DNA of 64,000 nucleotides from Verrucomicrobiota bacterium (GTDB lineage: Bacteria; Verrucomicrobiota; Verrucomicrobiia; Limisphaerales; CAIMTB01). The stretch spans positions 1 to 64,000 of the forward strand of contig CAUJJW010000063.1 in assembly GCA_963205105.1 (NCBI GenBank). Direction: 5' to 3'. This document shows, piece by piece, positions 1-64,000 of the stretch (positions are counted from its first letter, which is position 1; each line of letters begins with the position of its first letter). The notes beneath the pieces are model-generated. The model worked only from the letters and a program-made list of their open reading frames with translations, ran no database searches and was not told the DNA's origin. Made by a program: the position numbers and the translations under genes.

Positions 1-1
1 T

Positions 2-379
2 TGGTCCTCGCCGCTCGCCGACTCGCTCCGCGCCCACGCGGAGTTTGTGGAACGTGAGCTACCCTTCACCGCGAAGCTTCGCATCGCCGAGGCGCGAAGG
101 CTCGGGAGTTCCCAATCCCCCTCCGGCTTCGCGCCCGACGACTACCAGGTGGTTCAGGGAGTGATTGATCTCGCGCTGATTCTGCCCGACGAGATTTGGA
201 TCGTGGACTTCAAGACCGATCGCGTTTCCCCCGACACCCTTGCCCAGCGAGCGGAAGAATACGGCCCTCAACTCCGTCTCTACGCCCATGCCCTGACGGA
301 AGTCTATCGCCGGCCCGTGACCCAGCGGTGGCTGTATTTCTTCGCCACCCGCGACCTGGTGCCGATTGCCGCGGCTTAA
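2..379 (+). CDS. C-terminal end of an AddA/RecB-type helicase-nuclease (partial)
   Basis: The gene enters from the left edge; only the last 125 residues are present. The visible part is a PD-(D/E)XK nuclease domain of the AddA/RecB kind. It has a V-x-R-E-L-P-F segment, then GVIDLALILPDE followed by the metal-binding VDFKTD strand, and a later Y-x-x-Q-L-x-x-Y-A motif, all typical of the 3' nuclease module of ATP-dependent exonucleases that process double-strand breaks. The helicase motifs lie outside the window, so AddA, AddB-like or another UvrD-nuclease fusion cannot be separated. Its TAA overlaps head-on with the stop of the opposite-strand gene within a TTAA. Confidence 0.8.
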   Translation, partial: WSSPLADSLRAHAEFVERELPFTAKLRIAEARRLGSSQSPSGFAPDDYQVVQGVIDLALILPDEIWIVDFKTDRVSPDTLAQRAEEYGPQLRLYAHALTEVYRRPVTQRWLYFFATRDLVPIAAA

Positions 380-1887
380 ACCACCCGCCCCATCGCTCCG
401 GCCAAATCCTCACTGGTCCACGCTTCACCGGTCGATTCCAGAGCGTCCGCCACCGCGCCGTGCCGCCAGACCGCGTAGCGAACCGCAACCCCCGGCTCCT
501 TCAGCCACCCCGGTTGCGCCAACAGGCCACCCAGATAGCCGGCAAGCACGTCCCCGGTGCCGCCTTGGGCCAGTCCGGGGTTGCCCGACGAATTGACCCA
601 AACGCCCTGGCCCGCAGCCCCAACCAGGGTGTGCCGTCCTTTCAGCACCACCCAAAGATCCGTGCCCGACCACCGCTCCAGCAGCCCCGCCATCGCCGCC
701 ATCCGATCCTGTTGCACCTCGGCTCCGGTCATACCGTGGATCACACGTCCATCGGCCGAAGGAATGTCGCCTGCCGGTGCGTTCCCGGTTGGATCACCCG
801 AAGCCCCCACCCCGCAACCACCGAGCATCCGCGCCGCCTCCCCCGGATGCGGGGTAATCACCCGGAGGCCCGCACAGGCACCCACCGTCGGCAACCAGCC
901 CAAGGCACTCGCGTCCACCACCACCGGACAGAGCGCTTCCTTCCACACCCGCTCCATCTCGCTCCGCCAGGTCGGGGAAAGTGCGGACCATGCCAGCCCG
1001 GGACCCACCACCACCGCCGTGATCCCCGGCCCATCCCAGTTCTCCCCCGCCCAAGGCCGAACCATCGGCGATTGCAACGCAGCGGCCACCGGCAGATAGC
1101 ACCGCTCCTCGGTGATCACCGACACCAACCCGGGTCGGGACCTCAACGCCCCACGCGCCGCCAACACTGCCGCGCCATGGTATCCCTGCGACCCCGCCAC
1201 CACGGCAACGTGCCCAAAAGTCCCTTTGTGGCCACGTTCAGGACGACGCGGAGGGTAAGCCAAAAAATCCGCTGACACGGTCCACCAGCAGGTCGAGGGA
1301 ACATCCTCGGGAATAAGGCCAATGTCGGACGCCAGTTCCAGCCGGCCCACGTAATGCGCCGCTTCATCCAACACCAACCCGCGCTTGACGGCACCCAAGG
1401 TCACGGTACGAGCCGCCATCACCACGGCCCCCAGCGGCTCACCGGTGTCCGCGTCCAACCCCGACGGCACATCCACCGCCAACACCGGAACACCGGAGCG
1501 GTTCAGGTCCGTCACCAGCGCAGCCCACGGCCCGTCGAGCGGCCGGTTCAATCCGATGCCAAACAACCCGTCCACGATCAGAGCATCGCCTCGTCCCCCA
1601 TAGCAGCCCAACCAAGCCTGAGCCTCGGCGAAGGAAGGAAGATCGCCAAGCCTCAGGCAGGTTACCTCGCGCCCTTCGAGATGGCCTGCGGCCACCTCGG
1701 CGTCATCGCCGTTGTGACCTCGGCCGGCCAACACCAGCACCGGAGCCCCCACCCGGGTCATGCGAAGCGCGGTCTCCGCCACCGCCCGCCCGGCTCGTTG
1801 AATCACCGACGCCGGTGTGACACCGGTCGCCCAGGTGCGCCGCTCGCGATCCCGCATCTGCGCCACACTGACGATAGGTTCAGGCAT
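376..1887 (-). CDS. nnr: Bifunctional NAD(P)H-hydrate epimerase / ADP- or ATP-dependent dehydratase
   Basis: This 503-residue protein has the two-domain layout of the NAD(P)HX repair enzyme (YjeF family). An N-terminal epimerase domain (about residues 1-215, with the GRGHNGDD loop) interconverts R and S hydrates. A C-terminal ribokinase-like dehydratase domain (about 220-500) carries GHKGTFG, the NPG-x-A-x-G-G-TGDVLAG motif and nearby phosphate-binding glycines, and restores NAD(P)H at the cost of a nucleotide. The length is normal for the fusion. It converges with the nuclease gene at its 3' end, and its start lies 13 bp from the stop of msrP upstream. Confidence 0.93.
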   Translation of the reverse strand: MPEPIVSVAQMRDRERRTWATGVTPASVIQRAGRAVAETALRMTRVGAPVLVLAGRGHNGDDAEVAAGHLEGREVTCLRLGDLPSFAEAQAWLGCYGGRGDALIVDGLFGIGLNRPLDGPWAALVTDLNRSGVPVLAVDVPSGLDADTGEPLGAVVMAARTVTLGAVKRGLVLDEAAHYVGRLELASDIGLIPEDVPSTCWWTVSADFLAYPPRRPERGHKGTFGHVAVVAGSQGYHGAAVLAARGALRSRPGLVSVITEERCYLPVAAALQSPMVRPWAGENWDGPGITAVVVGPGLAWSALSPTWRSEMERVWKEALCPVVVDASALGWLPTVGACAGLRVITPHPGEAARMLGGCGVGASGDPTGNAPAGDIPSADGRVIHGMTGAEVQQDRMAAMAGLLERWSGTDLWVVLKGRHTLVGAAGQGVWVNSSGNPGLAQGGTGDVLAGYLGGLLAQPGWLKEPGVAVRYAVWRHGAVADALESTGEAWTSEDLAGAMGRVV

Positions 1888-1900
1888 TCAGTTCTTCCCA

Positions 1901-2854
1901 TCAGGCGCCGTACAGTCGGCCGACCGCCTCGCCGTAGCCATTGTACTTCTTGGTCTTCACCCGATCCCCGGTGTCGATCATGCGTTCGGTCGCCTGCGAC
2001 CAGCGCGGATGAGGAACTCCGGGATCCACGTTGCTTTCGAACGGATATTCCCTCGCCTGGAGGGTCTCCCAAAACGTCTTGGGTTGTTCCGCTACAAACT
2101 CGATCTTCACGATGCTTTTCGGGCTCTTGTAGCCGTACTTCCACGGCACCACCAAACGCAAGGGCGCCCCGAACTGCTTGGCCAGCGGTTTCCCATAAAC
2201 GCCGGTCGCCATCCACGTCAGCGGATGCATGGCCTCGTCGATGCGCAAACCCTCAAAATACGGCCACGGATACTCCGGGTTGTCTCCAATGCCCGGCATC
2301 TGCTCCGGTTTCGATGCCGTGATGAACCGCACAAATTTCGCCTCAGCTTTGGGCTTCACCAAGTCCGCCACCTTGGAGAAAGGAAAACCCGTCCACGGCA
2401 CCACCATGGCCCAAGCCTCCACACAGCGAAACCGGTACACCCGCTCCTCCAGGGGCATCGATGACACCCAATCCAACGCGTCCACCGTCATCGGCCTTTC
2501 CACCAAACCACCGATCTCGATCTTCCAGGGCGTCGTTTGAAACTTGCTCACGTGACGATGCACGTCCTTGCGCAGGGTGAACTCGTAGAAATTGTTGTAC
2601 GTCGATGCCACCTTCTCGTCGGTCAACGCCCCGGCGGGGTTGAAGTCCTTGCTGCGCGGAAAGGGATAACCCTTGGCGTAGGGATCAGCTTCGGCAGCCG
2701 AAGCGGGCCATCGACTGGCTGCCCAGCCCACCCCGGCGAGTCCGAGTTGCTGCACGAAACGTCGCCGATTGACGAAGGCCGTTTCCGGCGTGACGGCCTT
2801 GTCCGGCAGCCAACCGTCGGGTCGAACAATCACGTTGGGCATGTCGCTGAGCAT
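1901..2854 (-). CDS. msrP: Protein-methionine-sulfoxide reductase catalytic subunit MsrP (Tat-exported molybdoenzyme)
   Basis: The 317-residue product matches the YedY/MsrP branch of the sulfite oxidase family, which repairs oxidised methionine in periplasmic proteins using Mo-molybdopterin. A twin-arginine signal with RRRFVQQLG starts near residue 30 and is followed by an Ala-rich hydrophobic stretch. The core has YNNFYEF, GLVERPMTVD and RFRCVEAWAMVVPW, where Cys144 is the expected molybdenum ligand. A second ATG four codons in is equally possible as start. No msrQ (the heme membrane partner) is adjacent; the neighbours are nnr and an SGNH hydrolase. Confidence 0.93.
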   Translation of the reverse strand: MLSDMPNVIVRPDGWLPDKAVTPETAFVNRRRFVQQLGLAGVGWAASRWPASAAEADPYAKGYPFPRSKDFNPAGALTDEKVASTYNNFYEFTLRKDVHRHVSKFQTTPWKIEIGGLVERPMTVDALDWVSSMPLEERVYRFRCVEAWAMVVPWTGFPFSKVADLVKPKAEAKFVRFITASKPEQMPGIGDNPEYPWPYFEGLRIDEAMHPLTWMATGVYGKPLAKQFGAPLRLVVPWKYGYKSPKSIVKIEFVAEQPKTFWETLQAREYPFESNVDPGVPHPRWSQATERMIDTGDRVKTKKYNGYGEAVGRLYGA

Positions 2855-3080
2855 GGCGGACGTTGCTGCACCAGCAATTCAGATTTTTCGGCACCTTCGG
2901 ATCACCGGCTAAACTGCACAGGATTACAGACCTGCCAAGTTACTGAATACAATACCTTTACAAGCCCGTTCTCGAGCCACCCACCAGAAATCGACGGTCT
3001 CCGGTTGGATGAATCCTGAGGCCCGTGCAGGTCGGCAAGAGTGCGCGGCTCCATGTTCCGGAGCCAACCGCTGCGGATGA
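2855..3080. other. Intergenic stretch without a supported gene
   Basis: About 230 bp separate the start of msrP from the end of the SGNH hydrolase gene. Short open frames exist but show no domain. The AT-rich part around 2930-2980 could hold the msrP promoter, but no clear -35/-10 pair was assigned. The left-hand copy of the 38-bp direct repeat begins at the downstream edge of this stretch. Confidence 0.4.
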
Positions 3081-3118
3081 GCGCTCTCACCTTCCAGGCG
3101 CGAACTCCTTCGCGATCG
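3081..3118. repeat. 38-bp direct repeat, copy A (overlaps the 3' end of the SGNH hydrolase gene)
   Basis: This segment is repeated at 5646-5683 with 37 of 38 bases identical (the mismatch is at 3112). On the minus strand it encodes the last residues of the SGNH hydrolase, AIAKEFAPGR and its TGA. The two copies bracket the hydrolase gene, the GGGGACAG repeat array and the RAYT transposase. Confidence 0.85.
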
Positions 3119-4022
3119 CGTTGAGGAAGAGTCGGCGCAACGCATCGTAGCCGCGGTCATTCGGGTCTTCGACGTTCTCGAGATACCAGTGGTGCGGGTC
3201 TGCCCGATCGTAGTGTGGCAGCCAAAACTGCGTGCAATAGATGCCGTGTCCCAGAAACGGGCGGTGGATATCGACCACGGTCACATTTGCCCGAGGCTGG
3301 GCCACAGCATGGATCACCTGGTTGTACGCCGCGTGAAGCCGCAGTCCATCGGGCCATCGCGGAAGAAGGACCGGTCTCAAGTCGCCCGTGCCGTCGCTAG
3401 GATCGTAGATGTTGGCGATGAAAATCCGACAGCCCCCGGGAAAGGAGTCCTCCACTCGGTTGAGTATCCTCTCCAAACGGGCTTCGAAGTTTTGGACCCA
3501 GGTCTGAGCCTGATCCCAGGTCGCACCAAACATGGAGCCCTCGACCGGCGGCGTCTGACCGTAATTGTGAATCAGGTCGTTCCCGCCCGTGGTCATGACC
3601 ACCAGCCCAAAAGTGTTGGTGGGTTGCCGTGCCAATCGGGGCAACTGCGCCTTCTCGTGCTGAAGCGAGGTGCTGCCCGAAATGGACAGATTCGTGGACC
3701 GAAGGCGGGGCAGCACCGACGTCAGGGCAATGCCGCGCAGTTCAGGAAACTCCCCCGGCGGGTTTCGGATCAATCGATCAAAATAAGAGCGTCCAGGACT
3801 GGCTCCAAAACCCGCCGTGATGCTGTCGCCCATGCCCACCAAGAAAACCTCTCCTTCGGTCCACGCCGCAGCGAACGCTTCACGCGACACATCGATCCGC
3901 ACCGGCCCGGCACCCACGGGGCGACGCAGCCAAAAGTGCCAGCCTGCCGCACTCCCCCCCAAGCCCAGGACGAGAAGCACGACCACCATCACCAACCACC
4001 GCACGCGGTGCCGCGGGCTCAT
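3087..4022 (-). CDS. SGNH/GDSL-family hydrolase with N-terminal membrane anchor
   Basis: The predicted product has 311 residues. It starts with a short basic segment and one hydrophobic helix (about residues 8-30), which is a signal anchor or signal peptide. The catalytic blocks of SGNH hydrolases follow: G-M-GDSITAGFG (nucleophile Ser, block I), TTGGNDLI (block III) and a late D-P-H-H segment that can supply the catalytic His. Substrates of this superfamily include esters and acetylated sugars, and the specificity cannot be read here. The ATG at 4022 was chosen because a GGAGGGG lies upstream and the longer reading would run into the repeat array. The last codons lie in a 38-bp repeat that also occurs beyond the transposase. 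Confidence 0.8.
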   Translation of the reverse strand: MSPRHRVRWLVMVVVLLVLGLGGSAAGWHFWLRRPVGAGPVRIDVSREAFAAAWTEGEVFLVGMGDSITAGFGASPGRSYFDRLIRNPPGEFPELRGIALTSVLPRLRSTNLSISGSTSLQHEKAQLPRLARQPTNTFGLVVMTTGGNDLIHNYGQTPPVEGSMFGATWDQAQTWVQNFEARLERILNRVEDSFPGGCRIFIANIYDPSDGTGDLRPVLLPRWPDGLRLHAAYNQVIHAVAQPRANVTVVDIHRPFLGHGIYCTQFWLPHYDRADPHHWYLENVEDPNDRGYDALRRLFLNAIAKEFAPGR

Positions 4023-4093
4023 GCGCTTGAAGTTCCCCTCCTTCCACTCCGGCGTCCACCGCAGGCTTTTCGGCGATAGAAGGCCCGTCGATA

Positions 4094-4452
4094 GGGGGAC
4101 AGACAACAGGTATGTCGTCCCCTGGGGGACAGGGATTCTATGACGTCCCGATCCGCCACCACGGGACAGAGACACTGCCCATGTCCAACCACGCCGATAC
4201 GGGGACAGGCAACATGAATGCTCGGACCACCCACTAAGTGACAGAGATCCAGTTGGGCATCGGAGCTACTGGGTGACCGAGATTCTACAACTCCCCTATT
4301 GGGGGACAGGGATTCGATGACTACCGGGATTCGATGACTACCTCACAGGGGGACAGGCAACGGGTTTGGCCCCGTCCTGCCACCAGGGGACGGAGACTCA
4401 GCGCTGGCCCGAGACATAGCGCAGGCCCGATTCCGCTGGGGGACAGGTATTA
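4094..4452. repeat. Array of about ten degenerate GGGGACAG-type repeats upstream of a RAYT transposase
   Basis: Short related words recur at 4094, 4124, 4163, 4201, 4237, 4271, 4301, 4348, 4386 and 4438. Each has a G-run, then GACAG or a variant, then one of three tails: GATTC(G/T)ATGAC, CAAC, or (A/G)AGA-C. The last copy, GGGGGACAGGTATTA, sits about 50 bp before the transposase ATG. Spacing is irregular (30-52 bp), unlike CRISPR. REP-associated tyrosine transposases are known to coevolve with short repeats of this sort, so these are probably its recognition sequences or decayed ends. Confidence 0.75.
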
Positions 4453-4500
4453 TGCAGAGATTTCCTGTAAGGTATCGGCACGATTCTGCGTTCACCGGTC

Positions 4501-5529
4501 ATGAGGCGTTCGCGATGGCTGGCTCCACCGGATCAATCCACCGGCGTGTATCACTGTCATTCCCGGATCGTGGACCGGCGTTTCATCCTGAAGGAGGCCG
4601 AAAGAAACCTCTTTCGATCCCTGATGCTCGAACTGGCTGAGTTCTGCCAGGTCCGAATCCTCACTTACTGCATCATGTCGAATCACTTTCACATCCTGGT
4701 GGAAGTTCCCAAGCCGCCCGAGCAGCTCCCGAATGCCGAAGAAACCTTCGAGGCACTGAGCCGACTGAGCAGCCCGCAGGGCATTGGTGTTTTGCGCCAA
4801 CAACTTGAGATCATTCGTCAGTCTCAGGACCCTGAGGCCGAGAGCCGCTGGCTTGCCCAGTTTCATGCGCGCCGTTGGAACCTCTCCAAGTTCATGCAGG
4901 CTCTGAAGCAACGCTTCAGCGCGAGCTACAATCGCAAAGCCAAACGCAAGGGAACGCTCTGGGAGGATCGCTTCAAGAGCGTTCTGGTCGAAGGGGACGG
5001 CCACGCCCTGGTCACCATGGCCGCCTACATCGATCTGAACCCCGTGCGCGCCAGGATCGTTAAAGACCCGAAGTGCTATCGCTGGTCGGGTTACGGAGAG
5101 GCGGCGTCGGGCTCGGAATCAGCCAAGGCCGGACTGCAGCGGGTTGTCCGCGCCCTCCTGCGGGGCGAACCAGCCACTGCCACGCAAAGCCTTGAAGTGT
5201 ATCGACAACACCTGTTCGTGGAAGGCAGCGAGGAAGGCGAGGCCATCTCCGAGGATGGTGGAACCGTGCGCGGATGCCTGAGCCGCAATGCGGTGCTTCG
5301 CGTGCTGGCGGAGCGGGGCAAACTCGCGACCCGCGACTACCTGAGATGTCGAGTCCGGTACTTCTGCGACGGCGCCGTGTTCGGGAGTCGAAGGTACGTG
5401 GAGAACATCTTCCAAAAGTGTCGCGAGCGCTTCGGGCCCCACCGAAGAACAGGCGCTCGCCCGATGCGGGGCATGGCCGAGCCAGGGCTGTTCACAGTCC
5501 GAGCTCTGCGGATCAACGTGTTCCGTTGA
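4501..5529 (+). CDS. REP-associated tyrosine transposase (RAYT, Y1_Tnp / IS200-like)
   Basis: The 342-residue protein has the single-domain HUH endonuclease fold of RAYTs. G-x-YHCHSRIVDRRF opens the domain, the metal-binding HUH motif is in MSNHFHILVEVP (about residue 60), and the candidate nucleophile Tyr is in the later S-A-S-YNRKAKRKG helix, followed by LWEDRFKSVLVE and the DLNPVRA(R/G) signature. RAYTs act on short palindromic REP repeats and are usually single-copy chromosomal genes rather than active insertion sequences. Immediately upstream is an array of GGGGACAG repeats. The C-terminal 130 residues extend beyond the core domain and may be a DNA-binding extension, as in long RAYTs. 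Confidence 0.9.
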   Translation: MRRSRWLAPPDQSTGVYHCHSRIVDRRFILKEAERNLFRSLMLELAEFCQVRILTYCIMSNHFHILVEVPKPPEQLPNAEETFEALSRLSSPQGIGVLRQQLEIIRQSQDPEAESRWLAQFHARRWNLSKFMQALKQRFSASYNRKAKRKGTLWEDRFKSVLVEGDGHALVTMAAYIDLNPVRARIVKDPKCYRWSGYGEAASGSESAKAGLQRVVRALLRGEPATATQSLEVYRQHLFVEGSEEGEAISEDGGTVRGCLSRNAVLRVLAERGKLATRDYLRCRVRYFCDGAVFGSRRYVENIFQKCRERFGPHRRTGARPMRGMAEPGLFTVRALRINVFR

Positions 5530-5566
5530 ACCCTTGGAGGCTGAACCGATCCAGGGCCTCATCCAG

Positions 5567-5642
5567 CCCGGATGTTTCACATCTCTTCTGCTGCGACGTA
5601 CTGCGAGCCCGACTGGCGACGAACGTGTATGAAATTCCCGGG
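5567..5642. repeat. Imperfect inverted repeat 3' of the RAYT gene
   Basis: The arms CCCGGATGTTTCACA (5567-5581) and TGTATGAAATTCCCGGG (5626-5642) are imperfect reverse complements sharing CCCGG and TTTCA cores, separated by about 44 bp. It could be a decayed REP/BIME-like element or a transcription terminator-like structure. It directly abuts copy B of the 38-bp direct repeat. Confidence 0.5.
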
Positions 5643-5645
5643 TTA

Positions 5646-5683
5646 GCGCTCTCACCTTCCAGGCGCGAACTCCTTCCCGATCG
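5646..5683. repeat. 38-bp direct repeat, copy B
   Basis: Nearly identical (37/38) to 3081-3118 and in the same orientation. Here it is not inside a recognisable gene. On the minus strand it reads A-I-G-KEFAPGR-stop, like the tail of the SGNH hydrolase, which suggests either a leftover 3' end or an independent interspersed repeat. Confidence 0.8.
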
Positions 5684-5699
5684 CCTGACCCGACCGCGC

Positions 5700-6458
5700 T
5701 CAGCGGTTGCCGCCTGCGAGCATGCGTCGGCGCTGTCGGAGGGACATCGCCGCAACTCCCATGGCCACCGGCATCACCAACCAGGTGGATGCCTCGGGAA
5801 TCAGGTTCGTCACCCGAAGCGACACGTCGTCAACGCCCAGGTTGAAGAAGAGCACGTTGTCGACCTCGGCGAAACGCAAGCGAAGGGTCTCCCCAGGGTA
5901 GGCCTGGAACAGGGAGGTGAGATCGGTTTGGATCGTGGTGTAATCGGAGAACAGCAGATCCCCGGGTTGGGTTTGGTACACGTTCAGCAACACATCCGAC
6001 GCCGCGGTGCTGAAAGGGTCCGCGGAGGTTAGCATGACGTCCACGCGAGCCTGCTGATTGAGGTCGAGGCCGCTAAACTCCAGCGTGCTCGGCGTGTGGA
6101 AGTCGTCCCCGCCATTGTTGATCAGCAGGGAGAACTCAAGGACTGCTGCGGAGACGGGCGTGGGCACCAGGAAATCCTGGTAGAGCACGTGGCTGCCCGG
6201 ACCCAAGGCATCGGTCATCGCTGCAGCCAGACCTTCGGGCGGTGTCGGCAGTGGGAAACCGTTCACGGGGCTGAGCGTGCCGGTCTGGAGGTGAAACGAG
6301 CCATCGCTGCCGATGGAGTCGTCCCGGGTCCAGCCAGCAAAACCGGTCTCGAATCCACCGTTGATGAGCAGGTCAGCCCGCGTCGTCAAAGAAGTCGCAC
6401 CGGCCAGACCGAGGATCGCGAGGAGTTGGAGCCACCGGAAACTTGGATGGGTGTTCAT
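5700..6458 (-). CDS. PEP-CTERM sorting-domain exported protein
   Basis: The 252-residue product starts with an N-terminal signal peptide (hydrophobic residues about 10-28, cleaved near TTRA-D). It continues with L-I-NGGFETGFAGW, a start often seen in exported carbohydrate-binding-like beta-sandwich proteins. It ends with IPEASTW, a hydrophobic helix and RQRRR, the tripartite PEP-CTERM sorting signal recognised by exosortase. It is therefore probably anchored or processed at the cell surface. The ATG at 6458 was chosen because the signal peptide begins there. No exosortase gene is in the window. The body has no recognisable catalytic motif. Confidence 0.85.
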   Translation of the reverse strand: MNTHPSFRWLQLLAILGLAGATSLTTRADLLINGGFETGFAGWTRDDSIGSDGSFHLQTGTLSPVNGFPLPTPPEGLAAAMTDALGPGSHVLYQDFLVPTPVSAAVLEFSLLINNGGDDFHTPSTLEFSGLDLNQQARVDVMLTSADPFSTAASDVLLNVYQTQPGDLLFSDYTTIQTDLTSLFQAYPGETLRLRFAEVDNVLFFNLGVDDVSLRVTNLIPEASTWLVMPVAMGVAAMSLRQRRRMLAGGNR

Positions 6459-6492
6459 GGAATGAAGGGATGAGTGAAGTGGGTGGAGGAAC

Positions 6493-8049
6493 TCAGGGAA
6501 CAGCGGTGATGCGGTAGATGGATCCATCCGAAAGCGAAACGACGTAGAGATTGCCGTCAGGCCCCTGCCGGATATCGGGCGTAATCCCAAATCCCCTGCC
6601 GATGACCAGGGTTTCGCTTTCGGTGCCTTCGAATTTCTGAGTGCGGAACAAATTGTCGGCCACTCGATCAGCCAGGCGTGGATCCGCACTGACGTCGACA
6701 CTGAGACGATTCGCCGTCATTCGAAACCGGTAGAGACTCCCGCCATTGGCTCCCACTTGTTGGAAGCTGCGAGCCGAGCCGACCCAAAGGGTTCCTTCAT
6801 GGGCTTCACCCAGGGCATCCCCATCAATGAACTCTGCACCCGATGGACCGACTTCATAACGCCAGCTGAAATCGGGGTCCACGTAGGCGGCGCCCGGGAA
6901 ACTGACCATTCGGCTGATGGCAAACGAAGGCGCGTACCCGATCCGTGTGGGCGGAAAGCGGACCTGTTGGAGCGCCCGGCCGAACTGGGTGGCTTCAATG
7001 GTCTTGAACTGGGCGATCCGGCTGATCGGGCCCGCGAACTGGACCCATCCGCCGTTCATGCCCGGAATGACACGGTTCAACTCGCTGAAGGAATCATCGC
7101 CGTTCTCGGTTTCCCACAGCATTCCGGAGTAGGGGTCAAAGGCCATCCCGAATCCGTTGCGATGCCCATAGGAAAAAATCCTTTGGACATTCGCACCCAC
7201 CTGGCCACCCAAGGCGGCTCCCGCGGCAAAGAAGGGATTGTCCGCCGGACTGGTGCCGTCGAGGTTCAAGCGAAGAATCACACCGGACAGGTGAGCGTTG
7301 TCGGGTTCGGGTCCCCCGAACGTGTCGTCGATCTGCGGCGCCGTCAGGAAAGGCCCGTTCGCCAAATTCTGAAGCCAGCCGCGTCGGCCAAGATCGCCGA
7401 CGAACACATACAGTTTTTCGTCGGGCCCGATCCGGATCACCCCGCCATTGTGGTTCCCCTGGGCGTTGGCGTTGGCCGTGCCAGGATGACCCGGGGTGAC
7501 GACGTTGTCCGTTTGCAGGGCGCGAAGTCGGATCAGGTTCTGCGCAAACACGAGTGACGTTCCGTTCCAGACAAAGCGATCGACCCGGTTCCCCAGCAGC
7601 GCGACCTCGGTCACCGCCGAGGTGTCGACGCCCGTGCTGCTCTCCGTCCAATACACAAAGACGTCGGGCACCGCCGGGAAGTCGGGCCCCAACGCCATGC
7701 TCAATAGGCCACGTTCCGAATTCGAATTGACCGCCAGGTCCAGCACGGGCGTGGGCTGCACAACCCCACCCACCACCCGCCGGACCAACCCGGTCGCCTT
7801 CTCCAACACCAGAAGGTCGTTTTCCCCCAGAAAAACCACGCCAATGGGTTGCGAAAGCCCGCTCACATAGGACGCCACCACCAGCGAGGAATCCAACATC
7901 TGCACGGGAACAGTGTCCGCCCCCGCTTTCGCGCTGCCGAAAAGAAGTCCGATCGTCACCACCGCCGCGCCAACGGCCATCCTCAACCACTCGACCAGCA
8001 GGCTGCCGAATCCCGCGTCATCACCACGTCTGGAAATTGGATTGTGCAA
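6493..8049 (-). CDS. PQQ-dependent sugar dehydrogenase-like (glucose/sorbosone dehydrogenase) exported protein
   Basis: The 518-residue product (495 if the ATG at 7980 is used) has an N-terminal signal peptide-like helix ending around S-A-K-A-G-A. It continues into a six-bladed propeller of the GSDH family: LSQPIGVVFLGEND, the GLLSMALGPDFP segment, NHNGGVIRIGPDEKLYVFVGD, a YGHRNGFGMAFDP motif and LWETENGDDSFSELN. These carry the His/Asn/Gly residues typical of soluble quinoprotein glucose dehydrogenases and Yli-type aldose dehydrogenases. The substrate cannot be read. The gene follows the PEP-CTERM gene's promoter side by 34 bp on the same strand, so the two may be co-transcribed. Confidence 0.85.
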   Translation of the reverse strand: MHNPISRRGDDAGFGSLLVEWLRMAVGAAVVTIGLLFGSAKAGADTVPVQMLDSSLVVASYVSGLSQPIGVVFLGENDLLVLEKATGLVRRVVGGVVQPTPVLDLAVNSNSERGLLSMALGPDFPAVPDVFVYWTESSTGVDTSAVTEVALLGNRVDRFVWNGTSLVFAQNLIRLRALQTDNVVTPGHPGTANANAQGNHNGGVIRIGPDEKLYVFVGDLGRRGWLQNLANGPFLTAPQIDDTFGGPEPDNAHLSGVILRLNLDGTSPADNPFFAAGAALGGQVGANVQRIFSYGHRNGFGMAFDPYSGMLWETENGDDSFSELNRVIPGMNGGWVQFAGPISRIAQFKTIEATQFGRALQQVRFPPTRIGYAPSFAISRMVSFPGAAYVDPDFSWRYEVGPSGAEFIDGDALGEAHEGTLWVGSARSFQQVGANGGSLYRFRMTANRLSVDVSADPRLADRVADNLFRTQKFEGTESETLVIGRGFGITPDIRQGPDGNLYVVSLSDGSIYRITAVP

Positions 8050-8185
8050 GATTCGTTATTCCTATTCGTCTAATCAAAACTCCTTATCCCTGGTAATCGT
8101 GTCAATCCTGCACGCGAACTCTTTCCCTCCCGAGGCGACAACCAGTCGCCCCCACGGACGACGTCCACTTCCCGCAAGGCAGCTT

Positions 8186-8202
8186 CTTAATCGCAACTTA
8201 AT
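8186..8202. promoter_or_regulatory. PmrA/QseB-type response-regulator box
   Basis: CTTAATcgcaaCTTAAT is a perfect hexamer direct repeat with a 5-bp spacer (11-bp period). This equals the consensus bound by PmrA/QseB-like OmpR-family regulators. It lies 74 bp upstream of the start of an OmpR-family response regulator gene, which suggests autoregulation. Confidence 0.65.
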
Positions 8203-8275
8203 CCCCCTCGGAGCACGGTGTGCGCGTACCGCCGGGCTTCGAAAAGCATCCGCCCCCGCGGACGTAGCTCCCTGC

Positions 8276-8929
8276 ATGAGACTGCTCATTGTCGAAGACG
8301 AACCCCGGCTTCTGCGGAATCTCGCCAAAGCATTCCGCGAGGAGGGTTACGCCGTGGACACCGCCGAGACCGGCGATGATGGACTCTACAAAGCCGAGAA
8401 CTTCGGCTACGACGCCATCGTCCTCGACATCATGCTGCCCGGCGTCGACGGCTGGGAAATCCTCGCCCGCCTGCGCACGACCCAGCGGACCCCGGTCCTG
8501 CTGCTCACCGCGCGGGACGCCACCCACGATCGCGTTCGGGGTCTCGACAACGGCGCCGACGATTACCTCATCAAGCCCTTCGATCTGCAGGAACTGCTCG
8601 CCCGGCTCCGCGCCCTGATCCGTCGCGCCGCTGGTCAACCTCGCGCGGACCTCACCATCCGCGACGTGGTGATCGATACCCGTTCCCGGACTGTCACGCG
8701 TTCGGGTCAACCGGTCGCGCTGACTGCTCGCGAATACGCCATCCTCGAGTACCTCGCGTTGCATCGCGGCTCGGTGGTGAGCCGCTCCGCTCTTTACGAA
8801 CACCTCTTCGACGAGACCGACGACACCCTGTCCAACCTGGTCGATGTGCACATCTTCAGCATTCGCAAGAAGCTGGGCGCCGACCTGGTCATGACCAGGC
8901 GGGGTCAGGGTTACTGCATCGAGATGTGA
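8276..8929 (+). CDS. OmpR-family two-component response regulator (PmrA/QseB-like)
   Basis: This is a 217-residue receiver plus winged-helix protein. The receiver has E7/D8, phosphoacceptor Asp51 in IVLDIMLPG, the switch Thr in LLLTAR and Lys in LIKPF. The C-terminal Trans_reg_C domain has LTAREYAILEYLALHRG and a late VDVHIFSIRKKLG recognition helix. The LDNGADDYLIKPFDL segment is typical of the QseB/PmrA/CusR branch. The ATG at 8276 was picked because it begins the receiver. The gene overlaps the following kinase by 4 nt (GTGA). A perfect CTTAAT-N5-CTTAAT site precedes it. Confidence 0.93.
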   Translation: MRLLIVEDEPRLLRNLAKAFREEGYAVDTAETGDDGLYKAENFGYDAIVLDIMLPGVDGWEILARLRTTQRTPVLLLTARDATHDRVRGLDNGADDYLIKPFDLQELLARLRALIRRAAGQPRADLTIRDVVIDTRSRTVTRSGQPVALTAREYAILEYLALHRGSVVSRSALYEHLFDETDDTLSNLVDVHIFSIRKKLGADLVMTRRGQGYCIEM

Positions 8930-10527
8930 ACGCGCCCCTGTTCATCAAGTCGATCCGGGTGCGACTGCTGCTCTGGCTGGCGTTCTTGCTGGCGTGCGTG
9001 TTGACCGGTTTTGGCGTGACCGCCTACCAACTCCATCGGATCAACCGGTTCGAATCGATCGACGAAGAGCTCGAATCGCGGGTGGCCGCGCTCACCCAGG
9101 AACTGCGCCCCAGGATGGGGCCCGGCCGCTTCCGCGGACCGCCCCCGATGGACGGGTCGCTCGACGGACTTCTGGACGGCCCGCCGGACAAGCCGCCGGA
9201 ACGCCCTGGCGATCGTTCGCCGGAAAGAGGCTTCGACGCGCCTCCCAACCATCCCGGCGAGCGGCGACTTCAGCGCTTCATGGCACCCCCCAAGGGGTTC
9301 CTCGACAACCGGCTTGAAGGCCGTGACTTCACCCTTTCCCCTGCCACTCTCAGCCTGTTCGAGGACGCCAGCCCAGACGGTTTCTACTTCGTCATCTGGT
9401 CGCGCTCGGGATCGTCGTTCCGACGTTCCACCAACGCACCGCCCGAGTCCCTGCTCTCGCTTCCGGCTGAAGCCGATTCCAAGGTGCAGACCCGCACGCG
9501 CGACGGTTTCCGGGAAGCCTTCGAGTTGAACTCGATCGGCGAATGCATCCTCACCGGCCGCCGCATCGCCGCCGACCTCGCCGGACTGCGAAACTTCGCA
9601 TGGTGGTTGGTCGCCGCGGGCTTCGCCGTGCTCACCCTGGGTTGCGGCGGTGGCTGGATCCTTACCACCCGGGCCATTCGCCCCATCGAAGACATCGGAG
9701 CCGCCGCCCGCCGCATCGCCGACGGCAACCTCTCCGAACGCATCAACGTCGCCGATACCGACAACGAACTCGGGAGGCTCGCCGGGGTGCTCAATTCCAC
9801 CTTCTCCCGACTCGAAGCCGCGTTCGCCCAGCAAAAGCAGTTCACCGCCGACGCCTCCCACGAACTGCGCACCCCCATCGCGGTCATCATCGCCGAAGCA
9901 CAGACCACCCTGGCCCGCGAACGGTCCGCCGCCGATTACCGTGAAACGGTCGAAACCTGCCTCGACGCCGCCCAACAGATGCGGCGCCTCACCCAGTCGC
10001 TGCTCGAACTCGCCCGCTTCGACGCCGGACAGGAGCGACTCGAATGCACACGCTTCGACCTCTCGGAACGCCTTCAAGCCTGCCTTCACCTCGTCCGTCC
10101 GCTGGCCCAACCCCGCGGGATCACCCTGGAAGCTGACCTCGGTTCAATCGAAGCCCATGGTGACCCCGACCGACTCTGCCAAGTCTTCACCAACCTCCTG
10201 ACCAACGCGGTGCACTACAACCGCGACCACGGCAGCGTCCGCGTCGTCGCCTCCACCGAACCTGAAGCCGTGGTCGTTTCGGTGACCGACACCGGCCAAG
10301 GCATCGCGCCCGAAGATCTCCCGCACCTGTTCGAGCGATTCTACCGCGGCGACAAGGCCCGCCGGTCGGCCTCCGGACAGAGTGGATTAGGTTTGGCCAT
10401 CGCCAAAGCCATCGTGGATGCCCACCGCGGCAGCCTGGAAGCGGTCAGCAAACCCGGCTCGGGAAGCACGTTTACCGTGCGTATCCCATTCGGATGCAAC
10501 AATTCACAGGTTGTGACAGTTTCATGA
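8926..10527 (+). CDS. Sensor histidine kinase (HAMP-HisKA-HATPase)
   Basis: The 533-residue membrane kinase starts at a GTG overlapping the regulator's stop codon. TM1 is at about residues 12-35. The extracytoplasmic region (36-222) contains a Pro/Asp/Arg-rich low-complexity block around 66-112 that may be a flexible or metal-binding loop. TM2 is at about 224-246, HAMP at 247-300, HisKA has SHELRTP with phosphoacceptor His312, and HATPase_c contains NLLTNAVHYN, DTGQGI and GLGLAIAKAI. The layout is that of CusS/QseC/PmrB-type sensors, and it is the obvious partner of the preceding regulator. Its stop codon lies inside an 11-bp-period direct repeat just before hemA. Confidence 0.92.
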   Translation: MNAPLFIKSIRVRLLLWLAFLLACVLTGFGVTAYQLHRINRFESIDEELESRVAALTQELRPRMGPGRFRGPPPMDGSLDGLLDGPPDKPPERPGDRSPERGFDAPPNHPGERRLQRFMAPPKGFLDNRLEGRDFTLSPATLSLFEDASPDGFYFVIWSRSGSSFRRSTNAPPESLLSLPAEADSKVQTRTRDGFREAFELNSIGECILTGRRIAADLAGLRNFAWWLVAAGFAVLTLGCGGGWILTTRAIRPIEDIGAAARRIADGNLSERINVADTDNELGRLAGVLNSTFSRLEAAFAQQKQFTADASHELRTPIAVIIAEAQTTLARERSAADYRETVETCLDAAQQMRRLTQSLLELARFDAGQERLECTRFDLSERLQACLHLVRPLAQPRGITLEADLGSIEAHGDPDRLCQVFTNLLTNAVHYNRDHGSVRVVASTEPEAVVVSVTDTGQGIAPEDLPHLFERFYRGDKARRSASGQSGLGLAIAKAIVDAHRGSLEAVSKPGSGSTFTVRIPFGCNNSQVVTVS

Positions 10528-10529
10528 CA
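10514..10529. promoter_or_regulatory. TGACA-N6-TGACA direct repeat (Pho-box-like) before hemA
   Basis: TGACAgtttcaTGACA has two pentamers with an 11-bp period. Read on the minus strand it gives TGTCATGAAACTGTCAC, close to the classical PhoB box. It spans the stop codon of the upstream kinase and ends 31 bp before the hemA ATG. It is a candidate operator for an OmpR-family regulator, possibly one of the two encoded in this cluster, but it overlaps coding sequence and chance is not excluded. Confidence 0.4.
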
Positions 10530-10560
10530 CACATTCCGCCCACGACGTTAAGCTTTTCTC

Positions 10561-11589
10561 ATGCTGCGCGGGCTGACGGTCCTTCATCAACGCAAGGGCT
10601 CGGGGTTCCCGGGGGCCTTGCCCTCGGTTCCCAAGAGCTCAGGTCCCACCCTCATTCTGGACACCTGCCAGCGCTGGATTTGCGTGCTGCGTACGCAAGA
10701 ACCGATCGCGTCCACCCCGGGCGTGGACCAGTTCAGTGGCGAAGATGCCTACCGATTCCTGCTCCGGGTGACGACCGGGCTTGAAAGCCGGCTCCAGGGC
10801 GAAACCAACATCTTCGGCCAGGTCAAACAGGCCTGGGCACCCCACGGCACCCACTTCCCCTGGCTCCAACGCCTCTTCGAAGACACCAAGGAAATCCGCG
10901 CCCAACACCTGGCAGACGTGGGTGGCCCGTCCTACGGCCGGCTGGTCCGACGCCTGCTCCATCCCGTTTCCGCGCCGCAGGGTCGCCACCTGCTGCTGGT
11001 CGGGGCCGGCGAACTCGCCCAGGCCGTCGCCCCTTGGCTCACCGGATTTCACCTGCACGTCCTGAATCGGGATGCGACCCGGGCTGCAACCCTCGCTCAA
11101 TCCCTTCGCCAACACGGTCACCATCACCTGCCCATCACCGTCGTCGACCCCTCCGACGCCGACGCCGCGTGGCAAAAAGCTCACGCCGTGGTGTTGTGCA
11201 TTCCATTCGACGCCGATCAAGACCGCCGTCGCATCGCCCGGCTTCAGCAACGATCCGGCGACGCCCCGCACCCGTTGGTCATCCATCTGGGCGGTGCGCA
11301 TTCCCAGGCCGGGCCGTGGAGCCAGGTCCCCGGCTTTCACTCGCTCGACGATGTGTTCCTGCTCCACCAACAGGAGTCCGGCGCCCGACGTTCGCAGCTC
11401 CGACGGGCCGACCATGCGTGCCAGGAACGAGCCCGATTGCGCGCCCTGGGACCGTCCCTGAGCATCTCCCACGGATGGGAAGACCTTGCCTCGTTCGCCG
11501 CCTGGGAAACTGAAATCGCCGACGGGCATGACACCGAGTCGGAAACGCAGTACACCGACTTCGTCACCACCGACCTGGCCCTGACCTGA
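10561..11589 (+). CDS. hemA: Glutamyl-tRNA reductase, short divergent form
   Basis: This 342-residue protein begins the C5 heme pathway by reducing Glu-tRNA(Glu) to glutamate-1-semialdehyde. Support comes from DTCQRW, which aligns with the catalytic (S/T)TCNR loop and keeps the nucleophilic Cys; from RVTTGLESRLQGETNIFGQVKQAW, of which G-E-x-x-I-x-GQVK is the hallmark (shown here only for orientation); and from a Rossmann segment LLLVGAGELAQAV. The usual roughly 50-residue start before the Cys loop is shortened, the Asn of TCNR is Gln, and the C-terminal dimerisation arm appears reduced (normal length about 420). hemC follows after 21 bp. Confidence 0.82.
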   Translation: MLRGLTVLHQRKGSGFPGALPSVPKSSGPTLILDTCQRWICVLRTQEPIASTPGVDQFSGEDAYRFLLRVTTGLESRLQGETNIFGQVKQAWAPHGTHFPWLQRLFEDTKEIRAQHLADVGGPSYGRLVRRLLHPVSAPQGRHLLLVGAGELAQAVAPWLTGFHLHVLNRDATRAATLAQSLRQHGHHHLPITVVDPSDADAAWQKAHAVVLCIPFDADQDRRRIARLQQRSGDAPHPLVIHLGGAHSQAGPWSQVPGFHSLDDVFLLHQQESGARRSQLRRADHACQERARLRALGPSLSISHGWEDLASFAAWETEIADGHDTESETQYTDFVTTDLALT

Positions 11590-11610
11590 CGCCCATCCCC
11601 CCATGGCCCC

Positions 11611-12876
11611 ATGACCCAACCCCGCACCCCTGGAAGCCCGCTCCGCCTCGGCACCCGACGATCCCTTCTTGCGCAAGCCCAAAGCTCCTGGGTCGCCCGT
11701 CAGCTCGAAGCCCTTCACTCAGGGCTCCGCGTGGAACTGGTCGGCATCGAAACGCGCGGCGATCAGTGGCTCGACGTTCCCTTGTCGACCGCACCTGGCC
11801 GTGAATTTTTCGTGGCCGAACTCGACGCTGCCCTGCTCGCCGGCCAGGTCGATTTCACCGTTCATTCCTACAAGGACCTGAGTCTCGAACGCCCGCCGGA
11901 ACTGGTGCTCGCCGCGGTTCCTCAGCGTGCCGACCCCCGCGATGTCGTGCTGTTCGGCCCCTCCGCCGCCCGTCGAGTCGCCGAAAGGCTTCCGCTGCGG
12001 ATCGGGACGGGAGCACCTCGTCGTATCACCAACCTCGCGGATTTCCTCCCCGCGGCACTGCCTGGGGCAACCCCCCAGCCCTCGCCTGAGTTCGTGCCGA
12101 TCCGAGGCAACGTCGACACCCGCCTTTCCCGGGTTCACCTCCCCGAGAGCGAAGAGCGACACCTCGATGCGGTGGTGCTTGCCATGGCGGGACTTGCCCG
12201 GCTCTGGACCTCTCCCAGCGGCAGCGCCCGCCTGACCACCCTTCTCGCCGGTGTTCGGTGGATGATCCTTCCCCTTTCCGAATGCCCCACCGCCCCGGCT
12301 CAGGGTGCGCTCGCCATCGAATGCCGGGCTGAGGACGCCGACATGCGCCGCTACCTCGCCGCCATGCATGACCCAGCCACCGCCCGGCACGTCGACCGCG
12401 AACGCCGCGTGCTCGCTGAGTGGGGAGGCGGTTGCCATCAGGCTTTGGGCGCCACCTCCATCTCCGTCACCGGCAAGGGCTCCGTCCTTCACGTTCGCGG
12501 GCGCAAACCCGATGGCGCGTTCCTGGCCGAGCAACGAGTGGACACCCACGCCCTCACCGCCACCTCCACCCCGCCGCCGCGACTCGACCACTCCCAGCCC
12601 ACCGCCACTTCTCCAGCCGCGCTCTTCCTGCCCAAGGTATCGTCGGCGACGGATGGGACGTCCCTGGACGGCAAGCGCGTCTGGACCGGTGACCTCGAAG
12701 GCTGGCTCGCGCTCGCCCGCCGCGGAGTCTGGGTCGAAGGATGCGCCGAAGGCTTGGGCCTTGCGTCCTTGCGATCCCTGTTCAACGAACCCGTGCTCGG
12801 CCTGACCTCCGCCACTGCGGGCGACACCACGGTTCCGGAGTTGAACGTGACACGGGCCGGAGTGACCACCCCATGA
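11611..12876 (+). CDS. hemC: Porphobilinogen deaminase (hydroxymethylbilane synthase) with C-terminal extension
   Basis: Residues 1 to about 310 match HemC: RLGTRRSLLA, G-D-x-W-x-D-x-P-L, VDFTVHSYKDL, a GTGAPRR substrate-binding loop, IRGNVDTRLSRV, AQGALAIECR and the GGGCHQALGA loop whose Cys carries the dipyrromethane cofactor. The enzyme polymerises four porphobilinogens into hydroxymethylbilane. At 421 residues it is about 100 longer than usual. The tail contains G-K-R-V-W-T-G-D-x-x-G-W and RRGVWVEGCAEGLG and has no assigned domain, though a remnant HemD-like part is conceivable. The stop overlaps the next start as ATGA. Confidence 0.92.
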   Translation: MTQPRTPGSPLRLGTRRSLLAQAQSSWVARQLEALHSGLRVELVGIETRGDQWLDVPLSTAPGREFFVAELDAALLAGQVDFTVHSYKDLSLERPPELVLAAVPQRADPRDVVLFGPSAARRVAERLPLRIGTGAPRRITNLADFLPAALPGATPQPSPEFVPIRGNVDTRLSRVHLPESEERHLDAVVLAMAGLARLWTSPSGSARLTTLLAGVRWMILPLSECPTAPAQGALAIECRAEDADMRRYLAAMHDPATARHVDRERRVLAEWGGGCHQALGATSISVTGKGSVLHVRGRKPDGAFLAEQRVDTHALTATSTPPPRLDHSQPTATSPAALFLPKVSSATDGTSLDGKRVWTGDLEGWLALARRGVWVEGCAEGLGLASLRSLFNEPVLGLTSATAGDTTVPELNVTRAGVTTP

Positions 12877-13856
12877 GCCGCCCACGTTCCACTTCGAGCC
12901 GTCACCGGCGCCCGTCGTCCCAGATCGTCCTGGTGGCGCTCCAGGCATTCTGGCTCGCCTTCGTGATCGCGCTGGGAGCGTGGTGGGTCTACCTGATGCT
13001 CACCCAAGCCGGGAAAATCGCCGGACTCGAAGAGCAACTGGGCGTCGCCAGCGCCACCACCGAAGGCCAATGGATCCGAACCCAACGCATGTTGCTCTGG
13101 GAAGGGTCCACCTTCTTCGCCGCACTGCTGCTCAGCATCGCCCTCATCGGGCATTTGTACTGGCGCGATTCCCGACGCGCGCGCTCCCTGCAGGCCTTCT
13201 TCGCTTCCGTCACCCACGAGTTGCGCACCCCGCTCGCCAGTATCCGGCTCCAGGCCGAGTCCCTCGCCGATCTTGATCATCAGGACCCCCATGTCCGCAC
13301 CCTGCTGGAGCGTTTGCTCGACGACACCACCCGCCTGGAAACCCAGGTCGACCGTGCCCTCGAGCTGGCCCGTGTCGAAGGTGGCGGTCCGGTTCTGACC
13401 CAGCCGCTGGATCTGGCCCCGACCGTGGCCCAAATCCTGCGCACCTGGCGGCCGCCGTTGCAGCGCGCGGTTCAACCCCAGAACGCCGTCCGCGACGCAC
13501 GCGTGCTGGCCGATCCCGCCGCCCTCCAGGTCATCCTGCGCAACCTGCTCGACAACTGTGTCTGGCATGCCGAAGGCGATCCGCTCCGCATCGACATCAG
13601 CTGTCGGAACGCCCCGGGCGAAGTCGTGCTCGGCGTTCGCGATCACGGCCGCCGTCCGGAAGCCGTTGTCGCCTCCCCTGGAACACTCTTTCAAAAAGGC
13701 CCCCAATCGAGGGGCGCCGGTGTCGGGCTGTACCTGGTGCGGGTCCTCATGCAACGCATGGGCGGCCGTGCCTCCTTCCAGCACGTTCACGCCCCGCATC
13801 ACGCTTCGGGGTTCCAGGTGGATCTGCACTTCCAGGAGGCTCCGCGCCATGGATGA
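12873..13856 (+). CDS. Sensor histidine kinase embedded in the heme cluster
   Basis: The product has 327 residues. Two TM helices (about 19-41 and 78-96) enclose a short roughly 36-residue extracytoplasmic loop, so direct sensing in or near the membrane is plausible. HisKA has SVTHELRTPLASI with His115. The HATPase domain has the N box NLLDNCVWHA and a GVGLYLVR G2 box, but the G1 box reads D-H-G-R-R instead of D-x-G-x-G, so ATP binding may be altered. Start ATG overlaps hemC's stop (ATGA). It overlaps the following response regulator by 8 nt, making one translationally coupled pair inside the heme genes. Confidence 0.88.
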   Translation: MSRPRSTSSRHRRPSSQIVLVALQAFWLAFVIALGAWWVYLMLTQAGKIAGLEEQLGVASATTEGQWIRTQRMLLWEGSTFFAALLLSIALIGHLYWRDSRRARSLQAFFASVTHELRTPLASIRLQAESLADLDHQDPHVRTLLERLLDDTTRLETQVDRALELARVEGGGPVLTQPLDLAPTVAQILRTWRPPLQRAVQPQNAVRDARVLADPAALQVILRNLLDNCVWHAEGDPLRIDISCRNAPGEVVLGVRDHGRRPEAVVASPGTLFQKGPQSRGAGVGLYLVRVLMQRMGGRASFQHVHAPHHASGFQVDLHFQEAPRHG

Positions 13857-14565
13857 CCGCGCCGCCCCACGCCTGCTGGTTGTCGAGGATGAACCCAACA
13901 TCGGCGCCACACTCGCCGAACGCCTGACCCGTGAAGGGTATTCCGTCGCCTGGGCCAAATCCGTCCGCGAAGCACGCAACGAAATCGCCCTAGCTCCCTT
14001 CGACCTCGCCCTGCTCGACGTCGGCCTGCCCGATGGCTCGGGCTTTGAACTGGCCGAGATCATCCGCAATGCCCACCCCGGCACCGCCCTCGTGTTCCTC
14101 ACCGCCTTCGGTGACCCCGAATCCCGCGTGCAAGGCCTCGAACTCGGCGCCGAGGATTACGTGGTCAAACCGTTTCACTTCAAGGAACTCGTTCTCCGCC
14201 TGGAAAACGGCCTCAAACGCGCCCGCTACGTCCATCGCCACCGCGGCGATGACCGCGTCACCATCGGACGAGCCGTGATCCAGTTCTCCAGCCTGGAAGC
14301 CACCGTCGACGGCCAGACGTCTTCCATCTCCCCCCGCGAAGGTGCCCTGCTCCGCTTCCTCCTGGATCACCCCAACAAGGTCGTGAGCCGGGACGAAATT
14401 CTCGACGCCGTCTGGTCCCGCGACGAGTACCCCACCCCCCGAACCGTCGACAATTTCATCGTCCGCCTCCGGCGCTTGGTCGAAACCGATCCGGAGAATC
14501 CCACCGTCATCCGCCGAGTCTGGGGCGTGGGCTATCAACTGACTCTTCCCGATCCCACCCCATGA
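13849..14565 (+). CDS. OmpR-family response regulator embedded in the heme cluster
   Basis: This 238-residue receiver plus winged-helix regulator has acidic residues in VVEDEP, phosphoacceptor Asp57 in LALLDVGLPDG, switch residues in VFLTA and Lys in YVVKPFHFKEL. The DNA-binding domain has SPREGALLRFLLDHP and RTVDNFIVRLRRLVE, the GLR/REC style of OmpR-family proteins. The ATG follows a CAGGAGG ribosome-binding site inside the kinase gene. The stop overlaps hemE's start (ATGA), so it is transcribed with hemC, the kinase and hemE. The likely partner is the kinase before it, and control of heme synthesis is an inference from position only. Confidence 0.9.
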   Translation: MDDRAAPRLLVVEDEPNIGATLAERLTREGYSVAWAKSVREARNEIALAPFDLALLDVGLPDGSGFELAEIIRNAHPGTALVFLTAFGDPESRVQGLELGAEDYVVKPFHFKELVLRLENGLKRARYVHRHRGDDRVTIGRAVIQFSSLEATVDGQTSSISPREGALLRFLLDHPNKVVSRDEILDAVWSRDEYPTPRTVDNFIVRLRRLVETDPENPTVIRRVWGVGYQLTLPDPTP

Positions 14566-15707
14566 ACCCCACCCCCGCCGAACCCGGCCTCGCGCCCCAG
14601 GAACGGTCCAAGCCTGAGCCCTGGCGCCCCAACACCCCGGCCGCCCCATCCTTCGCTCCTGTGAATCGGTTCACCGCCGCCCTCCACCGCCGCAACGAGA
14701 AACGGCCCCCGGTCTGGTTCATGCGCCAGGCCGGCCGCTACCACGCCCACTACCAGGCGCTGCGCCAAAAACACTCCTTCGTCGACCTCTGCAAACAACC
14801 CGAGCTCGCCTGCGAAACCGCCCTCGGCCCCGTTCAGGAGTTCGACTTCGACGCTGCCATCCTGTTCTCCGACCTGCTTTTCCCACTCGAGTCACTGGGC
14901 ATGCCTCTTGAGTACAATCCCGGCCCCAGCCTCGCCTGGCACCTGCACGAACCCGCCGACCTCGCCCGCCTGTCGACCCGCTCCGATCTTGCCCCAACCC
15001 TGGAATTCCAGGGGACCGCCCTCCGCCTCCTGCGCCAGGCCCTGCCCGCGTCCAAGGGCGTCCTGGGGTTTGTCGGCGGCCCGCTCACGCTCTTCGTCTA
15101 CGCGGTGGAAGGTTCCCATGTCGGCCACCTGGGTTCCACCGTCGCCGGCCTGTCCGACGGCCGGTATGAGGGCTTTCTGGACCTCCTCATCCCGCTGCTC
15201 GCTCACAACATGGCGGATCAGTTCCGTGCCGGCGCCAGCACCATCGCCGTGCTCGATACCAGCGCAGGATCGCTCCCGCCCGGAACGTTTCAGACGCACG
15301 TGGTGCCCGCTCTGGACCGGTTGTTCCGCGCCTTCCACGAGCTCTGTCCCGGCGCTCCCATCACCTACTATTCCAAGCAAACCGGCCCCGAACACTGGAA
15401 CGCGCTGCGCGGACTGCCGATCGCCTGCCTCGGCGTCGATTGGAATCACCCCATTGACCAGGTGCTTCGGGGGTTCTCCGACCGCTGGGCCATCCAGGGC
15501 AACATCGACCCTCACTGGCTTCTCCAACCCACCGACGCCCTGGAGCACCAGCTTCGTCCCGTCTTCGAAACCGTTCGCAAACTGCCGCCCAACTGCCGTC
15601 GCGGTTGGGTCTGCGGACTCGGCCATGGGGTCCTCCCCGGCACCCCCGAGTCCAACGTCCGCCGCTTCCTCGAACTTCAACACGAATTCTTCGGAGAAAC
15701 TCCGTGA
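14562..15707 (+). CDS. hemE: Uroporphyrinogen decarboxylase
   Basis: The 381-residue product is HemE. It contains RPPVWFMRQAGRYHAHYQ (the Arg-rich substrate signature near the start of the barrel), AAILFSDLLFPLESLGM (catalytic Asp), GFVGGPLTLFVYAVEG and a GCGLGHGVLPG-like end, here VCGLGHGVLPGTPESN. It decarboxylates the four acetate side chains of uroporphyrinogen III to give coproporphyrinogen III. A roughly 35-residue Pro-rich leader precedes the family core. The gene is coupled by ATGA to the regulator upstream and by GTGA to hemN downstream. Confidence 0.95.
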   Translation: MNPTPAEPGLAPQERSKPEPWRPNTPAAPSFAPVNRFTAALHRRNEKRPPVWFMRQAGRYHAHYQALRQKHSFVDLCKQPELACETALGPVQEFDFDAAILFSDLLFPLESLGMPLEYNPGPSLAWHLHEPADLARLSTRSDLAPTLEFQGTALRLLRQALPASKGVLGFVGGPLTLFVYAVEGSHVGHLGSTVAGLSDGRYEGFLDLLIPLLAHNMADQFRAGASTIAVLDTSAGSLPPGTFQTHVVPALDRLFRAFHELCPGAPITYYSKQTGPEHWNALRGLPIACLGVDWNHPIDQVLRGFSDRWAIQGNIDPHWLLQPTDALEHQLRPVFETVRKLPPNCRRGWVCGLGHGVLPGTPESNVRRFLELQHEFFGETP

Positions 15708-17134
15708 ACACGCTCGCCCCTGCCCCCGCTCTTGCCCCGGCGCCCGCCGCCGCCCTCAGCGCGGCCGCCCCGTCGGACTTGATCGCCAAGTACAACGTCC
15801 CCGGACCGCGCTACACCAGCTACCCCACCGTCCCGTTCTGGGAAACCAACCCCACCCAGGACCAGTGGTCGGACAGCCTCCTTCATGCCTTGCGCGCCGA
15901 ACGCCCACGCCAAACCGGCGCCGCCCTCTACGTCCACATCCCGTTCTGCAAGTCGCTCTGCACGTACTGCGGCTGCAACACCCGCATCGCCCGCAACGCC
16001 TCCACCGCCATACCCTACGTCGACTCCGTTCTGAAGGAATGGAGCCTCTACCGCGCGCGGCTCGCCGACGCCGGCCCGTTCCCGCTCGCCGAACTCCATT
16101 TCGGCGGCGGAACACCCACCTTCCTGGAACCTGAAGAACTCGAACGCCTGATCACCGGCATCGTCTCCCCCACCGAACGGGTTGCCGGTTTCGAATTCTC
16201 CATCGAGGCCGATCCCCGGGTCACCACCCAGGCCCACCTCGAAACCCTCGCCCGCCTTCGGTTCACCCGCCTCAGCCTCGGTATCCAGGACTTCGATCCC
16301 ACGGTCCAAAACACCGTGAATCGCGTCCAGGACGAGGCCCTCGTGCGGCAGGTCACCGAACAGGCCCGCGCCGCCGGCTTTAAAAACGTCAATTACGACC
16401 TCATTTACGGGCTGCCCTTCCAAACCGAGACCAGCATCCGCAACACCGTCAGCGCCGTCGCCCGTCTCCGCCCCGATCGCATCGCCTTCTACGCCTACGC
16501 CCACGTTCCCTGGATCAAGCCGTGGCAACGCAACTTCACCGAAAACGACCTGCCCGCCGGTGACCAAAAGCGCCGCCTGTATGAGCTCGGCCGGTCGCTG
16601 CTTGAGGAGGCCGGGTATCGCGAGGTCGGCATGGACCATTTCGCACTGGAATCGGACTCACTCTGGACCGCGGTCCGGGAAGGGACGTTGCATCGGAATT
16701 TCATGGGCTACACCTCGCGCCCCGTCTTTCCCCTCATCGGTCTGGGCGTGTCGGCGATCGGTGATTCCTGGAATATTTTCGCCCAAAACGAAAAGAGCAT
16801 TGAATCGTACACCCGCCGGCTGGATCGGGACGAACTCCCCATTTTCCGGGGTCATGTGCTGACGGAGGAGGACCTCGTCCTGCGCCGCCACATCCTGGAC
16901 CTGATGACCCGCCTCGAGACGCGCTGGGATGAGCCCGGCCGGCACGTGCCCTTCCTGGAGGAGGTCGCCGCACGACTCGCCGAGCCTGAGCGTGATGGAC
17001 TGGTGCGCCTGGTTCCCCACGGGTGCGAAGTCACCGAAGCGGGCCGCGCCTTTCTGCGCAACCTTTGCATGGCGCTGGACGCCCGGCTCACCCGCAAGGC
17101 CCCCCAAACCCGCCTCTTCAGTCAGACCATTTAG
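15704..17134 (+). CDS. hemN: Oxygen-independent coproporphyrinogen III oxidase (radical SAM)
   Basis: The product is 476 residues from a GTG overlapping hemE's stop. It shows the radical SAM cluster motif PFCKSLCTYCGCN, i.e. the C-x3-C-x2-C-x-C arrangement of genuine HemN. It also has KYNVPGPRYTSYPT, FGGGTPTFL, EADPRV, SLGIQDFD, NYDLIYGLPFQT and GMDHFA. It decarboxylates coproporphyrinogen III to protoporphyrinogen IX without O2. The Ala/Pro-rich first 25 residues are a lineage-specific leader. hemY follows after 13 bp. Confidence 0.95.
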   Translation: MNTLAPAPALAPAPAAALSAAAPSDLIAKYNVPGPRYTSYPTVPFWETNPTQDQWSDSLLHALRAERPRQTGAALYVHIPFCKSLCTYCGCNTRIARNASTAIPYVDSVLKEWSLYRARLADAGPFPLAELHFGGGTPTFLEPEELERLITGIVSPTERVAGFEFSIEADPRVTTQAHLETLARLRFTRLSLGIQDFDPTVQNTVNRVQDEALVRQVTEQARAAGFKNVNYDLIYGLPFQTETSIRNTVSAVARLRPDRIAFYAYAHVPWIKPWQRNFTENDLPAGDQKRRLYELGRSLLEEAGYREVGMDHFALESDSLWTAVREGTLHRNFMGYTSRPVFPLIGLGVSAIGDSWNIFAQNEKSIESYTRRLDRDELPIFRGHVLTEEDLVLRRHILDLMTRLETRWDEPGRHVPFLEEVAARLAEPERDGLVRLVPHGCEVTEAGRAFLRNLCMALDARLTRKAPQTRLFSQTI

Positions 17135-17147
17135 CCCCCACCCAGCC

Positions 17148-18545
17148 ATGAATACCGTCGCCATCCTCGGAGCCGGTGTCACCGGCCTCGTCGCCGCCTA
17201 TCGACTCCAACGCCTCGGAGTCCCCACCACCGTGTACGAGGCGGCCGATCGTCCCGGCGGCGTCGTTCAAACCTTCCAACGCGATGGCTACCTCGCCGAG
17301 GCCGGCCCCAACACACTGCTCGAAACCTCCCCCCGCATCCGCCAGTTGCTTATCGATCTGAACCTCGACGACGAGATCCTCCCGTCGGACCCCGACGCCA
17401 CCAAGCGCTACCTCGTCCGCGACGGCCATCCCAGCCCTCTCCCCGACACTCTCCCCGGCTGGCTCAAAACCGACCTGTTTTCCCTGACCGCCAAACTGCG
17501 GGTTCTCGGGGACCTGGTTCAACCCCGTTGCGCTCCGGACTACGAGGAGGACCTCGCCCAATTCGTCGTCCGCCGCCTCGGCCGTGAATTCCTCGATCGC
17601 GCCATCAACCCCTTCGTGGCGGGTGTCTACGCCGGTGACCCGCAGCAACTCTCCGTGCGCGAAGCCTTTCCCCGCCTGCACGCGGTCGAACAAAAGTACG
17701 GCTCCCTGCTCCTCGGCCAGATGCTCGGGGCCCGGGAACGCCGCCGCCGCGGCGAAGTCCCCCGTGCCAGCGCCCCCAAACTTTCGTTCCGCAATGGCCT
17801 GGGAACCCTCGGCACCACGCTTCAGCAGGCCCTCGGCGATGAGGTCGAACTCAACACTGCCGTCACCGGCGTGCGCCGCACCTCCGAAGGCTGGGAAGTC
17901 ACGTCCACCTGCCAGCAACGCACCACCACCCACCGACACCGAGGTCTCCTGCTCGCCGCCCCCGCCCACCGCCTCGCCCAACTCCACTGGGAAAGCCCGG
18001 ACCACAGCTCGCTCGCCTGGCTCGACAAAATCCAGTACGCCCCCGTCACCGCTCTCGTCCTCGGATTCCGCCGCGAAGACGTCTCCCATCCACTCGACGG
18101 CTTTGGAGTCCTGGTCCCGGCCGTCGAAAAACTCCCGATCCTCGGCGCCATCTTCAATTCGTCCCTCTTTCCAAACCGGGCGCCGGACGGCCACATCACC
18201 CTCACCTGCTACCTCGGCGGCACCCGTGATCCCCAGCTCGCCCTGGCGCCGTACGCCGAACAGCTGGAATCCACCCTCGGCGCCCTACGTTCCCTCCTCG
18301 GCGTCCACGGCACCCCCACCTTCATCCATCACACGGTTCACACCCGCGGCATTCCCCAGTACAACCTCGGCTTCGGCCAATTCCGTGACCGCATGCGCAC
18401 CCTGGAGGAATCCAACCCGGGCCTTGTTTTCGCCGGCCATTTCCGCAACGGCATCTCGCTCAGCGATTGCGTCATCGCCGGTGATGATGCCGGTTGGAAG
18501 CTCGCCGGCATCGAACGCCCGGATTTCAACACCCCCAAGGAATGA
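17148..18545 (+). CDS. hemY: Protoporphyrinogen oxidase, FAD-dependent HemY type
   Basis: The 465-residue flavoprotein starts with the dinucleotide-binding AILGAGVTGLVAAYRL and continues with YEAADRPGGVVQTF and EAGPNTLLE, then VAGVYAGDPQQLSVREAFP, which is characteristic of PPO. The C-terminal FAD part has GLVFAGHFRNGISLSDCV. It oxidises protoporphyrinogen IX to protoporphyrin IX with O2. An oxygen-dependent HemY next to an oxygen-independent HemN implies a facultative or microaerobic lifestyle. Its stop overlaps hemH's ATG. Confidence 0.93.
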   Translation: MNTVAILGAGVTGLVAAYRLQRLGVPTTVYEAADRPGGVVQTFQRDGYLAEAGPNTLLETSPRIRQLLIDLNLDDEILPSDPDATKRYLVRDGHPSPLPDTLPGWLKTDLFSLTAKLRVLGDLVQPRCAPDYEEDLAQFVVRRLGREFLDRAINPFVAGVYAGDPQQLSVREAFPRLHAVEQKYGSLLLGQMLGARERRRRGEVPRASAPKLSFRNGLGTLGTTLQQALGDEVELNTAVTGVRRTSEGWEVTSTCQQRTTTHRHRGLLLAAPAHRLAQLHWESPDHSSLAWLDKIQYAPVTALVLGFRREDVSHPLDGFGVLVPAVEKLPILGAIFNSSLFPNRAPDGHITLTCYLGGTRDPQLALAPYAEQLESTLGALRSLLGVHGTPTFIHHTVHTRGIPQYNLGFGQFRDRMRTLEESNPGLVFAGHFRNGISLSDCVIAGDDAGWKLAGIERPDFNTPKE

Positions 18546-19663
18546 CCGCCCCCCATCCCATCTCCCCGGCTTCCATCCCGCCGGACACCGGGGTGCTGCT
18601 CATGAACCTCGGTTCACCCGACAGCCCCGCCGTTCCTGACGTCCGTCGCTACCTCCGCGAATTCCTCATGGACGGCCGGGTCCTCGATGCGCCGTGGCCC
18701 ATCCGCTTCCTCATCGTCCACGGCCTGATCCTCCCCCGTCGCCCCGCGCAGTCCGCCCACGCGTACCAGTCCATCTGGACGGAACAAGGATCCCCGCTCG
18801 TCCAGGCCGGACATAAGGTCCGCGAACTCCTCCAGCAGCGCCTCTCCCGCCCGGTCGAATTGTGCATGCGCTACCAAATGCCAACCCCGGCCACCGCGCT
18901 GGATTCCCTCCAGCGCCAGGGCGTTCAACGTGTCCGTCTCGTTCCTCTGTTCCCCCACTTCGCCATGTCCAGTTTCGAGACCGCCGTCGAGAAGGTGCGT
19001 CACGAAATCCGAGCCCGGTTCCCCCAACTCCAACTGGAGATCGCCTCCCCCTATTACGCCCACCCGGCCTACCTCGACGCCCTCGTCGAATCCGCCCAAC
19101 CGTTCCTTCAACAACCCTTCGACCACCTGCTCTTCAGCTTCCACGGCATCCCGGAGCGGCACCTCCGCAAATCCGATCCCACCCGGAAACATTGCCTCGC
19201 CTCACCCGACTGTTGCAGCCAGCCCAGCCCGGCCCACGCCACCTGCTACCGTCATCAGTGCTTCCAAACCGTCCGTGGGTTCATCCAGCGAACCCACCTC
19301 CCTCCCGAGAAGTATTCCATCTCGTTCCAGTCCCGACTCGGCCGCGACCCATGGCTCAAACCCTATACCGATCACGAACTGGTCAGGCTCGCTCAACAAG
19401 GCACCCGACGATTGCTCGTCCTCTGCCCTGCCTTCGTCGCCGATTGCCTCGAAACTCTCGAAGAAATCGGCATGCGCGGCCGGGAATCATTTCGGGAAGC
19501 CGGCGGAACCGAACTGACTCTCATCCCCTGCCTCAACACACACCCACGTTGGATTGAAGCCTTGCAACAACTGGTCACCGACCGCGCCTCGTCCAGCCCA
19601 GCCACCATCCCCAGGCCCGCCCAGCAAACCGCCGCCAACACCACAGGACCTTTGGCCCTGTAA
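18542..19663 (+). CDS. hemH: Ferrochelatase
   Basis: The product has 373 residues and inserts Fe2+ into protoporphyrin IX. It shows GVLLMNLGSPDSP, RYLREFLMD, the RYQMPTPATALD region, PLFPHFAMSSFETA, LLFSFHGIPERH (catalytic His) and YSISFQSRLGRDPWLKPYTD. The Cys-rich insertion C-L-A-S-P-D-CC-x-Q and the later Cys could be ordinary rather than an Fe-S ligand set. The gene closes the hemA-C-HK-RR-E-N-Y-H run, and no hemB, hemD or hemL is found nearby. Confidence 0.95.
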   Translation: MTAPHPISPASIPPDTGVLLMNLGSPDSPAVPDVRRYLREFLMDGRVLDAPWPIRFLIVHGLILPRRPAQSAHAYQSIWTEQGSPLVQAGHKVRELLQQRLSRPVELCMRYQMPTPATALDSLQRQGVQRVRLVPLFPHFAMSSFETAVEKVRHEIRARFPQLQLEIASPYYAHPAYLDALVESAQPFLQQPFDHLLFSFHGIPERHLRKSDPTRKHCLASPDCCSQPSPAHATCYRHQCFQTVRGFIQRTHLPPEKYSISFQSRLGRDPWLKPYTDHELVRLAQQGTRRLLVLCPAFVADCLETLEEIGMRGRESFREAGGTELTLIPCLNTHPRWIEALQQLVTDRASSSPATIPRPAQQTAANTTGPLAL

Positions 19664-20112
19664 TGTTTCCCGACTGCCATGCAAACCCCTCAAGTCGCTG
19701 GTGCATGCTGGCTTGAATCATCCGCAACACCCGTGGCGGCACCCGGACGTCAACATTCGTTACACCAGGAGCTTCCACCGGCCCAAAGTCCGTCTTCTTC
19801 CCGACGCCTCCCAAGGTCCCGTTCACCCCAACCCGAGACGCCCAGGCGCTCCCGCCCCACCGCAACACACCTCCATGAGGCTTCTCCTTCAATGGATTGC
19901 GTCTGCTCATTTCCAACGAGCCCCGCCTGTAGGAACAACTCCTCACCACCCGGGCTCCTCCGCCGGCCTTTCCATGCCGGGTACGCCTGACTGGCACAGG
20001 CAGTGCTACCATGAAGGCGCCCTAGCCCGCGCGAACTCCAGCGATTCCAATTGAGCCATGTGCACCTGATTTTCATAGCCGCCCATCGCACTCCCCCGAC
20101 CGGCCCCTCCAC
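19664..20112. other. 450-bp intergenic region without a supported gene
   Basis: Open frames exist on both strands, but none shows a domain, signal peptide or codon pattern that stands out, so no gene is called. The region separates hemH from the sensor kinase at 20113 and should hold the kinase promoter. No clear terminator hairpin with a T-run was seen after hemH. Confidence 0.5.
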
Positions 20113-22566
20113 GTGTTGTTTTCCCGCCTCCTGATCCGGCTCGTCCTTTGGGCCTCCCTGCTCGCAACCGCCGACGCCCAAACCAACGTCCCGGCGACCC
20201 CTGGCTCCCTGGAAGTCGCCAGCGCTGTGCTCGCGCTTTCCCCGGGCGAAGCCGCCACCCAAATCCCCTGCCTCATCCGGGGAGTCGTCACTTGCAGCAA
20301 TCGCCGCGCCGACCTCCTTTTCGTTCAGGACGCCACCGCCGGCCTCTACATCTACTCCCAGGAGAACCTTCCCACCCTGGGCGATGTGGTCGAAGTGCGA
20401 GGCACCAGCGCCCAGGGACTCTTCTCGCCCATCATCATGGCCGAACGAGTCACCATCGTGCGCCGAGGCGAGCTGCCCGCCGCCCGCCCCATCGCCATCG
20501 AGGAACTCTCCTCCGGACGGCATGACTCCCAATGGGTGGAGGTCCAGGGCGTCGTCATCCGCCAGTCCGTCGACTGGGGCCATCTCGTCGTCCAACTCGC
20601 CTCGGGCAGCTCCCGCCTGAGCGTCCGCATCCTGGAGTTCGATCCCCAACAACTCCCCAACTGGGTCGACGCACGCGTCAAAATCCGGGGCGTCGCCGCC
20701 ACCGCGTACAACAACCGCCGCCAGTTGGTCGGTTTCCATCTGCTCACCCAATCCCCCCAGTTCCTCGAAGTCCTTCGCCCGCCCACCCCGGACGCCTTCT
20801 CCCTTCCCATCCGATCCAGCGCCAGTCTCATGGCGTATTCCCCGGAGGGCGCTTCCGAACACCGCGCCCGCCTCCAAGGCGTTGTGACCTGGGCCTGGCC
20901 AGGCCATGGATTCTACCTCCGCGATGCATCCGGCGACGTCCGTGTCATCGCCACCAACTCCAGCCCGCAACTCGGCGACATCGTCGAGGCGGTCGGCTTC
21001 GCGGCCCCCACGCTCAATCGCCCCGTTCTGTTGGAAGCGGTGTACCGGAAAATCGGGCAGACCAACACCCCCACACCACGTCGCGTGGGCGCCCGCGAAG
21101 TCTCGGAAGGCGCCGCTGACAGCGAACTCGTCGTGCTCGAGGGCATCGTGCTGAAGGTCGGGGAACGGCACAACGACCACTCCGCCCTGGTCCTGGAAGC
21201 CGATCAAAAGGTGTTCCGGGCCCGGTATCAGGATTCCTGGACCGTCCCCGAAGCCGACCGGATGGTCGGGGGCAAGGTCCAGGTCACCGGCGTCTGTGTT
21301 CAGGATTCACCCGATGCCCGCAGCTCCGATGGGTTCTCCCTCTGGCTCCGCGGACCCGAGGATTTCCGCCTCATGGAATCGTCGCCAGTGTGGCGCCAAA
21401 AACAGGCCCGCTGGCTGCTGGGAGGTTCCGGAGCCTTCGTCCTGCTCGGCGCCGCCTGGGTCGCCCTCCTCCGCCAGCGTGTGCGCGTTCAAACCCGCCA
21501 GATCCTTCAACGCGAAGCCGCCCTGGAGGAGCGGTTCCTCGATCTCTTCGAGAACGCCAATGACATCATCTACTCCCACGACCTCAACGGCGTCCTCCAT
21601 TCGATCAACAAAGCCGGCCAGGAAATCCTCGGACGAACCGAGGAGGAACTTCTCGGAACCTCCATCGAATCCTTGATCGAACCCGAGGACCTTCCGATCG
21701 CCCGCCAACATCTCGCCTCCAAAATCGCCGGTGCACCCCGCACCAGTTACGAAATCCGCGTCCGCGCCAAAAACGGCCAAACCCTCGTCCTGGAGGTCAA
21801 CAGCCGTCTGCTGTTCAAGGAGGGAACCCCCGCCGGCGTCCATGGCATCGCCCGAGATATCACCGATCGCAAGGAGGCCGAGGAGGCCCTCCGCTCGAGC
21901 GAACAGCAGTTGCGCCATTCCCTGGAAGAGCGCGACCGCCTCGGTCGCGACCTGCACGATGGGATCATCCAATCCATCTACGCCGCAGGCCTCACCCTCG
22001 ACGACTGCACCCGCATCCTGAAACCCGAACCGGAGACCGCCGAGCGCCGGTTGAAGACAGTCACCGCCGATCTCAACCGCGTCATTCGCGATGTCCGCCA
22101 GTTCATCGGACGTCTCGAGCAGGACCCCTTGTCCGGCGCCGAGTTCAAGACCGCCCTCCAGGCCCTGGCCCTCACCGTCAACGGAAGATCCCCCTCCCAC
22201 GTGGAAACCCGGATCGATGAAAACGCCGCCCAGCGCCTCCATTCCCACCAGGCCGCCCACCTCCTCCAAATCGCACGGGAAGCCCTGAGCAACAGCATCC
22301 GCCATGGCAAAGCCGGCCGGGTCGTCTTCTCACTCCAAAGCACCCGCCGCGGCTTGCAGTTCGAAATCCAGGACAACGGATGCGGCTTCGCTCCCTCCGA
22401 AACCGATCGAAAAGGCCGGGGCCTGCGCAACATCGCCGCCCGCGCCGACCGCCTCGGCGCCTGGCTTCGCATCCAGGCCAAACCTGGCGAAGGCACAACC
22501 ATCTCCCTGGACCTGCCCCCTGAAGAACCCCATGCACCCGAACATCCGAGTCCTCATCGTCGATGA
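20113..22566 (+). CDS. NarX/LiaS-type sensor kinase with four OB-fold-like extracytoplasmic repeats
   Basis: The 817-residue kinase starts at GTG. A signal peptide (residues 1-22) is followed by an exported region of four OB-fold-like units in A-B-A-B order: about 50-118, 137-222, 249-312 and 337-420. The A units begin with I-R/Q-GVVT and contain a (V/R)-Q/R-DA-x-AG/GD strand. A TM helix lies at about 433-453, then PAS (about 472-590, NANDIIYSHD and DITDRKEAEEAL), then HisKA_3 with RDLHDGIIQ (His615), and HATPase_c (about 710-803) with EALSNSIRHG, DNGCGF and GRGLRNIAARA. What the OB units bind is unknown. It overlaps its response regulator by 35 nt. Confidence 0.9.
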   Translation: MLFSRLLIRLVLWASLLATADAQTNVPATPGSLEVASAVLALSPGEAATQIPCLIRGVVTCSNRRADLLFVQDATAGLYIYSQENLPTLGDVVEVRGTSAQGLFSPIIMAERVTIVRRGELPAARPIAIEELSSGRHDSQWVEVQGVVIRQSVDWGHLVVQLASGSSRLSVRILEFDPQQLPNWVDARVKIRGVAATAYNNRRQLVGFHLLTQSPQFLEVLRPPTPDAFSLPIRSSASLMAYSPEGASEHRARLQGVVTWAWPGHGFYLRDASGDVRVIATNSSPQLGDIVEAVGFAAPTLNRPVLLEAVYRKIGQTNTPTPRRVGAREVSEGAADSELVVLEGIVLKVGERHNDHSALVLEADQKVFRARYQDSWTVPEADRMVGGKVQVTGVCVQDSPDARSSDGFSLWLRGPEDFRLMESSPVWRQKQARWLLGGSGAFVLLGAAWVALLRQRVRVQTRQILQREAALEERFLDLFENANDIIYSHDLNGVLHSINKAGQEILGRTEEELLGTSIESLIEPEDLPIARQHLASKIAGAPRTSYEIRVRAKNGQTLVLEVNSRLLFKEGTPAGVHGIARDITDRKEAEEALRSSEQQLRHSLEERDRLGRDLHDGIIQSIYAAGLTLDDCTRILKPEPETAERRLKTVTADLNRVIRDVRQFIGRLEQDPLSGAEFKTALQALALTVNGRSPSHVETRIDENAAQRLHSHQAAHLLQIAREALSNSIRHGKAGRVVFSLQSTRRGLQFEIQDNGCGFAPSETDRKGRGLRNIAARADRLGAWLRIQAKPGEGTTISLDLPPEEPHAPEHPSPHRR

Positions 22567-23176
22567 CCATGTCATGGTCCGGCTCGGCCTCCGAACCATG
22601 CTCGATCACTTCCCAGCCATCGAAGTCGTCGGCGAAGCCGGCAACGTCGCCGAAGCCATCGAAAGCACTCTCCGCTTCCTGCCGGATATCGTGCTCCTCG
22701 ACGTGCGACTCGGCGCCGAAAGCGGCCTCGCCGCCTGCCGGGAGATCCAAAAGCTTGGACGCGGCATCCGGGTCATCGTCCTCACGTCCTACTCCGACGA
22801 AACCACCATCTTCGACGCCATGGCCGCCGGTGCCGATGGCTACCTCCTGAAGGAGATTGATGGCGAAGCGCTGGTCCAGGGCATCCGGGACGTCGTCACT
22901 GGCAAGGCCGTGCTCGACCCGGCTGTGACCCGCGTTCTCGGCCGACTGGACCATCCCGGCGGGACTTCCGAACGCGGCAAACTGGACCTGCTCTCACCGC
23001 GCGAACGCTCCATCCTGGCCCTGGTCGCCGAGGGCAAGACCAACAAGGAAATCGCCGCCGTCCTGGGTCTCAGCGACAAGACGGTGAAAAACTATTTCAG
23101 TCACACCCTCGACAAGCTCGGCCTCTCCCGACGCTCCCACGCCGCCGCCTTCTACATCCGGCACCAGTTTTCTTAG
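22532..23176 (+). CDS. NarL/FixJ-family response regulator (REC-LuxR)
   Basis: The 214-residue regulator has a receiver with acidic D11/D12 in LIVDDH, phosphoacceptor Asp57 in IVLLDVRLG and Lys in YLLKEI. The C-terminal LuxR-type HTH has LSPRERSILALVAEGKTNKE, then IAAVLGLSDKTVKNYF. Start ATG at 22532 lies inside the kinase gene (35-nt overlap), so the two are translationally coupled and form a cognate pair. It ends head-to-head with the OmcB-like gene, with a 4-bp stop overlap. Confidence 0.93.
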   Translation: MHPNIRVLIVDDHVMVRLGLRTMLDHFPAIEVVGEAGNVAEAIESTLRFLPDIVLLDVRLGAESGLAACREIQKLGRGIRVIVLTSYSDETTIFDAMAAGADGYLLKEIDGEALVQGIRDVVTGKAVLDPAVTRVLGRLDHPGGTSERGKLDLLSPRERSILALVAEGKTNKEIAAVLGLSDKTVKNYFSHTLDKLGLSRRSHAAAFYIRHQFS

Positions 23177-24657
23177 TACTGCGACGTCGCTTCCCATTCC
23201 TCCACCGGCCGCTGGAATTGGTCGCTCGTCATCTCGACCTTGAATCGGGCATCGGCCGCGCTGGTGGCCTTCACCACCACCCGCCACACCACCTGCGCTT
23301 TCGGTTCCAGCGACGCCAACGCCGCCGCACTCGCCGTCAGTCCCTCGCCCTGAACTTCCGTCGGCCCGCCGCCCGACACGAATTCCTGACTCGCCGGCAG
23401 GGTGCACACCCACTTCAGGTTCGTTCCCACCGCCGACCCCTGGTTCGTCACCCGGATCTCGTACGTCACCTGGTTGCCCACTTCGATCGGATCTTCCAGG
23501 TCCACCACCTCCAACAGAATGGCCGGAATCCCTGCCACTTTCGTGAGGCACTCCGTTTCCACCGGCGGCGCACACCGCCCCTTCGCTCCCGCACGAATCG
23601 GCACCGCACTCGGTTGCCCCACCCGCAACGCGACACAAACGGTCTTCTCCGCGCCCGCTGCCAGATTCGCCATCTCCCAAACCACCGCCCCGCCCTTCAC
23701 TTCCCCACCGTCGCCAATCGTACCCACCACGGCACCCTCCGGAATCGCCACCGCCACGATCGCCCCGGGTTCCATCGTGTTGCCGGTGTTCCGAACCACC
23801 ACACACACCTCGATCGGCCGGCCCGCCAACACTTCCCCGGGAACCCGGCAGCTCACTTCCAACACCGGAGCCTGTACCGTCACGCGCGACTCGGCCTGCG
23901 CTTCCGCCCCCTCCGCCGAGGTCACCGTCACCCGCCCGACACAATCGCCAGCCACCATGGCCTGGGTCCGAACCCGCACACTGCGGACATCCCCCGGTTG
24001 TAGCGTTCCCACCTCGAAGGTCGCGCCCGCGCCCGGTTCCACCGCCGTGAGGCAACCCGGCAACACCTCGGTCACCCGAACCCCCGTCAATGCCGCCCCA
24101 CCCGTGTTCCGCACCTCGTACACCAGTTCGAACGGCTCACACAGACTCACCGTCGGCGGTACCCGCCGCACCACTTGAACCGCTTTCAGCGGACCCAAAT
24201 CCACCACCAAAAAGTTGGCGCACGCCTTGGGAGTCACACACCGGTACTTCCAACCCTTCGAAACAAACTCGAATTCGTACGCGTCGATCGGTTCCTTCCC
24301 CACCCACAACACGTCGATTAGGGTCACCGGCTTACCCTTGTTCCTCGATGACATGAACGGAAGCCGCGTCCCCGTCGGCAATTTCACCGCCACGATCGGC
24401 GCGGTCGCCGCAGCCCGTCGCAGGTCCTCCACATCCCCTTTCCAGCCCGCCTGGTCCAGAATCGAGGCCACATCCGCCTTGAGGGAGGGGTCACTGAACA
24501 GCTTCCGCAAATCCTCGGGGGTCTGTAGAGGCTTGGCAAAGCGGTGGGCCGGATTTCCCAATCTGGTGGCCCGATGCTGCTGGGCCGTAAGCGGATATGC
24601 CGTCGCCGCCAGTCCGATCACCACCCAAAGCCAGCGCGGAAAAAGCATGGAGAGCAT
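23173..24657 (-). CDS. Cysteine-rich DUF11-repeat exported protein (OmcB-like)
   Basis: This protein of about 494 residues has a signal peptide ending near PLTAQQ. After a unique region (about 30-150) come three DUF11/conserved-repeat beta-sandwich units, recognised by [32 protein letters not shown] and [14 protein letters not shown] followed by VRVTEVLPG-type strands. At least 11 Cys are spread through the unique region and repeats, resembling the disulfide-linked envelope protein OmcB of Chlamydiae (same superphylum). It is probably a cell-envelope structural protein. The start at 24657 was chosen at the signal peptide, and a second ATG three codons later is possible. Confidence 0.8.
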
Positions 24658-24828
24658 CGAGTTCACGAAGCCCGAATATCGCCAGCGAACCTCCCACCGG
24701 CCAGCCAATTGCTGCGCCACCCTGCACCCGCCGTTTCCAAAGCGTCACCCGGTGACATTGCGGCACCGACATTGACCCGGACGCCCCCTGCCAACCAATG
24801 TCTCGCAAGTGTCGGATCGTCTCCCGTC

Positions 24829-25653
24829 ATGAAAACCCGAACCTCGCCTCCGCACCGCTCCACCTCCCGCGCCTTCACCCTCATCGAGCTCCTGGTCGTC
24901 ATCGCCATCATCGCGATCCTCGCCAGCATGCTCCTGCCCGCACTCGCCCGCTCCAAAACCAAGGCCCAGGGCATCCTCTGCCTCAACAACGGTCGCCAGA
25001 TGACTCTGGCCTGGAAGTTGTACACCGACGACTTCAACGAAAAGGTCCCCCAGTCCTACGGCCCCAATGCCTGGGTCCAGGGCAACATGGATCTCAACGC
25101 CGCCAACCGCAGCAATTGGGACATCGATCAGGACCTCAAGAAAAGCCTCCTCTGGCCCTACTGCGGTGCCGCCGCCGGCATCTGGAAATGCCCCGCCGAC
25201 CGCAGCACCGTCCGCGTCGCCGGAGTCCTTCGCCCCAGGGTCCGCAGCATTGCCATGAGCGGATGGTTCGATTCCACCGACGTCGCCGGCTTCGGCCCCA
25301 CTGGCATGCGCATCTACAAGACCATGAACGACGTCGTCGATCCCGGCCCTTCCATGACCTGGGTCTTCATCGACGAACGCGAAGACAGCATCAACGACGG
25401 TGAAATGATCGTCGGCATGAACGGCTACCCCGACGCTCCGGCCCAGTGGAAGATCGTCGATTACCCGGCCAGTTACCACGGCGGCGCCGGCGGCCTCTCG
25501 TTCGCCGACGGCCATTCCGAAATCAAAAAGTGGCTCGACGGCCGCACCATGCCTCCCCTCAAGAAAGGTGCCGAACTCGCCCTCAACGTCGCGTCCGCCA
25601 ACAACCGCGATGTGCTGTGGCTCATGGAACGGACCACCCGCAAGGTGAAGTAG
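24829..25653 (+). CDS. Type II secretion-like pseudopilin with H-X9-DG domain
   Basis: The 274-residue product has a short basic leader, then the prepilin peptidase site and N-methylation helix [18 protein letters not shown], as in type IV pili and GspG-like pseudopilins. The C-terminal part has [16 protein letters not shown], the H-x9-DG motif of the DUF1559-like domain widespread in Verrucomicrobiota and Planctomycetes. Such genomes carry dozens of these paralogues, and their roles are poorly known. The ATG at 24829 directly precedes the leader. The gene is alone; a tandem-repeat block begins 18 bp after its stop. Confidence 0.92.
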
Positions 25654-25670
25654 GCGTTCCCAGAAACCTG

Positions 25671-26017
25671 CCTCCGTAGCGCCGGACGTCCCGCCTGCCG
25701 TAGAAGGGGGCGTCTCGCCCCCTGGAATCCCTGGTTCATGGTCGGTGGGCAGATCGATTTCGAACAGGGGGCTACCCTTGAACCATGCCTCCGTAGCGGC
25801 GGGCGTCCCGCCTGCCGTAGAAGGGGGCGCCTCGCCCCCTGGAATCCCTGGTTCATGGTCGGTGGGCAGGTCGATTTCGAACAGGGGGCTTCCCTTGAAC
25901 CATGCCTCCGTAGCGGCGGGCGTCCCGCCTGCCGTCGAGGGGGCGTCTCGCCCCCTGGAATCCCTGGTTCATGGTCCGTGGGCGGGTCGATTTCGAACAG
26001 GGGGCTACCCTTGAACC
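25671..26017. repeat. Three tandem 117-bp repeat units containing two GC hairpins each
   Basis: Units start at 25671, 25788 and 25905. Each holds CCTCCGTAGC, a first dyad GGCGGGCGTCCCGCC (GCCGGACGTCCCGCC in unit 1), a second dyad around GGGGGCGTCTCGCCCCC and a tail ending GAACAGGGGGCT. Units differ at few bases, and the third is 1 bp shorter. Related single copies occur at 44468, 49717 and 49815. This is a genome-interspersed repeat; 117 is a multiple of 3, so the block stays open in one frame, but it has no sign of being a gene. Confidence 0.9.
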
Positions 26018-26169
26018 GCGCCGCTGCACCTCCCGTGAATCCCTTCCGGTTTGGAACCCTCCGATGGTCTCACCCGGGTTCAGGGTCGAGGGGAGTGGCG
26101 GCTACTTCACCGCAGTTCCCCATGAATCAGCCAATTCCCCAGCCCCGGACGGGGCGGTAGAACACCTCA

Positions 26170-26215
26170 CCCATGGCTCACGCCATGGGCTTCCGTTCTT
26201 TCGGCCCTCCGGGCC
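26170..26215. other. Pair of perfect short hairpins
   Basis: CCCATGGCtcacGCCATGGG (26170-26189, 8-bp stem, 4-nt loop) is followed by GGCCCtccGGGCC (26203-26215). No T-run follows, so they are not classical terminators. They lie between the tandem repeats and the BlaI operators and may be another interspersed intergenic element. Confidence 0.55.
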
Positions 26216-26233
26216 TCACCCCCTCCACCCATG

Positions 26234-26249
26234 TGCTAAATTTCCAGCA
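26234..26249. promoter_or_regulatory. BlaI-type operator, distal copy
   Basis: TGCTAAATTTCCAGCA is a TGCT-N8-AGCA dyad. An almost identical word recurs 43 bp downstream. Its position just before a blaI-like gene fits autorepression by the encoded repressor. Confidence 0.65.
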
Positions 26250-26276
26250 GTCCAAGGTTGCGCACCATCCGGTGGG

Positions 26277-26292
26277 TGCTAATTTTCCAGCA
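26277..26292. promoter_or_regulatory. BlaI-type operator, proximal copy
   Basis: TGCTAATTTTCCAGCA ends 8 bp before the ATG of the blaI-like gene and differs from the distal copy by a single base. Two phased dyads are typical for BlaI/MecI control regions. Confidence 0.65.
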
Positions 26293-26300
26293 CATCCACC

Positions 26301-26684
26301 ATGAGCACCGATCTTCATCTCAGTCGACGCGAACGCCAGATCATGGACGTCCTCCATGCCCGCGGCGAAGCCGGCGCCTCCGAGGTTCTCGAAGCCCTTC
26401 CCGATCCACCCAGCTATTCCGCGGTCCGCGCCCTGCTCCGTATTCTCGAGGAAAAGGGCCACATCTCCCACCGCGACGACGGCGGCCGTTACATCTACCG
26501 CCCCCAGGTTTCCCACAAGGCCGCCAGTCGCAGCGCCCTGAAACGGGTCGTCACCACCTTCTTCGAGGGCTCCGTCGCCCAGGCCATGGCGGCGCTCCTG
26601 GAAACCGCCGACACCGAAATCCCCGAACCGGAGGTGCGTCGACTCCGGCAGATCATCGACAAGGCGCGAAAGGAGGGACGCTGA
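26301..26684 (+). CDS. BlaI/MecI/CopY-family transcriptional repressor
   Basis: This 127-residue winged-helix protein matches the penicillinase-repressor family: LSRRERQIMDVLHARGEA, ASEVLEALPDPPSYSAVRALLRILEEKG and HRDDGGRYIYRP wing, followed by a C-terminal dimerisation helix pair. Classical members are cleaved when the M56 partner senses its signal, releasing the target promoter. Two TGCTAA(A/T)TTTCCAGCA operators sit upstream. The M56 gene follows after 1 bp. No beta-lactamase gene is adjacent, so the regulated genes and inducer are unknown. Such pairs are frequent in Verrucomicrobiota and Planctomycetes. Confidence 0.93.
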   Translation: MSTDLHLSRRERQIMDVLHARGEAGASEVLEALPDPPSYSAVRALLRILEEKGHISHRDDGGRYIYRPQVSHKAASRSALKRVVTTFFEGSVAQAMAALLETADTEIPEPEVRRLRQIIDKARKEGR

Positions 26685-26685
26685 T

Positions 26686-28572
26686 ATGCACCTCGCAGCC
26701 ATCCTCTCTTCGACGTTGGCGGATGCCGCCGCAGCCGCTGTGGCCGATCTTGTCGCCGATGCGCTCACGCGCGGCACCCTATGGTTTGCCCTGGCTTACC
26801 TGGTCTGCCGAGGGATTCGCCGATTGTCCGCCGCCGAGCGCCACGGTGTTTGGCTGCTCGCCTTATCGGCCACCGCCATCGCTTCTTTGGCCGCGGCCGC
26901 AGCGCGGTTCCCCGGCCGCACCCTCCCTGGTGCTCCCCTGCTCCAAGACGTTTCGCCCTCGTCAGAATTCGCGCTCGTGACTCTCGAACCCCCGTCGCTG
27001 CCTACCGTCGCCTCACCGGAACCGATTCACAGCCGCGAACCCAAGCCAGCGACCAGCCCGGAAAGCCGCCATTGGCGTGTCGCGACTTGGTCGCTTCCGC
27101 TCGATGCGGCCGAAGCGCCTGGCATTGCGGTCCTCTGGTGTGCTGGTTTCCTGGCTGTGCTCGCCCGAGCGGCCGTCGGGCACGCAGCCCTCGCGCGCCT
27201 GAGAAGCTCCGCAACACCGGTTCACGACACGGATTGGCTGTCGCTGCTCGATAACCTTCGAAAAGCCCGCGGACTCCGACGCCCCATCGGACTCCGGCGC
27301 GGCCCAAGGGTGCGGCTCCCACTCGTCCTCGGAACGTGGTCCCCCGTCATCCTCCTCCCCGAGTCCAGCCGGGACTGGGATGGCGAACGTCGCCGTGCTG
27401 TACTCCTCCACGAACTCGGCCACGTCCGCCGCTTCGACTGCCTGGTCCAGGACCTTGGCTCGCTGGCCTTCGCCGTCCTCTGGTTCCACCCCCTGGCCTG
27501 GTTCGCCCGCACACGCCTGCGCGTGGAACGCGAACACGCGTGCGATGACACAGTCATCAGCGATGGCTTCAAACCGTCCGATTATGCCGAGCACCTCGTC
27601 GACCTCGCCGGACCTGGCGAGAGCAGCGTTCCGCACGCGGCGGTCGCCATGGCCCGCACGGGTCATCTGACGGAGCGTGTCCATGCCATTCTCGATCCCT
27701 TGAGGCCACGTCGATCGCGACTGCCGCACGGATCCATTGTCTTCTTCGCCGGGATTGTGGGCACTGCCTGCTTGTTTCCCCGCATCCTCGCCGTGGAAGC
27801 CACAAACAGCACCGACCTGGCACCAAGGACTGTCACCCAAAACACGATTCCCACTGCCGCCAAATCGGAGACTTTGCTGGTGCTCGCGGAATCGGAAACC
27901 GAGGGAATCCGGAGACTGCGCACTGCCGTGGAGGAACAGCAAAAGCGCGTCGGGGAACTGGAACGAAACCTCCAACGCACCCGCGTCTCCCTACAGCTTC
28001 CAACGCCCCTCGACCCACGCTCTGAGAATTCGGACCCACAGTCGAACGCCCGTCACATAGAACACCTGCAAGCCGAGGTCCGGTCGCGCCTCGTTCGCCT
28101 CGTCGCTCAGCACGATCGAATCGCCGCGCTTCCTGAGGGCAACCTGACCGCCGTCCTGCTTTCCCTGCAACCGGAAGACCGCCTGCTCCAGCATCTCGCC
28201 ATCGCCCAGCTTGACGCGAGACTCCAATACGAAGCCTCCGCTGCTGTCCATGGCGAAGCCCATCCCGAAGCCCGGCGAACCTCGAAGGTGCTGGAACTCA
28301 TCGACCGTGAACTCGCCGGTCGCGTGCAAGGCATCCTCCGAGCGATGAAGACCCAGATCGAGGCGACCCAGGCGGAATTGGCCCATCTGGACAAGGCCCG
28401 ACAGTCCGAGGTCGAACGCGCTTCCGAACTCAACGCCTTCTTTCTAGAGAAGCGGGATGTGGAAAATGCTCGCCTCATGCTCGACGTGCTCAGCCGCAAA
28501 TTGGCTCAGGAAATGTTTGATGCCCAAAATCCACGCCCAACACGCGGCAGCAACACCCCTGCCAAACCCTGA
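26686..28572 (+). CDS. BlaR1-like M56 family membrane metallopeptidase
   Basis: The product has 628 residues. TM helices at about 30-75 and 146-166 precede the cytosolic zinc protease loop with HELGH (H242-H246) and the downstream LRVEREHACDD supplying the third ligand, then a TM near 350. In place of the penicillin-binding sensor domain of true BlaR1, the roughly 240-residue C-terminal part is Glu/Arg/Leu-rich and predicted to be coiled-coil (about 390-440 and 520-600). The signal it senses is therefore probably not a beta-lactam. It is likely to inactivate the repressor encoded just upstream. Confidence 0.88.
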   Translation: MHLAAILSSTLADAAAAAVADLVADALTRGTLWFALAYLVCRGIRRLSAAERHGVWLLALSATAIASLAAAAARFPGRTLPGAPLLQDVSPSSEFALVTLEPPSLPTVASPEPIHSREPKPATSPESRHWRVATWSLPLDAAEAPGIAVLWCAGFLAVLARAAVGHAALARLRSSATPVHDTDWLSLLDNLRKARGLRRPIGLRRGPRVRLPLVLGTWSPVILLPESSRDWDGERRRAVLLHELGHVRRFDCLVQDLGSLAFAVLWFHPLAWFARTRLRVEREHACDDTVISDGFKPSDYAEHLVDLAGPGESSVPHAAVAMARTGHLTERVHAILDPLRPRRSRLPHGSIVFFAGIVGTACLFPRILAVEATNSTDLAPRTVTQNTIPTAAKSETLLVLAESETEGIRRLRTAVEEQQKRVGELERNLQRTRVSLQLPTPLDPRSENSDPQSNARHIEHLQAEVRSRLVRLVAQHDRIAALPEGNLTAVLLSLQPEDRLLQHLAIAQLDARLQYEASAAVHGEAHPEARRTSKVLELIDRELAGRVQGILRAMKTQIEATQAELAHLDKARQSEVERASELNAFFLEKRDVENARLMLDVLSRKLAQEMFDAQNPRPTRGSNTPAKP

Positions 28573-28610
28573 GGCACGACCCGCTTTCGACAACCCTCGC
28601 GCTATTCGCG

Positions 28611-29696
28611 TTACGCCCTCGCCGACGCCCGCGCCAGCCGATCCGCGATCGCCGACCACTCCGGGGCCCGCGGCACCGCTTCCATCACGATGGTCGAGGC
28701 GCCCAATTCATCGCACCGATGCCACTCGGCGTATAACGCCCGCGCGTACGCCTCGGGATCCGCAGGAATCACGCAGATCCGCGCCGCCGCATCCATTCCG
28801 GGAATCACCTGATGCGCGATCACATGGGCTTTCGACAAATCCACGCCGTCACGGCGCAACTGCGCCCGCAGATGGCGTTCGTCCCGCCAGTGGCCGATCC
28901 AGAGACGCGCCTTCGGCGCATAATGCCGCGCCAGTTGGCCCGGGCTTCGTAACGGCCCCAACGGCCCCTTCCCCACCACCGACGGAGCCCCCTCACCGGA
29001 CCCTGCACCCACAATCCCGGCCACCGCTGCCGCGGAAATCATGCCGGGTCGAAGCACGCAGGCGGGAGTCACGGTCACATCCACCACCGTCGATTCGATG
29101 CCCACGTTCGAGGCCCCGCCATCCACGATCAACCCCACCCGATCCCCCATGCCGGCTCTCACGTGTTCCGCCTGGGTCGGGGAAACAGCGTTGGAGAGGT
29201 TGGCACTCGGCGCGGCCAGGGGAAATCCGCAGGCACGAATCAACGCCTGCATGAACGGATGCGACGGCCAGCGAATGCCCACCGTCGGACCCCCCGCAGT
29301 GACTTCCTCCGGAATTCGAGGCCCTTTCGGAACCACCAACGTTAGCGGTCCGGGCCAAAAGGCCGACCCCAGCCGATCCGCCACCTCCGGCCACTCGGCC
29401 GCGCATTCCCGCGCCATGGCCCCGCTCGCCACGTGCACGATCACGGGGTTCTCGGCGGACCGCCCCTTTAACGTGAAAATTCGACGAACCGCCTCCGAAT
29501 TCCACGCATTGGCCGCCAATCCATAGACTGTTTCGGTGGGAACCACCACCACATCCCCTTGTCGCAGACGTTCCGCCGCCCGGTCGACCGCCGCGGCGAA
29601 CAACGCCGGCGTGTGGGTGGATAGGACCTCGGCGCCAGAATTCAATGGGTGGGTTGTGTTCAAATCAGTCACCAGAGAAAGCCAGATCGGCGCCAC
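28611..29696 (-). CDS. Threonylcarbamoyl-AMP synthase, Sua5 type
   Basis: The 361-residue protein has the YrdC-like domain (about 30-230) with VVVPTETVYGLAANAW, KGRSAENPVIVHV, FWPGPLTLVVPK, AAPSANLS and VESTVVD-like NVGIESTVVDV motifs. A linker SPGQLARHYAPKARL then leads to a C-terminal Sua5 domain. It makes threonylcarbamoyl-AMP for the t6A modification at position 37 of ANN-decoding tRNAs. A GTG at 29696 is the longest start; another GTG eight codons in is possible. The gene converges with blaR and diverges from trpD. Confidence 0.93.
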   Translation of the reverse strand: MAPIWLSLVTDLNTTHPLNSGAEVLSTHTPALFAAAVDRAAERLRQGDVVVVPTETVYGLAANAWNSEAVRRIFTLKGRSAENPVIVHVASGAMARECAAEWPEVADRLGSAFWPGPLTLVVPKGPRIPEEVTAGGPTVGIRWPSHPFMQALIRACGFPLAAPSANLSNAVSPTQAEHVRAGMGDRVGLIVDGGASNVGIESTVVDVTVTPACVLRPGMISAAAVAGIVGAGSGEGAPSVVGKGPLGPLRSPGQLARHYAPKARLWIGHWRDERHLRAQLRRDGVDLSKAHVIAHQVIPGMDAAARICVIPADPEAYARALYAEWHRCDELGASTIVMEAVPRAPEWSAIADRLARASARA

Positions 29697-29761
29697 GCGG
29701 GAAAGGGTTTAGCTGAGCTCCGGGCTCGCCGGCCCGAAACGCCGCCGATAAGCTGCTCTTC

Positions 29762-30814
29762 ATGCTCGCCGCCCTGACCGCAAAGGTTCGCGAAGGCTCG
29801 GAACTTTCGCCTGCCGATATTCAGCACGCCGTGCATCTGCTGGCCGCTGAAAACCAGGAAGTTCAGCCCAAGGCGGATTTCCTCACCGCCCTCGCTCAAC
29901 GCGGTGAAACACCCGCGGAAATTTCCGGGTTTGCTCAGGCTTTACGGGCACTTTCTGTGGAACCGCCCATCGATCCCGCCACCCGGGCCCTCGGACTGAT
30001 GGACGTCTGTGGCACCGGCGGCGACCACCAAAACACCTTCAACATCTCCACCACCGTCGCCCTGGTCGTCGCCAGCGCCGGCATCCCCGTCGCCAAACAC
30101 GGCAATCGCGCCATCACGTCCCGCTCCGGCAGCGCCGATGTCCTCGAAGCTTTGGGCATCCAGGTGGATCTCGAACCACAGGAGGCTGCCGACTGGCTAA
30201 GGGATCATCACTTCGCTTTTTTCTTTGCGCCGCGCTATCACCCGGCGTTTCGACACATCGCACCGGCACGGAAGCAATGCGCTCAACTCGGCCAACGCAC
30301 ATTGTTCAATTTCTTAGGGCCGCTTCTTAACCCAGCCCGACCTGATCTCCAACTGGTCGGTGTCTCTCAACCATCCCTTTGCGAACCGCTGGCGCGCGTG
30401 CTGCAAAATCTGGGACTCCGACGGGCCATGGTGGTCTGCGGCCGGGCCGGCACCAGTCACCTCGATGAGCTGTCCACGGTCGGGGATAATACCGTCGCCG
30501 AATTCCATCATGCGCGCGGGTTGTCCATCAGCACCCTTTCCCCTCATCTCTTCCCCATCCAACCGGTTACGATCGGCGACCTGGCGGGCGGGGACTGCGG
30601 GGTCAACGCCGCCGTGGTCACCCGCATTCTGGCCGGTGAGGAACGCGGCCCGAAACGGGACGCCGTCATCCTGAATGCCGCCGCCGCCCTATTCCTTGCC
30701 GACCGCTCCCGGACCCTGCTGGAAGGATGGGATCTGGCGGCCGACCTTCTCGACTCAGGAAGAGCCTTAATTAAGCTCGGGGAATTGCAGCAAGCCACAC
30801 GCAAAAATCCCTAG
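29762..30814 (+). CDS. trpD: Anthranilate phosphoribosyltransferase
   Basis: The 350-residue enzyme transfers the phosphoribosyl group of PRPP to anthranilate in tryptophan biosynthesis. It shows DVCGTGGDHQNTFNIST (PRPP-binding loop), VAKHGNRAITSRSGSADVLEALG, FFFAPRYHPAFRHIAPARK (anthranilate channel) and TLFNFLGPLLNPAR. The length matches the family. It stands alone here, without other trp genes, and 121 bp of AT-richer sequence follow before the fused regulator gene. Confidence 0.95.
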   Translation: MLAALTAKVREGSELSPADIQHAVHLLAAENQEVQPKADFLTALAQRGETPAEISGFAQALRALSVEPPIDPATRALGLMDVCGTGGDHQNTFNISTTVALVVASAGIPVAKHGNRAITSRSGSADVLEALGIQVDLEPQEAADWLRDHHFAFFFAPRYHPAFRHIAPARKQCAQLGQRTLFNFLGPLLNPARPDLQLVGVSQPSLCEPLARVLQNLGLRRAMVVCGRAGTSHLDELSTVGDNTVAEFHHARGLSISTLSPHLFPIQPVTIGDLAGGDCGVNAAVVTRILAGEERGPKRDAVILNAAAALFLADRSRTLLEGWDLAADLLDSGRALIKLGELQQATRKNP

Positions 30815-30935
30815 AAACCAACCCCTAGTTTATTCACCCAACCCTTTCGAATACAATCAATTGTGTGCTTGCAAGAAAAAAAAATACCACATACGCTCAC
30901 TGAGTCGTTGAAGTAAAAACTCAGCTCATCCCACC

Positions 30936-32072
30936 GTGACCCGTATATTTCTCATTCTGGCCCACACGTTGACTCGTGCGGGGTTGCGTAATTGCCTAGC
31001 GGGTAACACCGACTTGCAAGTCGTTGGGGATGCCCCAGACGCAGCTGGCGGGTGGCCCCAGGTCACGCAGCTTCGTCCTGATCTGATCGTACTGGACGGA
31101 GTCGCTCTGAATGCGCTCCACGCCAGCGGACGGTTTCCCACCGACTCCGACAAATCACCAGCACCCACGCTCGTGCTTTTCACGGACAACGACGCCATGG
31201 AGCAAACGGACAGCGCGCTTCAGGCCGGCGTTCGTGGCTTCCTCGACACCGCCACCACCCCGGAGGCGCTGATCAGCGCGCTTCGTCGTGTCGCGGCTGG
31301 CGAACGTTACGTCTCACCCGCACTCCTCCCTCCGCGCGTCGGCCCCGAGGAAGGCGTTCCGGTGATCCCCGAGACCAATCCGGAAAGCCTGCTCTCCGCC
31401 CGGGAACTGGAAGTGTTCATTCTCACCGCCGGCGGCCTGGAATCGAAAGAGATTGGCGATCGCCTGGGCATCAGCCCTCGCACGGTGGATGTGCATCGCG
31501 CCAACATCCGCCAAAAGCTCGGCCTGAGCGGGGTCCATGAGCTGATGCGGTATGCGCTGATGTGGAAGCAGAACCGCGAGCGCACGAACCGGGCCGGCCG
31601 CTTCTGCAACGAACGCCGTCCCATGCTGCTCGTCGAGGACGATGAAGTGGACGTTCTCAGCGTTCAGCGGGCCCTGGCCCGACTCCCAGCCCGTTTCCAG
31701 GTGGAAGCCGCCCGCAACGGCGAAGAAGCTCTCGCCTGGCTTCGCAATCACGGGAACGTGCCCCCGTTCATGATCCTTCTGGACATCAACATGCCACGCA
31801 TGAACGGCCATGAGTTCCTCGCCGAACTGCGCAAGGACCCGGCCCTGAAGACCCTGCCGATCGTCGTCCTCACCACCTCCCCGCACGAAGCAGACCGGGA
31901 TCGGCTCTACGCCGCAGGCATCACCGCCTACTTCGTGAAGCCCACCACCACGGAGGATTTTTCCGAGCTGTTCCGCACGCTGGCTGAGTTCTGGGGCTTC
32001 AATTCGCCGCCCCCTTATCCGGCCGGCGCATCCGCTCTCCCCGCAGAACGGGAACGCGCTCAAGCGGCCTGA
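30936..32072 (+). CDS. REC-LuxR-REC fusion response regulator
   Basis: This 378-residue protein has an N-terminal NarL-type receiver (about 1-125) that keeps Asp54 but lacks the acidic pair: the usual V-D-D-H reads L-A-H-T. A LuxR HTH (150-207, LSARELEVFILTAGGLESKE and ISPRTVDVHRANIRQKLGLS) follows. A second, complete Rcp1/CheY-like receiver (about 230-352) has LLVEDDEVDV, Asp283 in ILLDINMPRMNGHEF and Lys335 in YFVKP. No stop codon separates the halves; an ATG at 31623 could allow separate production of the second receiver. The start is GTG. It precedes the 1951-residue kinase by 59 bp and is its likely partner. Confidence 0.85.
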   Translation: MTRIFLILAHTLTRAGLRNCLAGNTDLQVVGDAPDAAGGWPQVTQLRPDLIVLDGVALNALHASGRFPTDSDKSPAPTLVLFTDNDAMEQTDSALQAGVRGFLDTATTPEALISALRRVAAGERYVSPALLPPRVGPEEGVPVIPETNPESLLSARELEVFILTAGGLESKEIGDRLGISPRTVDVHRANIRQKLGLSGVHELMRYALMWKQNRERTNRAGRFCNERRPMLLVEDDEVDVLSVQRALARLPARFQVEAARNGEEALAWLRNHGNVPPFMILLDINMPRMNGHEFLAELRKDPALKTLPIVVLTTSPHEADRDRLYAAGITAYFVKPTTTEDFSELFRTLAEFWGFNSPPPYPAGASALPAERERAQAA

Positions 32073-32131
32073 AAGCGGCTTTGACCCGCGCGAAGGGGTT
32101 TCGTCGACCCGGACGAATCGAAACCGGGCGT

Positions 32132-35100
32132 ATGCCTCAACGGCACTTCGTCGTCGTTCTTCGTCGATTCCATCGCTGGGCGAGGGTCCTTGTGGCCCTC
32201 GCCTCGTTTGTTTTTCAGCCACTTCACGGACTCGCACAGTCGCCCCCCTCGCCTCCAACCACCTTGCGTTCGGCCCGGGAGGCTCGAGCCGTTCCCCGTG
32301 ACTCCGATCCCCTCGTTTCCCGCCCCGTCGACCTGGAAGGGGTGGTGACCTTCGCCAAACCCGGCTGGGAAACGTTCTACCTCCAGGACGATTCCGCCGG
32401 CATCGCTTTCTGGGGCGATTCCCTTCCCGCCGACCTCGCCGCCGGTGATCGTGTCCGCCTCCAGGGCCAATGGCGGCCGGGCCGTTTCGCTCCATTCGTC
32501 GAGACCACCCACATTGTCCGCCTCGGCCGATCCACACTTCCGCCGAGCCGACCGGCCCTTCCCCGTGATCTGCTCGCCGGAGCCGAGGATGGCCAGCGCG
32601 TCTCCGCAGTGGGGGTGATCCGGAAGTCCGCGACCCAGGACCATCTCACCGAATGGGAGGTTCACGGGGAATTCGGCGGACTGGAAACCTTCCTCATCGA
32701 CCTGCCCGGCAACCCATGGTCGGAACCCAAGTGGATCGGAGCTCGCGTCCGGGTTCACGGCGTCTGCTCCTCGCGCTTCAACGACCTCTCCCAGTTCACT
32801 TCCCCAAGGCTCCTGGTCCATCGAGGGGAAGACATCGAACTGCTGTCGCCGCCTCCGGATAACCCGTTTGATCTGCCCCACGTTCCGCTGGATAAGATCC
32901 TGAGTTTTGATCCCACCCGCGACCAGGACTCTCAGATCTGCGTCACCGGCGTCGTCACGGCGCTGCGATCCCCTGGATCCTTTTTCATCCAGGCGGGGAA
33001 CCACGGTCTGCGTGTCGAACTCGCCTCCCTCAACCCATCCCCACCGGCCCCGGGATCCCAGGTCGAAGTCATTGGCTTCCCCATGGCCGGCCGGCACGCC
33101 CCCAGTCTTCAGTCCGCCCGCTTCCAAGTGCTCGGAGAAGGTCAGCTGCCCAACCCGCTTGAATTCCTGTGGAAGGACAGCACCGCTCCCATGGACAGCC
33201 TGCTCGTCTCAGTCGAAGGGCAGTTGGCCGAACGAATTCCCGACGGTATCGCCCGCCAATTCCATCTCCAGATCGATGGGGGCAAGGACCTTCTGGTTCG
33301 CCTCCCGTCACCGCTCCGCAAACCATCCCATCTCGACCTGGAACGTGAAAGCCGGGTCCGCCTCACCGGGGTCTACGAGCAGAAGATCGAAACCACCGCC
33401 TCGGGCGTCGACCACGCCCTGGTGCTGCGGGGTTGGGGCGACGTCGAGGTCCTCCACCCCGGACCCTGGTGGACCATGGAACGAGCGACATTGACCGCCT
33501 CCCTCCTCGGCCTGGTGGTTACCCTTGGCCTCACCTGGTCCGCCACCCTCCGCCGTCGCCTGGATGCTCAACGCAAACAACTCGAGGAGCAGCTCGCTCA
33601 TCGCCTTTCGCTCGAACGCCGGCACCGCGAACTTACCGAAGGGGCACCCGACGCCATCTACACCCTCGACACCCGAGGCCGCATCCTGTCCGCCAACCCC
33701 GCCGCCGCCTCCCTCACCGGCCGCACCGAGGCCGAACTCCGCACCCTGTCCATCTTCGAAATCGTCGCCCCAGACGAAATCGAACGCACCCGCTCACGGG
33801 TCCAAAGCCGCTTCGGTGTCGGCGGCGACGCCGCCCCCTTCGAGGTCGATATCGTCACCTCGAATGGTCACCGACGCACCCTGGAGGTCGCTTCCAGGAT
33901 TCTCCGACCACCCGATGCAACACCGGTTCTGGAGGGCGTGGCCCGGGATGTGACGGAACGCCGCCGCGCTCAGGAAGCCCTCAAGGCCCTGCTCGCCACC
34001 ACCGCCCTCGCCGGCGGCAATGAGCTGTTCCAGATCATCGTGCGACGGCTCGCCGAGGTTCTCCGCATCGAATTCGCATTCATCGGCGTCCTCGAAGACG
34101 GCACGCGATCCACCATCCGCACCCTCGCCATCTGGCACGATGGCCATCCCATCCCCGACCGCTCCTACCCCCTCCGCGGCAGCCCCTGCGCCAGCGTTCT
34201 CGGCAACACCATGTGCGTGTACCCGCGCGGGGTTCAGGAACTCTTCCCCGACGACGAGCACCTGCGGCAACTGGACGCCGAAGCCTACGTCGGACTACCC
34301 CTTTGGGATGCGGAAGGCAAACCCCTCGGCCTGCTCGGTATCGTCAGCATCGAACCCTTCGAGCCCGACACCGCCCAAATCGACATGCTCCGGATTCTCG
34401 CCGCCCGCACCGGCGCCGAGATCGATCGCCTGCGAGCCACCCGCGCCCTTCAGGAAAGCGAGGAACGCTTTCGCGAACTTGCCGAACAAACCCGTGATGT
34501 CCTCTGGGTCGCCGACCTGCCCGCCCACCGCCTCGCCTACCTCAGCCCCTCCTTCTCGCGCGTCTGCGACTACCCGATTGATCTCGTCCGTCAGAATCCC
34601 CGCCGACTCCTCCGGCTGATTCCCCGCGAGGACCGCACCCGTGTGCTCGCAGCACTTCGCAAGGCATTGCTCGAACCCAGCGGGCGCTACGCCACTGAAT
34701 ACCGCATCCGCCGAACCGATGGCACGCTCGGCTGGATCCTCGATGAAGGCGTCGTCATCCGAAACGCCGAAGGCCATCCCTACCGCCTGAGCGGCGTCGC
34801 CCGCGACATCACCACCCGCAAGGAAGCCGAACTCGCCCTCGCCGCCGAACGCGCCCGCTTCCGCGAGCTCTTCGAAAACTCGCCGGACGCCATCTTTGTC
34901 GAAAGCCTGGACGGAATCGTCCTCGACGTGAACGGCGCCGCCTGCCGCCTCCACGGCCTCTCGCCGGAACAAATCACCGGACGTCACATCGGCGATCTGG
35001 TGCCGATGGAGCATCGTGAACAGGTCCTCGCCGCCTTCGACCGCCTCATCGCCGGCGAAGTCACCCGCGTCGAAGGCTGGAGCCTCCGCAGTGACGGCTC

Positions 35101-37987
35101 CGAGGTGCCCGTCGAACTGCACGTGAGCCGACTCCGGCATGAAGGCCAGGACGCCCTTCTGGTTCACGCCCGCGACATCTCGTTCCGCCGGGAAGCCCAG
35201 GAACTGCTGGATGGCCAGAAACGCATCCTCGAATGGATCGCCACCGGCCGCCCGATCGAAACCATTCTCGAGGAACTGCTCCGCGTCACCCAGGCGCGCT
35301 GGCGATCCGCCCGTTGCAGCATCCATTGGCTGCCCTCACCCGCAGAAATGAAGCTGCGCGTCGTCTCCCCTTCCTCCGGACCCGGTACGGCCGTCCTCCT
35401 CGATGAACTCGGCCGCAACGACGGACCCATCCTCGAGGCTCTCGCCAATGCCCACCTGCCCGCCCACGCTCCCGCCTCGGGCGAAGACTCCCCCATCTCC
35501 CATCGGCCCCACAGCGGGGTTCTTCGCATCCGGCTTCACGGCTCCCACGGCGATCGGACCGCCTTGATCGGGCCCATGCAGGAATCCGACGGCCGCCCCC
35601 TGGGCGCAGTCACTGCGATTCTGCCCGAAGGCCTCGAGCCCACCGGCGAAAACCTCGATATCCTCCGCCTCGCGGTGTCCCTCGGCGGTGTCGCCCTTCA
35701 ACGTCACCGCTCCGACACCGCGCTCCGGGAAGGTTCTGATCGACTGCGGATCGCCAACAGCGCCCTGCTTTCCCTCGCCAGCAGCGACTCCGTCGCCAAG
35801 GGCGACCTGGGCCGCGCCCTCCCCGAAATCACCGAGGCCGCCGCCCGCGGACTCGGGGTCCTGCGAACCAACGTCTGGCTGCTCGATCAGGACGGTTCGT
35901 TCCTCCGATGCATGTACGCGTTCGGCGAAAGCCACAGCGCCGGTTCTACCCCGTCCTCCATCCGAACCTCCGAATTCCCCGCCTACTTCGAGGCCCTGAA
36001 CCGCGAACGCTTCGTCTCCGCCGCCCACGTCGAGAGCGACCCGCGCACCCGCGAGCTGTACGTCTCCTACCTCGGCCCCCGCGGCATCACTTCCACCCTC
36101 GACGCCGGCATCCGGCTCGGTGGCCAACTCGTCGGCATTCTCTGCCACGAACACCAGGGCCCGCCCCGAACCTGGAGCAATGAGGAGGAACTCTTCGCCG
36201 GCTCCCTCGCCGATCTCGTCGCCCAAACGCTTCAAGCCAGTCAGCGACGCCTCGTCGAGGAAGCCCTCCGCCAAAGCGAAGAGGCCTACCGCTCCGTCGT
36301 CAGCGTGCTCGCCGAGGGGGTCATGCTCGTCAACCGGGAAGGAACCTTCGTCACTTTCAACGAAAGCGCGGCCTCCATCCTCGGCTGTTCCAGCGAATTC
36401 CTCAAAGACCACCGCCTGGATCAGGTGCCCTGGGAAACCATCCGCGCCGACGGTTCCAAGCTGCCACTGGAAGATTACCCCCTCAGCATCACGTTCCGCA
36501 CCGGCCAACCCGTCACCGATTCCGTCATGGGCCTCCACCGTGCCGACGGCAATTGGGTCTGGCTCTCCATCAACACCCGGCCCTTCGATCGCGAACCGGA
36601 TGGCAGTATCGCCAGCGTGCTCGTCTCCTTCGCAGACATCACGTCACGCTACGCCGCCGAACGCGAACTCCGGCTCAACCACGACCTCCTCAGCGCCATC
36701 ACCCAGGTCCAGGCCCGGTTCATCGCCGACGCCGACCCATCCCGCAATCTCGGGCACATGCTCACCGAGCTCGCCAAGATGACCCGCAGCGACTCCGGGC
36801 TCATCGGTGAGGTCAACCCCACCTCCGACGGCCGGAGCGGATTCCTGCTCTGCGCCGCCATGGATGTTCCAACCGCGGACGAACCCGTCGCTGCTGCTCT
36901 CGAGAAGACCACTCCGGGCACATCCAGTCTGACCGACCTGATGGAGGAGGTCCTCCGCACCCAGAACGCCATCGTCCGGGCCGCCCCGTTCGAGCCTCCT
37001 CCGCCCGCCAGCACCCACGACACCACCGTCACTACACCCGACCCGGGCGCCGGCGCTCTGCACATGCTCGCCCTGCCCCTCCGCATGGATGACCGCATCC
37101 TCGGAGTCGCAGGACTGTCCCGCCGGTCCAAGCCCTACGACCCCGGCGCCGTCCGCAAGCTCGAGCCGCTTCTGATGACCTGCGCCAGCCTGTTCGGTGC
37201 CATCCGCACCGCCCGCCGGCGCCTCGAAGCCGAAGCCCAAATCCGCGAGCTGAACGCTCAACTCGAAAAGCGCGTCGAGGAACGCACCGCCGACCTCCGT
37301 GCCATGAACGAGGAACTGGCTGAGTTCGCTTATGTCGTCACTCACGACCTGAAAGCCCCACTGCGCGGCATCCATCAGCTCGCCGAATGGCTCACCCAGG
37401 ACCATGCCTTAGGCCTCGATGAAAGCGGGCTTAAACTTCTCGCCCTCCTGCGCCGTCGCGTCCTCCACCTCCAACGACTCGTTGACGGCCTGCTCGCCTG
37501 CGCCCGCGTCGGTCGCTCACCGGAACCGGAAACCACCGTCTCCGTCTCCCAACTCATCCACGAGGTCATCGGCGTTCTTGCACCACCACCCCAGGTCGTC
37601 ATCGACGTTCCCGAAAGCCTGCCCACCATCCACGGCAATCCGGAACGCCTCCACCAGATCTTCCAAAACCTGCTCGATAACGCCGTCAAGTACCTCGACA
37701 AGCCGGAAGGGCTCATCCGCATCCAAGCCACCCGCCAGACGGGCGCCTGGGCTTTCCGGGTCAGCGACAATGGTCCCGGCATCCCCCCACGCTATCGGGA
37801 AAAGGTCTTCCAGATCTTCCAGCGCCTCGATATGCGCGGCGACATCCCCGGCACCGGCCTGGGTCTTACCCTCGTCCGCCGCATCATCGAAGCCCGTGGC
37901 GGTCGCGCCTGGATCGAATCGGCCGAAGGCGACGGGACCGCGGTCTGCTTCACTTGGCCCGATCGGGCCAGGCGCCGAACGGAATGA
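32132..37987 (+). CDS. Giant PAS/GAF sensor histidine kinase with OB-fold-like exported region
   Basis: The product has 1951 residues. A signal peptide or anchor (about 16-36) is followed by exported OB-like units in A-B-A-B order (about 65-130, 152-240, 266-335, 355-442), a TM helix (452-472) and a long cytosolic chain: PAS (495-612), GAF (625-775), PAS (780-898), PAS (905-1020), GAF-like (1030-1195), GAF (1205-1375), PAS (1385-1510), GAF-like (1518-1695), coiled coil, HisKA with FAYVVTHDLKAPLRGI (His1738) and HATPase_c with NLLDNAVKYL, DNGPGI and GTGLGLTLVRRI. This phytochrome-type core normally works with Rcp1-like receivers such as the one encoded upstream. The ATG at 32132 precedes the signal; a TTG at 32081 would only add residues. 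Confidence 0.9.
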   Translation: MPQRHFVVVLRRFHRWARVLVALASFVFQPLHGLAQSPPSPPTTLRSAREARAVPRDSDPLVSRPVDLEGVVTFAKPGWETFYLQDDSAGIAFWGDSLPADLAAGDRVRLQGQWRPGRFAPFVETTHIVRLGRSTLPPSRPALPRDLLAGAEDGQRVSAVGVIRKSATQDHLTEWEVHGEFGGLETFLIDLPGNPWSEPKWIGARVRVHGVCSSRFNDLSQFTSPRLLVHRGEDIELLSPPPDNPFDLPHVPLDKILSFDPTRDQDSQICVTGVVTALRSPGSFFIQAGNHGLRVELASLNPSPPAPGSQVEVIGFPMAGRHAPSLQSARFQVLGEGQLPNPLEFLWKDSTAPMDSLLVSVEGQLAERIPDGIARQFHLQIDGGKDLLVRLPSPLRKPSHLDLERESRVRLTGVYEQKIETTASGVDHALVLRGWGDVEVLHPGPWWTMERATLTASLLGLVVTLGLTWSATLRRRLDAQRKQLEEQLAHRLSLERRHRELTEGAPDAIYTLDTRGRILSANPAAASLTGRTEAELRTLSIFEIVAPDEIERTRSRVQSRFGVGGDAAPFEVDIVTSNGHRRTLEVASRILRPPDATPVLEGVARDVTERRRAQEALKALLATTALAGGNELFQIIVRRLAEVLRIEFAFIGVLEDGTRSTIRTLAIWHDGHPIPDRSYPLRGSPCASVLGNTMCVYPRGVQELFPDDEHLRQLDAEAYVGLPLWDAEGKPLGLLGIVSIEPFEPDTAQIDMLRILAARTGAEIDRLRATRALQESEERFRELAEQTRDVLWVADLPAHRLAYLSPSFSRVCDYPIDLVRQNPRRLLRLIPREDRTRVLAALRKALLEPSGRYATEYRIRRTDGTLGWILDEGVVIRNAEGHPYRLSGVARDITTRKEAELALAAERARFRELFENSPDAIFVESLDGIVLDVNGAACRLHGLSPEQITGRHIGDLVPMEHREQVLAAFDRLIAGEVTRVEGWSLRSDGSEVPVELHVSRLRHEGQDALLVHARDISFRREAQELLDGQKRILEWIATGRPIETILEELLRVTQARWRSARCSIHWLPSPAEMKLRVVSPSSGPGTAVLLDELGRNDGPILEALANAHLPAHAPASGEDSPISHRPHSGVLRIRLHGSHGDRTALIGPMQESDGRPLGAVTAILPEGLEPTGENLDILRLAVSLGGVALQRHRSDTALREGSDRLRIANSALLSLASSDSVAKGDLGRALPEITEAAARGLGVLRTNVWLLDQDGSFLRCMYAFGESHSAGSTPSSIRTSEFPAYFEALNRERFVSAAHVESDPRTRELYVSYLGPRGITSTLDAGIRLGGQLVGILCHEHQGPPRTWSNEEELFAGSLADLVAQTLQASQRRLVEEALRQSEEAYRSVVSVLAEGVMLVNREGTFVTFNESAASILGCSSEFLKDHRLDQVPWETIRADGSKLPLEDYPLSITFRTGQPVTDSVMGLHRADGNWVWLSINTRPFDREPDGSIASVLVSFADITSRYAAERELRLNHDLLSAITQVQARFIADADPSRNLGHMLTELAKMTRSDSGLIGEVNPTSDGRSGFLLCAAMDVPTADEPVAAALEKTTPGTSSLTDLMEEVLRTQNAIVRAAPFEPPPPASTHDTTVTTPDPGAGALHMLALPLRMDDRILGVAGLSRRSKPYDPGAVRKLEPLLMTCASLFGAIRTARRRLEAEAQIRELNAQLEKRVEERTADLRAMNEELAEFAYVVTHDLKAPLRGIHQLAEWLTQDHALGLDESGLKLLALLRRRVLHLQRLVDGLLACARVGRSPEPETTVSVSQLIHEVIGVLAPPPQVVIDVPESLPTIHGNPERLHQIFQNLLDNAVKYLDKPEGLIRIQATRQTGAWAFRVSDNGPGIPPRYREKVFQIFQRLDMRGDIPGTGLGLTLVRRIIEARGGRAWIESAEGDGTAVCFTWPDRARRRTE

Positions 37988-38055
37988 GGCCGGGGAAACC
38001 TGGACTGGGGCCAAGCCTCTTCATCGCCGGGTCCCCGCCAGGTTCAGGCCGATTC

Positions 38056-38430
38056 TCAGAGCGGTCGCGATTCGAAATCACCCAGCCGGCGCTTGAAGGT
38101 AAACCGCGCCGGCGCACCCACCAGCGACCTCGCCGGCCCGCGCACGTCCCCGGCGATCGCCGCAAACGGGAGCGCCACCACGAAGATCGCCGCACCCACC
38201 ACCGTTGACGCCAATCCCAACGGCCGCACCACCAGCGCATCCGCCGCGACCTCGGCGGGATCCGCCACCCGGTTCGAAGCCGCCGCAGAAGCCGCAGGAG
38301 CAGGCACCAATGCAGGCGCCGGCTCGGTCGATGCCGGAACCGCAACAGATTCCGCCGCGCGCAGAGGAGCCGAGAGGCTGGCGCACGCCAGCGCTATTGC
38401 CAGAAATGAGGCCGTGCCGTGGTAACGCAT
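38056..38430 (-). CDS. Small exported hypothetical protein with conserved glycine-rich membrane segment
   Basis: This 124-residue product has a signal peptide (cleavage near APLRAAES), an Ala/Pro-rich linker (30-62) and a hydrophobic segment RPLGLASTVVGAAIFVVALP (69-88). It ends with ARFTFKRRLGDFE. Proteins with RPLG, one helix and a closing TFKR-x-LGDF are found in Gram-negative genomes as small envelope proteins of unknown function; that resemblance is from memory. The start at 38430 is an ATG directly before the signal peptide. It converges with the giant kinase. Confidence 0.65.
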   Translation of the reverse strand: MRYHGTASFLAIALACASLSAPLRAAESVAVPASTEPAPALVPAPAASAAASNRVADPAEVAADALVVRPLGLASTVVGAAIFVVALPFAAIAGDVRGPARSLVGAPARFTFKRRLGDFESRPL

Positions 38431-38538
38431 GCGCCATCGTCTAAGCCGACGCCCTGGCGATGTCCAAGGAATTCCCAGCCCCACACCACACACTTCGAAC
38501 GCGACTCGCCCCAAGCCCCCGGCTAGCCTGCCCGCCCA

Positions 38539-39837
38539 ATGGATGTCTCCATTTTCGGCCTCGGCTACGTCGGCGCCGTGACCGCCGGCTGCCTCGCCGC
38601 CCGCGGTCACCGCATCGTCGGCGTCGACGTCGCCGCCTCCAAGGTCGCCGAATTCAACAAGGGCAATCCACCCATCATCGAACCCGGTCTGGACCGCCTG
38701 CTCGCCGACGGGCTCACCCATGGCCGACTGCGCGCCACCACCGACGCCGCGGAAGCCGTCCGCGCCACCCAGGCTTCCCTCGTCTGCGTCGGAACACCCT
38801 CCACCGTCAGCGGTGCCCTCGACCTCGGTTACGTCCGTCAAGTCACCCGCGAAATCGTCACCGCAGCAGCCGCCAAACCCGAAGGTCACGCCTTGATCTT
38901 CCGCAGCACCATGCTGCCCGGAAGCACCCGCAGCCTGGTTCAGGAGTTCGCTCCCGAGGCGCTCGCCCGCGGCCGCCTCCAGGTGTTCTTCTACCCGGAG
39001 TTCCTCCGCGAAGGCACCGCCGTCAAGGACTTCGACCAACCCTCCCTCGCCGCCGTGGGGACCCACGATGGTTCCGCACCCCCCGCCGCGCTCGCCGAAC
39101 TGTTCGGCAACAACGCCGCCGTGGTCTCCTGGGAGTCCGCCGAACTCCTGAAATACGCCTGCAACGCCTTCCACGCGACCAAAGTCGCCTTCGCCAATGA
39201 GATCGGCCGACTCGGCAAATCCCTAGGCCTCGACGCCGCCGCCGTCATGCAACTGCTCTGCCAGGACACCCGCCTCAACATCTCCCCCTACTACCTTCGT
39301 CCCGGCAATCCCTTCGGCGGCTCCTGCCTGCCCAAGGACGTTCGAGCCCTCGTCCATCACGCCCGCCAATCCGGCGCCAGCCTACCCCTCGTCGAAGGAC
39401 TCCTGCCCAGCAACGAACGCCATCTCCACAGCCTGCTCGAACTCATCGCCAACTCCGGCGAACGCGAGATCGTCATCCTTGGCCTCTCCTTCAAGGCCAA
39501 CACCGATGACCTGCGCGAAAGCGCCATGGTCGAGGTCGCCCAACATTGCCTCGGCCGCGGCTTCGCCGTCCGCATCTACGATCCCCAACTCAACCTCGCC
39601 GCTCTCGTCGGCGCCAATAAACGGGTCATCGACACCCGCATGCCCCACCTCGCCAGCCTGCTCCGACCCGACCTCGCTTCCGCCATCGGAACCCGGGGCC
39701 TTGTCGTGGTTTCCCAAAAGTGCGCTTCCACTGAGGATCTCGCCCGCGTGCTCACGCCAGAACACCGCCTGCTCGACATCAACGGCTGGCCCGAACTCCG
39801 CCAACTCCCCGCGCGCTACCAGGGCCTCTGCTGGTAA
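38539..39837 (+). CDS. Nucleotide-sugar 6-dehydrogenase (UDP-glucose/GDP-mannose dehydrogenase family)
   Basis: The 432-residue enzyme oxidises a nucleotide hexose twice to the uronic acid. The NAD-binding start SIFGLGYVGAVTAGCLAARGH, the IIEPGLD loop, the ELLKYACNAFHATKVAFANEI helix and the catalytic FGGSCLPKDVRALVHHAR are clear. The wording YYLRPGNPFGGSCLPKD is closer to AlgD-type GDP-mannose dehydrogenases than to typical Ugd, so the substrate is left open. With the glycosyltransferase that follows after 15 bp it probably serves surface polysaccharide synthesis. Confidence 0.9.
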   Translation: MDVSIFGLGYVGAVTAGCLAARGHRIVGVDVAASKVAEFNKGNPPIIEPGLDRLLADGLTHGRLRATTDAAEAVRATQASLVCVGTPSTVSGALDLGYVRQVTREIVTAAAAKPEGHALIFRSTMLPGSTRSLVQEFAPEALARGRLQVFFYPEFLREGTAVKDFDQPSLAAVGTHDGSAPPAALAELFGNNAAVVSWESAELLKYACNAFHATKVAFANEIGRLGKSLGLDAAAVMQLLCQDTRLNISPYYLRPGNPFGGSCLPKDVRALVHHARQSGASLPLVEGLLPSNERHLHSLLELIANSGEREIVILGLSFKANTDDLRESAMVEVAQHCLGRGFAVRIYDPQLNLAALVGANKRVIDTRMPHLASLLRPDLASAIGTRGLVVVSQKCASTEDLARVLTPEHRLLDINGWPELRQLPARYQGLCW

Positions 39838-39852
39838 TCGCCTTCCGAACTC

Positions 39853-41040
39853 ATGCCGAAACCCGCCGTCCTCATCATCGTCGAAAACCTGCCTGTGCCG
39901 CTCGACCGGCGCGTCTGGCAGGAGTCCTGCGCCCTCCGCGACGCCGGCTACGAAGTTGTCGTCATCTGCCCCAAGATGCGCGGATACACGGCACCCTACG
40001 AACATCTCGACGGCATCCACATCTACCGACACTGGATCAGCGACGAAGCCGGCGGCCTCCTCGGATTCCTCGGAGAGTATGCCTCCGCCCTCTGGGGCGA
40101 ATGGTGGCTCGCCTGGAAGGCCTGGCGCCGTCACCGCTTCCGCATCATCCACCTCTGCAACCCACCCGACCTCCTCTTCCTGGTCGCCTGGCCCTTCAAG
40201 TTGCTCTTCGGCACCAAAGTCATTTTCGACATCCATGACGTCTGGCCCGAGTTCTTCGAGGCCAAGTTCCATCGCCGCGACCTCTTCTACTGGGGCGTCC
40301 GCGCCGCCGAACGCCTGACCTACGCACTCGCCGATGTCGCCCTCGCCACCAACCAGTCCGTCCGCGACGTCGCCCTGGAACGCGGCGGAAAACAGCCGTG
40401 GGAGGTGTTCATCGTCCGCACCGCCCCGAAAATCGCCAGCGGCCGATTCCAACCCGATCCCGCCCTGAAAAAGAATCGCCAACACCTGGTCGGCTACGTC
40501 GGCGTCATGGGCAATGCCGACGGCGTCGTCTACCTCGTCGAGGCGGCCCACCACATCGTCAAAACCCGCGGCCGTACCGACGTCCAGTTCCTGCTCATGG
40601 GCACCGGTCCCGAACACGACAGCCTCGTCCAGCGACGCGACCAACTCGGTCTGCAAAACCACCTCGACCTGCCCGGACGCGTCTCCAACGAGTTCCTGTT
40701 CACCGCTCTCCAAACCATCGACGTCGGCGTCGCCTGCGATCCCATCAACGCCTACAACGACCATTGCACCATGAACAAGACGCTCGAATACATGGCCTTC
40801 GGCAAGCCCCAGGTGCTCTTCGACGTTCGTGAAGGACGATTCTCCGCCGGCGACGCCGCCCGGTATGTGCCCGAAACCTCCGCCGCCCTGCTCGGCGACG
40901 CCATTCTGGAATTGCTCGATGATCCCGCCGCCCGCGAACGCATGGGGCAAATCGGCCGCGAACGCATTCACAACGAGTTGGGTTGGGATCGTTCCGTCGC
41001 CCAACTGCTCCGCGCCTACGAGGTCGTCCTCGATTCATGA
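39853..41040 (+). CDS. Glycosyltransferase family 4 protein
   Basis: This 395-residue GT-B fold enzyme belongs to the WbuB-like branch of GT4. It has an N-terminal acceptor domain with VENLPVPLDRRVWQESCALRDAG, LCNPPDLLF and FDIHDVWPE, and a C-terminal nucleotide-sugar domain with VGYVGVMGNADGV, FLLMGTGPEHD and the MNKTLEYMAFGKPQV loop of the E-x7-E region. It transfers a sugar in exopolysaccharide, O-antigen or glycan assembly; donor and acceptor are unknown. Its stop overlaps the xerC start (ATGA). Confidence 0.9.
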   Translation: MPKPAVLIIVENLPVPLDRRVWQESCALRDAGYEVVVICPKMRGYTAPYEHLDGIHIYRHWISDEAGGLLGFLGEYASALWGEWWLAWKAWRRHRFRIIHLCNPPDLLFLVAWPFKLLFGTKVIFDIHDVWPEFFEAKFHRRDLFYWGVRAAERLTYALADVALATNQSVRDVALERGGKQPWEVFIVRTAPKIASGRFQPDPALKKNRQHLVGYVGVMGNADGVVYLVEAAHHIVKTRGRTDVQFLLMGTGPEHDSLVQRRDQLGLQNHLDLPGRVSNEFLFTALQTIDVGVACDPINAYNDHCTMNKTLEYMAFGKPQVLFDVREGRFSAGDAARYVPETSAALLGDAILELLDDPAARERMGQIGRERIHNELGWDRSVAQLLRAYEVVLDS

Positions 41041-42050
41041 ACCCCGCGGCCACCACCGCACCCGCAGCCGCACCCGCCGACGGCGGCCCGTCCGACACCC
41101 CGAAACCCGCCTTGGACGCCAGGATGCAGGGCTTCCTCGATCATCTGTCCGCTGAACGAGCCGTCTCACCGTACACGCTTCGCAATTACACCCAGGCCCT
41201 GGTGGAATTCTCCGCCTGGCACGTCGCCCAACATCAGCGGTCCCCCGACTGGGCCCAGCTGCCCCGTGAAGAATTCCGTTTCTTCCTGCGCCACCTCGGC
41301 CGCCAGGGCCTGAGTCCCGCCGCCATCCGGCTGCGCTTTTCCGCATTGCGCACCTTCTACCGCTTCCTCCTCCGCCGAGGTCACGTCACCTCGACACCCA
41401 TCAAGGATCTTTCCCTGCCCCGTCTCCCCCGCCGACTCGTCCGCTTCCTGACCGTCGAACAGATGCAGGCGCTGCTCGCCGCGCCAACCCGCGAATCGGC
41501 GCCCGACCAAAAACCCAAGGGACGCCCCGTCGATCCCAGCGTGCCCGCCCGGGACGTCGCCATTCTCGAACTCCTCTACTCCTGCGGGCTCCGCGTGTCC
41601 GAGTTGTGCGGGCTCCGGGTTCAGGATCTGGACGCCCAGGAAGCGGTCGTTCGTGTGCTCGGCAAGGGCCGCAAGGAACGCATGGTTCCGGTCGGTTCCC
41701 ACGCCTTGCGCGCCATGGAATCGTACTGGTTGAGCCTCGGCAAACGGCCGGAACCGGAGCAGCCCGTCTTTTGGCGGGCCCAGGACGATCCCCGCCCCCT
41801 GCCGCCAAGGACGTTTCAGCACCGACTCAAGGGCCACCTCCTGGCCGCCGGGCTGGATCCCAAGATCACACCGCACAAGCTCCGTCACAGTTTTGCCACC
41901 CACCTGCTCGACGCGGGCGCGGACCTCCGCAGCGTGCAGGAGATGCTCGGCCACGCCCAACTGGCCACGACCCAGGTCTACACCCACGTGACCACCGACC
42001 GCCTCCGGCGCGCCTACGACCAGGCCCACCCCCGGGCCCACGGCGTCTAA
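41037..42050 (+). CDS. XerC/XerD-type tyrosine recombinase
   Basis: The 337-residue protein has a SAM-like core-binding domain (about 25-115, LDHLSAERAVSPYTLRNY) and a catalytic domain with the Arg in YSCGLRVSELCGL, Lys region LGKGRKERMVPVG, HKLRHSFATHLLDAGADL (His-x-x-Arg), the second His in LGHAQLATTQVYTHV and the nucleophile Tyr there. It fits the chromosome-dimer resolvase XerC/XerD. A 25-residue Ala/Pro-rich leader precedes the core. It is translationally coupled to the glycosyltransferase, an unusual neighbour. It converges with the acyltransferase gene. Confidence 0.92.
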   Translation: MNPAATTAPAAAPADGGPSDTPKPALDARMQGFLDHLSAERAVSPYTLRNYTQALVEFSAWHVAQHQRSPDWAQLPREEFRFFLRHLGRQGLSPAAIRLRFSALRTFYRFLLRRGHVTSTPIKDLSLPRLPRRLVRFLTVEQMQALLAAPTRESAPDQKPKGRPVDPSVPARDVAILELLYSCGLRVSELCGLRVQDLDAQEAVVRVLGKGRKERMVPVGSHALRAMESYWLSLGKRPEPEQPVFWRAQDDPRPLPPRTFQHRLKGHLLAAGLDPKITPHKLRHSFATHLLDAGADLRSVQEMLGHAQLATTQVYTHVTTDRLRRAYDQAHPRAHGV

Positions 42051-42057
42051 ATTCACC

Positions 42058-43206
42058 TCAAAGCCTGAGAAACAGCTGTCGCCGATAGAGGAACCGGCAG
42101 AACAGAAAACAAAGGATCATCCCCACGGTCGCCACGGCCACTGAGCCAAGGTGGGGAGTCACCTGCTGGTCCAGCCAGGCGGCGACCGGACCACCCACCA
42201 AACGCGCGGAAAGGGCGTCGAAGTCCACCAACCGACTGACCAGATAGATCGTCAGCGCGTTCGTCCCCACCCACACAAACGGCATGGCCCATCCCCGAAC
42301 CTTCCGCACATCGATCACGTAGTAAAAAGCCGCCAACAGCAGTGCGCTCCATCCTCCGGCCACCAGCACGAACGACGAAGTCCAGAGCTTCTTCACGATC
42401 GGAAACTGCAGGCCCCACAAATAACCCGCCACCAACGCCACGATCCCTGCCAGGGCCAGCACGCCCGCCTTACGTTCGCCCGTGGCGCCCTTGTCCTGCA
42501 GCCAGAGACCGGCAAAGACACCCAAAAGACAGGAGGCAAACGCCGGCACCGTGCTGAACAGTCCTTCGGGATCGTGCGTCACATCCCATTTCCTCAGGGG
42601 CAGGAACTCCCGATCGATCCAGTTCGTCAAATTGCGGCCTTCCGCATAGTCGCCTGCTCCAAAGCCCGGGACGGGAACAAAGGTCAACGCCGCCCAGTAA
42701 CCGACCAGCAAGGCGCCGGTGAGCACCGCCATGCCTTTCGGCTTCAAGTAAACAAAGGCGAGACCCGCAAAGCCGTAACAGAGAGCCAACCGTTGCAGCA
42801 CCCCCAGCAGTCGAATCCGCTCCACCCCCTCCGAAATGCCTCCGTAGTAGATCAGCCCCAGCACATACAACAACAGCGTCCGTCGGAGAATCCGGCCCAC
42901 GGCGGCACCGCGCCCTTCCTTCTCCACCAGCTTCCCGACCGAAAATGTGATCGCCACCCCGATCATGAATACGAACAGGGGAAAGATCAGGTCGTAGAAG
43001 CGAAAACCTTCCCAGGACACATGATCCAGCTGGGTGGCAATGCCACGTACCAGGGGACCGGCATCCAGTTTTCCCAGCGCATGACCCAACGCATCCGCTC
43101 CCACAATCCAGGTCATGTCGAAACCCCGCAGAGCGTCCAACGACATCAACCGTTCTGCCGGAGCCACCGCATGCCGAGTTCCAGATCCCAAAGGCGATGT
43201 TTCCAT
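42058..43206 (-). CDS. HGSNAT-like membrane acyltransferase (DUF5009 / heparan-alpha-glucosaminide N-acetyltransferase family)
   Basis: The 382-residue polytopic protein (about ten TM helices) starts its core with RLMSLDALRGFDMTWIVGAD and has FYDLIFPLFVFMIGVAITFS and LGVLQRLALCYG, which are signatures of the YeiB/HGSNAT acyltransferase group that moves acetyl groups across a membrane onto amino sugars. The role in bacteria is mostly untested. The ATG at 43206 follows the PQQ-propeller gene by 10 bp on the same strand, so the two are probably co-transcribed. Confidence 0.85.
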   Translation of the reverse strand: METSPLGSGTRHAVAPAERLMSLDALRGFDMTWIVGADALGHALGKLDAGPLVRGIATQLDHVSWEGFRFYDLIFPLFVFMIGVAITFSVGKLVEKEGRGAAVGRILRRTLLLYVLGLIYYGGISEGVERIRLLGVLQRLALCYGFAGLAFVYLKPKGMAVLTGALLVGYWAALTFVPVPGFGAGDYAEGRNLTNWIDREFLPLRKWDVTHDPEGLFSTVPAFASCLLGVFAGLWLQDKGATGERKAGVLALAGIVALVAGYLWGLQFPIVKKLWTSSFVLVAGGWSALLLAAFYYVIDVRKVRGWAMPFVWVGTNALTIYLVSRLVDFDALSARLVGGPVAAWLDQQVTPHLGSVAVATVGMILCFLFCRFLYRRQLFLRL

Positions 43207-43216
43207 CGCGCCGACG

Positions 43217-44446
43217 CTAAGGCTTCCCGACGCCCAACTCCAGACAGACCATGTTCCGGGTGTCCCGGGCGTACAAACGGCCCCCCGCCAATGCCGGATA
43301 GGCACGAACTCCAGTCCCCAACACCTGCGCCCGCGCCACCACCCGAAATTCCTCCGGCGAAGCCGGCGCCATCACCAGTTCCCCACGCTCGCTCAGGATC
43401 ATCAGCATGTCCTTTGCCAGCAGCACCGACCCCGACCCCATCGGTTCCGCCGTCCACCGGACTTTCCCTTGTTCCAGGTCGATGCACCGCAGCACCGACC
43501 CGGTCTCCTGCCGCCCGTGAAACCCAAAAATGAACCCGTCCCGATGCACCACCGAAGCGTAGTGACTCGACAGGCTCGAATCCCCCGACCAGCGCTTTTT
43601 CAGCCCCTCACCCGTCCATTCCAACAGGACAGCACCCACGCCATAGCTCGACGTCAAAAAGATCCGGTTCCCCAACACCAAAGGCGTCGCCGCATTGACG
43701 GAGGCGCTTTGCCTCGCCCGCCAGGGAAACTCACCGTCCACCCGTCCTGAGTCGGACTTCACCATCACCAGTCCTTCGCGGGTGAAAAACGCCACCCGCA
43801 GATCCGCCCCCATCCCCATGGTCACCGGCGCCGCATACCCGGCTTCATGCGAGGTCGCCTTCCACCGCAATTTCCCCGTTGCCGCATCCAACGACACCAC
43901 CCCCGCTCCGTCCGGCCCACCAACGTTCAGCATCACTTGACCGGCCACCACCAACGGTGAACAGGCGAACCCAAAGAATCCCTTGTCCGCGCCATACTCC
44001 TTGGCCATCGCCACGCTCCAAACCTTCGCCCCCGTTCCGAAAGCCAGGCAGGTCAGCGTTCCATCTGCTCCCAACGTGTGAACCCGACCATCCGCAATCG
44101 ACGGAGTCGCCCGCGGGCCGTCATCAAATCCAAAGTCGTCCCGGTACGTGGTCGGCCAGGCTTGTTTCCAGAGCGGCTCACCGCCGCGCTCCGCATCCCA
44201 GCACTCCACCACCTCCTGGTCGCCTTGCCGCTGGTGCAGCAGCACACGACCGCCCGAAACAACCGGCCCCGAAAACCCACCACCGACGGGGCGCGTCCAC
44301 GCCACCACCGGACCCGCCGAAGGCCATCGGGTTGAGACGGTGTTGGTCGTGCTCCCGTCGCGACGCGGCCCCAGCCACTGCGGCCAGTCCTCGCATCGGG
44401 CGGAACCCTGCAGCGCGATAACAACCAACCCGATGACCACCCTCAC
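43217..44446 (-). CDS. Exported PQQ-like beta-propeller (outer membrane protein assembly BamB-like) protein
   Basis: The product is about 409 residues, with a hydrophobic signal (start GTG at 44446 or the GTG two codons later). After cleavage near S-A-R-C it begins with EDWPQWLGPRRDGST, the common opening of PQQ-like quinoprotein propellers in Verrucomicrobiota and Planctomycetes. It continues through repeated blades with D-A-x-T-GK-x-x-W motifs (VSLDAATGKLRWKATSHE and CIDLEQGKVRWTAE). No catalytic residues can be pointed out, so it may be structural or an orphan dehydrogenase. Upstream codons on the same frame belong to an interspersed repeat, which argues for the internal start. Confidence 0.8.
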   Translation of the reverse strand: MRVVIGLVVIALQGSARCEDWPQWLGPRRDGSTTNTVSTRWPSAGPVVAWTRPVGGGFSGPVVSGGRVLLHQRQGDQEVVECWDAERGGEPLWKQAWPTTYRDDFGFDDGPRATPSIADGRVHTLGADGTLTCLAFGTGAKVWSVAMAKEYGADKGFFGFACSPLVVAGQVMLNVGGPDGAGVVSLDAATGKLRWKATSHEAGYAAPVTMGMGADLRVAFFTREGLVMVKSDSGRVDGEFPWRARQSASVNAATPLVLGNRIFLTSSYGVGAVLLEWTGEGLKKRWSGDSSLSSHYASVVHRDGFIFGFHGRQETGSVLRCIDLEQGKVRWTAEPMGSGSVLLAKDMLMILSERGELVMAPASPEEFRVVARAQVLGTGVRAYPALAGGRLYARDTRNMVCLELGVGKP

Positions 44447-44467
44447 CCAAACCGCCCATGAACCGTG

Positions 44468-44527
44468 CCTCCGTAGCGGCGGGCGTCCCGCCTGCCGTGG
44501 AGGGGGGCGTCTCGCCCCCCGGAATCC
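44468..44527. repeat. Interspersed double-hairpin repeat, single copy before the PQQ-propeller gene
   Basis: It carries CCTCCGTAGC, the dyad GGCGGGCGTCCCGCC and the dyad GGGGGGCGTCTCGCCCCCC, as in the tandem block at 25671-26017 but without the tail. It lies 22 bp from the predicted GTG start of the beta-propeller gene and so is in its 5' untranslated region. Confidence 0.8.
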
Positions 44528-44580
44528 TGCTGCGTGCATGGACCGCGCGTCGCTCATGTGGAACAGGTCCTGCTCCCCAA

Positions 44581-45048
44581 TCAGGTGATGGTACTGAACC
44601 GGTCGTCCAACTGCCGGAGGCGCACCACCAATTCCCGCGCCAAATTCTCCAGCACCCGCGCATAGTCCAACGGTTGATGATCCGCCAGGACCTCAAAGGC
44701 CACGTACCCCATCACCACCAGCTTGGTCTCCGTCACCGCCTGCACACTCGCCGACCGCCCATCGCGGTCGAGGATGCCCATTTCCCCAAACACCCCGCCG
44801 TCCGTGAAGCGCGCCAATTCGCGCTCCTTACCCCGTCCCTCCTTGTAAATGCGGACGGTGCCATGCTCGACGAAGAACAGGTGCTTGCCGTGATCCCCCT
44901 CCCGAACCACCAGATGCCCCGCCGGAATCACCGAATCCTTGGCGTGCTGCTCCAGGAGCTGGAGCCCAGCCGTGCTCAGTCCGGCAAAAAGGGGCAGTCC
45001 CCGAATGATTTCCCTCATGCCCAAAGTGAACGCTCCTTCCGCAGGCAA
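44581..45048 (-). CDS. Cyclic nucleotide-binding domain protein without DNA-binding domain
   Basis: This 155-residue protein (145 if the ATG at 45018 is used) is a single Crp/PKA-type cNMP domain. It has GLPLFAGLSTAGLQLL, GHLVVREGDHGKHLFFVEHG and the phosphate-binding cassette FGEMGILDRDGRSASV, which keeps the Glu and Arg needed for cyclic nucleotide contact. No HTH follows, so it acts through partner proteins or as a sensor module. It is transcribed divergently from the zinc-ribbon gene, with only 77 bp between them. Confidence 0.85.
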   Translation of the reverse strand: MPAEGAFTLGMREIIRGLPLFAGLSTAGLQLLEQHAKDSVIPAGHLVVREGDHGKHLFFVEHGTVRIYKEGRGKERELARFTDGGVFGEMGILDRDGRSASVQAVTETKLVVMGYVAFEVLADHQPLDYARVLENLARELVVRLRQLDDRFSTIT

Positions 45049-45125
45049 GACAACTCCCGCCTTTTTGCTAGGCTTGTCACCCTGCCAGGAGTATCAGAGC
45101 TACCAAGCCTCGAGAGCACCAGTTT

Positions 45126-45605
45126 ATGGACTTCACCTTCAATTGCCCCCACTGCAAACAGGAACTGGAAGTGGACGTCTCTGCCTCCGGTTCCGCGGTC
45201 GAATGCCCCGCGTGCAACCGGAAAATCACCGTCCCCGTCCCGGAGGTCACTCAACTCCATGTTGCCCCTCATGGCACTTCCGGCGCCAACGACCCCAATC
45301 GCGAGGAAAAGCATTTCACGGTCCCCATCCATGAGGGCCCCACCGAAGCGCTGATCAAGAAAGCCGCTCCCAGCCTCGAACTCGCCGCCAAGGAACCTGA
45401 CAAAAAACTACGTCTCAAGGTCTTCCGCCGCGTCGACACCATGACCGTGGGCAAGGATCATTTCGACGAGGTCGTCTCGGAATTTCTCCAGAAGGTCGGT
45501 CAGGAGTACATCGTCAGCATCACCCCCATCAATTACACGTACAAGGACCTGGCCACCGAGCATTACGTCACCGACTACGGCGTCATGGTGGTGTTTCGCG
45601 GCTGA
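45126..45605 (+). CDS. Zinc-ribbon protein of unknown function
   Basis: The 159-residue product begins with a zinc ribbon (CPHC at residues 7-10, CPAC at about 28-31, then KITVPVPE). After a linker comes an alpha/beta tail with KLRLKVFRRVDTMTVGKDHF and YKDLATEHYVTDYGVMVVFRG. The C-terminal part matches no family known to me. It might be part of a small membrane or nucleic-acid-binding complex, but nothing in the sequence settles this. Confidence 0.7.
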   Translation: MDFTFNCPHCKQELEVDVSASGSAVECPACNRKITVPVPEVTQLHVAPHGTSGANDPNREEKHFTVPIHEGPTEALIKKAAPSLELAAKEPDKKLRLKVFRRVDTMTVGKDHFDEVVSEFLQKVGQEYIVSITPINYTYKDLATEHYVTDYGVMVVFRG

Positions 45606-45634
45606 CCGCGCGAGATAGCGCCAGCCCTCGTCAG

Positions 45635-48181
45635 TCACCCTTCCGATCTCAGGATTTCCAACGGCGGATGGGTCGCCACCCCCCGACTGGCGATCAACCC
45701 TGTCGCCACCGTCAGGCCCGTGACTCCCAGGATCGCCCACACGGCCGGGGCCAGGGGCGGAGCGAAGGCCACCTGGAACACCCAAACTGCCAGCGCCGCC
45801 GACCCGGCCAATGCCAGGGCCACCCCGGTCACCGCGGCCAACAGACCGAGCACGGCGTATTCCACCAGGAGTATTCTGAGCACCTGCCGGCGGGAGGCGC
45901 CCAGCACCCGCAGCAGAATGCTCTCCCGAACCCGCTGCCAACGCCCGCTCAACACCGCCGCCACCAGCACCAGCAGGCCCGTCGCAACCGTGAACATGGC
46001 CATGAATCGTATCGCAAACGCGATCTTCCCCAGAATCTGATCCAGCGTCCGCAACACCAGCGTGATGTCCACCGCCGACACGTTCGGGTATCGGTCCACC
46101 ACCGCCCGCTGTAGTCGCGCCGATTCCTCCGCGGACTCCACCCGCGTCACCAACACGTGGAACGCCGGTGCGTCATCCATCGGACCCGCCGGAAAGACCA
46201 CAAAGAAGTTTGGCTGCACCCGTCTCCAATCCACTTCCCGAAGGCTGGTCACCGTTGTTCGCACCGGAACTCCCTGCACGTCCCAAACCACCTCGTCCCC
46301 CAATCCCACTCCCAGTTCCTTCGCGATACCCTCCTCCAACGACATCGGCACCGGTTCCACCCCGGGTTCCACCCTCGGAATCCAGGTTCCCGCCGTCAGT
46401 TTCTCGCTCTCACGAAGCGTCTCGGAGGTCGTGGTGCGAAATTCCCGCCGCAACGCCCACCCCGGCGCCTTGCCATCGGTGTCCGCCAGAATCTCCTCCA
46501 CCGGCCGCCCCCGAATCGACTTCAACCGCATCGTCACAATGGGAGCTTCATCCAGAACCTTCATCCCATTTTCCCGCACCAACGCGGCCACGCCCTCCCG
46601 CTGATCCGGTTGGATGTCGAAGAGGATGGCGTTCGCCCGGTTTCCCTCCTGTCCGGAAATCAGCTGTCGAAGCAGGGTGGTCTGCGTCCATTGCAGCGTC
46701 AGCAGGAGAAAGGTTCCCAAGCCCAACGACACCACCAACAGGAGGGTCCGGTTGTTCGGACGATGCACGCTCGCCCAGCCTTGCCGGATCACGAACGGCC
46801 ACCCCGGCAACCGCACCCGGCGCGCCGCCGCAATCACCCCGCGGGAAACCAACGCCAACACGCCAAACGCCAGCATCAGCCCCCCCGCAAACCCCAGTCC
46901 ATCCTGCCACCGACGGGTGTGCGCCAACGCAAACGCCACCACGGACAATCCCAGAAGAACGATGGTGCCCCACTGAAAACGATCCAGCCGGCGTCGCGGT
47001 TCAAAAGCCACGCGCAACACTTCCAGCGGCGCCACCCGCCGGATCGCCATCAGGGGCAGCAGGGTGAACCCCAGACAGATGCCAAAACCCACCGCCGCCG
47101 CCTCCACCACCGCCCCCCAGGACACGGTCATCGCCACGTCGAACGGCACAAAATCAGCCACCACCCGCGGCAACGCATGCTGGATCCCCAGTCCGGCAAT
47201 GGCGCCCACCAACACTCCCAACCCACCCAGCGCCACACCCTGGACCACGTAGATCGCGAACGCTTCCCAAACACTGCACCCCAGGCACCGCAGCACCGCA
47301 ACTGTCGGGATCTTCTGTTTCACATGCACCTGGATCGCACTCGCGATCCCCACCCCACCCAGCAGCAACGCCACAAACCCGACCAGGTTCAGGAACTGAT
47401 ACAGGTTCCGCATGGCCTGACCCAAATCCTCCTGGCGCTGCGCCACTGTCGCCACACTCAGCCGCAAGGCATCCAGCCTCTCCTGATGCTCGGCCACCAG
47501 TTCCGTGACGTTCACCCCCTCCGGCATGCGAAACAGCACGCGGTATCGAGCCAGACTTCCCTCCCGGAGCAGCCCCGTCGACGCCAGTTCCGAAAGCCGC
47601 AGGTACACCCGCGGCGCAATCGTGGCAAACGCCACCGTTTCCCCAGGAACCTTGCGCAACGCCCCCACCACCCGCGTGGTCAAGGATCCGATCCGCACCT
47701 CATCGCCCACGACCGCCCCGAATTGCAGCAGCAACGATTCTTCCACCAAAACCCCCGACCCCGACCGAAATTGGGCCTCCGCTTCGGGTGGGTCCGCCTC
47801 AATCGCGCCGTAATATGGGAATCCCCCCTCCAGTGACCGCAGCTGAATCAGTCGCGTCCCACCGCTGCGGGGAAACACGATCATGGAGGAGAAGGTGATC
47901 TCACGCGCCTGCTCCCCCCCCAGCGAACTCAGGAACGCCTCGTGCTCGGGTGTGAATCGAACCCGCGATCCGATCGACAAATCCGCTCCCAGCAGCGCTT
48001 TCGCCTGCTGTTCGATCGCGTTCTCCAGAGCCCGACCAAACGAACCCACCGCCACCAGCGCCGCGATGCCCACCACGATGCACGACGTGAACAGCAACAA
48101 ACGCCGCCGGCTCGCACGGCTGTCACGCCACGCCATCCTCAGCACAAAACCCCAGGGCAACCCGCGAGCCGCTTTCTTCAC
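45635..48181 (-). CDS. ABC transporter permease, FtsX/MacB-like (YbbP type)
   Basis: The 848-residue protein has an N-terminal TM helix (about 28-50), a large periplasmic MacB-like core (50-230), a first FtsX domain with TM helices (about 265-390), a central pair of helices and a second FtsX domain (about 720-840). This duplicated arrangement, LLGADLSIGSRVRF after TM1 and an Arg/Ala-rich N terminus, fits the YbbP branch of type VII ABC systems, used for lipoprotein or peptide movement rather than classical import. The ATPase gene upstream overlaps it by 4 nt. Confidence 0.9.
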   Translation of the reverse strand: MKKAARGLPWGFVLRMAWRDSRASRRRLLLFTSCIVVGIAALVAVGSFGRALENAIEQQAKALLGADLSIGSRVRFTPEHEAFLSSLGGEQAREITFSSMIVFPRSGGTRLIQLRSLEGGFPYYGAIEADPPEAEAQFRSGSGVLVEESLLLQFGAVVGDEVRIGSLTTRVVGALRKVPGETVAFATIAPRVYLRLSELASTGLLREGSLARYRVLFRMPEGVNVTELVAEHQERLDALRLSVATVAQRQEDLGQAMRNLYQFLNLVGFVALLLGGVGIASAIQVHVKQKIPTVAVLRCLGCSVWEAFAIYVVQGVALGGLGVLVGAIAGLGIQHALPRVVADFVPFDVAMTVSWGAVVEAAAVGFGICLGFTLLPLMAIRRVAPLEVLRVAFEPRRRLDRFQWGTIVLLGLSVVAFALAHTRRWQDGLGFAGGLMLAFGVLALVSRGVIAAARRVRLPGWPFVIRQGWASVHRPNNRTLLLVVSLGLGTFLLLTLQWTQTTLLRQLISGQEGNRANAILFDIQPDQREGVAALVRENGMKVLDEAPIVTMRLKSIRGRPVEEILADTDGKAPGWALRREFRTTTSETLRESEKLTAGTWIPRVEPGVEPVPMSLEEGIAKELGVGLGDEVVWDVQGVPVRTTVTSLREVDWRRVQPNFFVVFPAGPMDDAPAFHVLVTRVESAEESARLQRAVVDRYPNVSAVDITLVLRTLDQILGKIAFAIRFMAMFTVATGLLVLVAAVLSGRWQRVRESILLRVLGASRRQVLRILLVEYAVLGLLAAVTGVALALAGSAALAVWVFQVAFAPPLAPAVWAILGVTGLTVATGLIASRGVATHPPLEILRSEG

Positions 48182-48900
48182 GACGTCCCCATCCTCCCCC
48201 CGTGTCCCGAGCCACTGTCTTCCACCAGCAACCCACCCCGGAGCCGGATCAACCGCCCCGCCCGCCTGGCCAGTTCCAGATCGTGCGTCACCAACACTAA
48301 CGCCGTCCCCATGGCCTCGTTCATCCGAAACAGGCTCTCCACCACCTTGCGCCCCGTCTCGGTATCCAGATTCCCGGTCGGCTCATCGGCGAACAGCAGC
48401 TTCGGCCGATTGATGAAGGCCCGGGCAATCGCCACCCGCTGCTGTTCTCCCCCCGACAATTGGGCCGGGTAATGCCCCAATCGTTCTCCGAGCCCCACCT
48501 CCCGCAACAACCGGCTCGCCTCCGGCTCTATTCCCCGCTCTCCCCGCAGTTCCAACGGCACCATCACGTTCTCGATGGCGGTCAGCGTCGGGATCAACTG
48601 AAAGCTCTGGAAAACAAAACCCACATGCAGATTTCGAACCCGGGCACGTCCGTCTTCATCCATCCCGCCCAAATCCTCCCCCGCCAACCGTACCGTCCCC
48701 TGCGTCGGCGCATCCAAACCGGCGCACAACCCCAACAGGGTCGTCTTGCCCGATCCCGACGGCCCCACGATCGCCAGCGTCTCACCCGATGGCAGCGAGA
48801 AGCTCACATCGCGCAACACGTCCAGGGAGCGTTCCCCGCTCCGATACGTCTTGGTCAGGTGCTCCGCCGCCAGGATGACTTGCCCTTCGGTTCCCCGCAT
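48178..48900 (-). CDS. ABC transporter ATP-binding protein (YbbA/LolD/MacB type)
   Basis: The 240-residue ATPase has Walker A GPSGSGKTT, Q-loop FVFQSFQLIPTLTAIENV, signature LSGGEQQRVAIARA, Walker B LLFADEPTGNLD and the H-loop VLVTHDLEL. The TAIENVMVPLEL segment is typical of the LolD/YbbA class. It forms an operon with the FtsX-like permease (4-nt overlap). The C-terminal 15 residues are Gly-rich. Confidence 0.94.
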   Translation of the reverse strand: MRGTEGQVILAAEHLTKTYRSGERSLDVLRDVSFSLPSGETLAIVGPSGSGKTTLLGLCAGLDAPTQGTVRLAGEDLGGMDEDGRARVRNLHVGFVFQSFQLIPTLTAIENVMVPLELRGERGIEPEASRLLREVGLGERLGHYPAQLSGGEQQRVAIARAFINRPKLLFADEPTGNLDTETGRKVVESLFRMNEAMGTALVLVTHDLELARRAGRLIRLRGGLLVEDSGSGHGGRMGTS

Positions 48901-49044
48901 GCCCCGCCAAGATGACGACCTTCAGACCCGGGTCAAACTTCGGCAGCTTCCGAAATTCCACCGCCCCTCCCTCACGCTTGCCCCATGTCCATGCCCTCGT
49001 CATGTTTCGAATGTCTCCACAAACCGCACTCCGTAGCCTCCCCT

Positions 49045-49668
49045 ATGTCGAACCTAGCTGCCCTCGGCGTCGCCTTTCTGAGCGGGTTCTCCATCATGGT
49101 GCTGGAGATGGTCGGCATGCGGCTGCTCGCCCGCGACTTCGGCAGTTCGTTCTACGTCTGGACCAGCCAGATCGGCGTGGTGCTCGTTGCCCTCACTGCC
49201 GGTTACCTCGCCGGTGGCTTCTGGGCCGACCGCTTTCCCGGACCACGCCTGCCTGCTCTGCTCCTGGTCCCCGCCGGCTTGTTCACCCTGTGGATCCCGG
49301 CGTTCGCCGGCCCGGTCATGCAGGCCATCGTGGCCCGACACCCCACCGACCTGGAAATTCCCATCCTTTGGCAGAAACTGGATCCCGCTCTCGGCGCGGC
49401 CATGATTTTTCTGCCGCCCTGCTTCGTTCTGGCCACCCTGCCCCCGTTTCTCATTCGCCTGGGTGCGCGCGACCTGACGGAGGTGGGGCGGGCCAGTGGC
49501 GGCATCTACGGCGCCGGTTCCGCGGGCAGCATCGCCGGCGTCTTCCTCTCCGGCTATGTCCTGATCGATCTCCTGCCTCTGCCCCTCATTCTCCGCGGCA
49601 CCGGCGTCCTCATCATCGCGCTGGCAGCCCTCTGCTCCTGGCCCCGACCCACCCCACCCTCGCCATGA
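49045..49668 (+). CDS. Membrane half of a spermidine synthase-like system
   Basis: The 207-residue polytopic protein (about six TM helices) opens with FLSGFSIMVLEMVGMRLLARDFGSS, the start common to the membrane part of fused MFS/spermidine synthase-like proteins. No methyltransferase motifs follow before the stop. The soluble synthase-like gene is downstream, separated by repeats. Together they may do the job of one fused protein. The ATG at 49045 was selected as the beginning of this conserved start. Confidence 0.75.
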   Translation: MSNLAALGVAFLSGFSIMVLEMVGMRLLARDFGSSFYVWTSQIGVVLVALTAGYLAGGFWADRFPGPRLPALLLVPAGLFTLWIPAFAGPVMQAIVARHPTDLEIPILWQKLDPALGAAMIFLPPCFVLATLPPFLIRLGARDLTEVGRASGGIYGAGSAGSIAGVFLSGYVLIDLLPLPLILRGTGVLIIALAALCSWPRPTPPSP

Positions 49669-49716
49669 TCCCACCCCGCTTCCCCACTCCCGCCACCGCT
49701 CCACCCATGAACCGTG

Positions 49717-49765
49717 CCTCCGTAGCGGCGGGCGTCCCGCCCCCCGGATTCCCCGGTTCAAGGTC
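49717..49765. repeat. Interspersed double-hairpin repeat, truncated copy
   Basis: It begins like the other copies with CCTCCGTAGCGGCGGGCG and the first hairpin, but jumps directly to the CCCCGGATTCC tail, having lost the second hairpin's stem. It lies between the membrane half and the synthase-like half of a spermidine synthase-like pair. Confidence 0.75.
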
Positions 49766-49814
49766 CCGATGCGTGTGCACTTGTTGGAAGACGCTCCTCT
49801 TCACAAGCCGGTCG

Positions 49815-49919
49815 TCCGTAGCGGCGAGCGTCCCGCCTGCCGTGGAGGGGGGCGTCTCGCCCCCCGGAATCCCCGGTTCAAGGTCGGTCAGCGGGTCGGT
49901 GGCGAACAGGGGGCTGCTC
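49815..49919. repeat. Interspersed double-hairpin repeat, full copy including tail
   Basis: This copy has TCCGTAGCGGCGAGCGTCCC, the GGGGGGCGTCTCGCCCCCC dyad, CCCCGGTTCAAGGTCGG and a tail ending GGCGAACAGGGGGCT, so it matches the full 117-bp units at 25671-26017. The tail contains the GTG at 49899 used here as start of the synthase-like gene. Confidence 0.75.
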
Positions 49920-50816
49920 AGGATCATCGCCTACGCCGCGGCCTGCCTGCTGATCGCTCCTCCGCACTCCGCACGCGCCGGCGTCATCCACGAGATCTAC
50001 TCCCCTTACCACCACATCCTCGTCCTGGATGAAGGGGACATCCGCACCCTCAGCTTCGACGGCACCCGGGAAACCCGGATGTCGCTGAAAAACCCTCTCC
50101 AGGGCCACTTCGGGTACACGGAACTCTTCCACTACGCGCGACTCTGGAACACCAACCTCGCCCGGGTCGCGATGCTCGGTTTGGGCGGCGGCAGCACCCA
50201 ACGCTCCTTCCTCCACCACTATCCCGAGGTCCGAATCGACTCGGTCGAGATCGATCCAGCCGTGGTCAAAATCGCGACCAACTTTTTCCAGGTCCCCATC
50301 CACGAACGCCACCGGGTGATCGTCGAGGATGGCCGCAATTTCCTCCGCCGCTCCCGGGAGAAGTACGATCTCATCGTGCTCGATGCCTACGTGAAGCATC
50401 GGTACGGCTCCCATATGCCGCAGCACCTCGCCACCCGGGAATTCTTCGAGATTGCCAGGGACCGCCTCACCCCGAACGGGGTACTCGCCTACAACGTCAT
50501 CACGATCCTTCAACTCGGCAACGCCGACGCCACCCGGGCGCTCGCCCGCACCATGCTCCAGGTGTTCACCCAGGTGTACCAGTTCCGCGCCTCCGATTCC
50601 CTCAACGCCGTGCTCATCGCCACCCGGGAACCCCGCCGCCTGACCCCGCCCGAGCTCCGACAGCGAGCGACCGGTCTGGCGAGCTTTGGACGGCCCCTGC
50701 CCACCGGACTAGCCGAACGACTTCCCTCCATCAACACCCGCCTGCCTCCCAACGTGAGCCAGGCGCGAATCCTGACCGACGACTACGCCCCGGTGGAAGG
50801 GCTCGAACGCCCCTGA
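49899..50816 (+). CDS. Spermidine synthase-like methyltransferase-fold protein, secreted or membrane-anchored
   Basis: The product is about 305 residues. A hydrophobic signal (RIIAYAAACLLIAPPHSARA) is followed by GVIHEIYSPYHHILVL and the class I SAM-type fold of polyamine aminopropyltransferases: MLGLGGGSTQRSFLH, DSVEIDP, EDGRNFL and YDLIVLDAY. The start is uncertain. The GTG at 49899 is inside a repeat tail; an ATG at 49707 would add 64 residues of repeat-derived sequence and is unlikely. The membrane gene at 49045 is its probable partner. The 3' end overlaps the convergent CbiX-like gene by 34 bp. Confidence 0.75.
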   Translation: MANRGLLRIIAYAAACLLIAPPHSARAGVIHEIYSPYHHILVLDEGDIRTLSFDGTRETRMSLKNPLQGHFGYTELFHYARLWNTNLARVAMLGLGGGSTQRSFLHHYPEVRIDSVEIDPAVVKIATNFFQVPIHERHRVIVEDGRNFLRRSREKYDLIVLDAYVKHRYGSHMPQHLATREFFEIARDRLTPNGVLAYNVITILQLGNADATRALARTMLQVFTQVYQFRASDSLNAVLIATREPRRLTPPELRQRATGLASFGRPLPTGLAERLPSINTRLPPNVSQARILTDDYAPVEGLERP

Positions 50817-51664
50817 GCTGCCCCCGCCGCAGCCTCGCGCACCCGCTCCAGAATCACGTCCACCATCAGCGGTTCGGTTCCCACCGCCCCCGACAGCCAG
50901 AGTCGTTTGCCATGACGCTCGGTCGGATTCCGCCAAGTCGGCTGCCCCGCCGCCAACCGGCCCCGAACCATCGCTTCCGTTTCGCCCAGCATGATCGGAA
51001 TGTCTTCCTGCGTGTGCAGTCCGTCGCTGATGAAATACGGCACCAGCACGATGTTCTTGGTCGCGGATTGTTTCCAGCACGCGTCGATCAACGGCGGCTC
51101 CTCGAGAAACAGCGGCAAAACATCGGCGTAAATCCCCGTCTCCCGGATCAAGGCCACCTGACGCTCAATCGCGTCGCGGGAACCCCGTGCATACGACGTC
51201 CCATGCCCGGCAATGAACAGAGTCGTGTCGGCGGGCTTGGGTGCCCTGGGAAAGGGATGCCGCTCCACCACATCCCGGGCGCGCGCCTTCAATACCTCGG
51301 TCATCGACGGATGCGATCCAACCGGCTCGCAATAGTGGAGCATCTGGCCCTGGCGCGTCTGAACCCGGGCAAACGAAGGAGCCCCGGGATGGCGCAACCC
51401 CAACGACTGTGGGATCACCTGTTCGGTGAACCAACCCTCGGCGATGAAGAGCGGCACCAGAAAGACCCGGCGGGCGAACACACCCCGCAGCACCCCAACC
51501 ACGGAAGGTTCCTGCTTCCAGAACGCCTCGGTGACTTCGGCAAACACTCCGCGCCGACGAATCTCGTCGCCGTGTCGATAGGCGGGACCTGCGGAGTCCC
51601 CGTTGGCCGTGGAACCATGGGCCACCAACACCAGTGCCGAATCTTGAAAATCCGAGGAACCCAT
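50783..51664 (-). CDS. CbiX/SirB-like chelatase family protein
   Basis: This 293-residue two-domain protein has the class II chelatase His motifs in both halves: ALVLVAHGST near residue 16 and LFIAGHGTSYARGSRDAIERQ near 155. FLVPLFIAEGWFTEQ and VLVPYFISDGLHTQEDIP are the other paired strands. Class II chelatases insert Co or Fe into (siro)hydrochlorins. No cobalamin or siroheme genes are adjacent, so the actual metal and tetrapyrrole are unknown. The ATG at 51664 was taken because it begins the first domain; a longer start at 51700 lacks support. Confidence 0.82.
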   Translation of the reverse strand: MGSSDFQDSALVLVAHGSTANGDSAGPAYRHGDEIRRRGVFAEVTEAFWKQEPSVVGVLRGVFARRVFLVPLFIAEGWFTEQVIPQSLGLRHPGAPSFARVQTRQGQMLHYCEPVGSHPSMTEVLKARARDVVERHPFPRAPKPADTTLFIAGHGTSYARGSRDAIERQVALIRETGIYADVLPLFLEEPPLIDACWKQSATKNIVLVPYFISDGLHTQEDIPIMLGETEAMVRGRLAAGQPTWRNPTERHGKRLWLSGAVGTEPLMVDVILERVREAAAGAAQGRSSPSTGA

Positions 51665-51745
51665 GGCGCGGAAACTGTAAGCCCACGTTCCGGTGATCAA
51701 GGCCGTTTCACGCGCCAGCCACGATTCAGCTCATCGCCCCAAACA

Positions 51746-51775
51746 GAACGAGGCAGCCCGGAGGCTGCCTCGTTC
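51746..51775 (-). terminator. Strong hairpin terminator after the rplI cluster
   Basis: A perfect 13-bp stem (GAACGAGGCAGCC with its complement) closes a 4-nt loop. On the minus strand it follows rplI by about 50 bp and is followed by CTGTTTGGGG, a weak T-tract. It separates the ribosomal gene cluster from the CbiX-like gene. Confidence 0.75.
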
Positions 51776-51825
51776 CAAATCAAAGTGTCGAAGGGCCTCA
51801 AGGCCTACCGCCGAGTCCCAGCGGA

Positions 51826-52431
51826 TTACTTGGCCTTGTCGGCATCCTTCGGCGCGGCAGCGTCCTTCGCGGAGCCAAACGTGCGATCTCCACGGTGCGT
51901 GCGGCCCATGCGATCACCGCGACCACCGGCAGCTTCCTTGCCCTTCGCGGGCTCTTCGGTCTTCGGCGGAGGCGGGTTCGAGCTCTCGATGTTGACCTTG
52001 AGCTTGATGTTCACGTCCGCGTGCAGTCGCAGATCGACCTCATGGTCACCGAGGGTGCGGATCGGATGCTCGATGTGGATCTTCTTCTTGTCCACGGCCG
52101 CCTCGAACTGGTTGCGCAGTTCGTCGGCGATCAGTCCGGCGGTGATGCTGCCGAACATCTTGCCATCTTCACCCGTCTTGACCTTCAGGTGCAGCGTCAG
52201 CTTCGCGAGGCTGCGCCCGATGTCGCTCATGGCGTTGAGTTCGTGCGCTTCACGCTCGGCGCGGCGCTGCTTCAGCACTTCCAGGCGACGCTTGTTCGTG
52301 GCGGTCAGCGGCACAGCCAGTCCGCGAGGGATCAGGTAATTGCGCGCGAAGCCCGGGGAGACTTTGACGTGGTCCGTCTCGGCACCGAGGCCGACGACGT
52401 TCTTGACGAGGATGATTTCGGTCTTGGACAT
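51826..52431 (-). CDS. rplI: 50S ribosomal protein bL9
   Basis: The 201-residue protein has the N-terminal L9 domain (KTEIILVKNVVGLGAETDHVKV, SPGFARNYLIPRGLA), a long connecting helix (NKRRLEVLKQRRAEREAHE) and the C-terminal L9 domain up to about residue 150 (LFGS-like KMFGSITAGLIADEL). An extra tail of about 50 Pro/Lys/Gly-rich residues (PPPPKTEEPAKG to DADKAK) goes beyond the normal length of 149 and is probably disordered. It is last in the pth-rpsF-ssb-rplI run, 65 bp after ssb, with rpsR missing in between. Confidence 0.96.
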   Translation of the reverse strand: MSKTEIILVKNVVGLGAETDHVKVSPGFARNYLIPRGLAVPLTATNKRRLEVLKQRRAEREAHELNAMSDIGRSLAKLTLHLKVKTGEDGKMFGSITAGLIADELRNQFEAAVDKKKIHIEHPIRTLGDHEVDLRLHADVNIKLKVNIESSNPPPPKTEEPAKGKEAAGGRGDRMGRTHRGDRTFGSAKDAAAPKDADKAK

Positions 52432-52496
52432 GGTAGCGGGGGGGTTAAATCAGTTGAGGAGCGCCGCGCGGGCGCAATAAGAGTCTCTTCGTTAGT

Positions 52497-52994
52497 TCAA
52501 AAGGGCACATCATCGACTTCACCGGACGGGGCGTCGCCGCCTTCCGGAGTTGCTGGGGCGGCAGGAGCGGGTCGAGCCTGACGGGGCGCAGGCGCAGGGG
52601 TCGATGGAGCTCCGAAACCGGAGCCCGAAGCAGGCCCCGGCCCACTGCCATCGGCGGCGCGATTGCCACCAATGAACTGAAAGTTCTCCATCACGACCCG
52701 GAGCTTGCTGACTTTCTGGCCGGTGTTCTTGTCATCCCATTGGTCGAGCTTGAGGCGTCCTTCCATGAAGAGCGGGTTGCCCTTCTTCAGGTATTGGCCA
52801 ATCAGCTCCGCCTGTTTTCCCCAGGCATCAACGTCGATGAAAGTGACCTCTTCCTTGGTCTCCCCGGTCTCCGTCTTGTACGAGCGGTTGACCGCAAGTC
52901 CCAGACGAGCCACCGCCTGCCCCTTCGGGGTGTAGCGCAGCTCCGGGTCCCGCGTCAGGTTCCCGAGCAGGATGACCTTGTTGAAGCTCGCCAT
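52497..52994 (-). CDS. ssb: Single-stranded DNA-binding protein
   Basis: The 165-residue protein has the OB-fold core (residues 1-105: FNKVILLGNLTRDPELRYTP, FIDVDAWGKQAELIGQYLKKG, FMEGRLKLDQWDDK), a Gly/Pro/Ala-rich linker and the acidic tip EVDDVPF that recruits partner proteins. It sits between rpsF and rplI, the conserved order in most bacteria. Confidence 0.97.
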   Translation of the reverse strand: MASFNKVILLGNLTRDPELRYTPKGQAVARLGLAVNRSYKTETGETKEEVTFIDVDAWGKQAELIGQYLKKGNPLFMEGRLKLDQWDDKNTGQKVSKLRVVMENFQFIGGNRAADGSGPGPASGSGFGAPSTPAPAPRQARPAPAAPATPEGGDAPSGEVDDVPF

Positions 52995-53017
52995 GGCAGT
53001 ACCGGATCAACCGCTGT

Positions 53018-53326
53018 TCAGGCCGTCTGACCTGCCGTCGCCGATGCCGACGTGAACACCACCCGCAGCACGTCCTCGTTCAGGCGGAACTTCCCACGGA
53101 GGGTCGTCAGCGTCGACGGCTCACTCTCGAAGATGAAGTTCACGTAGAAGCCGGATTGGTGCTTCTTGCTGGCGATCCGGGCAAATGGACGTTTGTCCAT
53201 CTTCTGGACGGTTTCCACCTTCCCACCCGCGGCGGTAATGTCGGCCGAGATGTGGTCGATGACGTCCTTGACCCCTTCTTCCTTACCCGCTGTGTTCAAA
53301 ATGAACAGTCCTTCGTAACGTTTCAC
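53018..53326 (-). CDS. rpsF: 30S ribosomal protein bS6
   Basis: The product has 102 residues with KRYEGLFILN at the start, then VETVQKMDKRPFARIASKKHQSGFY and VNFIFESEP, all bS6 features. The start is the GTG at 53326, 6 nt after AAAAGGAAAC. Another GTG at 53344 overlaps pth's stop (GTGA) but would add six untypical residues. Confidence 0.95.
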   Translation of the reverse strand: MKRYEGLFILNTAGKEEGVKDVIDHISADITAAGGKVETVQKMDKRPFARIASKKHQSGFYVNFIFESEPSTLTTLRGKFRLNEDVLRVVFTSASATAGQTA

Positions 53327-53340
53327 GGCGTTTCCTTTTC

Positions 53341-53925
53341 TCACCTGGCCTGCCCGTTGTAGCGGGTCATGGCTTTCTCAATGCCTTCGTCAAACCAGCA
53401 GGTCACCTGAGCCACGGCGTGTTTCAGGACCCGCCCAAAAACTTCCATTTCCTCGGTGGTGAATCGACCGAGCACATGCCCGGTTATCTCGCGCACCACC
53501 GCTTCAGTCCGACCTATCCCGAGCCGCAGTCGCGCATACGACCGCGTCCCAAGATGGGTCTCCACGGACTCCAGTCCGTGGTGCCCTCCGCTGCTTCCGT
53601 CCGGCCGAAGCCGAACCTTGCCCAGCGGCAAATCCGCATCGTCCACCACCACCAGCACCCGGGGCACCTCCACCCGGTAATACCGGAGCAAGGCACCGAC
53701 CGCTTCCCCGCTCGCGTTCATGTACGTCTGGGGCCGGACCAACCAAATGGTCCGACCTTGCACCGCACCGCGAGCCACCAGCGCCTCGAACCGCCGCTCG
53801 GACTTCCACTCGGCACCCCAGACCCGTGCCAATTCCTCCACCAGGAGGAACCCGGCATTGTGCCGGGTCCGGGAATACTCCGCCCCGGGATTTCCGAGGC
53901 CGGCGATCATGAACGGCTCTGTCAC
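53341..53925 (-). CDS. pth: Peptidyl-tRNA hydrolase
   Basis: The protein is about 194 residues and releases peptides from dropped-off peptidyl-tRNA. It has MIAGLGNPGAEYSRTRHNAGFLLVEELA (catalytic His in RHNAG), the VRPQTYMNASGEAVG segment, VVVDDADLPLGKVRLR (catalytic Asp) and GSSGGHHGLESVETHLGT. Start GTG at 53925 or ATG at 53910 (five codons later). rplY is upstream and rpsF downstream on the same strand. Confidence 0.95.
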   Translation of the reverse strand: MTEPFMIAGLGNPGAEYSRTRHNAGFLLVEELARVWGAEWKSERRFEALVARGAVQGRTIWLVRPQTYMNASGEAVGALLRYYRVEVPRVLVVVDDADLPLGKVRLRPDGSSGGHHGLESVETHLGTRSYARLRLGIGRTEAVVREITGHVLGRFTTEEMEVFGRVLKHAVAQVTCWFDEGIEKAMTRYNGQAR

Positions 53926-53999
53926 CGGCCTGGAAAGCGGCCTCGGTCCGCGGGAATCCAAAGACCCGCCCGACCGAACCCGCTTCGTTCAAGGCGAGA

Positions 54000-54713
54000 T
54001 CACTTCTTCTCGGCCTTGGCGGCACCCTTGTCCCCGCCCTTCTTGGCGTCGGGAGCCGCGGCAGCGTCGTCGCCCTTCTTCTCCTTGATCATCTCGACCT
54101 CGGCGGCTCCGGCGGCGGCTTCTCCCTCGGCAGGAGTTGCTTCCACTTCGGTGCGCGGCGCGGCGACGCTCAGGACGGGCACATTCTTGTCACCCAGAAT
54201 TTCAACCCCGGCAGGCGTCGGGATTTCGCCCAGGTGCAACACCTTGTTGAGCACCATGTCGGAAACGTCGACGGCGAGCACTTCGGGAAGGTCGGCAGGC
54301 AGCGCGCGAACCTTCAGCTTGTGCAGAACGTGCTCGAGCACCCCGCCGTCCTTGACGCCCACCGGCGTGCCAACGGTTTCCACCGGAACCATCACCGTGA
54401 CCTTTTCGGTCGGCGAAACCTCGTGGAAATCGATATGGAGCACGGAACCCGAAATCGGGTCATGCTGCACTTCCTGGACCAAGGCGAGACGCACGGGACG
54501 CGCATCTCCTTCGATCGCAAGATCCACGAGGATGTTCTCGGAGGCCGAATGCGCGATCAGCTTGTCGAGTTCGCGCTGGTTCAGCTCAAGAGTTTGGGAG
54601 GCCGTCTTCCCACCGTAAATCACGGTAGGAACTCGGCCGGCGGCGCGCAGTTTGTTCACCGCATTGCGGCCGGCGACGCTTCGCGTATAGGCGGTCAATG
54701 GAACCGATTTCAT
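54000..54713 (-). CDS. rplY: 50S ribosomal protein bL25 (Ctc/TL5 form)
   Basis: The 237-residue protein has the 5S rRNA-binding L25 domain (about 1-95: AVNKLRAAGRVPTVIYGGK, LVQEVQHDPISGSVLHIDFHEV) and the C-terminal TL5 beta domain (about 96-185, VPVETVGTPVGVKDGGVLEHVL, LPADLPEVLAVDVSDM). A roughly 45-residue Lys/Ala/Asp-rich tail follows. It belongs to the CTC/TL5 group rather than the short E. coli L25. It precedes pth. Confidence 0.95.
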   Translation of the reverse strand: MKSVPLTAYTRSVAGRNAVNKLRAAGRVPTVIYGGKTASQTLELNQRELDKLIAHSASENILVDLAIEGDARPVRLALVQEVQHDPISGSVLHIDFHEVSPTEKVTVMVPVETVGTPVGVKDGGVLEHVLHKLKVRALPADLPEVLAVDVSDMVLNKVLHLGEIPTPAGVEILGDKNVPVLSVAAPRTEVEATPAEGEAAAGAAEVEMIKEKKGDDAAAAPDAKKGGDKGAAKAEKK

Positions 54714-54751
54714 CTCGTCTGCTCATCTGCCCTGGTTGGCGCTCCAACAAC

Positions 54752-55696
54752 CTAGCTGGTTCGCCCACCTTTGAACTCAAACAGTGAAGTCACCGACGAA
54801 TTACTGTGAATCCGTTTGATGGCCTCACCCAACAGGCTCGCCACGGACAGGGTGGTGAGCTTGATGCCGCGATACGCGGGGCGGGGGACCGTATCAGTGG
54901 TAATCAATTCGTCAATATTCGATTTCCGAAGTCGCTCCACCGCGAGGTCAGTCAACAGGGCATGCGACACACACGCCAGGATCTGTTTGGCCCCCTTCGA
55001 CTCCAGCAATCGTGCTGCCGAGGTCAGCGTTCCCGCTGTTTCCGTCAGGTCGTCCACCATCAGCACAGTCTTGCCCCGGATCTCACCGATCACCGTCATG
55101 GATTCCACCTCCGAGGCGCTCTTCCGGCGCTTCGCCACGATCGCCAAACCAGCCCCCAGCACCTGGGAGTAGGCATGCGCCATCTTGATGCCGCCCACAT
55201 CCGGACTCACCACCACCAGGTTCTTCAGTTTCTTCGTCCGGATGTAGTCGTACATCACTGGCGCCGCATACAGATGATCCACCGGGATATCGAAAAAGCC
55301 CTGAATTTGCTGGGCATGCAGGTCCATCGTCAGCACCCGATGCGCTCCCGCGGCCACGATCAGGTTGGCCACCAGTTTCGCCGTGATCGGCACCCGGGGC
55401 TGGTCCTTCCGATCCTGTCGGGCATACCCGTAAAAGGGGATCACCGCCGTGATCCGCGTCGCACTCGCCCGACGAAGCGCGTCGATCATGATGAACATCT
55501 CCATCAGGCTGTGGTTCGTCGGAGGACAAGTCGACTGAACCACGAAAACATCCTGCCCACGGACGTTTTCCTCGATCTTGACGAAGGTCTCGCCGTCGGG
55601 GAACTGGGTGCACTGCAACCGGCCCAGTTCAACGCCGATACTGGAGCAGATCGCCTCGGCCAGGGGGCGGTTCGAGTTGCCGCTAAAAATCTTCAC
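54752..55696 (-). CDS. prs: Ribose-phosphate pyrophosphokinase (PRPP synthetase)
   Basis: The product is 314 residues, the normal family length, from a GTG at 55696 just before KIFSGNSNRPLAEAICSSIG. It has FPDGETFVKIEENVRGQDVF, QSTCPPTNHSLMEM, VIPFYGYARQDRKDQPR (ATP loop), VLTMDLHAQQIQGFFDIPVDHL, VVSPDVGGIKMA and the PRPP signature VLMVDDLTETAGTL. It supplies PRPP for purine, pyrimidine, His and Trp biosynthesis. It heads the prs-rplY-pth-rpsF-ssb-rplI cluster on the minus strand. Confidence 0.96.
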   Translation of the reverse strand: MKIFSGNSNRPLAEAICSSIGVELGRLQCTQFPDGETFVKIEENVRGQDVFVVQSTCPPTNHSLMEMFIMIDALRRASATRITAVIPFYGYARQDRKDQPRVPITAKLVANLIVAAGAHRVLTMDLHAQQIQGFFDIPVDHLYAAPVMYDYIRTKKLKNLVVVSPDVGGIKMAHAYSQVLGAGLAIVAKRRKSASEVESMTVIGEIRGKTVLMVDDLTETAGTLTSAARLLESKGAKQILACVSHALLTDLAVERLRKSNIDELITTDTVPRPAYRGIKLTTLSVASLLGEAIKRIHSNSSVTSLFEFKGGRTS

Positions 55697-56018
55697 GAAT
55701 GATGCGGATGGGGTTGTGGATCGACGCCACGCCCGGGACACCCCCGGAAGCGCGTAGAAGCGGCGCCACGCTATGCAGCGCCAGCGGGGCTGTCCACGCG
55801 CTTTATGAACTCGCGGTGACATTTCACCGTCCATTCCAACGCTAACCCGCACCACCCCAACATTTTCTAAACAACCGCTTCCACGCCAGATTCGCCTCCC
55901 CCAACCCAGGCTTTCCATCGATGGCCGCGCCTCGCGCATGCCCTGAAAACGTAACAACCACCGAATTCCTTACAGGATTTATTTCGATTTCTTCACGGAC
56001 ACCCCCGCCCCATCAAAA
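55697..56018. other. Intergenic leader of prs, no gene seen
   Basis: About 320 bp between the degP terminator and the prs start. An open frame extends prs by 87 codons, but its composition is unlike PRPP synthetase. The AT-richer part around 55860-55990 may hold the prs promoter; no box was assigned. Confidence 0.45.
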
Positions 56019-56044
56019 CCCCGGCTGGCTTGCGCCAACCGGGG
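56019..56044 (-). terminator. Rho-independent terminator of the degP-like gene
   Basis: On the minus strand, CCCCGGTTGGC pairs with GCCAGCCGGGG (one mismatch) around a 4-nt loop, followed directly by TTTTGAT. It is 36 bp after the stop of the serine protease gene. Confidence 0.75.
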
Positions 56045-56080
56045 TGATTCAACGTTCAACGCCCCAACCTGGAACCCGGC

Positions 56081-57643
<1,563 letters not shown>

Positions 57644-57763
57644 CGTGTTCGGTTCACTTGCGATCACGCGAACAACATGGATCCGCCGCCTCAGCGCAGC
57701 CTTTCCCGATCATTACAGATTGGTAAGGGTCCAGCGCTGCCCTGCCCCGCTTCCAACGCCCGG

Positions 57764-58534
57764 CTAACGCTTGTCCCGCTGGCGCCGCTCCAGCATCCCC
57801 GAAACTTCCCCGTGCAGTCGTCGGGCCAGTTCCTTGCGGTCGGAGACACCCGAAATAGGTTCCCCGTACTCCACGCGCCCCACGATCCAGCGCTTGGCCA
57901 TGAGGTTCAGAAAATGCGGCGCAAAGGTCATGTCGCGCCAATACGCGACATCCTCGGAAACCGTCCCTTCATCCACCTCGTAGGTGATGCAAGCCGGCGT
58001 CACCGGCCAACCGTTCGCCGCTGCCGGCTCCAGCAGCGAAGGCCGAAACGGCAGAACCGAATCGCCTCCCGAACTGGTGCCCTCCGGAAAAATCGCCACC
58101 ACCGTGCCTCCTTCGATGATCGGGCGAAACGCGGAGGCGATTTCGGCGACGTGCGAGCGCAGGTCACGCCGCAGAAATAAGGTGCCCGCACACCGCGCCA
58201 AGGACCCCATGAAGGGCCAGCGCGCCACCTCCGCCTTCGACACGAACAGCATGGGGCCCGAAATCGCGATCACCCCGATATCCAGGTATCCCAGATGGTT
58301 GCAGACCACCATCCCCCGGGTTGGCACGCGACCCACATGTTCGGCCCGGATCCCGACACGGGTCAGCGAGCGCCGACCCCAGCGCTGGACCCAGGCTGCG
58401 CACACTTTCGGATCGTTGCCCAATCCGCGCCGCCGGAACCTCCAGGCATGCTCGAGCACTCCGAGACCGGTGATCCCCACAAAGGCCAGGGAACGGGTCA
58501 GGACACGGACAGGATGACGCAATGCGGGAAACAT
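57764..58534 (-). CDS. 1-acyl-sn-glycerol-3-phosphate acyltransferase (PlsC family)
   Basis: The 256-residue enzyme has a hydrophobic N terminus, the NHxxxxD motif as VCNHLGYLDIG, the FLRRD strand and FPEGTSSGG, the lysophosphatidate-binding motif II/III of the PlsC family. It acylates lysophosphatidic acid or a related lyso-lipid in the inner membrane, a step in phospholipid synthesis. The C-terminal sequence includes EYGEPISGVSDRKELARRLH. It precedes the degP-like gene on the same strand by about 120 bp. Confidence 0.9.
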   Translation of the reverse strand: MFPALRHPVRVLTRSLAFVGITGLGVLEHAWRFRRRGLGNDPKVCAAWVQRWGRRSLTRVGIRAEHVGRVPTRGMVVCNHLGYLDIGVIAISGPMLFVSKAEVARWPFMGSLARCAGTLFLRRDLRSHVAEIASAFRPIIEGGTVVAIFPEGTSSGGDSVLPFRPSLLEPAAANGWPVTPACITYEVDEGTVSEDVAYWRDMTFAPHFLNLMAKRWIVGRVEYGEPISGVSDRKELARRLHGEVSGMLERRQRDKR

Positions 58535-58567
58535 GAAATCGAGCTGGGCAGGAACGATGGCTCGGCG

Positions 58568-59173
58568 TCACAACGGTTGTTCCCGCAGCCACGTCCGCCA
58601 GTCCTCCAGTGTGTCGATGTCCCGCAACCGCCGGAGTTCGGCAACACGCAGTCCTGCGTCCGCGATCCGTCGGCGGGTCATCTCGAAGACCTGGTCGGTG
58701 CTCCAGGGGATTTCGCGAAACAACTCGGGAAGCGGCTGCCCCAGACCCACCAGCCAATACCCGCCATCCGTGGCCGGTCCCAGCACGACATCATGCTCCT
58801 GCAGCGCGTCGAAGGCAGACTGGATGTCCGCGGCTCCGAACTCCGGACAATCGGCGCCCAGGATCAGAACATTCGAAACACCCTCGGTGAAGGCTTCCGT
58901 CATCGCCCGGCAGAGGCGCTCCCCCAAATCGCCCTCGCCCTGGGGACGGACGTTCCATCCCGCGCGACGCCAGGCACCCACCTCCGCCGCCGCGTCGTCC
59001 GGCGCGAACCGCAACTCGACGTCCTGCCGTCCGCTGAGCCTCGACAGCGTCAACCCGACCAGCACCTGGTAAATCGCCGCCGCCGCTTCGGCGTCCAGCT
59101 GGGCAGCGATCCGGGTTTTGACAAACCCCGGACGTGGCGCCTTCAGGAACACGATGACCCGGCCGTTCCTCAA
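58568..59173 (-). CDS. TIGR04282 family glycosyltransferase
   Basis: The 201-residue protein starts at a TTG overlapping the stop of the upstream gene (TTGA). It has a GT-A-like core of the TIGR04282/DUF2064 family: VIVFLKAPRPGFVKTRI, QGEGDLGERL, ILGADCPEFGAADI, VLGPATDGGYWLVGL and PWSTDQVFEMTRRRI. Members are linked to surface glycolipid and, in cyanobacteria, arsenosugar synthesis, but the substrate is not readable. The in-frame upstream extension has no support. Confidence 0.85.
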   Translation of the reverse strand: MRNGRVIVFLKAPRPGFVKTRIAAQLDAEAAAAIYQVLVGLTLSRLSGRQDVELRFAPDDAAAEVGAWRRAGWNVRPQGEGDLGERLCRAMTEAFTEGVSNVLILGADCPEFGAADIQSAFDALQEHDVVLGPATDGGYWLVGLGQPLPELFREIPWSTDQVFEMTRRRIADAGLRVAELRRLRDIDTLEDWRTWLREQPL

Positions 59174-59724
59174 TCCTCGCCACCCTTCGAGTTGAATTGG
59201 TCCTCCTTGCGGCGGAACAGGACGTTGAAGGTGGTCATCGACCCGTAGCAGCGGGTGATGTAGCCCTGCCAGTCGAACTTTTCCGTATCGGTGAGTTTGT
59301 CGCTGCCGTTGAGCTTCTGTTCCAGTGTCCGGAGATTGTTCCGCATCATCACGATCTTGTGGAAGAACGCGTCGAGCGGCATTTCCTTGGTCGAGAGCGT
59401 CGGGTCCGCGGGATGCAGCACTAGCTTGCCGCCGTGCCACCGCGCCGCGAGCTCGTCTCGCACCGCATTGGGCTGTTCGATGCCCAGACGATCCGCCACC
59501 GCCTTGACCGTCGCCTCGATCAGTTGTGCCAAAGGCAGTTCGAGTCCGCTCAGTGAAGCCGTCGCCTCGGCAGGCTGAAGCCCGCTGGCCTCCGGCGAAA
59601 CCTGGCGCCGGATCCCGTCGTCGAAGAGCACCGTGGCGGATTGGTCGTCAATGGCCCGCACGGTTCCGATCCCGTGGTTCGGATGCAGCACCCGCATGCC
59701 GATGTGAATGGCGGCGATGTTCAT
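59170..59724 (-). CDS. CarD/Tudor-like domain protein of unknown function
   Basis: The 184-residue product starts with HIGMRVLHPNHGIGTVRAIDDQ and VLFDDG, which resembles the Tudor-like fold of CarD/TRCF RNA-polymerase-interacting domains or the similar fold at the end of UvrD/PcrA helicases. The remaining 130 residues contain a helical part (LAQLIEATVKAVADRLGI) and a tail with a conserved-looking KFDWQGYITRCYGSMTTFNV. Function is unknown. Its stop overlaps the next start. Confidence 0.6.
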   Translation of the reverse strand: MNIAAIHIGMRVLHPNHGIGTVRAIDDQSATVLFDDGIRRQVSPEASGLQPAEATASLSGLELPLAQLIEATVKAVADRLGIEQPNAVRDELAARWHGGKLVLHPADPTLSTKEMPLDAFFHKIVMMRNNLRTLEQKLNGSDKLTDTEKFDWQGYITRCYGSMTTFNVLFRRKEDQFNSKGGED

Positions 59725-59784
59725 GGCGGGAGCCTACCGAAAGGCCCGCCACACTCCAAGCCAAGGGAAGCCGTTCGCTCCCGG

Positions 59785-61137
59785 CTACTCCACCGCCAGG
59801 CTGTACAGGTGGCGATGCCCTCGAAGCAACAGTTCCCGACCGACCACCGCCGGGGAGGCATCGAAGCGATCATCCAAGGTGTTGACCGCCAAGACCTCCA
59901 GTTTGGGACCGTGCCGCAGGACCGCCGTTTTGCCATCCCGGCCCACCACATACACTCGCCCCGCTGCCCCCACCGGCGAGCCATACACACCGAAGATCCC
60001 CTCCAGCCGTTCGGCTTCATAGTCCGCGCGCCCATCCGCCGTTGCGAAGCGCGAAAGCATCGCGTTGTTTCCGGACAGGAAATAGAGGGCGCCGTCGTAC
60101 AGCAGCGGCGAGGGAACGTACGGAGCGCTCTTGCCATGCTTCCATCGGATCGCATCCGTGTCCGTCAGGTCGCCGTCCCGGCCCAGTTGGATGGCCAGGA
60201 TGGCCGCCCCCCGAAACCCGCTCAGCAGATAGGCGGTGGTGTCATCCACGACCGGGGTGGGAATCACATTCACCGTCATCCCGCCGCATTCCCAGAGCTG
60301 CTTGCCCGTGGCGAGTTCATAGCTCCGGATCCGCCCGGTCGAACTCACGATCACCTCGGTCCGGCCCGGCCGCTCCACCACCATCGGCGTCGACCAGCTG
60401 GTCGGTTCACTGCGCGCCTGTCGCCACAGTTCCTTGCCGCTCTTCTTGTCGAGAGCCACCACGAAATCTTCGCCCTCATGATCCCAGGGGATCACCACCA
60501 CATCCCCGTAAACCGCCGGGGAAGCCCCTTCGCCAAACGCGTTGCGGGTCAGCATACGACCCAGGCGCTTCTCCCACTTCACCTGTCCGTTCAAATCCAG
60601 GCCGTACACCCCCCGCGATCCGAACGACGCGATCAACCAGTTGCCGTCGGTGACCGGCGAGGAGGAGGCAAACCCGTGATCTTTATGGTGACCTTCATGG
60701 GGGATCTCCTCCACCACGGTACGGCGCCAGGCAATCTGGCCCGTCTGACGGTCCAACGCGACAACCTGGAAGCGGTAGGGTTTCGAGGGTTTCTCCACCA
60801 CCTGCGCCCCTCCGCCCGTGGGTGCCGGTGCGGCGGGCGGCCTCGACTCCGCGGCGGTGTCGGTCTCCGGCAAATCCGCCGGCATGGCGGTTAATAGATA
60901 GATCCTATCTTTCCAGACGATAGGCGTGGAGGTTCCGAAACCCGGGATCACCGACTTCCAACGCACGTTCTTGGTCTCGCTCCATTCGGTCGGCGGCGTC
61001 GCCTTCGGAGCGACCCCGGTTCCCAGCGGACCGCGCCATTGTGGCCAGTCATCGCCTGGATGGTCGGCCGCCGCCGCCGAGAAGGAAACCATGGAAGAAG
61101 CTAACCAACCCCAGAAGCGCGCATGGGACCGCAACAT
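59785..61137 (-). CDS. Exported PQQ-like beta-propeller protein
   Basis: The product is about 450 residues with a signal peptide (start ATG 61137; cleavage near SFSAAAA). It has the start DDWPQWRGPLGTGVAPKATPP, then blades with VVALDRQTGQIAWRR, YGLDLNGQVKWEK, VVALDKKSGKELWRQ and SYELATGKQLWE. This family is numerous in Verrucomicrobiota/Planctomycetes genomes. The role of the paralogue at 43217 and of this one is unknown; no cytochrome or pathway neighbours help. Confidence 0.85.
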   Translation of the reverse strand: MLRSHARFWGWLASSMVSFSAAAADHPGDDWPQWRGPLGTGVAPKATPPTEWSETKNVRWKSVIPGFGTSTPIVWKDRIYLLTAMPADLPETDTAAESRPPAAPAPTGGGAQVVEKPSKPYRFQVVALDRQTGQIAWRRTVVEEIPHEGHHKDHGFASSSPVTDGNWLIASFGSRGVYGLDLNGQVKWEKRLGRMLTRNAFGEGASPAVYGDVVVIPWDHEGEDFVVALDKKSGKELWRQARSEPTSWSTPMVVERPGRTEVIVSSTGRIRSYELATGKQLWECGGMTVNVIPTPVVDDTTAYLLSGFRGAAILAIQLGRDGDLTDTDAIRWKHGKSAPYVPSPLLYDGALYFLSGNNAMLSRFATADGRADYEAERLEGIFGVYGSPVGAAGRVYVVGRDGKTAVLRHGPKLEVLAVNTLDDRFDASPAVVGRELLLRGHRHLYSLAVE

Positions 61138-61206
61138 GGGCCGGGAGAATGGAGACGATTTCGCCAAATGCAACGGCCCGCCGCGAAGTTCCGCGGAATC
61201 CCAAAA

Positions 61207-63681
61207 TCACTTCAGCTGCCAGAGCTTGCGCAGCAGCCATTCCGCCCCGAACAGCACCAGCGCCAGGAGGTAGTAGAACGGTGACATCCAGACCTCGATG
61301 GCCATGCGGGATTGAACCCGCTGGGCGGTGCTTCGCGCCACGTCCGGCAGTCGATGCAGCGTTTCTTCCCTAAAGAATTCACCCTTCGTGAGCGCCGCCA
61401 ACTCGCGCAGCAACGGTTCCTGCATCGCGGTCTCACCCGCCTCCACCAACCGCTCGTCCACCGTGAAATCCACGGACGCCGGCGCTTCCTCACCCAGCGT
61501 GATCCGGTAGCGACCGGGCGCGGATGCCACGATCTCGCCACGGAACACCCCGGGCTGGTCCGGCACCGCGCGCATCGAAAAATCGGAGCCTGCGGCGGGC
61601 ATCGACGGAGCCTCTCCTCCGGCCACGGTCCGGCTGGTGCCCTCGACTCTCGCCTGCACCAACGGTTCGGCGAGCGGCTCAAAAGCGCTGGTGAAGAGGC
61701 GTCCGGTCACGGCGATCTTTTCCCCCCTCAGCGCGGTGGTCCGATCCAGGGCCAATTGGGTGCGCCGACTGCCCGTCAACAGGTGGTTGATGGCCAGCCG
61801 CTGAACCACCCTGCCCCAAAATGAAACGTAGAATTGGTCGCCCTCATTCCTTCGCCAGCGCCAGGTGTTGTCGGTGCCGATGAACATGCTCTGCCCCACG
61901 CCGTATTGCTGCAAAGCGATCACCGGAATCCGGGCTGCGGAATCCTCCACCGAGGCTTCCACCACCAGCACCTGGGCCGCGGGTTTCGCCCGCAGCACCG
62001 GCGCCGTCCAGAACAACGGCGGCAACGCCTCCCAACGGCGGACGCTCTCCTCAGGATCGTCCGACATCCTCAGCAACGCGCTGGATCGACCCTCCGGCGT
62101 CAGGGCCAGTTTCAAGGGCTTGTCGTGGATCAACGTCGACGCCGCTCCGGGCAGCAGCCGATCGAATTCCACCGGCAACATCCGTTCCAGCGCCGTGTCC
62201 CGATAGCTCCAAGGACTGAACCGACGTCCGGCGATCATCAGAAAAGAACCCGCCGACCGCGCGACAAACTCGGTGAGCACGTCCAGTTGGGCCGGTGTGA
62301 AGTTCTTCGGGTCCACATCCCCGAACACCACCAGGTCGTAGGTGTACAAGTCCTCACGGCGCGTCGGCATTTCCTCCAGATAGGGAGACCCCGGACTCCG
62401 GGTGATCGCGTCGTCGCCGTCAAACAGCACGCACTTCAGGTCCACCCGCCGATCCCGCATCAGCAGGGCTTGAAGGTAACGGAATTCCCAGCGGGGGGAT
62501 TGTTCGACAAACAGCACCCGGATTCGGTCGTCGATCACCTTGAGGCGTCGGGACTGCCGGTTGTTCTCGGCGAGAATCTCGTCGGGGCGCGCCGGCGTTT
62601 CCACCGCCAGTTCAAAATCTCCGGTCCGGGAGGGGGTGTATTTCAGCGGCACTTCCACCTCGCCGTCGGCCTGAACCTGGATCTCCCGTTCGTCCGCCCG
62701 TTCGCCATCGACGAGCAACGTCAACCGCAGGGTCTCGCCTGCGAGCCCGCGGCTGCGCAACCGCGCGCTCACCGACACTTCGTCCTGCACGAACGAAACC
62801 TCGGGCGCCGCCAGATCCACCACTTGAACGTCCCGGGGAGCCGTCGTTCCCAGTCCCACAAAATGAACGGGAATGCCCGCGTCCCGGGCGAGCACCGCCA
62901 CTTCGCGAGGATCCCCACCTGCGTTTCGAATGCCGTCGGTGAACACGACCACGCCACCCACCGGGCGTCCGCGCTCACGATCCAGCAGTTCCCGTAGCGC
63001 CGTGCCAGGCGCGGTCTGCGAACCTTCCGCCCGCAATGCCGCCGCCAGCGCTCCTGCGGGAAGCGCGCCCTCGCTGCCGGACGCCCCGTTGGTCGCTCCC
63101 GAAGCCGCCACCATCGGCAACACCATCGCCTGGAGTTCGCCGGAGAAGGCCGCCGCGCGCAGATCAAAGTTCTTTCCCAGCCGATCCAATAACGCCAGTT
63201 CCCGGTTGGTGATCACCCCACGAAGAAGATCCAGCCGGGACGGGGCCTGAGCCAGCCGCGCGGGAACCGCCTGCCCCAGACCACCGGTCCCCAACAAACG
63301 GCCCTCGGCGATCCCAGCCCGCACCCGGTCCGCGTCGTCGTTCCTCGGATCGCGCAGTGCCAGGCTGGCGCTTTCGTCGAACAAGAGAATCAACGCCTGC
63401 CGAACCATTCCGTCCACGGTGAGCCCCAGGGTCGGCCTCAGAAAAACCCCGGCGACGACCAGAAGCGAAAGGCAGCGCAGGGTCAGCAGAATGCCGCGTC
63501 GCAGCGGGGTCACCTCGACTTCACGCAGCCGGTAACTCCAGACCGCCACCCCCAGCGCCGCCACCACCCAGCCCAGCAACACCCAGCCGCTGAAGACCGG
63601 ATGCACCTCGAAGCGCGTCGACAAAACCGTTCCTGCCTCGCCCGAGGGCGCGCCCAATAATCGAAGGATAAAAGCACTCAT
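61207..63681 (-). CDS. Large membrane protein with VWA-like / glutamine amidotransferase-like domain
   Basis: The 824-residue protein has N-terminal TM helices (about 30-52 and 64-86) and a VWA-like region with LILLFDESASLALRD and VVVFTDGIRNAGGDPRE (a D-x-S-x-S-type metal site, here DESAS). Beta-sandwich parts around 310-400, a Rossmann-like amidotransferase-like segment (about 410-640, VLFVEQSPRWEFRYLQALL and DLVVFGDVDP) and a C-terminal TM helix (about 800-815) follow. This architecture is common in Verrucomicrobiota and Planctomycetes beside MoxR/BatA systems. It probably belongs to an envelope complex; function is unknown. Confidence 0.8.
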   Translation of the reverse strand: MSAFILRLLGAPSGEAGTVLSTRFEVHPVFSGWVLLGWVVAALGVAVWSYRLREVEVTPLRRGILLTLRCLSLLVVAGVFLRPTLGLTVDGMVRQALILLFDESASLALRDPRNDDADRVRAGIAEGRLLGTGGLGQAVPARLAQAPSRLDLLRGVITNRELALLDRLGKNFDLRAAAFSGELQAMVLPMVAASGATNGASGSEGALPAGALAAALRAEGSQTAPGTALRELLDRERGRPVGGVVVFTDGIRNAGGDPREVAVLARDAGIPVHFVGLGTTAPRDVQVVDLAAPEVSFVQDEVSVSARLRSRGLAGETLRLTLLVDGERADEREIQVQADGEVEVPLKYTPSRTGDFELAVETPARPDEILAENNRQSRRLKVIDDRIRVLFVEQSPRWEFRYLQALLMRDRRVDLKCVLFDGDDAITRSPGSPYLEEMPTRREDLYTYDLVVFGDVDPKNFTPAQLDVLTEFVARSAGSFLMIAGRRFSPWSYRDTALERMLPVEFDRLLPGAASTLIHDKPLKLALTPEGRSSALLRMSDDPEESVRRWEALPPLFWTAPVLRAKPAAQVLVVEASVEDSAARIPVIALQQYGVGQSMFIGTDNTWRWRRNEGDQFYVSFWGRVVQRLAINHLLTGSRRTQLALDRTTALRGEKIAVTGRLFTSAFEPLAEPLVQARVEGTSRTVAGGEAPSMPAAGSDFSMRAVPDQPGVFRGEIVASAPGRYRITLGEEAPASVDFTVDERLVEAGETAMQEPLLRELAALTKGEFFREETLHRLPDVARSTAQRVQSRMAIEVWMSPFYYLLALVLFGAEWLLRKLWQLK

Positions 63682-63694
63682 CCTCGCCTTCGCC

Positions 63695-64000
63695 TCATTT
63701 GGGACGGCTGAAGCGCTGGGCCAACCAGACTTCGGTCATGCCCAGCAGCAACACCGCCAATGCCAGCGGCAGCCACAGTTCAACCCCCACGCGCTCCCGG
63801 TCAAATGCCGCCCGCAGATCCATGCCCGGCGTCCAGTCCATCACCTGGCCCACGCGCTCCAGTTCCGCCCGCTGTTCGGAACTCAATTCGGTGAGGTCGG
63901 ATTCAGCCGGGTCCGGCTGGGCCGCGAACAATGCCAACGGCGTGGACCTGCCCGCGATCGTTGCCCGGTACACTCCGGCCTTGGCCGTCTCGTCCCATTC
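63695..64000 (-). CDS. C-terminal end of a BatA-type/VWA membrane protein (partial)
   Basis: The gene runs off the right edge, and the last 101 residues are present. GVYRATIAGRSTPLALFAAQ resembles the beta-sandwich end of BatA/DUF4159-like proteins, followed by a DLTELSSEQRAELE acidic-helical stretch and one TM helix (WLPLALAVLLLGMTEVWLAQ) near the end. It lies 13 bp upstream of the VWA-like gene on the same strand, so both are likely one operon. Confidence 0.7.
   Translation of the reverse strand, partial: EWDETAKAGVYRATIAGRSTPLALFAAQPDPAESDLTELSSEQRAELERVGQVMDWTPGMDLRAAFDRERVGVELWLPLALAVLLLGMTEVWLAQRFSRPK

Follow-up and report, generated by a model that had tools for sequence, protein, structure and literature searches.

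An in-frame receiver-LuxR-receiver fusion with a degenerate first receiver, co-inherited with a phytochrome-core kinase in the Limisphaerales

Most DNA-binding response regulators sense through a single N-terminal receiver, and in NarL-type proteins the DNA-bound dimer is formed by the last helix of the helix-turn-helix (HTH). The 64,000-nucleotide stretch of a Verrucomicrobiota genome (order Limisphaerales) that we analysed, hereafter the window, holds a gene in which a receiver (REC1) and a LuxR/GerE HTH are followed in frame by a second receiver (REC2), and a giant kinase gene comes next (Table 1). The question is whether such a fusion is real and, if it is, which receiver takes the input and from which kinase. 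Our answer is that it is a real, conserved, lineage-restricted variant built of known response-regulator parts and not a new class of system. As for its working, we favour, at a probability of about 0.6, a receiver replacement in which the input would have moved from REC1 to REC2, the kinase would phosphorylate REC2, and phospho-REC2 would pair the HTHs.

Table 1 Features of the fusion locus and related loci (window positions unless another contig or locus is named)
Feature	Position	Strand	Basis
REC1-GerE-REC2 fusion regulator, 378 aa	30936..32072	+	GTG start; single open reading frame; Pfam; architecture repeated in 13 copies
REC1, degenerate NarL-type receiver, residues 2-125	30939..31310	+	site alignment and AlphaFold2 model, still (βα)5
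LuxR/GerE helix-turn-helix, residues 152-207	31389..31556	+	Pfam
Predicted continuous helix, residues 200-224, last HTH helix extended towards REC2	31533..31607	+	AlphaFold2 model
REC2, intact Rcp1/DrRR-type receiver, residues 230-356	31623..32003	+	Pfam; nearest structures; Foldseek; site alignment
C-terminal tail beyond REC2; W353 and P359 nearly invariant	31992..32033	+	alignment; likeness to stand-alone Rcp1-type tails
Terminator-like hairpin between fusion and kinase, overlapping first kinase codons	32178..32204	+	z -4.2
Kinase, 1951 aa: N-terminal segment without Pfam match, PAS/GAF repeats, HisKA-HATPase_c core, H box HDLKAPL	32132..37987	+	open reading frame; Pfam
Fast-evolving fusion paralogue (L148, L002)	G000:C125 13773-14879		
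Hybrid-kinase module loci	L198 6513-14945; L199 5510-14631; L200 7517-16399; L147 1955-10790		

Pfam found two Response_reg (PF00072) stretches in the protein, the best at residues 231-343, with GerE (PF00196) between them at 152-207. The N-terminal receiver followed by a GerE HTH is the arrangement of NarL/FixJ-type regulators, and Foldseek matched the front half of the fusion to LiaR, VraR and NarL. Unlike in those proteins, the HTH is internal, with 171 residues beyond it and a second receiver among them; at most 30 residues lie beyond the HTH in 17 of the 19 GerE proteins of the window genome, and the two exceptions are its two fusions. A standard pair stands at window positions 20113-23176, where the gene of an ordinary HisKA_3 kinase precedes that of an ordinary NarL-type regulator whose receiver is intact. 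An AlphaFold2 model built from 13 sequences (mean pLDDT 82.6, pTM 0.69, scores at which the relative placing of the domains is uncertain) contains two complete (βα)5 receivers, and its last HTH helix runs unbroken over residues 200-224 towards REC2; W210 and F223 are invariant in the alignment of all 13 fusion copies.

When 320 genomes of the order were searched with a profile, 12 were found to carry the fusion, every match scoring 362 bits or more. These carriers are not independent, as they belong to three families only: f1, the family of the window genome (G000), represented in the sample by five genomes of one genus; f15 (six carriers); and f7 (one carrier). A diverged paralogue in the window genome brings the copies to 13. 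All compared genomes are drafts, and the copy of G002 is cut by contig ends. The fusion is thus present in five of five genomes of the genus and in two further families, and among the 320 genomes there was no relative in which the fusion family exists as two separate genes, the case that the sequence-only reading had named as fatal to it. The next full-length-like match (151 bits, G044) was rejected as a distant fusion; it consists of two genes with an intervening stop, the second being a receiver-kinase. Contig C309 of the window genome was likewise rejected as an un-fused pair, its FixJ-like regulator and separate receiver both being far from the fusion family. A class-wide search of 384 genomes returned four carriers, all already known, and a phylum-wide search of 387 genomes returned the window's own copy only; both samples overlap the order, and few candidates were scored per genome. 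Among plasmid records, none covered 80% of the query.

The 13 proteins align throughout the linker, after which REC2 begins with LLVEDDEVD, so that a single fusion event, followed by inheritance or transfer, would be the simplest history. In the tree, f1 stands apart from f15 and f7, and the paralogue joins the window copy; the places of G317, G091 and the paralogue are unsure because of long branches. The paralogue is 59% identical to the window copy over residues 2-370 and has no stop. It has no neighbouring kinase, an ordinary NarL-type regulator lying directly upstream, and it has either lost the kinase neighbour or never had one.

To read the receiver sites, we aligned the copies with four canonical regulators from the window genome. 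REC1 had been described as lacking its acidic pair, and it is indeed defective, with L-A in place of D-D and a Thr in place of the β5 Lys; the alignment string given for it was one residue off, as L-A-H-T corresponds to D-D-H-x and not to V-D-D-H. The acceptor Asp (D54) and the β4 Thr are retained in the window copy. The β5 Lys is absent from REC1 in all 13 copies, so that none retains an intact REC1 site; what else has been lost depends on the family. The acidic pair is replaced by L-A, L-G or L-T in six of six f1 copies, all of which keep the Asp; in f15 the Asp has become Gly in six of six copies, with the E-E pair retained in five; the f7 copy has E-S and keeps its Asp. As a control, the site is intact in 16 of the 17 single-receiver GerE regulators of the window genome. 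The remaining one, L182 (G000:C368), has a degenerate site of its own (E, P, N, G, R).

REC1 is also the fastest-changing domain apart from the linkers. Within f1, REC1 copies share a mean identity of 50%, against 76% for REC2 and 83% for GerE; the corresponding means between f1 and f15/f7 are 26%, 55% and 66%. In the closest pair (G003/G004), dN is 0.111 for REC1 and 0.033 for REC2, so REC1 evolves about three times faster; since dS exceeds 1, its dN/dS is about 0.1 and REC1 is still under purifying selection, although dS is near or past saturation in many pairs and such ratios are rough. A receiver that is dead yet conserved suggests a structural job, for which REC1 would have been kept. However, D54 in six of six f1 copies and E-E in five of six f15 copies mean that some REC1 chemistry may remain, which weighs against the replacement reading. 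The best-surviving alternative builds on this: REC1 would sense a ligand, a partner protein, acetyl phosphate or another modification in a non-canonical way, REC2 would take the kinase signal, and the protein would integrate the two inputs. The purifying selection, the complete REC1 fold in the model and the retained D54 are consistent with it, and PMC4395418 describes receivers that lack the Asp yet carry out functions themselves. On the other hand, different residues are kept in f1, f15 and f7, with no active-site set common to the three, and the rapid change of REC1 also argues against it. We consider two-input integration unlikely.

REC2, by contrast with the degenerate REC1, looks fully functional. 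Its E-D-D, D, T and K residues are all present in the 12 full copies, the 13th ending with its contig before the T and K. The proposal that it is Rcp1-like was borne out by sequence and fold (6xvu, 1k68, 1i3c): among solved structures DrRR, RcpA and Rcp1 are nearest to it, Foldseek matched it to DrRR and Rcp1, and W353 and the following proline stretch are kept in the tail. According to PMC8292422, DrRR and AtRR1 are receiver-only proteins; in crystals DrRR forms an inverted 4-5-5 dimer, and AtRR1 uses its C-terminal extension to make an arm-in-arm dimer. REC2, by contrast, is joined to a DNA-binding regulator in all 13 copies.

The kinase that follows is 1951 residues long if read from the ATG at 32132, which lies 59 nucleotides past the fusion stop, or 1968 residues from a TTG at 32081. 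It had been taken for a kinase with a phytochrome-type core, and the core, at about residues 1700-1951, is indeed closest to those of solved bacteriophytochromes; the protein itself is no phytochrome, as PHY is absent from the Pfam matches listed for it. The pairing of the two genes recurs in relatives. In the window, G001, G003 and G004 the next same-strand gene encodes a PAS/GAF kinase of one family (1438-1951 aa), and in G002 the contig that carries the fusion end runs on into a 1951-aa kinase, so all five f1 orthologues, and not the paralogue, have such a neighbour. The kinases of G001, G003 and G004 have no counterpart of the roughly 500 N-terminal residues seen in those of the window and G002, so the sensor end varies while core and fusion stay constant; the difference covers window positions 32132-33600 in comparison with L115, L116 and L117.

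The kinase core also follows the fusion across the order. At a threshold of at least 250 bits the core family occurs in 13 of the 320 genomes, namely the 12 fusion carriers and G319, whose genome is 70% complete and belongs to the genus of G317; the next-best match reaches 206 bits. Of the f15 genomes, six contain the fusion together with the core and eight contain neither. Fisher's test gave p 3.3e-4 within f15 and 7e-21 over the whole order, values that are not corrected for relatedness. The large f1 kinases cluster with a second kinase of G095 and G096, separately from the shorter PAS kinases. Two observations count against the partnership: in G086, G095 and G096 the matching kinase and the fusion are on different contigs, and the paralogue has no kinase beside it. 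The same partnership is common for stand-alone receivers of other bacteria: 73 of 78 Rcp1-type receivers lie within 300 nucleotides of a phytochrome-type kinase core on the same strand. Similarity to the window protein was the criterion by which the loci were picked; of the 80 returned, two from the window genus (L035, L040) were excluded.

The comparison of H boxes covered 22 kinase cores, including four that come from other phyla or classes. An H-box motif with an acidic residue at H+1 and Ala at H+4 was found in 21, and the G091 box reads HDVKAPL by eye. According to PMC8292422, autophosphorylation relies on the acidic H+1 residue as its general base, while phosphatase activity is controlled by the residue at H+4; Agp1, which has Ala at that position, behaves as a net kinase, and both DrBphP E536A and Agp1 have weak or no net phosphatase activity. 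The window kinase shares the HisKA-HATPase_c core and the acidic H+1 with DrBphP and Agp1, and differs from them in its PAS/GAF sensor array and in having no PHY among the Pfam matches.

Another possibility is that REC2 is addressed by a different kinase, for instance from a hybrid-kinase module, and that the large f1 kinase is incidental or acts as a phosphatase. This module comprises a short PAS kinase, a methyltransferase, a membrane-type hybrid kinase with two HisKA-HATPase units and a REC-HATPase protein. The fusion adjoins or nears it in the f15/f7 carriers G085, G086, G087, G091 and G317, being convergent with the REC-HATPase gene in the first four and close to it in G317, that is, in five of the seven f15/f7 carriers. 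The hybrid kinases have HisKA cores of their own, and REC-HATPase, found in 11 of the 12 fusion carriers, would be an alternative partner. However, it also occurs in 149 of the 320 genomes, far beyond the fusion, whereas the phytochrome-core kinase matches the fusion distribution almost exactly. In f1 the module and short kinase (G000, G001, G003) are on other contigs, with no fusion beside them; in G095 and G096, too, they are on a contig other than that of the fusion. Furthermore, Ala at H+4 in all 21 motif matches and in the one box read by eye corresponds to the weak or absent net phosphatase state described in PMC8292422. We hold this alternative to be somewhat less likely than the two-input one. 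As REC-HATPase is so much more widespread, the fusion and the phytochrome-core kinase look like additions to a module that is the commoner system. The module also looks like a signal-sensing system; a FadL-like outer-membrane protein is encoded in five of ten module loci, and together with the methyltransferase this allows a lipid-like signal to be guessed at, but only guessed.

The adjacency in f1 may not mean co-transcription, which is doubtful because terminator-like hairpins separate fusion and kinase in three f1 genomes (z -4.2 in the window, -4.1 in G003 and -3.4 in G004; the hairpin of G001 is less clear, at -2.4). Counterpart intergenic hairpins lie at L116 7510-7580 and L115 9070-9136. 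The overlap of the window hairpin with the initial kinase codons could mean that it acts as an attenuator or that the start of the kinase has been wrongly assigned. No convincing shared operator was found upstream of the six f1 copies. On the other side of the fusion, the window contains a gene pair for a Penicillinase_R (BlaI-type) repressor and an M56 (BlaR1-type) peptidase (26301-28572), and a tandem array of three 117-bp units with 94% matches (25665-26017); the array lies downstream of a gene that encodes an N-terminal methylation motif.

A free REC2 might additionally be made from an internal ATG at 31623, as the sequence-only reading suggested. This idea did not hold up: the ATG exists in the window copy and the paralogue, but the other 11 of the 13 copies have CTG, CTC, CTT or GTG at this codon, and no evident Shine-Dalgarno sequence was seen by eye in the 20 nucleotides upstream, so that a free receiver is very improbable. 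The last alternative, a sequencing or assembly error that joined two separate genes through a missed stop, could be entertained when a single draft sequence was at hand, and the compared genomes are likewise drafts, but it is refuted by relatives carrying the same fusion, with one frame kept through a conserved linker in 13 copies from 12 genomes despite high synonymous divergence (dS mostly about 1 or more).

The replacement reading thus remains the one we prefer, and it can be set out as a history. A NarL-type regulator would have gained, by capture, a stand-alone Rcp1-type receiver at its C-terminal end, to which the input would then have shifted. After the capture, REC1 would have lost its Lys in every lineage and other residues by different routes; no longer capable of normal phosphorylation chemistry, it would have been kept as a dimer contact or as a cover of the DNA-binding domain. 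REC2 would be phosphorylated by the co-inherited phytochrome-core kinase, which in f1 would be the large PAS/GAF neighbour; in f15 and f7 the role would fall to a PAS kinase that is shorter, at about 430-590 aa. Phospho-REC2 would then dimerise, and the continuous helix would set the two DNA-binding domains in register. Whether the capture behind the HTH changed the partner, with REC1 losing its chemistry afterwards and staying as a scaffold while REC2 works the HTH through the helix, is in our judgement an evenly balanced matter.

Among known systems, the fusion stands between several types. Like aspartate-less receiver (ALR) regulators, reportedly including BldM and WhiI, it retains a degenerate receiver on a DNA-binding protein. 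Unlike them, the f1 fusion keeps the Asp, including D54 of the window, loses the acidic pair and Lys, and adds an intact second receiver; the six f15 copies do lack the Asp. It shares the N-terminal receiver and HTH with NarL/FixJ-type regulators but has a non-working REC1 site, and it shares the REC2 sequence and fold, the W/P tail and the nearby phytochrome-type kinase with Rcp1/DrRR-type receivers. We did not find the REC-GerE-REC architecture described in the open-access literature, although the bare domain order may well be catalogued in protein-architecture databases.

If our reading is true, this would be a natural rewiring of a two-component pathway by fusion, in which receiver specificity was left unmutated. 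The receiver that would do the work stands behind the HTH, while its N-terminal predecessor is disabled in all copies found, across three families and with a co-inherited kinase. These genomes therefore offer a natural series for studying how a pathway changes its partner, what use a dead receiver has, and whether a receiver is able to drive a LuxR-type HTH from the C-terminal side. Receivers of the REC2 class are known mainly as proteins with no other domain, and the fusion points to a possible transcriptional output for them.
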